Part shown: positions 1 to 44,878 of the stretch, piece after piece | Layout: each line of letters opens with the position of its first letter | How positions within the stretch are numbered: position 1 is the first letter of the stretch | From: an uncultured Ureaplasma sp. | GTDB lineage: Bacteria > Bacillota_I > Bacilli_A > Mycoplasmatales > Mycoplasmoidaceae | Length of the DNA: 44,878 nucleotides | Direction: 5' to 3' | NCBI GenBank assembly: GCA_902766725.1 | Contig: CACXEQ010000029.1 | Coordinates: 1 to 44,878, forward strand | The notes under the pieces: model-generated | Told to the model about the DNA's origin: nothing | What the model saw: the letters and a program-made list of their open reading frames with translations, nothing else | The model's database searches: none | Translations under genes and position numbers: made by a program

Positions 1-1622
1 GTTTTATTCTTACTCCAGTCTTAAAAACTATGTCACAAGACATTTATTCTAATAATTATTACATGAACATAGATTGACAATTAATGCATGCAAAATATAA
101 AGACAAGGATCAAGAAATTATAAACAAAGTAACAGCTCATTTAGCTACAACTAAAGATGGAAATGCAGTTGATTATACTAATTTTAAAGATGGTCAATTA
201 CCATCTGATAGTTTTCAATTTACTAGATATAGTTTGTTAGCAACCCCTAAATACCAGCAAAAAAAAATGTTTGAAGCATATTTTGATCAAACTAAGGAAC
301 CTGATCAAAAAATTGTTTTTAGTTGAAATAAAGATATGTTGGGGATTGAATATTTTTTACCAAGTGATGCTAAGGATAGTAATTTTAAAATACCAACAGA
401 CTCATATGATGTGCCAATGGCTAAAAATAATTTATCTTTAATAGGTTTACAACTTAATGGTATTAATTTATTAGATTTATTGAGTAAAAAGCCAAATTTA
501 CAAGATAGTCAATCTATCAATAATGCAAACAACGATGCCAATCTAAAAATTGAAGAAAAATTTGTAAAATATTGTAATATTGAAACCAATGCCAATGTTT
601 CTTTTTTTGACAATGATATAAGTAAAAATACTATTCAAAATAGTTTTAGTGCTACTTTTACAAATAGTAACAACATACAGTATAAGGTTGAGACAAAATC
701 AAACATGAACAACATTCAACCTTCTAAAAGCTTTTCTAATAATGCTGTGAATTTTTACAAACAAGTAGCTAATTATGTTGATAGCAAAAAAATTCTAGAT
801 GATATTGAATCATGTCATTGATTAACCAAATTAATAAATGTTGAGATGGCTATTTTGTTTGGTATATTGGGACTCATGATAATATTAATACTAGTTCGAT
901 ATAAATATTCATTTTATAATGGACAAGAAATTCCACCACCTCCTGGTGCACGATATCGACGTTCTGCTAATCTTGATTTCCTAATTAGTTTTACCACTAT
1001 AGTAGCTTTATTTATTATCACATTTTCTTTGTTTATATTGTGAAAATTTACTATTAGTGATCCAATTGAAAATGAGGTTAACAATGTAAAAAAATGGAAT
1101 AATGAAATTACTAATGAATCAAAATCTGATATAAATGTTATAAAAAAAGTTAATGGAGAAGATAAAGATAATTTTAAATCTATTGATAATTTTATGAAAT
1201 ATTATGAAAAAAAATCAAATACTGCTTTTGCATCATATTTTTATTATTTTCATTTTGTTGAACTTTCTCAAAAACAAGGAAATAATGAACAAACAATTAT
1301 AATTGATAAAACAGTTAAAGATGATTATGAAAAATTTAACGAAACAAAACAAAATTGTGGTATAAGTGATAGAAATTTTGGCAGAATTATTATTGGAATT
1401 TTATTAACGGTTTTACTTGTTTGTAGTTCAATTCTACTTGGTTGAAATATTATTAGTTCAACATATGAAGCTATTTCTGATTGAAGACAGTATGTTTATG
1501 ACATTAATAATCAAGTAGCACAAGTTGGTCATATCTTTAATCCCAATCCCAATCCCAATCCAAATAATCCCAATGATGATCCACTACATCCACAATTTAT
1601 TCCTCCAGATATTCCTAATTAA
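1..1622 (+). CDS. Surface membrane protein, C-terminal part (5' end outside window)
   Basis: The reading frame is open from base 3 to a TAA at 1620-1622, with TGA read as Trp. It is colinear with the second half of the complete lipoprotein at 37052-39559: both contain LTPVLKTMSQDIYSNN, then a variable acidic or asparagine-rich region, then membrane segments. Hydrophobic stretches are visible around 846-900, 985-1045 and 1380-1440, so the C-terminal third crosses the membrane several times. It ends in a proline-asparagine tail of NP repeats that the paralogue lacks. Short near-identical DNA islands alternate with diverged stretches between the two copies, suggesting recombination within a surface-protein family. 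The function is not recognised; adhesion or antigenic variation is only inference. The N-terminus with the expected signal peptide and lipobox is missing from this window. Confidence 0.8.
1539..1574 (+). repeat. In-frame AATCCC hexamer repeat coding an NP tail
   Basis: Three perfect AATCCC units are followed by AATCCA and AATAATCCC, coding alternating Asn-Pro just before the stop of the surface protein. Because the unit is 6 bp, slippage would change tail length without changing frame. The paralogue at 37052 ends without this tail. Confidence 0.75.
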
Positions 1623-1706
1623 TAACATGTTAAAAACATCAAATTGCTAGAATAAGTAACAATGTAATCTAGTTTTATCGAGAAATTTTATATTGTTGTA
1701 AAATGA

Positions 1707-2166
1707 GAGTAGTGTTGCAAAAAGTGAGCAATTTTTAACAAAAATTCAGATAATTGTATGTATATATACATAAAATTAAAAAACACTCGAACTATACATT
1801 CATAATATAGTTTTATGAAAAAGAAAATTAAAAACGGCAATAGATATTGTCAAATTTGTTGACATCATTTACAACAAAAAGGAAAATATAAAAATAAAAG
1901 ATAATATAGATGATATTGTCCTAAATATCATAAATATACAATCATTAATAAAAAACAAAAAATATATTTGTGGTCATTCAAATATTTTCAATACCTTACC
2001 CATTTCAAGGAAAATGTCAGAATATGGATATCATCGATTAACTTTCTGAAGAAATACTAAAATGTTTAAAGACAAAAACATTTTTATTCTTGAAACAAAA
2101 AAAGACATCTAGTTATTTATTTAGAAATGATTTTAGTAAAAATACTCACTTTTTGCAACATAGCTC
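1707..2166 (+). mobile_element. Decayed short insertion element 'ISa', copy 1 (460 bp)
   Basis: The element is bounded by imperfect terminal inverted repeats. The left end reads GAGTAGTGTTGCAAAAAGTG and the right end, reverse-complemented, reads GAGCTATGTTGCAAAAAGTG. The interior encodes the remnant of a small zinc-ribbon protein. A 326-bp relative with the same ends and the same 5' coding region lies at 11729-12054 in opposite orientation, and a TIR-only scrap is at 36895-36963. No clear target-site duplication is visible. The size is well below a functional insertion sequence, so it is a dead or MITE-like derivative that would need a full-length transposase elsewhere. Confidence 0.75.
1815..2060 (+). 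pseudogene. Transposase remnant of ISa copy 1 (zinc-ribbon N-terminus)
   Basis: ATG at 1815 opens MKKKIKNGNRYCQIC, the first CxxC half of a zinc ribbon, followed by basic residues. An in-frame TAA interrupts it after NKR, and the same frame continues to a second TAA at 2058-2060. The second metal-binding pair is damaged: CP-x-Y here, against CLEC in the copy at 11760-11939. The position and the CxxC-H-CxxC pattern resemble the N-terminal zinc ribbon found in several IS transposase families. No DDE catalytic region remains, so the family cannot be assigned. Confidence 0.6.
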
Positions 2167-2235
2167 TTCTTTCTTATGACAATTAACATTTCTAGTTCAT
2201 ACACTAACTCAAGAATTTAATTTACTAATAAAAAA

Positions 2236-2799
2236 TTACATTGTTTTTATTTTGTAACAAATTGTGTAAATATAATGTCTACAATATATAGTCTTACACA
2301 AAAATATATTATTTTTTGAAAAAAATTTTGTGTTATAACTTTTTAAGAGTTTTATTCTTCATTTTTTAAAATCAGGGTTTTTATGATAAATATTATGGAA
2401 ACATTTTAAAAAAGCTTCTTTAGTTGTCCATTGAATCATAAAATTAATTTTATTATTTTTATTAATTGATTTTTTATTTGCTAAAAAATGTGAATTATTT
2501 TTTAGATTATTTAAATTAACAATAGTTTGACAGTCAATACCAATTGGTTGTTTGGCAAAATGGACAAATGTTCTACCTAATGTATGAGATACAGAAAAAT
2601 ATCATGTTTGTTTATTCGTGATAATCAAATTATTTTTAATTTTTGGTTGATGTAATTTGTGAATTTTAATAAATTTTTCAATTAAGGATTGTCTAATATT
2701 TTTTTGCTTATTTCTTTTCAATAACCCAGATAATTTTTTATTATAAAATTGATGTAAAACAATAGAACCATTTAACAATTTTTTTATTTTTTTTATCAT
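2236..2799 (-). CDS. Sfp-like 4'-phosphopantetheinyl transferase
   Basis: This is a 187-aa protein reading through two TGA(Trp) codons. It would transfer 4'-phosphopantetheine from CoA to the serine of a carrier protein such as ACP. The middle of the protein carries FSVSHTLGRTFVHFAKQPIG followed by IDCQ, matching the family pattern of a Ser-His box, a short loop and a G-[IV]-D-[IVC]-[EQ] metal-binding box. About 45 residues later comes WTTKEAFLK, matching the W-x-x-KEA motif. The metal-box acidic residue after D is Gln (DCQ) rather than Glu, which is unusual but tolerated in some members. It starts 5 bp downstream of the ackA stop, so the two are probably co-transcribed. The family call rests on motifs only. 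Confidence 0.65.
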
Positions 2800-2804
2800 T
2801 TAAT

Positions 2805-3995
2805 TTATGAAATTATTTTTTTAGTATCTTCAACCATCATTATTTCTTCATTTGTTCTAACTTTAAAAATTTTAATTTCTGAATTTTTATTTGTAACATC
2901 AATAAAATCACTATATTTTTGTTTATTTAATTTTTTGTCACATTCCAATTTAATTAGTTTGATTCTATTACATACACCTTCTAATAATTCTTTATCATTT
3001 TCTCCGCAACCAGCAGTAAAAACAATTGCATCAACTTTTTGTAATTCATTGCAATATTGAACAATATAATTAGCTATTCGTTGAAGTTGGATTTCTCTGG
3101 CTAATTTAGCATTTTGATTACCTTGTTTAATTTTAATAAGAACATCTCTTGAATCTGATGAACCAGTTAATCCTAAAAAACCAGCTTTTTTATTTAATTC
3201 ATTGTTAATTTGTTCATTTGTTAAACCCTGTGTTGATAAGTATGTGCAAACTGTAGCATCAATATCACCACATCTTGTCCCCATAATCAACCCTTGTAAT
3301 GGACTTAAACCCATAGTTGTATCAAAACTTTTACTATTTTTAATAGCACATATTGATGCTCCATTACCAATATGACAAACAATTAAGTTTAGGTTTTTCT
3401 TTTTTAAAACTTGTTGCATTTTTTTAGTTATATAGCGATAACTTGTTCCATGAAAACCATATTTTTTTATTTCATATTTTTTGGTTGTTACTCGATCAAG
3501 ACAATAATCACTATTTACATCAGGAATTGTAGTATGAAAGGAAGTATCAAATATACCAATATTTTTAGCAAATGGAATTAATTTTTTAAATATTTTTACT
3601 ACAGCTGTTTCACATGGATTATGTAACGGAGCGATTTTACCATAATCAATAGCTTTTTTTAAATTAGTTTTATTATCTAAACTTGCCGATTGTTTAAAAA
3701 AAGATCCCCCCATTGCTACCCTATGTCCTACACCAACAATTTCTTTTAAATCATTAATAATATGCATTTGTTTTAATGTTTTAAGAATAATTGATGTAGC
3801 AATCATATGATTGGCCATAGCAATCTTTTTTTCAATAATTTCATGTTTTGTTTTAACCTTTATTATGCCATCGACAAATATTCTTTCACATAAACCACTA
3901 GCAATTTCTTGTAAATTATCAAAATCATATAGTCTAAATTTAATTGAACTACTTCCTGCATTAATAACCAATATTTTTTTATCTTTTTTTTCCAT
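2805..3995 (-). CDS. ackA: Acetate kinase
   Basis: This enzyme interconverts acetyl phosphate + ADP with acetate + ATP, a major cytosolic ATP source in mollicutes together with phosphotransacetylase. The 396-aa length is normal for the family. Visible family motifs in order are the N-terminal phosphate loop INAGSSSIKF, GHRVAMGG, FDTSFHTTIP with the catalytic Asp/His region, KYGFHGTSYRY, HIGNGASICAI, and DTTMGLSPLQGLIMGTRCGD carrying the catalytic Arg. FTAGCGEND near the C-terminus forms the nucleotide site. A Shine-Dalgarno-like AGGAAT precedes the ATG at 3993-3995. The phosphopantetheinyl transferase gene follows almost immediately. No pta is in the window. Confidence 0.97.
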   Translation of the reverse strand: MEKKDKKILVINAGSSSIKFRLYDFDNLQEIASGLCERIFVDGIIKVKTKHEIIEKKIAMANHMIATSIILKTLKQMHIINDLKEIVGVGHRVAMGGSFFKQSASLDNKTNLKKAIDYGKIAPLHNPCETAVVKIFKKLIPFAKNIGIFDTSFHTTIPDVNSDYCLDRVTTKKYEIKKYGFHGTSYRYITKKMQQVLKKKNLNLIVCHIGNGASICAIKNSKSFDTTMGLSPLQGLIMGTRCGDIDATVCTYLSTQGLTNEQINNELNKKAGFLGLTGSSDSRDVLIKIKQGNQNAKLAREIQLQRIANYIVQYCNELQKVDAIVFTAGCGENDKELLEGVCNRIKLIKLECDKKLNKQKYSDFIDVTNKNSEIKIFKVRTNEEIMMVEDTKKIIS

Positions 3996-4077
3996 TGTTA
4001 ATTCCTATTTATTTTAATTTGTAATTATACTTTTATTTCTTTTATTTTTTTTATGTTAATAATAACATGGGGGAATT

Positions 4078-4302
4078 ATGAAAAAATTAACAATAAAACA
4101 AAAAAATAAAATAACTGGTGGTAGTTTTTATGCTATTGCTTTAGGAATAGGAATATTAGTGAGTACTTTTTCATCTGCAATAATAAATTCAATTTCAGCC
4201 TTAAAATCTAGTAATGGTTTTACATCATATGTAAATCATCATAATGCTGTTATTAGATTATCACCTGTTCCTAGTAGAAGTTCTATATCTTTTTTTAATT
4301 AA
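4078..4302 (+). CDS. Double-glycine-leader secreted peptide (bacteriocin/pheromone-like candidate)
   Basis: This is a 74-aa ORF with a strong ribosome site (GGGGGAA, 7 nt before ATG). The N-terminus MKKLTIKQKNKITGG has the form of a double-glycine leader: charged, with hydrophobic residues at regular spacing and ending GG, followed by SFYAIALGIGILVS. The mature part would be about 59 residues: a Gly/Ser/Ala-rich hydrophobic helix, then a polar tail with HH and two prolines. Peptides of this type are cut after GG by C39-peptidase ABC transporters in Gram-positive bacteria. No such transporter or immunity gene is recognised in this window. It stands alone, divergent from ackA. An ordinary small membrane protein is the alternative; the bacteriocin-like role is inference. 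Confidence 0.55.
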   Translation: MKKLTIKQKNKITGGSFYAIALGIGILVSTFSSAIINSISALKSSNGFTSYVNHHNAVIRLSPVPSRSSISFFN

Positions 4303-4412
4303 TTTTTAATGTAGATTGATCATTTTATGATAACACTTATCAATTCATTTTATTTCTATTAAAATTTATAAAACCACACATAGTAATGTTTAGGCTACAA
4401 AACAAGATGTGT

Positions 4413-4418
4413 TATAAT
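4413..4418 (+). promoter_or_regulatory. Extended -10 promoter upstream of the 38-aa ORF
   Basis: TGTTATAAT, an extended -10 (TGnTATAAT), lies about 70 bp before the ORF at 4490 and downstream of the GG-leader peptide. It suggests that the 4490-5245 pair has its own promoter. No convincing -35 is seen. Confidence 0.45.
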
Positions 4419-4489
4419 TACTATGTTAGACATAAAATAATTAAATCATCGTTAATTAGTTTTTGTGTTTGTAGATGGGCTAATATAAA

Positions 4490-4606
4490 ATGAAATATGA
4501 TATTAAAAAATATGAGGAAATGGTAAAAAAAGCCAATGAGAGTTTTAAAAAAGAAAAAAACTCATGGATGTTTGCTAAAATAATTAAATACTTTATGGAT
4601 AAATAA
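4490..4606 (+). CDS. Small basic hypothetical protein (38 aa)
   Basis: MKYDIKKYEEMVKKANESFK is followed by a lysine- and aromatic-rich tail ending KYFMDK. The first two thirds look helical and charged. It ends with TAA directly abutting a TTG that opens the Fic/Doc-like frame at 4607, so the two would be translationally coupled. Its size and position fit a toxin-neutralising partner, but no family is recognised and the reading frame is short enough to be chance. No good Shine-Dalgarno is visible. Confidence 0.35.
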   Translation: MKYDIKKYEEMVKKANESFKKEKNSWMFAKIIKYFMDK

Positions 4607-5245
4607 TTGAAAAAAATTAGATTATTTTATTTAAAAAAAATAACTTTAGATTTTCTTAAAAAAAATTAATAATTCTCTAATTTTCAATTTAAAGTCTTAT
4701 CAAAGTGGTTTTTTAGCAAATTTTAGAAGTCATTATTATGACAATTTAACAAAAATTTATATTGAATGTGTTAATTTTTGAAAATATTGTAAAAAGGACA
4801 GTATTGAAGTCTCTAATTTTTTTATAACCATTTTGAAAGATTCCTACTTCTTTGCAAAAGATTTATCAAATGAATTTATGCCTAATTTAAATAATCAAAT
4901 CTTTTCTCAAATTCATAGTTGTATCATTAATGCATTTAATAAAACAATTTCAATAAACGAAAATATCTTTTATTTTTTATCAAATTGTTTTTTAAACATT
5001 AATGTTTTCATTTTTTATTAAATGGTAACAAACGACTAGCAATTGCAATTTTAATAAAATTACTTTATAACTTTGGGTATTATTTCAAATTCACTAATAA
5101 TGAATGAAAATCATGTAGAGATTGAGAAGAAATATCCATTTACATCATTAATGAATATTCAAGTAAACATAATAAAGAAGAAATAATTAAATTCTTATTT
5201 GATTGAATAATAAAAAACATTGTAATTACTATTAATTTTGTTTAA
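4607..5245 (+). pseudogene. Frameshifted Fic/Doc-family-like gene
   Basis: Three overlapping frame segments together make a plausible protein of about 210 aa. The first runs from TTG at 4607 (LKKIRLFYLKKITLDF). The middle segment runs in another frame to about 5008 and includes SYQSGFLANFRSHYYDNLTK. The last returns to the first frame with HFLLNGNKRLAIAIL at 5009-5053 and ends in TAA at 5243-5245. HFLLNGNKR fits the Fic/Doc active-site pattern Hx3[DN]GNKR, and the following LLYNFGYYF fits the helix after it. The frame changes fall near an A8 run (about 4660) and a T6 run (5011-5016), so homopolymer slippage, sequencing error or true decay are all possible. Fic/Doc proteins AMPylate or phosphorylate targets such as EF-Tu. 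With the frameshifts as read, the gene is broken. Confidence 0.5.
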
Positions 5246-5394
5246 ACATTATTTATTCTTAAACAATGATCAACTTATCATTTATTAATTTATGAAAACA
5301 CAATTTAAATAGCTTTAGATAATATCTAATATTTATTTTTGTATATTTGTCTATCATTTATAAATATAATATTAAATAAAATATATATATTTAA

Positions 5395-6870
5395 ATGTCG
5401 AAAAAAAATAATAAGAAAAATTCTAAGAAATCTTTTAGAAAGCCAACAAAAAAAATAACTAAAAGAATTTTTAATAAATCAACTATAACTAAAAAAATAG
5501 TAAACAAACAAAATAAGAAATCTTCAAAAAAATTAATTAAAAAAAAATCTAATAAAACAATAAAAAAAGATAATTTTAATAATTCCAAAAGAAATAAATT
5601 ATCACAAAAAACTAATTTCAAACCAAATAAAAATATTAAGAAAAGACAAGTTGTTTCCACTGAACCAAAATTTGTCCCTACTATTTTAGAATCATTTACT
5701 AAACTTAAAACAATTTCTAAATTTGAATTAGATGAAATTTTAGGAAACATTATTAAAGTTGCTAAAATTAAAAGACGAAATAGAAACCTTGTTCAATTAA
5801 AAAAAATTTTTACTTCATTTGGAAGTTATAAAATAACTGAAGTTCAACTTCAGAAAATCCTTAATGAAATTACTAGGAATGACATTAAAATAAAAGAATA
5901 TCCTAATAAAAAAATTTTTAGTCTAGATGATACTATAGAGATTCTACAACAAAATAAAGCAATCAAAATTACCAAAATTAAAGTTAAGGGTTCTCAAAAT
6001 AGTTACAATGGAATTAAAAATTTTCTAGTTAACCTTGGCCACTCAAAAATGTTAACTGCTGAACAAGAAATTTATTATTCAAAAATGTCTAAAAGTAAAA
6101 ATGAACTTGAAAAACAGCAAGGAATTAGTCAACTAGTTACTTCCAATCTTAGACTTGTAACATCTATTGCAAAACGATTTTTAAATCATGGAATTGATTT
6201 TGATGATCTTATTCAAGAAGGAACAATAGGCCTCTTAAAGGCAATTGATAAATTTGACTATAAATTAGGACATAAGTTTTCCACTTATGCTACTTGATGA
6301 ATTAGACAAGCAATAACAAGAGCAATTTCTGATCAAGCTAAAACTATTAGAATACCTGCTCATATGGTAGAAATTATTAATAGAATTTTAAAAGCTGAAA
6401 AAGAAATTCAGCAAAAAACTGGAAGAACACCAACAATTGAGGAAATAACTGAAGAATTAGGAGGAGCTGCTGCTGGTTTCACTCAACGTAAAGTTGCTAA
6501 TATTAAAAAGATTCATATTGATCCAGTTTCATTAGACAAAACAGTTGGTTCTGATGATGATAGTCAAATTGCTGACTTTGTTAAGGAGACAACATTAACC
6601 AATCCTGATAAATTTACCAAAGAAAATCTGTTAAAAGATGACATTAATCAATTATTTAAATCTTCACTAAATGAAAACGAAGAAAAAATAATTAGGATGA
6701 GATATGGATTACCGCCATATGAATACCCTCATAATTTAGATGAAGTTGCTAAAAAATTGAAAAAACCAAGAGAACACATTAGGCAAATTGAAGCCAAAGC
6801 AACAAGAAAACTAAAACATCCTTCTAAATCAAAAAGACTAAGATCATATATTTTAGATGAAGGACAATAA
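5395..6870 (+). CDS. rpoD: Primary RNA polymerase sigma factor (RpoD/SigA)
   Basis: This 491-aa sigma-70 factor directs RNA polymerase to -10/-35 promoters. Residues 1-85 are an extremely lysine-rich extension (KK and KKK runs) that replaces the acidic region 1.1 of other bacteria. Region 2 spans about 225-325, with [20 protein letters not shown] (core binding) and [18 protein letters not shown], the aromatic -10 melting and recognition motif, whose second Trp is coded by TGA. Region 3 follows with [14 protein letters not shown], and region 4 closes the protein with [12 protein letters not shown] and a helix-turn-helix ([20 protein letters not shown]) for -35 contact. It is not preceded by dnaG, the usual neighbour. 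The Nif3-like gene overlaps its 3' end. Confidence 0.95.
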
Positions 6871-7639
6871 TTCATTTTTTATTAAAGATGTATGTAATTT
6901 CTTGTTAAAGCAGTATCCACTTTGCTTACAAGAAAAATGAGATTATTCAGGTTTTGTCAATAAACCTAAAAATAATTACAAAATTAACAAAATATGTGTT
7001 TGCTTAGATATAAATAAGAAAATCATTGATAAAGCAATTAAGAATGACATTAAATTAATTATTTCACATCATCCTATTTTCATTGATAAAAATAATTTGC
7101 TATCTTGTCAAAAATATTATATCAATCAAATTAAAAAATATCACATAACTATTTTATCATTACATACATGTTTTGATAATTCCAAGAATGGAATGAATTT
7201 TTTAATAGCAAATGCTTTGCAGTTAAGAAACATAAAATGATTTGATAATAAAAAGAGATTTATTGTTGGTAATTTTTCTCATTTTTTAACAATTAGTGAA
7301 ATTGCTAAAATATTTAAGAAACAATTTTCATCCAACTTTTGTTTATTTAACCGAAATAATGAAAAATTTAAGACATTAGCTATTTGTGCTGGTGCTGGAA
7401 TGAGTAATTTTACTTATGCTTTTAATAAACTTAAAAATATGCATATATTACTTGTTACAGGAGATGTAAAATATCATAGTTGGCAAAATCTCAATTATTA
7501 TAAGTTATCTTGTTTGGATGTTGGACATGGTATTGAAAATTGTTTTGTTGATTATATTACTAATTTATTAAAAACATCTTTCATAAATTTGAATATTTAT
7601 GCAATTAAAACACAAATTCATGAACATGTAATTATTTAG
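6857..7639 (+). CDS. Nif3-like dinuclear metal protein
   Basis: This 260-aa protein starts at an ATG inside the last codons of rpoD (14-bp overlap), a coupling seen with Nif3/YqfO-type genes beside rpoD in other Firmicute relatives. Family signatures are LIISHHPIF, the metal-binding HH, then LHTCFDNSKNGMNFLIANAL, then AICAGAGMSN, and near the end TGDVKYHSW with DVGHGIEN carrying the last His/Glu metal ligands. The in vivo role of the family is not settled; GTP cyclohydrolase-like activity has been proposed for some members. Two TGA codons are read as Trp. The 3' end overlaps the convergent Nfu gene by 8 bp. Confidence 0.85.
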
Positions 7640-7880
7640 GTTTTTTTGTTAGAAAAACAACATTTTTTATTTGTGGAAACGTTTGCATTAACATTTGTTT
7701 TAACCCATATGTATAAGTGGTATCAAAACTTGTGCATCCTATGCAATGTCCAGAAACAATTAAAGTTAGAATGCCTTTTTCAAAAGAGACAAAATTTACA
7801 TCACCACCTTCATTTTGGATTCAAATTCTAATATTATTAATTGTTTCATTAATTTTATTTATTAATTCTTTATTTTTCAT
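7632..7880 (-). CDS. Nfu/NifU C-terminal-domain iron-sulfur scaffold protein
   Basis: This 82-aa protein is short enough to be the Nfu domain alone. It contains NEGGDVNFV near residue 25 and GHCIGC near residue 45, the paired cysteines (CxxC) that hold an Fe-S cluster for delivery to target enzymes; the fold then continues as a helix (YGLKQMLMQTFP) and strand. Family order GGDV-(about 20)-CxxC is kept. It is divergent from leuS with 38 bp between starts. No SufU or SufS gene is seen here. Confidence 0.75.
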
Positions 7881-7901
7881 CTCTTGTTGTTACAGCATTA
7901 A

Positions 7902-7910
7902 TGTTATAAT
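7902..7910 (+). promoter_or_regulatory. leuS promoter, extended -10
   Basis: TGTTATAAT ends only 8 bp before the leuS ATG at 7919, so transcription would begin at or within a couple of bases of the start codon. No Shine-Dalgarno fits, which suggests a leaderless transcript. Confidence 0.55.
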
Positions 7911-7918
7911 ATTATATT

Positions 7919-10327
7919 ATGTACAACCACACTAAAATTGAAAAAGATATTCAAATTTATTGAGATAGAAATAAAGTATATCAATTTGTGGAAAATGCCA
8001 ATAAACCTAAAACATATATTTTAGATATGTTTCCATACCCATCTGGTAAAGGTTTACATGTTGGTCATCCAAAAGGATATACTGCCACAGATATATTTGC
8101 TAGATACAAACGTTTTAATGGCTTTAATGTTCTTCATCCAATCGGATGAGATGCATTTGGTTTACCAGCTGAACAATATGCAATTGCTAATGACTGTAAT
8201 CCAATCGAGTTCACCAAAAAAAACATTGACATTTTTCGTAAACAATTGAAATCATTAGGATTTAGTTTTGATTATGACAAAGAAGTTGATACAACTGATC
8301 CTAATTACTATAAATGAACACAATGAATTTTTACTAAATTATTTGATCATGGTCTAGCTGAAATTAAAGATGTTGATGTGAATTGATGTGAGAAATTAAA
8401 AACAGCTTTAAGTAATGAAGAAGTGATAATAAAAGATGGAGTGATGGTTTCCGAACGAGGTTCATATCCTGTTACTAAAAAACCAATGCGTCAATGAGTT
8501 TTGAAAATTACTAAATATGCTAATAAATTACTTAAAGGATTAGATAAACTAGATTGACCAGAACATTTAAAACAAATTCAAAGATCATGAATTGGTAGAA
8601 GTGAAGGATCTAATATTATTTTTCCTATTAACAATGAAATAAAGTTAAATATTTTTACAACTCGACCTGATACTATTTATGGTGTTACATTTATTGCTAT
8701 TGCTCCTGAAAATAAATTAGTTCCATTATTAACTACTAATAGATGTAAATCAGATGTGGAAAAATATGTTGATATATCTAAGAAAAAAACAATTTTACAA
8801 AGACAAGAATCTAAAGAAAAAACAGGTGTTTTTACTGGTAGTTTTGCTAAAAACCCAATAAATAATGATTCAGTTCCAATCTTCGTTTGTGATTATGTGT
8901 TAAATGATTATGCTAATGGAATAGTTATGGGGGTTCCATCTGCTGATAAAAGAGATTATGATTTTGCAATTAGCAAAAATATTAAAATAATTCCTATTAT
9001 TGATGGTGCACAAAAATACATTACAAATGATGGAAAACACATTAATTCTCCTCTTGTTAATGGTCTAAATATTAATCAAGCATGTAAAGTTATTAATGAT
9101 TGATTAATTACAAATAAATGTGGTGGACCAGCAGTTTATTACAAATTAAAAGACTGAGTTTTTTCAAGACAGAGATATTGGGGTGAACCCTTTCCTATTG
9201 TTTATGATAAGAATAATAAACCAAAATTAATTACTAAATTACCAGTAGAATTACCATATATTAAAAATATTATTCCTAACACTAATGGTTTGTCACCATT
9301 AGCTAATTTAAAAAAGTGAATGTCTGTTACTATTAATGGTAAAAATTATTTACGTGATTCTAACACAATGCCACAATGAGCAGGTAGTTGCTGATATTAT
9401 TTAGCGTATTTGTTAAAACAAGCTAATGGTTCATATATTGATCTTGATTCAGACAAAGCATATAGTTTGTTTAAAAAATGATTGCCTGTTGATTTGTATG
9501 TTGGTGGACAGGAACATGCTGTTTTACATTTATTGTATGCAAGATTTTGACATAGATTTTTATATGATATTGGAGTTGTTCCAACAAAGGAGCCATTCCA
9601 AAAAATTATTAATCAGGGGATGATTTTAGGACCTAATGGAGAAAAAATGTCTAAATCACGAGGAAATGTTATTAATCCTGATGATATTGTTAATGATTAT
9701 GGTGCTGATACATTAAGACTATATGAAGCATTTATGGGCCCTATTAATGCTACATTACCATGATCAGAAAAAGGGATAAATGGTTGCAGAAAATGATTAG
9801 ATAGAGTTTATAGTTTACTAACTAATAAAGATATTGAATGGTTAGATTCATCACATGGTGATAAAACATTAATTATTGCTTTCCATAGATTTATAAAAGA
9901 TGTTACTAGTGCAATAGAATCATTTAGATTTAATGTAGCAATTAGTAAAATGATGGTTTATACAAATATATGTCAAAAACATAAACAACTAATTAAAAAC
10001 CATATTATAGATTTTTTGATTGTACTAAGCTGTTTTGCTCCTTTTATTGCTGAACATTTATACCAAATTTTATTTAAACCAAAGCAATCGATTGTTTTTT
10101 TAAATTGACCAAAATATAATAACAAGTATCTTATTTCTAAAACTATTACATTACCTATTCAAATTAATGGTAAGTTAAGAGATACTATTGAAATAGAAGC
10201 ATCACTTAGTGAAAAACAAATTTTACATTATGCATTAGCAACATCAAAGATTTCTAAATTCTTAAATAATAAAAAATATAAAAAAATTATTTATATTAAA
10301 AATAAAATTTTAAATATCATAATTTAA
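7919..10327 (+). CDS. leuS: Leucyl-tRNA synthetase
   Basis: This 802-aa class I synthetase charges tRNA-Leu. The HIGH-type box is [10 protein letters not shown] (residue about 45) and the KMSKS box is [10 protein letters not shown] (residue about 575). Between them the CP1 editing domain is present: [12 protein letters not shown] is the Thr-rich pocket and [13 protein letters not shown] carries the conserved Asp that orients mischarged Val/Ile for hydrolysis. This matters because some mycoplasmas have lost LeuRS editing. A C-terminal anticodon-binding helix bundle and a short tail domain complete the protein. About a dozen tryptophans are coded by TGA. The start follows an extended -10 directly, with no ribosome site. 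Confidence 0.97.
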
Positions 10328-10370
10328 TAAAAATAATTTTTATCATAAATAATTTAAGATTGGAGCAAAA

Positions 10371-11708
10371 ATGTTATTCAATAAAACAATAAAGGATAAT
10401 AGTATTAATATTAAAGCTATTTTTGGGACTAAAAATTCCATAAAAGATAAAGATAAAAATATCATTTTTATTTTTAATAAAAAGCAAAATTTTTCTTCTG
10501 TTATATTTTTACGCCAATTTTCATCAATTATTCTTAAATATCATCACAAAAATGTAAATATTGATCTTAGTTCATTCATTGATCATGTTCCGAATAAAGA
10601 CATTTTATCATTAGTAACAATGATTTTAATTAGACTTGATAGTTTTGTTGAGCCATCATTTAATTTAAGATCAAATCATGTGAAAACCCAAGCTAATATT
10701 ATGTATCACAATAAACATGCTGGTTTTATTAAAAAAGCCAATACTATTTGTAAATCATTTCATTTAGCCCGTCAATATCAAATTATGCCTGCTAATTATT
10801 TAGGGATTAAGGATTTTGTTTATGGTATATCAGATAATTTAAAACATTTAAAAAATAAAAAACTAAAAATAAAAATTTTGTGAGACAAAGATTTAGCCAA
10901 AGAAAAATGTGGTTTAATCCAAGCTGTTAACAAAGGATCTGATGAGTCAGCAGCATTAATGATTATAGAGTATTTTAATACTACTCAATCTTCAAAGATT
11001 GCATTGGTAGGAAAAGGTATTATGATGGATACTGGTGGTTATGAATTAAAACCAAGTAAATTTATGCAGGGCATGAATCAAGACATGACAGGTGCATCTG
11101 TAGTTTTTGGTATTATTCATGCTTTAGCATCAACTAATGCTAAAGTTAATGTTATTGGGGTTATACCATTAGCTAAAAATTTAATAAACAGTAAAGCAAT
11201 GTTTGTAAATGACATTTACAAAGCATGTAATGGAATGTCAGTAGAAATTTTATCTCAAGATTCAGAAGGAAGATTGATATTGGCTGATGCATTAGCTTAT
11301 GTAAATAAAAAATACAAAATTTCTAAAGCTATGACTATTGCTACTCTTACTGGTCTTTCTGCTGTTTCGTTTGGAGATTTTTTAACACCATTTTGAGCAA
11401 CAAAATTGATGACAAAAAAATTAATATTAGATGCAGGAGATTTATCAGGTGAAGGTTTGATTTCCTTACCACTTTTCCCAGAATTTTTTGAAATAATTAA
11501 TAAATCAAGTAAACTTGCTGATTGTGCAAATAGTTGTTCTATTAGAGAAGCAAGCAATAGTTTAGCAGCTGCTTTCTTAAAAAAATTTTGTTCATGTGAT
11601 GATTTTGTTCATTTTGACATTGCTGGTACAAATGAATTTAAAAAACATCCAATTAATCCATTAGGTTTAACAATAATTAATTTATTATTGAAATTTTATA
11701 ACAATTAA
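10371..11708 (+). CDS. pepA: M17 leucyl aminopeptidase
   Basis: This 445-aa two-metal cytosolic aminopeptidase removes N-terminal residues from peptides, feeding amino-acid supply in an auxotroph. The N-terminal domain (about residues 1-170) is poorly conserved, as usual. The catalytic half shows LVGKGIMMDTGGYELKPS (Lys and first metal-binding Asp), then NQDMTGASVV, then SEGRLILADALAY, the NTDAEGRLxLADAL signature with metal ligands and catalytic Arg. SQD replaces the usual NTDA at its start. The ribosome site is TTGGAG, 7 nt before the ATG. TGA(Trp) codons occur in mid-gene. The gene follows leuS by 43 bp and its transcript may end at the hairpin at 12062, beyond the inserted ISa copy. Confidence 0.93.
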
Positions 11709-11728
11709 TTATTTTCAAATCAAAATTA

Positions 11729-12054
11729 GAGCAATGTTGCAAAAAGTGTGCATTTTTTACTAGAAATCATTTCTAAATAAATAGATGTCTTTCTTTTGTT
11801 TTTTATTAATGATTATATATTTATGACATTCTAGACAATATCATCTATATGATGTTTTATTTTTACATTTTCTTTTTTGCTGTAAATGGTGTCCACAAAT
11901 TTTACAATATCTATTGCCGTTTTTAACTTTCTTTTTCATCGAATCATATTTATTATGAATGTATAGTTAGAGGTATTTCTTTAATTTTATATATGTATAT
12001 ATGCATATTTACTGAATTTTTGTTAAAAATTGCTCACCTTTTGCAACATTACTC
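11729..12054 (-). mobile_element. Short insertion element 'ISa', copy 2 (326 bp, MITE-like)
   Basis: The terminal inverted repeats are GAGCAATGTTGCAAAAAGTG on the left and, reverse-complemented, GAGTAATGTTGCAAAAGGTG on the right. The interior, read on the minus strand, matches copy 1 (1707-2166) along the TIR, the ATG region and the zinc-ribbon codons, then jumps by an internal deletion of about 130 bp to the common right end. It sits between the pepA stop and a strong hairpin terminator. No target duplication is clear. Confidence 0.75.
11760..11939 (-). pseudogene. Internally deleted ISa transposase remnant (59-aa open frame)
   Basis: The frame opens MKKKVKNGNRYCKICGHHLQ and continues with CLECHKY, so a complete CxxC-CxxC zinc ribbon is kept. 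It then fuses in frame to the transposase C-terminal tail DIYLFRNDF, which is also present near the right end of copy 1. All catalytic sequence is missing. If expressed it would be a 59-aa zinc-ribbon protein able at most to bind DNA, but decay is the simpler reading. Confidence 0.6.
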
Positions 12055-12061
12055 AGATATT

Positions 12062-12088
12062 AAAATGCTCATTGAATGAGCATTTTTT
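12062..12088 (+). terminator. Rho-independent terminator
   Basis: A perfect 11-bp stem (AAAATGCTCAT / ATGAGCATTTT) with loop TGA runs into a short T tract. It is likely the end of the pepA transcript, now separated from the gene by the ISa insertion. Because the stem begins in an A tract it could also act on the other strand. Confidence 0.8.
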
Positions 12089-12139
12089 ATTATTTATCAG
12101 ATTTTTTTAAAAAAAATTTTTTTTCATTTAAAATAATTA

Positions 12140-12170
12140 TATAATGTGGGTTAAAGTGGTATAAAGTGGG
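12140..12170 (+). promoter_or_regulatory. mraZ promoter with triple MraZ operator
   Basis: TATAAT at 12140-12145 is followed by three copies of a box: AATGTGG (12143), AAAGTGG (12153) and AAAGTGG (12163), spaced exactly 10 bp apart. Tandem AAAGTG[GT] boxes are the known binding site of MraZ, which controls its own operon in mycoplasmas and other bacteria. The first box overlaps the -10 element, and the GTG of the third box is in the right frame to be the mraZ start codon. Confidence 0.85.
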
Positions 12171-12612
12171 AAATATATTTTTAGGTACATACAAACATCG
12201 AATTGATGAAAAAAATAGATTAAATTTACCAAGCAAAATTGCAAGTAAATTTGATAAGCATATTGTTATTGTTTCAAAAGGATTTGATGGTTGTTTAGAA
12301 GTAAGAGGTAAAAATGATTTTGATTTATGATCAAATCAAATTCTTTCATATTCACAAAATAAAAAAGATGCCCGAATACTTGCAAGACAAATATTAGCTA
12401 ATTCTATCGAATTAGAAATTGATAGTGCTAATCGAATTTTAATTCCTGATGTTTTAAAACAACTTGCCCACTTAAAAAGAGATGTAATAATTGTTGGTTT
12501 GGGAAATAAGCTGGAAATTTGAAATGATAAAATGTATGATAAATTTATTGCTGAAACTAATAAACAATTTGAATCTGTAGCAGAAAGAATTGATGACAAT
12601 GTTAAAAAATAA
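12166..12612 (+). CDS. mraZ: Transcriptional regulator MraZ
   Basis: This 148-aa protein has the double AbrB-like fold and forms a ring that binds tandem GTGG boxes to control the division cluster. Both family DxxxR signatures are present: HRIDEKNRLNLP near residue 12 and IDSANRILIP near residue 87. The start is GTG at 12166, giving VGNIFLGTYKHRID, which matches the usual N-terminus of the family; no ATG is available in the right place. That GTG belongs to the third operator box, so bound MraZ would also cover the translation start. No Shine-Dalgarno is seen. The 3' end overlaps rsmH by 20 bp. Confidence 0.92.
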
Positions 12613-13519
12613 CATTCATATACCAGTTCTTGCTAACGAACTTATAAATAATCTTAATATAAATCAGAATGGGACTTATGTAGACTGTACAGCTGGTTTT
12701 GGTGGTCATAGTAAGTTAATTTTGGAAAAATTAAAATCAGGCAAATTAATTTGTATAGACCATGATATTAATGCTATTCAACATTTAAATAAATTATTTA
12801 AAGGCAATAAAAAAGTTTTGATTGTTCATGATAATTTTACTAATTTAAAAAAAATAATTCCAAATCGCGTTGATGGGTTTGTATTTGATCTTGGAGTTAA
12901 TAGCCTAATGCTTGATGATCCAAACAGGGGATTTAGCTATAAATTAGATGGTTTGCTTGATATGAGAATGAACAAATTAAACAAATTAACTGCTAGATAT
13001 ATTATTAATAATTACCAACCATGGCAATTAATTAATTTATTTGAAAAATATGGTGAAACAAAAAAAACTAAACTAGTAGTAAATAAAATTATTCATCAAA
13101 GGAAAACAAAACCAATTAACACAACTATTGAATTAGCCAATTTAATTTGTAGTTGCTTTAAAACTTTTAATAGATCTAGAAAACATCCAGCTAAAACATT
13201 TTTTCAAGCATTAAGAATTGTTGTTAATGATGAAATCAATTGTTTAGTTAATGGTTTAAAGCAAGCAATAAATTTGCTTAAGCATAAAGGAAGAATAGCT
13301 GTTATTTCATTTCATTCTATTGAAGATAGAATTATAAAAAACACATTCAAAGAATTTACAACTAAAAAAGATTTGTTTAACAAAACTGTACCATTAACAA
13401 AAATAGTTGATGCTAATTTTAAATTAATAACAAAAAAACCAATAGTTCCATCTGAATCTGAAATATTATTTAATTCTAGATCTCATAGTGCAAAATTGCG
13501 GATAATGGAGAGAATTTAA
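12593..13519 (+). CDS. rsmH: 16S rRNA m4C1402 N4-methyltransferase
   Basis: RsmH (MraW) methylates N4 of C1402 in the ribosomal P site using SAM. The protein is 308 aa from the ATG at 12593, chosen for an AGAAAG ribosome site 6 nt upstream; ATG 12599 is possible. It begins HIPVLANELI as the family does. The SAM loop is YVDCTAGFGGHSKLIL (residues about 30-45), and DLGVNSLMLDDPNRGFSYK with DGLLDMRMN is the highly conserved central signature. HPAKTFFQALRIVVNDE and VISFHSIEDRIIK follow as expected. It is the second gene of the mraZ operon. Confidence 0.96.
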   Translation: MTMLKNNIHIPVLANELINNLNINQNGTYVDCTAGFGGHSKLILEKLKSGKLICIDHDINAIQHLNKLFKGNKKVLIVHDNFTNLKKIIPNRVDGFVFDLGVNSLMLDDPNRGFSYKLDGLLDMRMNKLNKLTARYIINNYQPWQLINLFEKYGETKKTKLVVNKIIHQRKTKPINTTIELANLICSCFKTFNRSRKHPAKTFFQALRIVVNDEINCLVNGLKQAINLLKHKGRIAVISFHSIEDRIIKNTFKEFTTKKDLFNKTVPLTKIVDANFKLITKKPIVPSESEILFNSRSHSAKLRIMERI

Positions 13520-13521
13520 TT

Positions 13522-14529
13522 ATGAAAGATTCGAGCAAAACAAATAAAATTCTATTTGTCGACGAGACAAAAATATGGTTATTTGTTTATAACATAATTA
13601 ATAATGCTCCTAATCTATTATTTTTTAAATCAGAAGACTATAACAAAATAACATTCAAAACAAAATTGTTAAAAATTTTAACAGTGGCTGGTAATTTTTT
13701 AGGTTTCAACATTAAAAACCTTAATGTTGTTATTAATGATCCAAATATTACTATCAAAAAAACTTTTAAACAAAAATATAATGGCAATGTCAGCAAAGGA
13801 AAAATTAAAGAATTACTTAGTACTATTAATGGTCCACAATTAAATAACTCATATTTAAATAAAATAATTTTTAGTGATTGAGAATTAGATATTAAGCATA
13901 ATGTTACATATGCAAGTTATGTAACATACTGAACTGATTATGACAAAACATTCTTTTTCCTAAATGCCATATTAAACGAATGTCACATAAGTATTAATTC
14001 CATTGATAATTTATACCTAATAGACAATAAAAATAATTCTTCCCATTCAAACATAATAAAAATCATTAAGAATAAAGTAATCTATCAACAATATGACAAT
14101 GGTTTATTAAATGATATCATTACCAAGACTTTTGATGAAAATGAACTATTTATTAGCATAGCAAAAGAATATTCAACAAATGTTAATTTAATTAAAAATA
14201 CATTTTTAATAATTAAAAATACTAATTTAAATATTTCAAGAAATATAAATATGAACTTATCATTTAATTTACGAAATAATTTTATCTCGTCTATTAATAT
14301 AGAAAAATTATTGTTATCTTATAAAAAAATTCTATTTTCTATTGTAAAAACACAATTTAGTCAAATCAATTATTCTTTTGACAATAATTTTATAAAGTTT
14401 ATAGATCAAATTATTGATTTTGATATGTTAACACTTAATTCGTCTGTTTTTCTCAAGTTAATTGATTTATCATCCAATAATGTATATGATAATAGTTATA
14501 ATGTAAATCAGTATATAAGTAAAAATTAA
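13522..14529 (+). CDS. Hypothetical division-cluster protein, possibly a divergent FtsA
   Basis: This 335-aa protein starts 2 bp after rsmH, in the position where mollicutes usually carry an uncharacterised gene followed by ftsZ. I see no strong motif. An early DETKIWLFV could be an actin-fold strand. A segment with NVVINDPNITIKKTFKQKY, HNVTYASYVTYWTD and then FLNAILNECHISI vaguely follows the order of the FtsA 1C subdomain (strand, variable loop, V-x-V-x-x strand, helix, cysteine turn). No convincing ATP-binding phosphate loops are seen. The protein is rich in Asn, Ile and Lys. No ftsZ follows; the next genes are dnaJ and grpE. The FtsA relation is a weak inference needing profile search. 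Confidence 0.6.
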
Positions 14530-14548
14530 TTATAATTAGTGATAATAA

Positions 14549-14575
14549 TTAGCACTCTATATTTAAAAGTGCTAT
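14549..14575 (+). promoter_or_regulatory. CIRCE operator (HrcA site) upstream of dnaJ
   Basis: TTAGCACTC, N9, AAGTGCTAT: the left arm is perfect and the right arm matches 7 of 9 bases of GAGTGCTAA. CIRCE is the binding site of the heat-shock repressor HrcA. It ends 7 bp before the -10 at 14583, so a bound repressor would cover the -35 region. Confidence 0.85.
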
Positions 14576-14582
14576 TTTAATG

Positions 14583-14588
14583 TATAAT
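14583..14588 (+). promoter_or_regulatory. dnaJ -10 element
   Basis: TATAAT preceded by TG lies between the CIRCE operator and the dnaJ ATG at 14598. Transcription would start around 14594-14597, leaving essentially no leader, which argues that the longer frame beginning at ATG 14580 is not the translation start. Confidence 0.6.
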
Positions 14589-14597
14589 AGTGATATT

Positions 14598-15806
14598 ATG
14601 AATAATAATAAAAAAGATTATTATGAGATCCTAGGTGTTTCTAAAGGTGCTACTGAGCATGAAATTAAATCCGCTTTTAGACGTCTTGCAATGAAATATC
14701 ACCCTGATCATAATAAAGCCCCAGATGCAGAAGAAAGATTTAAAGAAATTAATGAAGCTTATGCAGTTTTATCAGATCAACAAAAAAGAGCAACTTATGA
14801 TCAATTTGGATATGATGGTTTAAATCAACAAGGTTTTTCAGGTGGAGGCAATCCATTTGATATTTTCAATGAATTTTTTCGCACAAATTCTCATGGTGGA
14901 GAAGTTCATTTCAATTTTGATGGTTCAGATGATGATGAAATTGATTTGGGAGATATTTTTGGTGGTTTGTTTGGTGGGAGAAGATCTTCCCATAGATCAT
15001 CAAGAGAAACAATCTTATATGAACTAAATATAAAAGATGAAATAACTATAGATTTTTTGGAAGCTATAAAAGGTTGTAAAAGAGATATAACTTTAAAGAT
15101 AAAATCTACTTGTGATGCTTGCAAAGGAACTGGAGTGTCGTCTGAAGCAAATTCAGTAGCAATTTGTAAATATTGTAATGGTTCAGGAGTCATTTTGAAA
15201 AGACAAAGAACACCTTTTGGATTTATGCAAAGCCAAACTGTTTGTCCATACTGTAATGGAACTGGAAAGATTGTTAAAAAACCATGCCAAAAATGTAATG
15301 GAAAAAAATATTTAGAACAACTAAAAACATATGAAATTGAATTTGCCCCTGGAATGGAAAATGGTCAAATAATAAAAGTACCAAGCCATGGACATAATTT
15401 TAAAAATTTTACTGGTGATTTATATATAAAAGTTAATGTAAAAACTTCGCCTATTTTTCAAAGAAAAGGTGATATTATTTATACATCTGTTGTTGTTGAT
15501 CCATTAAAAGCATTAATTGGTGGTGAAGTATCAATTCCAACTCCCTATGGTTTTAAGAATGTATATTTAAGTCCAAGTACAAAAAATGGTCAAGAAATTG
15601 AAATACCAAACGCCGGTATTAAAAATAATAAAAGGAAAATTTTATCTACGAAAACTAATGGTTTATTAATAGCAAAAATTAAATATGCTTGTCCTAATAA
15701 ATATCAAAAATCAGAATATAAAATTTTATCAAATATATATGATAAAAATAAAAATAATATTGAAGTTGACAAATATTATGAATTAGCAAAAAAGGAGATT
15801 GAATAA
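14598..15806 (+). CDS. dnaJ: Chaperone DnaJ (Hsp40)
   Basis: DnaJ delivers substrates to DnaK and stimulates its ATPase. The 402-aa protein has all standard parts: a J-domain (residues about 5-70) with the HPD motif in [10 protein letters not shown], a Gly/Phe-rich linker, and four zinc-finger repeats [24 protein letters not shown] and CQKCNGKK. The two-lobed C-terminal substrate-binding domain includes [10 protein letters not shown] and [11 protein letters not shown]. An upstream in-frame ATG at 14580 overlaps the -10 element and is rejected. The stop TAA shares an A with the ATG of grpE (TAATG), so the two are translationally coupled. A CIRCE operator precedes the pair. Confidence 0.97.
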
Positions 15807-16447
15807 TGGAGAAAAAAAATAATCAACAACCAAAAAAAGTTAATAACAAAAATGATATCAATATTAATAAACAAAAACAAGATTTAACAAATAAAGAAAT
15901 TCATAATTTAAAAACTACTATTGATCAGTATCAAAAAACATTAAAAGATAAAGATGACGTGATTAACAATCTCACTAGTCAAATAGAAACATATACTAAA
16001 CAATATAAAGATTTAGTCTTATCAATTGAACAAAAAGCTAATAATAAAATTAATGAATCTATCAATGAATATAAGATTAAATTAAATAAAGAATCTGAAT
16101 ATTTTAAAAAATACGCCATAGAAAAAGATGCAATGAAAATTATTGATCTAGTTTTACAACTTGAACGAGCTTGTAATTTTCCATCTAATGATAATAAAAT
16201 AAACAATTTCTTATCAGGGTTCAAAATTATTTTGACCATGGCTAATAATTTGTTAAATGATTTACATATTTCCATTATTAAACCAAAAAATGGAGATACA
16301 TTTGATCCTAATACCATGGAATGTTTTGAACTTGTTAAGGATGAAAATAAGAAAAACGATGCAATTCATTCAATTATAGAAAATGGTTATAAATTACATG
16401 ACCATATATTAAAACCTGCATTGGTCAAAGTTGTAAAAAATAATTAA
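15806..16447 (+). CDS. grpE: Nucleotide exchange factor GrpE
   Basis: GrpE releases ADP from DnaK. The 213-aa protein has a long charged N-terminus, a heptad-rich coiled coil (about residues 30-100, with repeated Ile/Leu/Lys), and the conserved head: YFKKYAIEKDAMKIIDLVLQ, then KIILTMANNLLNDLHI, and GDTFDPNTMECFELV, the family signature near the C-terminus. GGAG precedes the ATG inside the end of dnaJ. The order dnaJ-grpE, without hrcA or dnaK, is unusual; hrcA and dnaK must be elsewhere. Confidence 0.93.
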   Translation: MEKKNNQQPKKVNNKNDININKQKQDLTNKEIHNLKTTIDQYQKTLKDKDDVINNLTSQIETYTKQYKDLVLSIEQKANNKINESINEYKIKLNKESEYFKKYAIEKDAMKIIDLVLQLERACNFPSNDNKINNFLSGFKIILTMANNLLNDLHISIIKPKNGDTFDPNTMECFELVKDENKKNDAIHSIIENGYKLHDHILKPALVKVVKNN

Positions 16448-16496
16448 ATGTTTATTTTCATACCTAGTAAATAAATATAATTATTAAATAATAACT

Positions 16497-17858
16497 ATGA
16501 GACATATTGATATAAAAAAAATATTTGATAATAAAAAGTTATTGAACCAAAAGGTAAAAGTTGATGGTTGAATAAAATTTAATCGAGATAGTGGTAAAAT
16601 TATTTTTTTAGAATTAAATGATGGTACAACTATAGAAAATATTCAGGTGGTTGTTAAACCTGATCTTTTAAAAAATTTTACAGAAATTAAATCTTTTAAT
16701 ATAGCATCAGCCATTAGAGTAGAGGGGTTAATTCAAAATAACATCAGAACTAATAAAATTGAGATTTTGGCAAACAAGATTAAACTTCTTAAGACAGCTA
16801 ATAATGATTACCCATTGCAAAATAAAGAGCATTCCATTGAATTTTTAAGAGAAATTTCCCATTTAAAAGCCAGAGCAACTACTATTCAAGCTATTATGCG
16901 AGTAAGAAGTGAATTAGCATTTGCTATTCATAGTTTTTTTCATCAAAAAGGATTCATGTATATGACTAATCCAATCATAACAAGTAATGATTGTGAAGGA
17001 GCCGGGGAAAATTTTGTAATTAAACAAGATGATAATAATCCATTTTTTACAGTTGGTACACCTAATTTAACTGTATCTGGACAATTAAATGCTGAAGCTT
17101 TTGCTCTTGGAATGAAGAAAGTTTATACATTTGGTCCCACATTTAGAGCTGAAAAAAGTCATACTAATAGACATTTAGCAGAATTTTGAATGGTTGAACC
17201 TGAAATTAATTTTATTAATTTACGTCAACTACTAACATTAATAGAGCAAATGTTTAAAAATATAATTAGCAAAACATTAGTCAAATGTACTAATGAAATT
17301 AAGTTTTTAAACAAAAAATATAATAATAATACATTTGATGTACTTACTGATTTACTAACAAAAAAATTTGTTAAAGTAGATTATAAAAAAGCAGTTGAAA
17401 TTTTACAATATGCAGTAAAAAATGGATACAATTTTGATGATAATAATATATTTTATGGTAAAGATTTTGCATCCGAACATGAGAGATATTTATGTGAAAA
17501 ACATTTTAAAGGACCAGTTTTTTTAATTAATTTTCCTAAAGAAATAAAAGCTTTTTATATGAAAGTTAATCCAGATGGTAAGTCAGTTGCTGCATGTGAT
17601 TTATTAGTCCCAAAAGTAGGGGAAATAATTGGTGGTTCACAACGTGAAGACAATTATGATAAAATCGTTAAAAGATGTCAAGAAATGAATATAGATATAA
17701 AAAATTTACAATGATATCTTGATTTACGAAAATATGGATATTTTAGATCATCCGGTTTTGGTTTAGGTTTTGAAAGAATAATAATGTATATTACTGGAAT
17801 TGATAATATCAAAGATACTATTCCTTTTGCAAGAACAAATGGAGAATTAAAATTTTAA
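16497..17858 (+). CDS. asnS: Asparaginyl-tRNA synthetase
   Basis: This 453-aa class IIb synthetase charges tRNA-Asn directly. An N-terminal OB-fold anticodon-binding domain (about residues 1-100, with [12 protein letters not shown]) precedes the catalytic core. Motif 1 is near [16 protein letters not shown], motif 2 is [20 protein letters not shown] with WMVEPEI, and motif 3 is [15 protein letters not shown]. Ending in [12 protein letters not shown] is typical of AsnRS rather than AspRS. Four Trp codons are TGA, one at the junction of motif 2. The pgsA start codon follows the stop with no gap. Confidence 0.95.
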
Positions 17859-18542
17859 ATGAATAAATTTAACAAACTTTCATTAGAAAAAAAAGATATT
17901 CCAAATTTCTTAATTATTATTAGATTGATTTTGACTATTTTCATTGTTGCTTTACTTATTGGTAAATTTTATAAAGTGCCTGGTGATATTACTATATATT
18001 CAATTAAAGATATATTTGCAGAAAAAAGTCTAGATAATGAAAAAATATATTGTTCTATATCACTTTATCAACTACTTGCAGGAATATTATTTGTTATTGC
18101 CTGTTTAAGTGATTTTTTAGATGGTTATGTTGCTAGAAAGCATAATTGGGTTTCACATTTTGGTAAAATTTGAGATCCTATTGCTGACAAAGTCTTAATA
18201 AATTCAGTACTAATATGTTTTACAGTATTAAAATTTATTCCAATTTTTATTTCAATAATTATGATTGCTAGAGATGTCATTATTGATGCTAAAAGAATGT
18301 TTGATTGTAAGCAAAACGCTGATGTATCAGCTAATATTTATGGCAAATTAAAGACTATTTTGCAAATGTGAGGGATAATTTTCATTTTCTTTATATGCTG
18401 TTTTACAAATGAAGATAATACCCATAATAAAATGTGGTGATTTGGGCAAAATTTATTAATGTATACTGCCACTATTATGTCAATTTTTTCTGGTAGTTAT
18501 TATCTATTTGCTAAAAATATACATGATGATCACAAAAATTAA
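17859..18542 (+). CDS. pgsA: CDP-diacylglycerol-glycerol-3-phosphate 3-phosphatidyltransferase
   Basis: This 227-aa membrane enzyme makes phosphatidylglycerol phosphate, the precursor of PG and cardiolipin. The CDP-alcohol phosphotransferase signature DG(x)2AR(x)8G(x)3D(x)3D is complete in DFLDGYVARKHNWVSHF and GKIWDPIADK, with all catalytic aspartates. Hydrophobic segments lie near residues 18-38, 72-95, 120-145, 170-190 and 195-215. It begins directly at the asnS stop and overlaps cinA. The pgsA-cinA-recA order is the one seen in Bacillus and streptococci, an old Firmicute arrangement. Confidence 0.93.
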
Positions 18543-19014
18543 TGAAAATATAATTAAAAAACTAAATCAATTAAATTTAACTGTTTCCACATGTGAAAGT
18601 ATGACAGGTGGGGCAGTTGCTAGCAATTTAGTTCTTGTTGAAAATGCTAGTAAATGTTTCTTGGGTGGAATGATAACATATCATCCAAGCACAAAAATAA
18701 AATTTGTTAATGTTTCATTAGAAACTATCAAAGAATTTGGAACTGTTTCTTATCAATGTGCTAGAGAAATGGCCATTGGTTGCAAAAAAAAATTTGCATC
18801 TGATATATCTATTGCTGTTACTGGTAATGCTTCATTTATTAATCCGATAGAAAAGAAAAAATCAGGAATAGCATATATTTGTATTATTATTTTTGATAAT
18901 ATTTATGACTTTGAATTTAAGTCTAGTTTTACTAATAAAGTTGATGTAATTAATGAATGTGTAGCTTTTATTTATAACAAATTATGATCATTAATTAATA
19001 GTTTTAAAAAATAA
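18526..19014 (+). CDS. cinA: CinA C-terminal-domain protein (nicotinamide-nucleotide amidase type)
   Basis: This 162-aa protein consists only of the CinA C-terminal (PncC-like) domain; the N-terminal MoCF-like half of full CinA is absent. Visible motifs are STCESMTGGAVASNLV, GGMITYHPSTKIKFVNVS and AVTGNASF, corresponding to the family TAESCTGG, G-x-x-Y-S-x-x-x-K and AVTGxAGP boxes. PncC enzymes deamidate NMN to nicotinic acid mononucleotide in NAD recycling. Start taken as ATG 18526 within the end of pgsA; ATG 18523 is equally possible. recA follows 49 bp downstream. Confidence 0.85.
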
Positions 19015-19063
19015 ATATGAATATTACTAATTTTATGTAAATAAATACTTGGGGATCTATTTA

Positions 19064-20041
19064 ATGGAAAAAAATGAATTATTTGAACAAACAATTAAAG
19101 AAATTGAAACACAATTTGGTAAAGGTTCAATTGGAAATTTAGATGCTATCAAACCTATTAAATGTGATATTATTCATACAGGTAGCATTAATCTTGATAA
19201 AGCATTGGGTTGTGGGGGGTATCCTAAAGGCCGAATAATTGAAATTTATGGCAATGAATCAAGTGGCAAAACAACATTAGCACTTCAAGCTATATCTCAA
19301 TGTCAACAAAATGGTGGAAAGTGTGCATATATTGATGCTGAACATGCATTAAATAATAAATATTGTCAAGCAAATAATATTGATACAAAAAAACTTTTAT
19401 TAGCTCAACCAGAAACTGGTGAACAAACATTTGCTATTATTGAGGCATTAATTAAAACTGGAATTATTGATTTAATTGTTGTTGATTCTGTTGCCGCCCT
19501 TGTACCTGAAGCAGAAATAAATGGTGAATATGAAGATCAAAACATTGGATTACATGCTAGATTAATGTCAAAAGGTTTACGAATTATTCAGAGTGTTTTA
19601 TCAAAATATAAAACAACAATTATCTTTATTAATCAAATTAGAGAGAAAGTTGGTATTTTTTATGGGAACAATAAAATTACTACTGGTGGCTGGGCATTAA
19701 AATTTTATTCTTCAATTAGAATAGAATTAAATAGATATGAATTATTAAAAACTGGAACAAATGTAATAGGAATTAAAACTATTGCTAAAATTGTTAAGAA
19801 CAAAATGGCTCCTCCTATGACAAGCTGTTTTTTAAATATTTACTTTGATAGAGGTTTTGATAATGATACTGAGATAATAGATAATGCAATTGAAAGTAAT
19901 GTCATTCATAAAGTTGGATCATGATTTTATTATAAAAACAATAAATTAGCTCAAGGCAAGGAAGGAACAAAAAAATTCTTAATTTCCAAGGAAAATAAAA
20001 ATATTTTTAACGAAATAAAAAAAATAATAATTGCAAAATAA
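19064..20041 (+). CDS. recA: Recombinase RecA
   Basis: RecA forms the ATP-dependent filament for homologous recombination. It is 325 aa, short at the C-terminus like other mollicute RecAs. Visible parts are the N-terminal polymerisation helix, FGKGSIGNLD, Walker A as GNESSGKTT (Asn where most have Pro), Walker B LIVVDSVAALVPEAEING, and loop 1. TIIFINQIREKVG leads into loop 2 with TTGGWALKFYSS (Trp where most have Arg), and NKMAPP follows. The ATG at 19064 has a GGGGAT ribosome-like site 9 nt upstream; earlier starts lack one. It would drive recombination among the repeated surface genes and insertion elements in this window. Confidence 0.95.
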
Positions 20042-20043
20042 AA

Positions 20044-20826
20044 TTATTTAGATTTTTTTGATCAATTTAAGATTCCAAATATTGTAGTGATCAACATGCT
20101 AATGGAACTGGCAATTATTGATAAATCATTTAGCAATTTAGCTTTTTCTGAAAAATCATAAATAGTTATTTTTAATAAATATGTTAATAATAATGACGTA
20201 TCAATAATTATGTAAACATATCAAACCTGTTTGTATCTTTTGATCATTGGCAAAAAACAACCTAAAGTAAATATTAATGTGCAACTATCAAAAAATCTGA
20301 TTCATAATATGAATGGTTCTTTTTGTTTTTCGTCCCAAAATTTATAAAATCATTCAAATCCTTGAATTCATGTAAACAAAACAGATAGTGATAAAAAAAA
20401 TAAAAAATAAATAATACAAATTCACCATGTAGCTTGTTTAGGTTCAATATTTATTTTATTTTCTGAAGATTTAAATCAAACAATTAATGTAAAAGTATTA
20501 ATAACTATGTTAATGATATACATAATCATATTACCATATAACCGATTGTATCATGAAACAAAAACTAAACCAAGTGAGCAAACAATTCCCAAAAAAGGGC
20601 ATAAGATCCTTTTTTTAACACCTGCCATTACAGAAAAAATAGATAAAATTGTCATAATGCATGTAATACAACTAATAATTATCTCTAATGTATCTTTAGG
20701 TGTAATCATTATCATTTGAATAAGAAAAAGAATTATACTAATTACAACATTTGATCATAAAATGATATGTTCTGATAATTTTAATTCAGGAATAAAATTC
20801 TGCTTAGATAAAAAATTTTTACCCAT
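20044..20826 (-). CDS. pnuC: PnuC-like nicotinamide riboside transporter
   Basis: The 260-aa gene is hidden by many TGA(Trp) codons. Six or seven hydrophobic helices are visible. The pattern fits PnuC: SVMAGVKKRILCPFLGIV with SWYNRLYGNMIMYIINIVIN corresponds to the first half (G-x-x-x-x-x-LYG...N), then TLIVWFKS. The second half has an aromatic-rich region, then a helix with FTLGCFLPMIKRYKQVWYVY and IIIDTSLLLTY, as in the repeat of the family. PnuC imports nicotinamide riboside by facilitated diffusion, with a cytosolic kinase trapping it. The assignment rests on pattern rather than catalytic residues. It converges on recA (2 bp between stops). Confidence 0.65.
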
Positions 20827-20894
20827 ATTTTGCTTAATAATTATTTGTTTATTAATTATAATTAATTAATTAGTTATAAAATAAAGGAGTATAT

Positions 20895-20975
20895 ATGCCT
20901 AGTGAATCGTTGCAGGTTAGTGAAACTGACATATTTATTCTTTTATTTGTGTCATTTTATTTTTCTGCTTTGTAA
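20895..20975 (+). CDS. 26-aa leader ORF upstream of the MgtA-type ATPase
   Basis: ATAAAGGAG, an excellent Shine-Dalgarno, lies 6 nt before ATG 20895. The ORF encodes MPSESLQVSETDIFILLFVS and a short aromatic tail ending FSAL, then TAA. It is in the same frame as the ATPase, which begins 24 nt after the stop and has no ribosome site of its own. It may be a regulatory leader peptide, a small membrane subunit, or the original N-terminus cut by a stop codon. The second half is hydrophobic enough to enter a membrane. Confidence 0.5.
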   Translation: MPSESLQVSETDIFILLFVSFYFSAL

Positions 20976-20999
20976 CTAATAGCATTTTACATTTTAAAA

Positions 21000-23699
21000 A
21001 TGATAAAAAAAACAAAGAAAAAAATATTTTTATCTAAACAAAATAATTTTATCATTCAACAAGCTAGTAAATCCAATGAAGAATTACTACGAGATTTTTC
21101 AACAACAAAAAACGGTTTAACAGAAAATCAATTACAAGCTAAAAGAGATGAATATGGTTTTAATACAATTAATAATAAAAATAAATTAACATGATATAAA
21201 GTTCTATTTAATTCATTTGTTACTCCTTTTACAATAATATTGTTAATCATTTCACTGCTAAATATTTTTTTACCTATATTTCAAAAAAAAGAACCAAGTA
21301 TTTCAGATTGAGTTACATTTGCAATTATTTTAGGGATGGTTTTTTTATCTGGGGTATTAAAATTTATTCAAGATTTTAAATCGACTAAAGCATGTGAAAA
21401 ACTTAATCAAATGATAAATACAACTGCATTAATTGAACGCGATGGACAAAAAAAGGAATTACCCATTCAAGACATTTTACCTGGTGATATTGTTCATCTT
21501 GCTGCCGGTGATATGATTCCAGCCGATTTAAGACTATTGTATTCGAAAGATTTGTTTATTACTCAATCAGCCTTAACTGGTGAGTCTGAACCGGTAGAGA
21601 AAACATCAATAGTTTTACCTAATTATTCAACTACATTAGATTGTAATAATGTTTGTTTTATGGGAACAACTGTTGCATCAGGATCTGCATATGGTGTTGT
21701 TATTCAAACTGGAAAAAATACTATTTTTGGAAAAATTGCAAAAATTGTTAGTGATAAAAAACCATTATCAAGTTTTGATAAAGGAATAAGAAAAGTTAGC
21801 AGAATTATTTTGATTACAATGTCAATTATGTGTTTAATAATTTTTCTTATTAAAGGAATGAGAAATCATTTTAGTTTAAACAATTCAAATAATGGCTGGA
21901 TTGATGCGCTTACATTTTCTTTGGCTGCAGCTATTGCTATTATTCCTGAGATGCTGCCAATGATTATTACCCTAAATTTATCAAAAGAAGCAATAAAATT
22001 TAGCAAAGAAAAAGCAATTATAAAAAATATCAACTCTATTCAAACTTTTGGCGCTATGAATGTTTTATGTACAGATAAAACAGGAACATTAACTGAAGAT
22101 CATATTATTTTACAAGAGCATTTAAATATTCTTGGTAAGGAAGATGAATTAGTTCTACTTTATGGCTGTTTAAATAGTTATCATCAAACCGGTCTAAAGA
22201 ATTTAGTTGATAAAGCTATTATTGAACGAGCTAAACAAAAACATGTTATTGAAAAAATATTTGAATACACAAAAGTTGATGAAATTCCATTTGATTTTGA
22301 AAGAAGAAGAATGAGCATTATTCTTAAAGATAAGAATGATGTTAAAAAATTAATTACAAAAGGGGCATCAGAAGAAGTTCTTAGCATATGTTCTAAAATT
22401 CTTCTTGACGGTCAAGTGATAGACTTAACAAAACAATGATTAACTAAAATTAAAGAAAAGATAACTTTTTTGAATGAAAACGGTTTGAGAGTTATTTGTG
22501 TTGCTACTAATTACAAAGAATTATTAAAAAATGAAGCATTTAGTGATGAAGATGAAAAAGATTTAATGTTAGTTGGTTTTATTGCTTTGTTAGATCCGCC
22601 AAAATTGTCTGCCAAAGCTGCAGTTAATAATTTAAGAAAAAAAGGTGTAGAAGTAAAAATTCTTACAGGTGACAATGAAAAAGTTACTAAGTATATATGC
22701 AAAGAAATAGGAATAACTAATCCTAAAATTTTATTGGGTGATGATATAAATAACATTTCATTTGATGAATTAAAAAAAATTGTTGGTGACATTACAATAT
22801 TTGCTAAATTATCTCCTGAACAAAAAGCAATGATTGTAAGAGCATTAAAAGCAAACAACAATGTTGTAGGTTATATGGGTGATGGAATAAATGATGCGCC
22901 AGCCATGGTGGAAGCTGATATTGCTATTTCTGTTGATTCAGCTGTTGATATTGCTAAAGAATCAGCAGATGTTATTTTATTAGAAAAAAATTTAGATATA
23001 TTAGGTCATGGTTGCATTCAAGGCAGAAAAACATTTACCAATATTATGAAATATATCAAAATATCATTAAGTAGTAATTTTGGTAATATGTTATCAATTT
23101 TAATTGCAGCATGTTGATTGCCATTCAACCCTATGCAATCAATTCAAATAATCTTTTTGAATTTGTTTTATGATTTTGCTCAATTATCAATTCCATGAGA
23201 TTCAGTGGATGATCAATTTCTATTGACTCCTAAAAATTGAAATGCTATGTCTATTATTCGATTTATGGTAGTTTTTGGTCCAATAAGTGCAATATTTGAT
23301 ATTATTACTTTCATATTTTTATTTTTTTATTTTGGATACTCCAATAATGAAAGTATCTATTTGTTTAATGTTGGATGATTTATTGAATCAGCTATTAGTC
23401 AACTAATAATAATATATATTTTGCGAAGTAAAAAATGTGCTTTTTTTCAAACAAATCCATCAATTCCAGTTGTTATGTCAACTTTATTCTCGACAGTTTT
23501 TTTAATTTCTACACCATTCATTCCATGAATTAATTATGGTTTGAAATTTGTTAAAGAACAAAATGTAATTTCGGAAATAAATCCTAAGTCAAATCCTATA
23601 TATTGACTAGGTTTATTAATGATTATTGTATGTTATATTAGCATAACTGAATTAACAAAGAAAATTTATTTAAAATTTAATAAAAATGAATGAATTTAG
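21000..23699 (+). CDS. mgtA: P-type Mg2+-importing ATPase (MgtA/MgtB type)
   Basis: This 899-aa P3B-type ATPase imports Mg2+. Domains in order are a basic N-terminus, two membrane helices, and the actuator domain with GDIVHLAAGDMIPADLRLL and the TGES loop (about residue 195). The core helix carries AIAIIPEMLPMII, the (T/I)PEMLP ion-site motif typical of MgtA. Phosphorylation motif DKTGTLT follows (Asp near residue 360), then the nucleotide domain with KGASEEVL, the hinge GDGINDAPA (about residue 630), and six C-terminal helices. Tryptophans in the membrane part are mostly TGA. Translation probably depends on the upstream 26-codon ORF. The gene converges on der with 1 bp between. Confidence 0.93.
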
Positions 23700-23700
23700 T

Positions 23701-25023
23701 TTATTTTCTAGTTCTTGCATTTTTATCTCGATAGTAAATAGTAATTGGAACATTTGTTAGTTGAAATGCTTGTCTGATTTGATTTTCAATATATCTTGCA
23801 TAACTATAGTACAAATATTTTGGGTTATTACAAAACAATACAAATGAAGGGATTGATGATTTTATTTGCGATCCATTATAAATAATTAATCGACCACCTT
23901 TGAATTTTGGAGCAGAATTTAAAAATTGAGCTTTAGATATTACTTCATTGATTGAATTATTGGAAATTTTTTTGCTTGTACATTCATTGATTTCATTAAT
24001 TGTTTTAAAAATATTGCATATTTTTGTTCTGTTCTTAGCACTAATGAAAATAATAGGAGCTCAAGACAAAAAATTAAATTTTGACTTGATTAATTTAGTA
24101 AATTGAATTACAGTATTATTGTTTTTCTTAATTAGATCTAGTTTGTTGACGCAAATAATTGTTGGAATATTAGCTTGATATGCTAATCCTGCTATAGTCT
24201 CATCTTGTTCATTTAATGGCTGAGAACCATCTAATAATAGAACTATTAAGTTTGCACTTGCTATAGCCTGTTTTACTTTTAAATATGAATATTTATTAAT
24301 ATCATTTATATTTTTGCCTTTTCTGTGTATTCCGGCTGTATCAATAATTGTGTAATTTTTATTTTGATATTGGAAGTTACAATCAATTGCATCTCTTGTT
24401 GTGTTGGGCTCATTAGAAACAATTACTCTTTTTTCATTAACAATTGCATTAACTAAACTTGATTTTCCAACATTTGGTCTACCAATAATACAAAATTTAA
24501 ATGAATCATTTTTCTTATCATTGTTTGTTTCTCCTAATAATTTAACTATCTGATCTAACAAATCACCAATTCCTATTGAATGTGCACAACTAATTGGATA
24601 AAAATTACCTAACTTAAGATTGTGATATTGTTTATCATTTGCATGATCATAATTTTCAGTTTTATTAAGAACTAATATTATTTTTTTTGTTTTACATTCT
24701 GTTTTTATCTTCTTTGCAATGTATAAGTCATGATTATTTATCATATCTTTATCAGAAATAACAAACAAAATAATATTGGCTTCATTGATAGCTATATTAA
24801 CTTGTTGATTTATCATTTCTTGAAATGGAATTTGTTTATTATTTAAAATACCACCTGTATCAATAAGACAAAATTTTATACCAACCCATTCAGCAATTGC
24901 ATAATTTCTGTCTCTAGTAATTCCTGGAGTTTTACCAACAATTGCTTTTCTATATCCAATTATTCTATTAAACAATGATGATTTACCAACATTGGGTTTT
25001 CCAATTATTACTACATTTTTCAT
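23701..25023 (-). CDS. der: Ribosome assembly GTPase Der (EngA)
   Basis: Der has two tandem GTPase domains and acts in 50S subunit maturation. The 440-aa protein shows G1 of domain 1 as GKPNVGKSSLFNR, DTGG (G3) and NKTE (G4); then domain 2 with GRPNVGKSSLVNAI, DTAG and NKLD. Domain 2 continues past a TGA(Trp) at FLS-W-APIIFISA, the G5 region, into the C-terminal KH-like domain ending NVPITIYYRDKNAR. It is followed upstream by cmk (2-bp gap), the conserved cmk-der order of Firmicutes. Confidence 0.95.
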
Positions 25024-25025
25024 AA

Positions 25026-25691
25026 TTAATTAGATAATTTTTTCTTGTTAATATCATTAATAATCACACTAACAACATCATCGATTGTTAAATTTGATGT
25101 ATCAATTAATAGAGCATCTTTAGGTTTCTTAAGGGGATTAATTTTTCTTGTCATATCTTGATAATCCCTTTTTCTAATATTATTTAAAATTTTTTTGTAT
25201 TGATTAGATTTTTTGTTTATTTTTAATTGATTTGCTCTACGTTTGGCTCTAATACTTGCAGTAGCAGTTATATAGTACTTAAATGGAGTTTTAGGAATAA
25301 TAGCTGTTCCTATGTCTCTACCTTCAATAACAATGGATGTAGATTTAATTATTTTCTTTAAATCTTTTCTATATCTTTTTCTCACATATTGATATTGGGA
25401 AATTATTGATGCAATGTTAGCAATAATTTCAGTTAATATATCAGATGAAACATTAATATTATTTAGATAAAAATTTTGATTATCATATTGAAATTTAAAG
25501 CACTTTAATTCTTTTTTCACAGCTTTTTCATCAAAATAATTAATGTTTTTGCATGCAAGCGCATAACATCTAAACATTTTACCAGTAGAGATATATTTTA
25601 TACCTAAAATGTTTGCAACATGCAAAGCAATAGATGATTTTCCAGCAGCAGCAAGACCATCAATAGCAACTTGGATATATTTTTTATTCAT
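25026..25691 (-). CDS. cmk: Cytidylate kinase
   Basis: Cmk phosphorylates CMP and dCMP with ATP. The 221-aa length fits. Motifs are AIDGLAAAGKSSIALHVA (P-loop), KYISTGKMFRCYAL (substrate site; usual form is Y-x-D-T-G-x-x-Y-R), IEGRDIGTAIIPKTPFKYYI and RRANQLK of the lid; KRDYQDMTRKINPLKKPKDA is the conserved R-D-x-x-D-x-x-R region with DALLIDTS after it. The start codon directly abuts the stop of the upstream tail-anchored protein gene, so the three genes form one operon. Confidence 0.95.
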   Translation of the reverse strand: MNKKYIQVAIDGLAAAGKSSIALHVANILGIKYISTGKMFRCYALACKNINYFDEKAVKKELKCFKFQYDNQNFYLNNINVSSDILTEIIANIASIISQYQYVRKRYRKDLKKIIKSTSIVIEGRDIGTAIIPKTPFKYYITATASIRAKRRANQLKINKKSNQYKKILNNIRKRDYQDMTRKINPLKKPKDALLIDTSNLTIDDVVSVIINDINKKKLSN

Positions 25692-26318
25692 TTATATAAC
25701 CATCCCAATTACAAGTAATATAAATATTAAGATTATAGAAATAATAACGATTAAAAATGCTATCAAAAAAATGCTTGAGATATATTTACTATCATTTATG
25801 TTTTTAAATAAATTTGTTGTACGCCAAACATTATTTATTTCATTGGTATTAAATTTAAATTCATGCATACTTAATTGTAAAGTTTGTTGAAAATTTGTAT
25901 CATTCATATTTAATTCATGAGTTATTGTGTTAATGGTTTTAATTGCAATAAATTGATTATTTTTATTAAGCCAATCTTCTTTAATTGTTCCATTTTTATT
26001 TAATATATCATTATTTTTTATATTGTGAATAAAATGATGAATATTTTCTTTTGCAATGCTATTTTTAGCATTATTAAGATCAGTAAATAAATTTATTATT
26101 TTTGTAGGAATTTTATTTTCTGAACCTTTGATGTCTATATCAACAGAAATTATAGGGTTTTCTTTTGGTTCAATCATTTGCAAAATTGAAGGATTTATTT
26201 TTTTGATCTTATTTTCATATTCTTTAAGTTTTTCATTATCTAAAGTAATATAGTAACTAAGATTAGATAACTTAGTTATTTCTTCCCTATAGAATTTAAA
26301 TTTTTCTATTCTTGTCAT
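25692..26318 (-). CDS. Hypothetical tail-anchored membrane protein
   Basis: This is a 208-aa protein of unknown family. The first 175 residues are charged and mostly helical (for example EEITKLSNLSYYITLDNEKL), with a few aromatic residues. The last 30 residues form a strongly hydrophobic segment (SIFLIAFLIVIISIILIF), giving a C-terminal membrane anchor with the bulk in the cytoplasm. It is the first gene of the operon with cmk and der, with zero spacing to cmk. There is no Cys. A structural partner for ribosome or membrane processes is possible, but there is no evidence for one. Confidence 0.7.
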   Translation of the reverse strand: MTRIEKFKFYREEITKLSNLSYYITLDNEKLKEYENKIKKINPSILQMIEPKENPIISVDIDIKGSENKIPTKIINLFTDLNNAKNSIAKENIHHFIHNIKNNDILNKNGTIKEDWLNKNNQFIAIKTINTITHELNMNDTNFQQTLQLSMHEFKFNTNEINNVWRTTNLFKNINDSKYISSIFLIAFLIVIISIILIFILLVIGMVI

Positions 26319-26364
26319 TCTATATATTATATAATTAACACATTAAATAAATTTCAAGTTGTTA

Positions 26365-26393
26365 TTGACTAGTTATTTGTTTAATGATATAAA
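26365..26393 (+). promoter_or_regulatory. rny promoter
   Basis: TTGACT (26365-26370), a 17-bp spacer and TATAAA (26388-26393) with an extended TGa form a near-ideal sigma-70 promoter. The rny ATG at 26405 is only 11 bp past the -10, leaving almost no leader and no ribosome site. Confidence 0.7.
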
Positions 26394-26404
26394 AACTTGT
26401 ATAT

Positions 26405-27598
26405 ATGCATCATAACTTGTTAATTTGGTTATTGATTTGTTTTGGAATTGTCATACTTATATTATTATTTTTACTATGTATTTTTTTTATTAAATATAAA
26501 AAACAATTAAGAAAATTAAAAATTAATCCTAATATAACTAAACATGCTAAACAAATTGTATATGATGAACTAACTGAATATAAGAATCATCAATTATTAT
26601 TATTTGAAGAAGAAATTCAAAAAAATAAATTATCTTATTTAAAAAAAATTATTTTAGAAACAATGCAGTCATATCATTTGAAAATTATTAATGAGTCTTC
26701 AGTATGTCACATTCCAATCGATGATAAGATTAAACCATTAATTATTGGTAAAAAAGGTAGAAATATTAAACAATTAAATGAATTAAGTGGTTGTAATATT
26801 AATGTCAATAAAACTGATCAATATATTGAAATATCATGTCCAAACCCATTTGATCGATCAATTGCCATTAATACCATAAAACATATGATTAAATCTGAAG
26901 CATTTGATATAAATGCCATAAAAAATATTTACAAAAAGGAAAAAGAACTTATTATATCTGATTGTATAGCATGTGGCAAAAAATATTTATCAATGCTAAA
27001 TATTGATAATAAGAACGATGAATTATGTAACTATGTTGGTCGTTTAAAATATCGATGATCATTTTCTCAAAACGTTTTACAACATTGTTATGAGACTGCA
27101 ATGATTTGTGAAAAATTAGCTTTAGAATTTGGTCTTGATTCTCAATTAGCCAAAGAAATAGGGTTTTTTCATGATATTGGAAAAGCTATTGATTATGAGG
27201 AATCTTTTGATCATATTAAATCGGGCATTCAAATAGCTAAAAAATGTAATTTAAAACAAATTATTATTGATGCTATAGCAAAACACCATCAAACTACATG
27301 TAATGAAGATTATGTTTTGTTAGCTAAATGTGCTGATGCATGATCAGCTGCTAGAATTGGTGCTAGACATACAGTAGAAAATAATGACCAACAACTTTTG
27401 GAAATTATCAAAGATAAATTAAAATTAATAAGCAATATCGCTAAATATAAAATTGACATTAATGATAAAACTATTAATATTATTTTTTTACCTAAAATTA
27501 ATACTAATGAAATGCGAAAAATAACAAAATATGAAATTTATAAAACTTTTAAGAAAGATGCTAGATTGAAAAAATATCACCTAAATTTATTGGGTTAG
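26405..27598 (+). CDS. rny: Ribonuclease Y
   Basis: RNase Y is the membrane-bound endonuclease that starts mRNA decay in Firmicutes. The 397-aa protein has an N-terminal membrane helix (residues about 5-30), a coiled coil reduced to roughly 60 residues, a KH domain with IPIDDKIKPLIIGKKGRNIK (GxxG loop), and an HD domain with FFHDIGKAIDYE and KHHQTT. The family is about 500-520 aa in Bacillus, so the linker is shortened while the catalytic parts remain. Two TGA(Trp) codons occur in the HD half. It overlaps the convergent EIIB-like gene by 12 bp. Confidence 0.9.
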
Positions 27599-27931
27599 TA
27601 ATTGTTTAATTTTTTCAGCACAATCCCCAATTAAAAGAGTTATAGAATTATTAGAATTAATGATCCCTTTTTTGCTAATATATTTTAATTCATTGAAATT
27701 TATTTTTTTAGAATTATAAACTCTAAAAGTTATGGATGAAATTGTATTAGTGATGGATTGGATGTTATCTTTTCCACCTAATGCATTCAATAATTGATCA
27801 ATATTTGGTAACTCAATTGTATGTTTCTTAAAATAATTATTTTTATTTTTAGTCTCAATAATTCTTTTTTTGGCTTTTCTATTAATATGACCAAATGTAA
27901 TGATATTCAAAAATTTTATTTTAAATGACAT
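27587..27931 (-). CDS. EIIB-like domain protein lacking the phospho-cysteine
   Basis: In this 114-aa protein, residues about 40-112 follow the PTS glucose-type EIIB fold: LLNALGGKDNIQSITN, then SITFRVYNSKKINFNELKYI, then ITLLIGDCAEKIKQLL. The family reads A-LGG-x-x-NI-x-x-x-x-x-C-x-T-R-L-R-x-x-x-x-D. Here the catalytic Cys and the TRLR patch are replaced by polar residues (NTISSITFR), so it cannot carry phosphate as EIIB does. The N-terminal 35 residues are basic. The gene sits between rny and nadK and is 5 bp downstream of nadK in the same direction. I recall the same neighbours in M. genitalium/pneumoniae, suggesting a conserved non-PTS role. Confidence 0.65.
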   Translation of the reverse strand: MSFKIKFLNIITFGHINRKAKKRIIETKNKNNYFKKHTIELPNIDQLLNALGGKDNIQSITNTISSITFRVYNSKKINFNELKYISKKGIINSNNSITLLIGDCAEKIKQLLTQ

Positions 27932-27936
27932 AATTA

Positions 27937-28710
27937 TTAACTCTTTATAAAAATATTACATAATTTTGAAATATGTTGTTTTAAATTCTTAATGGCTATT
28001 TTAGCTTTGGCTGTTACTAATGATAATTTTATGCATTTGCAATTAGAAATAATTTGATTTATTCCATCATAGGATATATTTATTTGCTTAGAATTTACAT
28101 TATTCAAAATAATATAATTTTTTTTATCAAGAATTATTGAATTAGTTATTGTTAAATTTTTAACATTATTAATAGGAGCAACTTCAACCATTTGTCATAA
28201 TCTTTTCCTTGTTAAAAATATTGATCCACCTAATGATTTATTTAGACCTGTAGAGCCTGTTATTGTGCTGAAGCATAATCCTGACCCAAAAAAAGATTCA
28301 TATTTGTTTTTGTTAATTGAAATATTTGTTATCAAAGCTCCAGAACTATTGATAAATACTTCATTAATTCCATAATATTTTTTAGCATTTATTTCACATT
28401 TAATTATGTCAGGACAATAAAAATTTTTTTCATCGTGAAAAAAATTCAAAATCTCATTTATCAAGAAATTAGCATTAAAACTTGAATAAAAACCAATACA
28501 ACCTGTGTTTATTAAAAGTAATTTAACATTTTTCATTCCACATTTACTAAATACTTTTATAAATGTTCCATCCCCACCAATAACTATTATGTTAGAAGAT
28601 TTTTCATTAATTGATATTTTCATTTTACTAAAATAAATTGATAATTTATTTTTAAGTTTAATTGACTTTTGATTGTCATTTAAATATATATTAATTGAAT
28701 TACTAAACAT
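27937..28710 (-). CDS. nadK: NAD kinase
   Basis: This enzyme makes NADP from NAD and ATP. The 257-aa protein contains the signature GGDGTFIKVF (residue about 48) and INTGCIGFYSSF, the second family loop (N-x-G-x-x-GF), then a STITGSTG-like motif in STITGSTGLNKSLGG, matching S-T-P-T-G-S-T-A-Y with changes. A TGA(Trp) near residue 172 would otherwise split it. It overlaps nothing and is followed by the EIIB-like gene; it diverges from trpS. Confidence 0.92.
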
Positions 28711-28717
28711 ATTTATT

Positions 28718-28725
28718 TGTATAAT
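28718..28725 (+). promoter_or_regulatory. trpS -10 element
   Basis: TGTATAAT lies 26 bp before the trpS ATG, followed by ACGGGGTG, a possible ribosome site 8 nt upstream of ATG 28752. This transcript does have a short leader, in contrast to leuS and dnaJ. Confidence 0.5.
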
Positions 28726-28751
28726 TATAAATTATACGGGGTGATTAATTT

Positions 28752-29771
28752 ATGATAAAAACAACAAAAAAACCTATTATGGTTAGTGCAATCCAACCAT
28801 CCAATAAAATTACGATTGGTAATTATTTTAGTGCAATTAAACCATTTGTTGATTATTCTAATAAATATGATATGTTTATTTTTATAGCTGACTTACATGC
28901 TATAACAAACACATTTGATCATAAACAGTTATCAATTAATAGAAAAAGCATTGCATGCATGTATTATGCAAGTGGATTAGAATTTAAAAAAGTAAAAATT
29001 TTCTATCAATCTCATGTTAAATCACATACTGAATTGGCTCATGTTCTTCTTTGTCATACAACAATTGGTGAACTAAGTAGGATGACACAATTTAAAGATA
29101 AAGCAAAAAAAGTTAATCAAAATGGTACTAATTTTATTCCCACAGGTTTACTAGAATATCCTGTTTTAATGGCAGCTGACATTTTACTTTACGATGCACA
29201 ATATGTTATTGTTGGGCAAGACCAAAAGCAACATATGGAATTATGTAGAAACATTGCTCAACGTATGAATAATAAATATGGTGAATTATTTGTTCTTCCT
29301 CAACCATTAATTATGAAAACAGGTTCTAAAATTATGGATTTACAAAATCCATCTATTAAAATGAGTAAATCAAACAAAAATGAAAATGGAACAATTTTTG
29401 TTTTGGATAAACCAAAAACAATTTTAGAGAAAATTAAAAAAGCAAAAACAGATTCATTGAATAAAGTTAAATATGATAAGTTAAACCAACCTGCCGTTGC
29501 AAATTTGATTGAAATATATTCACTAGTTAGTGGATTAAAAATAGTTGAAATTGAGAAAAAATATCACAATATTAACAATTATGGTATTTTTAAAAATGAT
29601 TTAACTAAATTACTTATTGATGAATTATCATTAATCCAAAAAAAATATATCCATGCAACTAAAATATATGAAAATAAATTACATTCAATTCTTGTAAGAA
29701 ATGCCAATTTTTGCACAAAGATTGTTCAAAATAAAACAAAACAAGTATATTCAAAAATAGGTTTAATTTAA
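28752..29771 (+). CDS. trpS: Tryptophanyl-tRNA synthetase
   Basis: This 339-aa class I synthetase charges tRNA-Trp, including the UCA-anticodon tRNA that must read UGA here. It begins VSAIQPSNKITIGNYFSAI, with TIGN as the HIGH-like box, and has the KMSKS box IKMSKSNKNENG (residue about 210). ADLHAIT, YPVLMAADILLYDAQYV and VGQDQKQHMELCRNIA are all conserved family segments. No Trp codon of either type occurs in the gene itself. The HAD phosphatase gene follows by 11 bp. Confidence 0.95.
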   Translation: MIKTTKKPIMVSAIQPSNKITIGNYFSAIKPFVDYSNKYDMFIFIADLHAITNTFDHKQLSINRKSIACMYYASGLEFKKVKIFYQSHVKSHTELAHVLLCHTTIGELSRMTQFKDKAKKVNQNGTNFIPTGLLEYPVLMAADILLYDAQYVIVGQDQKQHMELCRNIAQRMNNKYGELFVLPQPLIMKTGSKIMDLQNPSIKMSKSNKNENGTIFVLDKPKTILEKIKKAKTDSLNKVKYDKLNQPAVANLIEIYSLVSGLKIVEIEKKYHNINNYGIFKNDLTKLLIDELSLIQKKYIHATKIYENKLHSILVRNANFCTKIVQNKTKQVYSKIGLI

Positions 29772-29782
29772 TAAACATTATT

Positions 29783-30721
29783 ATGATGAAACTTGTTGTT
29801 GGTGAAAGAAATAAAAACACTGAATCAAACGATCAATTTAAGATTGCTAATTTTGATAATCGATGCTTAATTTTTTCAGATCTGGATGGAACATTATTAA
29901 ACACTAGATCAGAATTAACTAAATATTCAATTAAAATTATTAAAAAATTATCAATGTATGGTCATTTGTTTTGTTTAATAACAGCTAGACCAAAAAGAAC
30001 CTCAATTCATTTTTATAATAAATTAAATTTGATGACTCCATTAATTAATTACAATGGATCAATGATTCATATACCTAACAATGATACCTTTAAACCAATT
30101 AATTATTGTATTGGTGTTGATGTGTTATATAAAATATTTAGTGATAATCGCATTTTATCATTAATTGATAATGTTATTTTTGAAACATATAAAGGTACTT
30201 TTTTATTTAGAGTTAATAAATCTATTTCTATTAAAAAATTAAGACAATCATTAACTAAATTTAATATTTATCCTACAAAAAAAATTTATTTTGTCAAACA
30301 AAATTTTTCTAACATAAATTTTGGTGCTTTATCTGTTTTAATATCTTTACAAGATGAGAAAAATGTAGATACTGTTATGAACTTAGTTCACAACATTACT
30401 CATTGTGTGTATATAAGGTATTGATCAGTAAAAAAAATTGGTAGCATTTTAGAAATAAATTCTGCCTTTTCTAACAAAGCTACAGCTATGCAATATATTG
30501 CTGATTATTATGGAGTACCTTATAATAGATGCTATTGTTTTGGTGATAGTGAAAATGATAAGCAAATTTTAAAATTTTTGCAAAATAGTTATGCTGTTAA
30601 AAATGCAGAATTAGTTACCAAAGAAGCTGCTAAAAATGTTATTAAATGAACAAATGATGAAGATGCTGTTGCTCGAACAATTAATAATATATTTAAATTA
30701 GGAATAAAATATAAGATCTAG
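29783..30721 (+). CDS. Cof-type HAD-IIB hydrolase
   Basis: This 312-aa member of the HAD superfamily is probably a sugar-phosphate or nucleotide phosphatase. Motif I is FSDLDGTLLN (nucleophile and acid/base Asp), motif II is LITARPKRT, motif III Lys is in FSNKATAMQYI, and motif IV is FGDSENDKQIL. A C2-type cap lies between II and III. About 35 residues precede the core, longer than usual, and either ATG 29783 or 29786 may start it. The pair trpS-HAD is transcribed together; the transcript converges with alaS over about 220 bp that holds only an A/T-rich weak hairpin (TAGATTTTTAATCTA). Confidence 0.9.
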
Positions 30722-30939
30722 TAATTTACAATGTGCATATAATTTAGATTTTTAATCTATATAAAATTAGCAAATTATTTAAACAATCCACTTAATAATC
30801 TTTTAGTATATAAATTTAATTTGATTGAAAATATTAGACAATACACAATGTTGATTTATTACGTTGATAAATTCATGTTAAAATGCATAAAAACATATCC
30901 GACAAATTAAATAAGAATGTGACAAATGAAGTTATGACA

Positions 30940-33639
<2,700 letters not shown>

Positions 33640-33641
33640 AA

Positions 33642-34769
33642 TTATTTAATTAATTTTTTAATTTCCCCACAACCTAAACATATATTATGTTTGTAAATCA
33701 CAGCATATTGACCAGGAGTAACAGCTAATGATGGTTTATATGTTATAAATCATTTTTTATTTATTAATTCTAATGATATCAAATTTATTTTTTTTTGTAA
33801 ATGACGAAATCTTACTTGTAAATTTTTTCAGTTTTTTTTCATTGTTTTATTGATGAAATTAAAAGATGATAATTCAGCTTTTGTGCTATATAAATATTTT
33901 TTAAAATTTTGGGCATTACAAACATAAATAATATTCTTTTTAACATTTTTTTTGCAGACATGATATTTACATTTTTTACCTGATAAGTTCAAACCTTTAT
34001 TTTGTCCTAATGTGTAATACATTGTTCCAATGTGTTTACCAATTATTTTATTAGTTTCTATTTCATAAATAAAACCTGGTTTGTTAGGAATATAATTATT
34101 CAAAAATAATCTAAAATCTCTTTGACCAATAAAACATATCCCTGTTGAGTCTTTTCTATCTCAGTTTGGCAATTTTATTTTCTTAGCAATTTTTCTAACT
34201 TCAATCTTTGTCAAATCAGCTAAGGGAAAAATAACATTTTTTAATTGCTCTTCTTTTAAATCAGATAAAAAATATGTTTGGTCTTTATTAATATCTTTTG
34301 GGATGGATAAAAATAAATTATTCTTATTTTTTATGATTTTTGCATAATGACCAGTAGCTATATAATCAGCTTTAAATTTTTTTATAGCATAGTTTTTAAA
34401 CTCACCAAATTTGATATATTTATTACATAAAACATCAGGATTAGGGGTCAGAGATTTATTGTATTGTTTAATAAAATATTTAAAAACTTTGTTCCAATAT
34501 TGTTGAATGAAATTAATTTTATGGATTTTTAAATGAAAAAAAGCAGCAATTTTTTTAGCAACTAAAAAATCTATATTACTTTCACAACCACTGGGAAGGT
34601 TTTTATTATGGCCTTTAATGTCATTATTAACTACCGTATCTCAATTTTGCATAAAAACTGGAATAACTTGATATCCTTGTTTTAGTAATAAATAGCAACT
34701 TACTGCAGAATCTACACCACCAGATAGACCTAAAACAACAATTTTATTATTTTTGTTATTGGTTAACAT
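33642..34769 (-). CDS. mnmA: tRNA-specific 2-thiouridylase MnmA
   Basis: MnmA puts sulfur on U34 of tRNA-Lys, Glu and Gln. The 375-aa protein has the PP-loop [14 protein letters not shown], the conserved PVFMQNWD, and the two catalytic cysteines in [15 protein letters not shown] and [17 protein letters not shown] lies between them, and the central tRNA-binding domain has [10 protein letters not shown], the usual TIGQRKGL loop. The C-terminal beta-barrel ends in [10 protein letters not shown]. The sulfur donor (IscS/SufS type) is not in the window. The operon order is mnmA-alaS; the gene diverges from the permease across 53 bp. Confidence 0.95.
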
Positions 34770-34794
34770 AATAAAGTATTATAAATAATTTATA

Positions 34795-34800
34795 TATAAT
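34795..34800 (+). promoter_or_regulatory. Permease -10 element
   Basis: TATAAT within a TATATATAAT stretch lies 22 bp before the permease ATG; GGTGGG 7 nt before the ATG may serve as ribosome site. The 53-bp gap also has to hold the mnmA promoter. Confidence 0.45.
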
Positions 34801-34822
34801 ACTTTTCATAGGTGGGTTAAAA

Positions 34823-36433
34823 ATGAAAAAAGTATCTAAACAAACTGCTGGAACTATTGGTTTAGTAACAGCAATTTTGTATATCATAGGTAATGTTGTT
34901 GGTGTCGGTATTTTCTTTAAAAACAATACTGTTTTTAATTTAAACAACACCAATGCTATTGGAATATTAGTATCATGAATTGTTTCCATAATTATTGTAA
35001 TGTGTATGGCATTGAGTTTTGCCGAAATATCAACATGTAAGCTTAAAAACAAAAATGCTGGTATTGGTGGATGAGTGGAGCAATTTTGTGGTAAAAAATT
35101 TGGTCGATATGCAAAAATTGGATTTTTATATGCATTTTGACCATTACAAACTTTTACTGTTATGTTTTTTTCTGGAGAAGCAATAATAAATTGCTTTATT
35201 CCTCTAACAAAATCTAGTTGAAGTGCAATTAGTAAATATGATTTAGGTTATGGGACAACTGCCATTGTTTTTGGAGTTGGTATGGCCTTGTTTATATTCT
35301 TTTTGTTTACTAATTATTTTGCTAGTAAGACAATGGGTAAAGTAGGTTCAATTATTAGTCTTATTAAATTTTTACCTATTCTAATGGTTGTAGTATTTGG
35401 AATTTGAATTGGTATTCAATATAATGACTTTGGTGCTTGAAAATCAATTACTGAACAATCAAATGTTAATAATAAAATTGTCCCAATGGGAATAATTACA
35501 TCTATCCCAGCTATTTTATTTAGTTTTGAAGGATATATATCAGTTGGAAGTATTTCTGGTGATATTAAAAATCCAGAAAAGAATTTATCACTATCAGTTA
35601 TTCTTGGTGTAATAATTATTTCTATTTTATATCTAGCAATAACTATTGGTTGTATTACATCTGGTAAAGGTGATGTATATGCTATATTTGCTGGAATTAA
35701 AGAAAAAACTAAACCAGAAATATATAAGTCCCTAACTAGTCTAATATCAATATTCATTTTAATATGTCTAATTGGTTGTGTTAACGGATTTACAAAAGGT
35801 GGAATATCTGCTTTTAAAGCTTCAGCTGAAGAAAACATCATTTTTAAATCAAGACATTTAATTAATAAATTTCATGGTAATAGTATGCTTGCTGGAACTA
35901 TCTATTTTGTTGTTGGTGTTTTATTCTGATGAGCAATTTTAATAATTCCGTCAGCTATTTTAAACATTGATGCCATTGCAGATGGTTCTTCTACAGCTAT
36001 GATAGTATTTTTATATGTTATATATAGCATAACAGTCGTTGCTGGTTTTATTAATAGAAAAACTCAAAAAATACATGTAAATAAAATAACAATCTTCCCT
36101 GTTGCATCTTTTATAGGTGCATTAGGTTGTATTTTTATGATTGTTTTTGTGGGATTTGTACAGTTTATATTCGCTCCAATTATGGCGGGTTTAAATAACT
36201 TAGATGGAGAAAATAGTTGACAAGGTATCAAAGCAGGTTGAGGAATGTTTGTTAATGCTAAAAACTGTTTAGGTTTAGGTAAAGATGGTATTTATAAATT
36301 AAGTAACATTGAAACAATGATCTGGTTTTGATCAATTTTATTCATTATTTTTATGACACCATTTGTTAATGAATTGTTAATAAAAAGTTTTGACAAAACA
36401 AATAATCTTCCTTTATTTTGACAAAAACAATAA
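34823..36433 (+). CDS. APC-superfamily amino acid permease
   Basis: This 536-aa integral membrane protein has about 12-14 hydrophobic helices. The N-terminus TAGTIGLVTAILYIIGNVVG with VGIFF is the helix-1 GxG(I/V)G substrate loop of the amino acid-polyamine-organocation family. IPAILFSFEGYISVGSISGD matches the helix-6 signature (FxFxGFE...), followed by IKNPEKNLSLSVILG. The substrate is not deducible; mollicute relatives are generally annotated as amino acid transporters. A long polar insertion occurs late in the protein (GLNNLDGENS with GIKAGWGMF). There are several TGA(Trp) codons. The gene stands alone, ahead of insertion-element debris. Confidence 0.88.
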
Positions 36434-36557
36434 CATTTATTAATTTTGAAAATATAAAAAAACATATAATTAGTTTATCAACTATATATTTTTGTATAGT
36501 TTCAAAAAATCGCTTTTTGACTAAAATTTGTGTTTACCACTAATACATAGTATTAGC

Positions 36558-36894
36558 AGTCTAAAAAATTCGCCTAACTTATACTAAATGAGGTTAAATT
36601 ATAGTGAATTATAGGAGAAAAAACTACATAATTTGTAGTGAAAAATTAATCAAAAATGGTTTTGATAAAGCCAATAATCAAATTTAATATTGTAAGCATT
36701 GACACAGACGTTATGTTTTTAAAAGAAAAGATATTCAAATATTAGGTTATGAATTTTCAGATATGGAGATTTTCTTTTAAACAATAAGAAAATAAAAGAC
36801 TTTGGTGTTAGCAAATCTAGATTTATCAGAGAATAAGTAAATTTAGAAATACAAATATATTTTTACCTGATAATAGACGACAACACGATCAAAT
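36558..36894 (+). mobile_element. Truncated copy of insertion element 'ISb'
   Basis: This copy is colinear with 44045-44380. It shares AAATTCGCCTAACTTATACT at the left end, the zinc-ribbon region (TATTGTAAGCATTGACACAG) and the stretch coding KFRNTNIFLPD. The frame is broken early (ATG AGG TTA AAT TAT AGT GAA TTA TAG), so no transposase can be made. The homology stops at CGATCAAAT, exactly where an ISa-like terminal repeat begins (36895), suggesting ISa jumped into ISb and the rest was deleted. The preceding bases from 36434 hold nothing recognisable. Confidence 0.7.
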
Positions 36895-36963
36895 GAGCTA
36901 TGTTGTAAAATGTGAGCATTTTTTATTTATGGGCACTTTGGGGAAAACTTGGCAACATCACTC
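36895..36963 (+). mobile_element. ISa terminal-repeat remnant (69 bp)
   Basis: GAGCTATGTTGTAAAATGTG matches the ISa left TIR with few changes, and GGCAACATCACTC is a decayed right TIR in inverted orientation. The interior is too short for coding. It lies 88 bp before the lipoprotein start and may contribute spacer or promoter sequence to that gene. Confidence 0.5.
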
Positions 36964-37051
36964 TTTTTCAACATTATTCAATGTAGTTGTTATAATTAAT
37001 ATATAAAATATAAAAAATTTAAATGAAATTAAGGAATTAGCATTAGCAAAT

Positions 37052-39559
37052 ATGAAAAACATGTTTAAAAATAGATCTATAAAATTTGATATTATTTATT
37101 TTTCAAGTTTATTACTTACTACAAGTATAGTATGTCCGCTTACTTCATGTGGTAGTGATGGTACAAGTAATGATATTGGTGGATTTGATAAAGAATTTGG
37201 TTTTGATGCCCAAACTTATGATAGATTGGAAAGACAATTTACTAGTAAGTATGCTGCTTCTTTGCTAGATCAAAAAGATATTGACAAAGATACATATATT
37301 AACAAAATTAACAATTTTTTACAAAATGATTTAGCAATTTTACGAAATAAATTATTTGATCCAGCACAAAATTATAGCTTTACAGTTAGAACAAATACCC
37401 TATTAGATTATGCTTCTAAAGAGCACAATATACAACTAAATCGTAATACTAATGTTAGTCAGATTGACTTTGATAATTTAAAACAATCCACATTAGAAAA
37501 TCTTGTTATTTATATGCAAAATAATGGATTTGATGAAAAGGAAATAGCTGAGAAGAAAAACAAAGCATCAATTGAATTTGATACATTATTGAGAAAATGT
37601 ATTAGTAAATATCTTGATTGAGCTGAAGTTTTGATGCACCTACGAATTGATGTTATTGATTTTTGAGCAGATTTAAATGATGAATTTGCTTATTTATCTG
37701 CTTATAACCATTTAAAAGCATTTTTTGATGAATATGAATTTGTAGTAAGAGAAAATAATAATGATGAAATACTATGAGATAGTTTATTAAAAAATCCTGA
37801 TTTTATGGGTGAGAATAATACCGGTAAGATAGACCAAGAAATTAATTGGACAATTGGTGAAGAACAAATAAATAATCTTTTCACTGTTTCTAAAAAATCC
37901 AATGAATCTGAAAAAAAAGAAGAAGAAAATATTTTAAAAAATGATAATTCAAATGAATCTTTTTCTAATGAAGAACCTCCAAGATATAAAAAAAATATGA
38001 TTCCTGGTTATATTCTTACTCCAGTCTTAAAAACTATGTCACAAGACATATATTCTAATAATTATTTCTTGAACATAGATTGACAATTAATAAATGAAGA
38101 AAAACAAAATGAAGATCAGAAAATTATAGACAAAGTAACAGCTCATTTAGCTACAACTAAAAATGGAAAAGTAGTCGATTATTATACTGATTTAAAAGAT
38201 GGTCAATTACCATCTGATAGTTATCAATTTTCTAAATATAGTTTGATGGCTAGCACTGGTTATCAAGAATCGATTTTACGTAAAGCATATTTTGATCAAA
38301 CTAAGGAACCTGATCAAAAAATTTCTTTTAGTTGAAATAAGGATAAAATAGGTGTTGAGTATTTTTTACCAACTGACGCTAATAAAGGTAATGAATTTAT
38401 AATACCTGATGAGTCATATGAAGTAATAATGGCTAGAGACAATCTATCTTTAATAGGTTTACAACTTAATGGTACTAACTTATCTGACTTATTAAATAAA
38501 CATAATAATTCACAAGATAATCAACAAGCTAATAATGCAAATAATGATGATAATCTAAAAATTGAAGAAAAATTTGTAAAATATTGTGATATTAGTGCTA
38601 TTTCTGTTATTTCTTTTGATGATAATTTATACAACAACAATATTCAAACTAAATTTAGTGTTAGTTCTGTAAATACTTCTCAACAATGTAATATTAATAT
38701 TGAATCAGATTTGAACAATGTTGGGCCATCTAAAAATTTTATTAATGTCGCTTTGGATTCTTATAAAAAAGTAGTTAACTATATTGATAGTAAAAAAATT
38801 TTAGATGAAGCTGAAAAGTTACGTTCATTAAGTATAGCAATAGAAATTGAGTTGTATGTTGCATGTGCTACAATTGCAATTATATTCATATGAACATTAA
38901 TTAGATATAAATATCTTTATTTTTACAATGGTGAAGCAGTTCCAGGTCCTTATGGTGGAACTGATATGGCAAGGAATGATGTTCGAAAAAATAATGCTTG
39001 TATATACGTGATAATTATTCTTGTAGTAATTATGTATGTATCTTGAAAATATGGTGTTCGTGAACCAATTGATGTTGAAGTTAATAAAATAAGTAAATGA
39101 AATGATGCTATAACAAATAGATCAAAATCTTCATCTGATGATAAGATAAATGTTATAGATAAAGTTAATGGTGATGATAAAGATAATTTTAAATCATATG
39201 ATAATTTTAATAATTATTATAACTTGAATAAATCTGAGGCATTTGAATCATATTTTTATTATTTCTATTTTGTTGATCTTTTGCAATCACAAAATGATAG
39301 TTCATCAATTGTTCCTGATGATCATCAAGTTAAAATTGATTATGAACAATTCAACCAAGAAAAAATCAAACTTAAGATAGACAATAGAATATTTGGTAAA
39401 ATTATTATTCAAATTATAGTAATCTTTACAATATTAATTCCACTTGTTTTAGTATTGTATTACTATAATATTAAATTTACATATGGTATTATTCATTTGA
39501 GACGTCTTTATTTCGATGACTTAATAATGGACACATCAGGTGGTGCAACATCATATTAA
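37052..39559 (+). CDS. Large surface lipoprotein with C-terminal membrane segments
   Basis: This is an 835-aa protein. The N-terminus MKNMFKNRSIKFDIIYFSSL with LLTTSIVCPLTSC is a lipoprotein signal peptide with lipobox L-T-S-C; Cys33 would be lipidated. A long extracellular polar region follows, rich in Asn, Asp, Glu and Lys, including an acidic stretch near residues 285-315. The C-terminal 300 residues hold three hydrophobic segments (near ELYVACATIAIIFIW, ACIYVIIIILVVIMYV and IIIQIIVIFTILIPLVLVL), unusual for a lipoprotein. The paralogue C-terminus is at 1-1622. An AGGAAT ribosome site lies about 17 nt upstream, with a closer TTAG-rich spacer; ATG 37052 fits the signal peptide. No known domain was recognised. 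Confidence 0.85.
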
Positions 39560-39639
39560 AGTCTCAAAAACTTCCAAAACATTCCAAAACTATTCAACGC
39601 AAATAGTTGAAAAAATTAACTATAAATTTATAACTATCC

Positions 39640-39813
39640 ATGACAACAAAGAAAGGAAACAAATCATACACTTTTTTTAAACATAATTCTGTTAAATTAA
39701 CAGTACCATTTCCAATATCTTGTTTTAAAAAAGATATTTGAGATAAATTAGAACAGTTTAGCTTTGATGTGTGAATAAAAGGTCAAAAAAAGAAGTATTG
39801 CTTTTTTAGGTAA
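39640..39813 (+). CDS. Small hypothetical ORF or gene fragment (57 aa)
   Basis: The frame reads MTTKKGNKSYTFFKHNSVKL, then TVPFPISCFKKDIWDKLEQF, and ends KKKYCFFR, with two TGA(Trp) codons. It is polar, basic and without a membrane segment. No ribosome site is evident and no family is recognised. Its position beside insertion-element scraps suggests a fragment of something larger. Confidence 0.25.
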
Positions 39814-40082
39814 AAATTACAATGAATTTTTAATGAATAATAATATTTTTAAATTCCTTAAATGTTTTAGAAGAATAAATCTTATAAATTGATAATAGTT
39901 GCTGTTGATCATTCACCATAAAGATTGTATTAACATCTACTACATACTCATATGTCTTATTGAAACATTAGACCTTCTTAATATATGAGCTGTAAGCTTA
40001 AATGGTAATTTGACCAATATTAATAGTGATTTCTGCTTTATCCTTAAATTAATTAAAGATAATGGATTAGTTAAATAAAATT

Positions 40083-40430
40083 TTAATAATTGCCTCATGT
40101 AGCATTATAACCATGTTTAAATGAATCGAATTTTCTATCAATTCTTTTTCATTCTCATCTAATTCATCTTTTGTTTGTAATGGTATCACTTTATAATAAA
40201 ATTCATCACCATCAAATCAATCTTTGGCAAAAATGATATTTTTCCATGTTATTATTAAAATGTTGTATAAACAATCTTTTATATGCATCTTTAGACTGCC
40301 TACATAATAAAAATTTTTACTTTTGTTTCATATGACATAAACACCTTTACAATCAAACATTGTGATGGTTGACAATTTTTTTCTTAAATCAAAAAAATTA
40401 TCTTCAATAATAACAGAAGTATAAACCTTA
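40083..40430 (-). pseudogene. Frameshifted GIY-YIG nuclease-domain gene
   Basis: Pieces in alternating frames spell a GIY-YIG domain: MFDCKGVYVIWNKSKNFYYV with G next (the GVYVI/YYVG pair), then in another frame KDAYKRLFIQHFNNNMEKYH (the catalytic Arg helix). Back in the first frame come DWFDGDEFYYKVIPLQT and DELDENEKELIENSI with the catalytic Glu, then in a further frame KHGYNATWGNY, the GYN-x-x-x-GN end of the domain. Order and spacing are right for the family, but at least three small indels separate them. Mollicutes commonly carry such nuclease-domain genes; this copy is dead unless the indels are sequencing errors. Confidence 0.6.
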
Positions 40431-41247
40431 GTTTAAATTTTTTCAATGTTAAATTTTATATTTGATATTTTTTTTAATATTTAATTAAATAATATCAATT
40501 TTTAATTTTTCAAATGCCCTTTTTCTTTTTTGAATTTAAATCGTTAATTTTATTTTTATTTAAATTATTGATGTCAATATTTCAATATTTTTAATTTTAT
40601 TTTTATTTTTAATACTTTTATTTTTACTTATAAAACCAATTCAAGATAAGTCTAAAGCAAAAATAGTAAAAATTGATCTTAAAATTATTATTTTTTAGAA
40701 TCAGGTTTTGATTTAATCATTATGATTTTTAAATCAATTTAGCTAATTTTAGCGGAATAATCATCTTCAATTAACTTTAATTCATCTTCTAAAACTAACT
40801 TCTTTTTTAATGAATTTTCTAATTTTTTAAATTCATCTGTTTCTTTTTTGCTAATTCCAATTCTTTTTGTCACCATGTTGGTGTATAACTAAGTTTTTTC
40901 ATAATCATATACTTAAATTTATTTTCAATTGGTAAATTTCTTAATTCAATTTCAGAAAATTATTTAAGTTCAATATGCTTATGATATTTAAAATATTAGC
41001 ACACCTAATTGAAACATCACTCAACAGGATATTTTTCATAATTAATAGTTGTATATCTAACTGCGATTTTTCTAGATGTATATTTAACAATTTTAAAGTT
41101 TAGCACACCATTAGAAAAGTCAAAATTTTCTAACTTAAAATCTATATGTTTTTGATGTATCTGGTTCCTCAGGAACATTTATTCTACCATATCACCATGA
41201 TATGGACTTCTTCCACCAATTTTTCCTCCAATTCATTTTGAGTTAAT

Positions 41248-41270
41248 TCTCAAAATGTTCGCCTAACTTA
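41248..41270 (+). repeat. ISb left-end fragment
   Basis: TCTCAAAATGTTCGCCTAAC followed by TTA matches the left ends of ISb at 36561 and 44043 (TCTCAAAAAAATTCGCCTAA). Only this edge is present, just downstream of the lon operon. It overlaps a 9-bp-stem hairpin at 41234-41257 (CATTTTGAG / CTCAAAATG). Confidence 0.55.
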
Positions 41271-41299
41271 ACTCTATTTTCTAGTTATATAAATCTAAA

Positions 41300-41479
41300 C
41301 TATGTTCTTTGAGGTTTGATATACATATTTTTTTTACACACTGGACATGTTGTTTTACGACATATAACAGCATATAATACCCCTAAAAGAATACCAAAAA
41401 TACATAAAAAAACAGTTAAAACAATTTGTTTGCCTGACATTTTTGGAGTCACATCATTACCACATGATTTGCATTTCAT
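41300..41479 (-). CDS. Zinc-ribbon membrane microprotein downstream of lon
   Basis: This 59-aa protein begins MKCKSCGNDVTPKMSGKQ, continues with one or two short hydrophobic helices IVLTVFLCIFGILLGVLYAV, then RKTTCPVCKKNMYIKPQRT. The two CxxC knuckles flank the membrane stretch, so either both sit on the cytoplasmic face of a hairpin and form one zinc ribbon, or they are separate. A good ribosome site (GAGG, 7 nt upstream) precedes the ATG, and it starts 22 bp after the lon stop in the same direction, so it is probably expressed with lon under heat-shock control. No named family is recognised. Confidence 0.65.
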   Translation of the reverse strand: MKCKSCGNDVTPKMSGKQIVLTVFLCIFGILLGVLYAVICRKTTCPVCKKNMYIKPQRT

Positions 41480-41501
41480 TTTTTAGCCTCATATAAATCA
41501 A

Positions 41502-43874
41502 TTATATATTTCTTTTTACATTTTTGCCAACTAAAACTTTAGTTGTTTTTAATATTTTATTATTGAATACAATAGAATATATTTCATTATAGTTATCTAC
41601 TAAATAAATAGTAATATTATCAAGTACCTCAGGCGGTACATCTTTCAAAAATCTTTCATCACGAGAAGGGATGATAATATTTTTTACTCCACCTCTATAT
41701 GCAGAAATAGTTTTTTCTTTTATACCGCCTATAATACCAACTTTGCCTCTTAATGTAATTTCACCTGTCATACTTAATGTATTTTTTACAGGTTTATTTA
41801 AAAAAGCAGAAATAATAGCTGTTGTTAATGTGACTCCAGCAGATGGACCATCTTTTGGTATTCCACCAGCAGGAACATGAATATGAATATCAGTCTTAGA
41901 AAAATCAATTTTGTTTAAACCAAATAATTTTGCATTAGCTTTTACATAAGATAAAGCAACTTCCGCAGATTCTTTCATTGTTTCTCTTAAATTACCAGTA
42001 ATTTTAATATCACCTTTACCAAGAAAATGTGTTACTTCAATTTGTAATAAGTCACCACCTGCAGATGTATAAGCCATACCATTAACTACACCAGCAATAT
42101 TATCTTTTTCACTCACATTGTACTCGTAAATTTCTTTATCCAAATAAAATTTAACTGCTTTAGTATCTATCTTTACATTTGAAAATACTTTTTTTGTCAT
42201 TTGTTCAACGACATATTTTCTAATTATTTTTCTTATTTGTCTTTCTAATTCTCTAACTCCAGCTTCTAATGTGTAATGTCTGATAATAAATAAAAGTGAT
42301 TCATCACTAAAATACAAATTTTTTTTGTTTAAACCACAATCTTTTAAAATTTTAGGAATTAAGTATTGTTTAGCTATTGCTAATTTTTCTAATTCAGTAT
42401 AACTAGTTAATTCGATTATTTCTAATCTATCATACAAAGCAGCTGGAATTTGTTCAACATAATTGGCTGTAGCAACAAACATAACTTTAGATAAATCATA
42501 ATCTTCTTCAATATAGTTATCACTAAATTTATTATTTTGCTCAGGATCAAGTACTTCCAACATTGCAGATGAAGGATCACCAAGTTCGTGAGATGACATT
42601 TTATCTATTTCATCTAATAAGAAAAGGGGGTTAATAACTCCTGCTTTTCTCATTGCTTTAATAATTCTCCCTGGCATTGAACCTATATATGTTCGTCTGT
42701 GACCACGAATTTCAGCTTCATCTTTTACACCACCTAAAGACATTTTAACAAATGGTTTATTCAATGCAACAGCAATTGAATTAGCTAGAGATGATTTACC
42801 CACACCTGGTGGACCAACTAAACAAATAATTGGAGCTTTTGTATTTTTAGATTTAGCTCTAACTGCTAAATATTCAATTATTCTTTCTTTTACTTTAGTT
42901 AAACCATAATGCGATTCATTTAAAGACTTCTTAACATTATCAAAATTATCATTATCTTTACTTTCTTGTCATCATGGAATATTTAATAGTCATTCAATGT
43001 AAGTTCTAATCATTGATGCTTCTTGGGGATTTGATGATTCTAAATGATTAATTTCATGTTCAATTTTTTCTTTAACATTTTTAGGATATGGATTAGAATG
43101 AAGTTTTTTTCTAAATTTGTCTGCATCATTTTCTTTAGATGATATTTCTCCTAATTCTTCCTTTATAGTACGAAGTTTTTCACGTAGATAAAACTCTTTT
43201 TGTTGTTTAGATAAAGTTTCATTCATTTTTCTATTAATGCTTTTATCAACCATAGACATATCATTAGGATTAGATAGTACACTACACAATGCATCAATTT
43301 TTAAATCCAATGTATTAAGAGCTAAAATTTGTTGTTTTTGGTCAAAATGAATTGGCAAAATATCAGCAATTTGATAAACTATATCAACAATATCAACATT
43401 TTGCTTTAACTTTTCATTTTCCGCAATAAACATCTTAATATTTGCAGCAATCTTTGGATCATACCGCATTAATAATTCCAATAATGTTGCAAAATGCTTT
43501 GAATCTGAATTCTTCACATATAATTGCGAATCATTAATTATTGCATAATCAACATATAAACTATTTTTTACTAAACTAATATTGTTTATTAAAACTCGAC
43601 TAATTGGTAAAACAGAAACTTTCATTTCATTAGACTGTTTAACAATTTTTTCAATTTTAGCCAAAACCCCAATATTATATATTTCATTAACTTGACCAAT
43701 TTGATCTAATTTAGGATTCATTTGTGCTGTAATAATAATTTCTTTATTTTTGTCATATGCTTCATTAATTGCTTTAATAGACATTGGCCTAGCAATATCA
43801 ATTTCTTTTCTGACATTAGGAAAACATATTACCCCTCTAGTAACCAAAAGATTTTTATTTGTTGTTTTTTTCAT
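41502..43874 (-). CDS. lon: ATP-dependent protease Lon
   Basis: This 790-aa LonA serine protease degrades damaged and regulatory proteins. Domains in order are the N-terminal substrate domain (residues 1-200, beginning LLVTRGVICFPNV), the helical linker with LSKQQKEFYLREKLRTIKEE, and the AAA+ module with Walker A GVGKSSLANS (residue about 350), Walker B FLLDEIDKM and GHRRTYIGSMPGRI. The protease domain has catalytic Ser in PKDGPSAGVTL and catalytic Lys in GGIKEKTISAYRGG. A stretch with three Trp coded by TGA lies just before Walker A. A CIRCE operator lies 30 bp upstream, consistent with HrcA control as in other mycoplasmas. Confidence 0.97.
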
Positions 43875-43903
43875 ATTAGTTTATTTATGTCCTCTTATAT
43901 ATT

Positions 43904-43930
43904 TTAGCAAACTTTATCAAAGAGTGCTAA
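43904..43930 (-). promoter_or_regulatory. CIRCE operator upstream of lon
   Basis: Read on the plus strand: TTAGCAAAC, N9, GAGTGCTAA. One arm is perfect and the other matches 7 of 9 bases. It lies 30 bp from the lon ATG. With the dnaJ site this defines a small HrcA regulon. Confidence 0.85.
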
Positions 43931-44040
43931 TTTTTTTAAAAATATGTTGCTGTTACAAAATATGCTACTTAATAGATATAATAATCATATATATATATAT
44001 ATTATTTATCAAAATATTTTTAATGCAATAAAAAAGAGTA

Positions 44041-44878
44041 AAGTCTCAAAAAAATTCGCCTAACTTATACTAATATGAGGTTAAGTTATGTTAAATTATG
44101 GAAGAAAAAATGCAAAATTTGTGGGGATAAATTAATCAAAAAAAGTTTTAATAAAGCTAATAATCAAATTTGATATTGTAAGTGTTGTCACAGACATTAT
44201 GTTTTTAAAAGAAAAGATATTCGTAATAAATTATGGATCTACAGATATATAGATTTTCTTTTAGATAATAAAAACAATAAAAGATTTTAATGTTAGCAAA
44301 TCTACATTTCATCACAAGATAAGTAAATTTAGAAATACAAATATATTTTTACCAGAAGATAGACAACAATATAATCAAATATCTGATTATGCTTTATGGT
44401 TAAAAAGAAAATGTTGCTATTTAATAGCAAGAACTAATGAAAACGTGATTGGTTTTGCTAGATATGATTCAGAACGTTTTGAATCATGCCTAGATTTCAT
44501 GAAGAAATTTAAACCACCTAAATATGTTGTTCGTAATGGACAAAATGATCTATTAAAAGCAATCAATAAAGTTTGAAACAAAACTTTAATTCAACAATGC
44601 CAATTTAATATTATTATGAATGGTAGACAAAACTTGCAAAGCATCCAAAAACTATTCATGATAAATAGCTAAGAAAATTATCACTGAGAATAAGCAATAT
44701 TCATTTGCTGTCTAGTACAATCAGATGTGGAAAAGATTTGAAAAAATTCATTGAAATCAATCTCGATTATTTATTAACAAAATCATCAAATGATGAACAA
44801 GAGTGATATACACATAAAAAAGTTAAATCATATGCATTTCAGTTACTAAGAGTATATTCATCTGGAAATCTATTTAGA
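44041..44878 (+). mobile_element. Insertion element 'ISb', longest copy (runs off window)
   Basis: The left end AAGTCTCAAAAAAATTCGCC recurs at 36558 and 41248. The element carries a broken transposase and continues beyond the window end, so the right end and any target duplication cannot be seen. Confidence 0.7.
44075..44878 (+). pseudogene. ISb transposase, frameshifted
   Basis: The first frame (44075-44290, GAGG and ATG overlapping) reads MRLSYVKLWKKKCKICGDKL, then YCKCCHRHYVFKRKD, a CxxC-CxxC zinc ribbon. It stops at KRF-TAA. A second frame resumes with FNVSKSTFHHKISKFRNTN (helix-turn-helix-like) and continues ALWLKRKCCYLIARTNENVI, FMKKFKPPKYVVRNGQNDLL and LIQQCQFNIIMNGRQNLQSI to a stop near 44672. 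A third continues to the window end. The pattern of zinc ribbon, HTH, then D/N-G-x-x-x-LL and W...QxCxF resembles IS256/IS1249-type DDE transposases, with the second Asp changed to Asn (RNGQ). It is inactive as read. Confidence 0.55.

What the first reader, a model, noticed from the sequence alone, without database searches (positions are those of the whole stretch)
4078..4302. Orphan double-glycine-leader peptide in a mollicute
The 74-aa product begins MKKLTIKQKNKITGG and then a Gly/Ser/Ala-rich hydrophobic stretch. That is the layout of bacteriocins and peptide pheromones exported by C39-peptidase ABC transporters in Gram-positive bacteria. The gene has one of the best ribosome sites in the window. 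A secreted peptide of this kind would be an unusual competition or signalling device for a wall-less bacterium. The mature peptide has no Cys, so it would be an unmodified type.
Basis: partly seen in the sequence, partly recalled or inferred. Interest (0 to 1): 0.65.

Follow-up and report, generated by a model that had tools for sequence, protein, structure and literature searches.

The report
Missing substrate of mycoplasma C39 transporter
The small gene encodes a peptide with a clip-off leader of the kind bacteriocins carry, and it belongs to a family found across nearly all mycoplasmas and spiroplasmas, which makes it the likely long-missing substrate of the C39 protease-transporter that nearly all of these wall-less bacteria keep.

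Summary
The 74-aa ORF at 4078-4302 is a real gene with a 15-residue leader ending in GG. The window's genome carries exactly one C39-peptidase ABC protein, on another contig. Diverged homologues with the same leader occur in 81 of 95 family genomes and, with a second profile, in almost the whole order, including M. genitalium/M. pneumoniae (NCBIfam "MPN313 family") and M. mycoides-type genomes. G at the cut site is invariant in both alignments; dN/dS is 0.07-0.22. Peptide and C39 co-occur. In a genus with no C39 hit, the peptide gene has lost precisely the leader and starts at the mature N-terminus behind a new ribosome site. Breuer et al. 2019 stated that no double-glycine peptide was known for this mycoplasma transporter; this family fills that gap. 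The "competition or signalling device" reading is not supported: the peptide is near-universal, usually single-copy, under purifying selection and unlinked to its transporter. The C39 protein of the window's genus keeps the protease Cys/His but has lost its ATPase motifs; the M. mycoides type lost them separately. Leader cleavage by C39 is strongly inferred, not shown. The mature peptide's role is open; a membrane or surface housekeeping role is most likely.

The parts
4078..4302 (+). GG-leader precursor peptide gene (74 aa, MPN313-like)
   Evidence: dN/dS in relatives
4069..4073 (+). Shine-Dalgarno-like GGGGG, 4 nt before the ATG
   Evidence: direct reading
4078..4122 (+). Leader MKKLTIKQKNKITGG, predicted C39 cleavage after Gly15
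   Evidence: Gly15 invariant in A1, A2 and A3; inferred cleavage
4123..4206 (+). Hydrophobic helix of the mature peptide (residues 16-43)
   Evidence: AF2 single-sequence model: helix 14-43, pLDDT about 90 and above in residues 21-40; hydropathy
4255..4287 (+). Conserved C-terminal motif RLSPVPSRSSI
   Evidence: R[LMY]SPxPSRSxI recurs across the family
5395..6870 (+). Sigma-70-like (RpoD) gene: neighbour that marks the conserved locus in this genus and in part of its sister genus g9
   Evidence: cluster c1 next to the peptide; named by reading the sequence, no model run

Best explanation
The gene makes a precursor peptide for the cell's single C39-peptidase ABC protein. Step 1 (strongly inferred): the 15-residue leader docks on the cytosolic C39 domain and is cut after Gly14-Gly15. 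Step 2 (inferred): the mature peptide of about 59 aa, a hydrophobic helix plus a polar tail with a conserved C-terminus, is moved into or across the membrane. In most Mycoplasmatales this would use the intact ABC ATPase together with a small one-helix accessory protein encoded directly downstream of it. In the window's lineage the nucleotide-binding domain is degenerate, so the protein can act only as a membrane protease or ATP-independent insertase, or together with another ATPase. Step 3 (weakest): the mature peptide has a housekeeping role at the membrane or cell surface rather than killing competitors.
For: One C39 protein in the window's genome; PF03412 in 82/95 family genomes (44/46 of the >=90% complete ones) and 231/249 order genomes, mostly one per genome. 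Peptide family in 81/95 family genomes and 160/189 order genomes with profile A3. Cleavage G invariant; dipeptide GG 69, AG 14, VG 6, CG 2, PG 1 of 93, commonest leader length 15. Co-occurrence with C39: 160/178 against 3/11 genomes, Fisher p about 6e-6; within genus g40 7/7 against 1/6, p=0.005. Genus g3 has no PF03412 hit even at E<=10, and both of its members with a readable start (L097 G016, L138 G025) begin at MWWN with a strong SD, matching GG|FNWW of related G060/G066: the leader alone is gone. One M. mycoides-type peptide (G297) reaches exactly the cut-off of TIGR03949, class IIb bacteriocin. C39 Cys and His present in 54/54 aligned proteins although the NBD motifs are gone in 5 g1, 24 g9 and 2 g43 full-length proteins.
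Against: No biochemical proof of cleavage or export. Two near-complete genomes carry an intact GG peptide without a full C39 hit (G255 none; G248 only a partial hit, E=0.0014), and 18 C39-bearing genomes gave no peptide hit, some perhaps for lack of sensitivity. The co-occurrence test does not control for relatedness, and the profiles were built from members. The g3 genomes are only 77-90% complete. A dead NBD in the window's own lineage argues against classical ATP-driven export there. The mature part is shared only loosely between f1 and f5/f7, so common descent of the whole peptide rests on profile hits of the leader-helix part.
Confidence: 0.8

Rival explanations
1. A bacteriocin or peptide pheromone used against, or to signal to, other bacteria.
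For: GG leader, cationic mature peptide, G297 at the TIGR03949 cut-off; short tandem GG peptides in other Bacilli resemble the leader-helix part; tandem pairs in some mollicute genera.
Against: Near-universal and mostly single-copy across the order; purifying rather than diversifying selection; fixed loci next to housekeeping genes with no immunity gene recognised beside it. From general knowledge, mollicutes largely lack two-component receptors.
Confidence: 0.1
2. A small membrane protein in which the GG is a helix-start motif and is not cleaved; the link with C39 is coincidental.
For: AF2 draws one continuous helix from residue 14; the leaderless g3 forms show that the mature part is expressible without a leader; G248 and G255 have the peptide without a full C39.
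Against: Leader conserved in length and in its G; lost exactly at GG where no C39 is found; co-occurrence.
Confidence: 0.1
3. The mycoplasma C39 protein does something else (Breuer et al. tentatively assumed lipoyl-peptide import and transamidation for syn3A 0401) and this peptide is handled by other means.
For: PMC6609329.
Against: That proposal was made because no GG peptide was known; here one is found in nearly every genome that has the C39 protein, including M. mycoides-type ones at greA-rsmI-peptide-rplU.
Confidence: 0.06
4. A secreted membrane-active peptide aimed at the host (membrane perturbation, nutrient release).
For: Host-dependent lifestyle across the order (general knowledge); amphiphilic cationic peptide.
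Against: No direct evidence; no match to known host-acting toxins in the Pfam/NCBIfam scans.
Confidence: 0.12

Closest known systems
NCBIfam NF045747 (MPN313 family protein)
   Same: Window peptide matches residues 1-53 (E 8.6e-7); the G019 (580,076 bp, M. genitalium by size) member scores 130.7 bits; 28 of 41 family members match.
   Different: Below the 100-bit equivalog cut-off, so a diverged relative; the model carries no function and is limited to a narrow group.
Class II (IIb, lactobin A/cerein 7B, TIGR03949) bacteriocin precursors
   Same: GG leader, hydrophobic Gly-rich helix; one mollicute member scores at the cut-off.
   Different: Long mollicute-specific tail, no immunity gene recognised, unlinked to the transporter, near-universal, purifying selection.
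C39-peptidase ABC transporters (PCAT1, ComA)
   Same: C39 domain with Cys/His; PDB 6mpz (AMS/PCAT double-glycine protease domain) and ComA 3k8u are among the nearest solved relatives.
   Different: In the window's genus, in g9 and in M. mycoides-type genomes the nucleotide-binding domain has lost Walker A, Walker B and signature.
JCVI-syn3A protein 0401
   Same: Annotated C39/sublancin-transporter homologue of a minimal cell (PMC6609329); G296/G297 proteins are its probable orthologues.
   Different: Published as having no candidate double-glycine peptide; orthology was not tested with the syn3A sequence itself.

Membership tests
Double-glycine leader peptides of C39 ABC systems | Short leader ending in GG/GA/GS-type pair before a hydrophobic mature part | tested here: met
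Double-glycine leader peptides of C39 ABC systems | C39 peptidase encoded in the same genome | tested here: met
   G000:C7:13763-14167, E 1.6e-26
Double-glycine leader peptides of C39 ABC systems | Cleavage after GG by the cognate C39 domain | not testable with these tools
   Only evolutionary evidence (leaderless g3 forms)
MPN313 family (NF045747) | Score above the curated 100-bit cut-off | tested here: not met
   29.3 bits; related, not an equivalog
Class II bacteriocin | Match above the cut-off of a bacteriocin leader or peptide model | tested here: not met
   Window peptide matches none; one distant relative is at the cut-off
Class II bacteriocin | Immunity gene and transporter in the same cluster | tested here: not met
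   C39 is on contig C7, window is C29; no immunity gene recognised, neighbours are ackA and rpoD
Class II bacteriocin | Antimicrobial activity | not testable with these tools
   none
Functional C39 ABC exporter (window genome) | Intact NBD: Walker A/B, signature, H-loop | tested here: not met
   No PF00005 match and motifs absent
Functional C39 ABC exporter (window genome) | C39 catalytic Cys and His | tested here: met
   YECGVC and NHFVIC aligned with the catalytic columns

The most novel reading that the evidence does not exclude
An order-wide, housekeeping, ribosomally made export peptide of wall-less bacteria, matured by a C39 protein that in at least two lineages has become an ATPase-less membrane protease: a bacteriocin-type secretion system turned into an essential-type cell-surface component, possibly also present in the M. 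mycoides ancestor of the minimal cell.
Probability: 0.45. Interest if true: 0.85.

Novelty: new variant of a known kind. Interest (0 to 1): 0.72.

Why it matters
The published minimal-cell model says that no double-glycine peptide is known for the mycoplasma C39 transporter, and on that ground gives the protein an unrelated role (PMC6609329). This family supplies a candidate substrate in almost every genome of the order that has the C39 protein, so the transporter's function becomes directly testable in laboratory strains. It also links the uncharacterised MPN313 family to a processing enzyme, and gives an example of a C39 transporter whose protease outlives its ATPase.

Tried and rejected
Early view that G255 lacks a peptide (weak partial hit) was corrected with profile A3. 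Literature searches for MPN313, MPN571, MG390/MG220 and syn3A locus tags gave nothing relevant. Pfam gave no hit for the downstream accessory protein, so an HlyD-type identity was not claimed. My regex tally of NBD and accessory status mis-scored G014 and several accessory proteins; the alignment and sequences were used instead.

Full report
Observation. The ORF is as described: MKKLTIKQKNKITGG | SFYAIALGIGILVSTFSSAIINSISALKSSNGFTSYVNHHNAVIRLSPVPSRSSISFFN, behind a GGGGG ribosome-like site. A generic GG-leader filter picks this one gene in the window and nothing in 40 Markov windows; in 738 kb of related loci (chosen around the peptide or the C39 gene, so biased) all 21 picks are members of this family.

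Genome partner. The window is contig C29 of a 615-kb, 38-contig, 82%-complete assembly. It has one PF03412 protein (G000:C7, E 1.6e-26), 628 aa. The protein matches Peptidase_C39 but not ABC_tran; in alignment its C39 Cys and His are present while Walker A, signature, Walker B Glu and H-loop are gone. The same holds for all full-length proteins of its genus (5/5), of genus g9 (24/24) and of the two M. mycoides-type g43 proteins looked at (G296, G297), while the NBD is intact in the other families and genera sampled. C39 Cys and His stand in all 54 aligned proteins.

Family. tblastn and profiles find homologues in the same genus and through the family (81/95 genomes). All begin [MV]xxL....K....(G/A)G, continue with a hydrophobic helix, and in much of the family end in R[LM]SPxPSRSxI. 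The NCBIfam model MPN313 recognises the window peptide weakly and 28 of 41 members. Profile A2 reached families f5 and f7; those ORFs are GG-leader peptides whose tail instead carries a K-[TS]-x-D-x-S-x-x-W-[DE] type motif. Profile A3 built from them finds the peptide in 160/189 genomes at least 96% complete, and in g42/g43 it sits at greA-rsmI-peptide-rplU-prp-rpmA (genes named by reading). Gly15 is invariant in both alignments. In the window's genus and part of g9 the peptide gene lies next to the sigma-70-like gene; in no sampled locus is it next to C39.

Tests of the C39 link. (i) Co-occurrence: 160/178 C39-bearing against 3/11 C39-less genomes, p about 6e-6; genus g40 7/7 against 1/6, p=0.005 (the 160 includes three f1 genomes found only with A1/A2). 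Relatedness is not controlled. (ii) Co-loss: genus g3 has no C39 hit at E<=10 in three genomes of 77-90% completeness. In the two with a readable start the peptide begins MWWN behind AGGAAGGAG or GGAGG, aligned with the residues after GG in G060/G066. Only the leader has gone. (iii) Independent models: G297's peptide reaches the TIGR03949 cut-off.

Exceptions: G255 has the peptide without C39; G248 has it with only a partial C39 hit.

Function. dN/dS of 0.07-0.22 over leader, helix and tail, near-universality, and fixed loci beside housekeeping genes argue for a housekeeping role and against a bacteriocin. The mature peptide is cationic with a helix. Directly downstream of the C39 gene most sampled genomes encode a 112-133 aa protein with an N-terminal membrane helix, which I take as a possible accessory factor; Pfam gives no identity. 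It is missing in g9 and g43, two of the three groups with a dead NBD, but kept in the window's genus.

What is shown and what is inferred. Shown by computation: gene, family, conservation, C39 presence, co-occurrence, leaderless g3 forms, NBD decay. Inferred: cleavage after GG, membrane insertion or export, role. Breuer et al. 2019 (PMC6609329) state that no candidate double-glycine peptide was identified in JCVI-syn3A, nor in other mycoplasmas with C39 proteins (citing Dirix 2004); I did not find a later paper that closes the gap, within an open-licence library.

Noticed in passing
L069 5746-7638 (G000:C7:13745-15637) and C39 proteins of g9, G296, G297: C39-ABC proteins with intact protease residues but a degenerate nucleotide-binding domain, in at least two separate lineages.
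   Followed up: partly
L097 5224-5439 (G016) and L138 2224-2430 (G025): Leaderless versions of the peptide in genus g3, which has no PF03412 hit.
   Followed up: yes
Immediately downstream of the C39 gene, e.g. L069, L075, L083, L256: A 112-133 aa protein with one N-terminal membrane helix overlaps the end of the C39 gene in most genera; no Pfam match.
   Followed up: partly
L101, L139, L140, L152 (f1); L203, L205, L221 (g40): Two GG-leader peptides in tandem in some genera, reminiscent of two-peptide bacteriocins.
   Followed up: no
window 4386-5390: About 1 kb of decayed-looking sequence lies between the peptide gene and the sigma-70-like gene; in G005 the two genes nearly touch. ORF 4650-5018 has no Pfam match.
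   Followed up: partly
window 30-1619: 530-aa membrane protein with Pro/Asn-rich tail and no Pfam match.
   Followed up: no
L088 5308-6786 (G006): C39-ABC frame ends at 493 aa; the remaining NBD lies in a second frame 148 nt on, perhaps a broken gene or an assembly error.
   Followed up: no
Genomes of families f19 and f26: Short GG-leader ORFs in other Bacilli match the leader-helix part of the profile, several in tandem pairs.
   Followed up: no

Follow-up and report, generated by a model that had tools for sequence, protein, structure and literature searches.

The short open reading frame (ORF) that precedes mgtA in an uncultured Ureaplasma sp. is probably a regulatory leader peptide that belongs to an attenuator of mgtA translation, with Mg2+ as the presumed signal. 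The stretch of DNA analysed here, hereafter the window, covers 44,878 nucleotides of contig CACXEQ010000029.1. Control of mgtA through translation of the leader is well supported by comparison with related loci, whereas Mg2+ is a plausible signal and destabilization of the translating ribosome would be the mechanism.

The source organism is a mollicute that reads TGA as Trp, with a genome of 615 kb in 38 contigs (~82% complete). The mgtA gene contains 10 such TGA codons, and the leader ORF is unaffected by the code. The MgtA protein of the window scores 907 bits against its family model, compared to a cut-off of 611, and the divergent neighbour scores 61.3 bits against Pfam NMN_transporter, above the cut-off, and 41.9 bits against TIGR01528, just below the cut-off of 42.45. 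Inspection of the coordinates verified the original prediction of an AAAGGAG-led, 26-codon ORF that ends 24 nt upstream of mgtA in the same frame (Table 1). The same prediction rightly held that mgtA has no ribosome site, a feature that is unremarkable, as a Shine-Dalgarno (SD) match of at least 5 nt is found at only 4 of the 31 gene starts in the window, mgtA included and the leader excluded, and is missing from the other 27. By contrast, the 7-nt match of the leader is the joint longest in the window, tied with that of grpE only. An mgtA gene without an SD is ordinary for the window, but the strong SD of the leader is exceptional.

Table 1. Features of the mgtA locus in the window
Feature	Positions	Strand	Basis or remark
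Divergent neighbour, PnuC-like	20044-20826	-	Pfam NMN_transporter; NCBIfam TIGR01528
Candidate promoter, TTAATA-17-TATAAT, sigma-70-type	20834..20862	+	Weak; would start the transcript just 5' of the leader
Leader Shine-Dalgarno, AAAGGAG	20883..20889	+	7-nt match
Leader ORF, MPSESLQVSETDIFILLFVSFYFSAL, 26 codons	20895..20975	+	ATG 20895, TAA 20973-20975
Candidate R1, AUGCCUAG (leader start)	20895..20902	+	Sequence reading and sister alignment
Candidate R2, CUAAUAGCAUUUU	20976..20988	+	First ten bases able to pair with R1, last six (CAUUUU) with the mgtA start
Candidate R3, AAAAUG (mgtA start codon)	20997..21002	+	Would be masked by pairing with the CAUUUU of R2
mgtA, Mg2+-translocating P-type ATPase, 899 aa (code 4)	21000..23699	+	TIGR01524

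The leader peptide combines an N-terminus of acidic, Pro and Ser residues, including P2, E4, E10 and D12, with a hydrophobic C-terminus, and a Pfam search with it gave no match. The exact 15-mer spanning its SD and start occurs once in the source genome. Four promoter-like sites were seen in the region, compared to 5.1 expected by chance, and the candidate in Table 1 is favoured only by its position and its exact TATAAT. Rfam returned no match in the window at gathering scores, including the M-box (RF00380), and no terminator-like site was found at 20600-21100.

Elsewhere in the window, a 74-aa ORF at 4078-4302 (+), beginning MKKLTIKQKNKITGG, gave no Pfam hit at E<=0.01; we take it to resemble a double-glycine (bacteriocin/ComC-type) leader peptide, which would be unusual for a mollicute. 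Two large membrane/lipoprotein-like genes at 3-1622 (+) and 37052-39559 (+) are paralogous, with long stretches in common such as FDQTKEPDQKI, the latter being without a Pfam match at E<=0.01. Similar short ORFs lie in opposite orientation at 1688-2108 (-) and 11785-11970 (+), containing FLLMIVYLWYLGQYHLY and FLLMIIYLWHSRQYHLY, respectively, and are perhaps remnants of a repeated element.

Relatives of MgtA were found in at least 144 of the 320 genomes of the order (E<=1e-110), and 139 mgtA upstream regions (L002-L018 and L032-L153), which are part of the mgtA loci among the matches listed, were analysed. An automatic scan for an SD match of at least 6 nt followed by an ORF of 12-50 codons that starts 70-215 nt upstream of the gene revealed such an ORF at 83 of the 139 mgtA genes, compared to 6.7 expected from dinucleotide shuffles. 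The same scan gave none of 28 for the control gene alaS (30 mgtA genomes searched, 29 matched, one upstream piece too short) and none of 13 for other P-type ATPases of ~30% identity. The leader ORF is not a product of chance. From the SD-led ORFs, 81 leaders of 17-44 aa (76 distinct peptides) were accepted by eye, with N-terminal resemblance as a guide and some automatic matches dropped; the composition and pairing statistics below depend on this choice, and the 76 peptides share ancestry. The SD match is at least 6 nt in 78 of the 81 and 5 nt in the other three, among them L003 and L004.

The distribution of leaders over genera (numbered g) and families (f), g1 and f1 being those of the window, is uneven. 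Leaders were accepted in 4/5 regions of g1, 22/23 of g9, 9/18 of g17 and 0/26 of g23. Within family f5, which we grouped into f5a (g22, 16/16; g15, 4/4; g43, 1/1; g48, 1/2) and f5b (g25, 3/3; g47, 8/20; g50, 4/4; g42, 2/2; g49, 4/4), they are frequent, and the remaining genera are g24 (0/3), g14 (3/7) and g12 (0/1), which together account for the 81 leaders in 139 regions. The three sister leaders L003-L005, each of 17 aa, can be aligned with that of the window, with ATG[CT]CTAGTGA and GACA conserved. Conservation of the ORF in relatives, which the original prediction had put forward as a check, is partial: it extends to these sisters and to 81 regions overall, but mgtA is retained without an accepted leader in the other 58, the very pattern that had been named as counterevidence. 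These 58 include all 26 of g23, L133 and the sister L006 of the window's own genus, where mgtA is kept and no SD-led leader was found. Because mgtA persists without it in so many regions, the device is common but dispensable.

Some leaderless genes have another known control element. Five mgtA copies of family f4, namely three of g24 and two of the seven of g14 (L011, L094-L097), are preceded by an M-box and no leader. Neither the window nor the 15 further leader-bearing loci scanned with Rfam, out of 80, contain an M-box, and Rfam gave no match in twenty leaderless loci of g23 and g17. Copies of mgtA within g14 differ in their control, with an M-box, a 44-aa SD-led leader ORF or neither, as seen in L012 and L013 (first copies) and in L096, L097 and L098-L100 (second copies). 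In g47 (L105, L120 and L115, L117, L119), some copies have long leaders of 42-44 aa that begin MLGQQEQSGT, and some others have only 6-codon SD-led ORFs (MTYSNV, MNYSDV), below the length minimum of the scan.

At many loci, a segment of the spacer between leader and mgtA (R2) can pair either with a segment inside the leader (R1) or with the mgtA SD/start (R3). In the window, pairings drawn by eye are AUGC(C)UAG:CUA(AUA)GCAU for the former and CAUUUU:AAAAUG for the latter. Corresponding helices drawn by eye are GGGAGUGC:GCACUCUC in L142, AAGAAUG:CAUUCUU in L137, AAGGGUGCA:UGUACCCUU in L145 and AGUGCUAAUUU:AAAUUAGCGCU in L146, and, within the window's genus, GUAUGU(C)UAG:CUAACAUAC in L003 and GUAUG(U)CUAG:CUAGCAUAC in L004. 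The alternative pairing at the mgtA start is CUAAC:GUUAG in L003 and L005. The mgtA starts of L003, L004 and L035 were corrected by hand prior to the pairing tests. The local fold of the spacer proved weak as stand-alone evidence, with a mean z of -1.1, a window z of 0.0 and 11/81 loci whose start accessibility falls within the lowest 10% of shuffles; for this reason, cognate pairing was compared with permuted pairing.

Comparison of cognate with permuted partners within clades (n=76) favoured cognate pairing for both helices, with z of -10.1 for R1:R2 and -7.0 for R2:R3, whereas R1:R3 gave +2.1, that is, no pairing, as expected. The signal for R2:R3 persists without overlap when permuted over all 76 (z -8.3), and the test is null for both controls, alaS (n=28) and mgtA genes without a leader (n=57). 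For R1:R2, z is -1.7 in g1, -3.8 in g9, -3.2 in g17, -6.3 in f5a and -6.8 in f5b; for R2:R3, the respective values are +0.4, -5.6, -0.7, -2.4 and -4.0. Three f4 leaders gave no pairing signal in this comparison. Against shuffles, R1:R2 lies at or below the 5th percentile in 32/81 loci and R2:R3 in 20/81. A count over eight pairs in 18 MSIPS-type leaders yielded 6.39 pairs for cognate and 5.94 for non-cognate partners (p 0.0008); the effect is small, and several rows are mispaired.

For the window's genus, the R1:R2 signal is only suggestive (n=4, p 0.08). Its shuffle percentiles for R1:R2 are 0.02 in L003, 0.00 in L004, 0.245 in L005 and 0.34 in the window, where the best R1 chosen by program is a stretch other than the candidate of Table 1. 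The R2:R3 helix of the window has a shuffle percentile of 0.11, and in the cognate-versus-permuted test the window copy (L002) ranks at 0.32 for R1:R2 and 0.03, within the best 3%, for R2:R3. Taken singly, the helices of the window are weak, and support for its R2 comes mainly from relatives; they may nevertheless work as their counterparts do.

The direction of control was modelled by folding with a 29-nt ribosome mask placed either on the first fifth or on 40-80% of the leader ORF. In f5, the mgtA start is more open with the early ribosome (by >0.05) in 20/41 loci and the reverse in 1/41, with a mean difference of +0.079 (Wilcoxon p = 0.0 at five decimals). Compared to the ribosome-free fold, the early ribosome raises openness by 0.060 and the mid-leader ribosome lowers it by 0.019. 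Early-open loci outnumber the reverse by 24 to 4 among all 76 leaders and by 2 to 0 among the four of g1, but the effect is absent in g9 (1 vs 3 of 19) and g17 (1 vs 0 of 9), as it is in the controls (alaS, 5 vs 8 of 28; leaderless mgtA, 15 vs 16 of 58). The profile of the window is flat over the first three quarters of the ORF.

We propose a model of four RNA segments, clearest in f5: the leader start, R1 (within the leader), R2 (spacer) and R3 (mgtA SD/start). Pairing of R2 with R3 would close mgtA, whereas pairing of R1 with R2 would leave it open. In family f1, where mgtA genes with a leader are without an SD, R2 would be an apparent anti-start element that pairs with either the leader start or the mgtA start. 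At low Mg2+, ribosomes might falter or drop off on the acidic, Pro- and Ser-containing N-terminus by intrinsic ribosome destabilization; R1:R2 would then form and mgtA open, so that MgtA would be made when Mg2+ is scarce. Of the Mg2+-responsive device originally predicted, the translational control of mgtA by the leader is well supported by recurrence, pairing and, in f5, masked folding, while the link to Mg2+ is one that we infer.

A simpler reading is plain translational coupling, in which the leader SD loads ribosomes that restart at the mgtA ATG 24 nt past the TAA, with no sensing involved. The short gap and the SD-less mgtA of the window fit this reading, as does the absence of an mgtA SD of at least 6 nt in all 26 leader-bearing loci of g1 and g9. 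However, most genes of the window are without an SD anyway, and leaders are kept although mgtA has an SD of at least 6 nt in 9/9 leader-bearing loci of g17, 35/43 of f5 and 3/3 of f4. Moreover, the distance from leader stop to mgtA start varies between 24 and 98 nt, and the leaders are spread over the three frames relative to mgtA (36/24/21, n=81). Coupling would also have no need for covarying, mutually exclusive helices. We regard it as an unlikely account, albeit the best placed of the alternatives to an attenuator.

Analysis of the peptides revealed an unusual N-terminus. Over residues 2-11, the leaders contain 14.6% D/E and 6.8% K/R, compared to 6.5% and 25.5% in the 31 window proteins, giving a net charge of -0.78 against +1.9. 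The N-terminus is net negative in 48/76 leaders and in 1/31 window proteins. A close acidic/acidic or acidic/Pro pair is found within the first 20 residues of 41/76 leaders, compared to 7/31 window proteins and to 8/76 and 11/76 in the other two frames, where D/E amounts to 3.7 and 4.5%. Past residue 16, D/E of the leaders drops to ~3%. Nine leaders of g42, g49 and g50 share the motif [DE]xP[DEH][SP], one of them with Pro at the first place; its codon positions 1 and 2 are conserved and position 3 is free (L131, which nearly duplicates L130, was omitted). Thirteen g9 leaders have a common D/E-Y stretch with some third-position freedom, whereas the IPS codons of the MSIPS-type leaders of f5 are almost fixed as DNA, which says little either way about the peptide. 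Fourteen independent close leader pairs contain no excess of synonymous changes (25 synonymous and 93 non-synonymous, with 28.3 synonymous expected of 118), which indicates that most residues are not individually held. It follows that composition and short motifs are conserved, rather than whole sequences.

The composition also bears on a second alternative, slightly less probable than coupling, that the leader is an attenuator of another signal, such as charged tRNA (Pro, Ser), the state of EF-P or ABC-F factors or translation inhibitors, with Mg2+ acting at most indirectly. The N-termini are indeed rich in Ser (21%) and Pro (6%) at residues 2-11, and Salmonella mgtP senses charged tRNA-Pro (PMC8092293). 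Yet no one residue is common to all leaders, whereas D/E, or else Pro, lies within residues 2-15 of all 76 distinct peptides, with D/E in 71, and in f4 an M-box takes the place of the leader. These points speak against this alternative.

It is improbable that the ORF product is a small membrane protein with an effect on MgtA at the protein level. In its C-terminal half the window copy is hydrophobic, as are most leaders (ILVFMWYC make up 47% past residue 21), but hydrophobic residues are expected from T-rich DNA anyway, synonymous changes are not in excess, and the 17-aa sister leaders seem too short and too charged to span a membrane. Least probable, and contradicted by the comparison, is the originally suggested read-through of the stop codon, or a recent nonsense mutation, by which the ORF would encode the first part of an extended MgtA bearing an extra membrane helix: a single TAA interrupts the window frame, and joining the two parts would give a hydrophobic and then basic stretch, but 45/81 leaders do not share the mgtA frame, L003 and L004 have leaders that diverge by 4% and yet lie in different frames, and matches of relatives to MgtA start within the first few residues past the ATG. 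An artefactual premature stop is likewise unlikely, as sister leaders occupy other frames.

The output of the proposed attenuator is probably translational, because none of the genomes searched yielded a rho match that exceeds the family cut-off. The cut-off of 509 was reached in none of 24 genomes of the order, 22 of which carry leaders (of the others, G089 is not an mgtA genome of the set and G056 carries an M-box), whereas 8/14 control genomes passed it. All 24 do contain weaker matches, none above 51 bits, which are presumably other RecA-type ATPases. For the source genome itself, the absence of rho is not certain, given an assembly that is ~82% complete.

Similar arrangements are seen outside the order, given here as plain counts. 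Among 16 non-mollicute loci, a separate short ORF with an SD precedes mgtA in seven, an eighth ORF (L165) overlaps the mgtA start and eight loci have none. The ORFs begin with MDHPSPQS in Enterococcus aquimarinus, MDNPDAQR in E. alcedinis, MDHPDDQR in Ca. E. avicola and MDDSSPQK in Liquorilactobacillus ghanensis, and others are found in two Erysipelotrichia MAGs and in Clostridium intestinale (160 nt away). Among 38 further Bacilli loci, 13 carry an ORF of 8-60 codons preceded by an SD, and we judge about ten of these to be leader-like. In L211, L215, L221 and L226, an M-box further upstream is followed by a short SD-led ORF and then mgtA, and hence the two are not mutually exclusive in general; L241 also has an M-box, its mgtA start being uncertain.

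These leaders may belong to a class of Mg2+-sensing leader peptides that is widespread in Bacilli, a possibility that we put forward tentatively. The ribosome would serve as the sensor and anti-SD or anti-start RNA as the actuator in Rho-less, near-minimal cells; across much of the order the class would take the place of the M-box, and it would have only the logic of early acidic/Pro residues in common with MgtL, through convergence or great age. A search of open-licence literature by titles and abstract starts gave, among the matches listed, no account of leaders of this kind in either Mollicutes or other Bacilli. If the proposal holds, Mg2+ sensing via ribosome stability would be a general solution rather than an enterobacterial speciality and would persist near the minimal gene set. 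It would further provide a Rho-free, directly testable model of intrinsic ribosome destabilization and a candidate regulator for many mgtA genes without a detected riboswitch.

Several known systems resemble the device proposed here. The M-box also exerts Mg2+ control in cis upstream of Mg2+ transporter genes, including mgtA of f4, but it is an aptamer that needs no ORF. Attenuators of the erm and trp type combine a leader ORF with mutually exclusive helices and use the ribosome position as the readout, but they differ in gene and signal, and the terminator-like site sought at 20600-21100 was not found. The N-terminus of E. coli MgtL contains EPDP, with acidic and Pro residues at its very beginning. 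MgtL is a leader peptide upstream of mgtA from which ribosomes drop off at low Mg2+, raising mgtA expression (PMC11282234), and it resembles the present leaders in position and in its acidic/Pro N-terminus. However, the route of MgtL is Rho-dependent termination, whereas the helices here involve the mgtA SD/start.

In Salmonella, the 8-aa ORF mgtQ lies inside an operon upstream of mgtB, according to PMC8092293, which also mentions erm/trp-type attenuators. The leaders described here differ from mgtQ in their length of 17-44 aa, their position immediately upstream of mgtA and their occurrence in Mollicutes that read TGA as Trp, and in family f1 it is apparently a start codon, not an SD, that would be hidden. 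Without any claim of homology, both place a short ORF with early acidic codons before the gene of a Mg2+ P-type ATPase, and in both, alternative stems would let an ORF-bound ribosome decide access to the downstream ribosome-binding site, with a translational output (PMC8092293). The direction predicted by masked folding in f5 agrees with the mgtQ model, in which the ORF-bound ribosome frees that site (PMC8092293).
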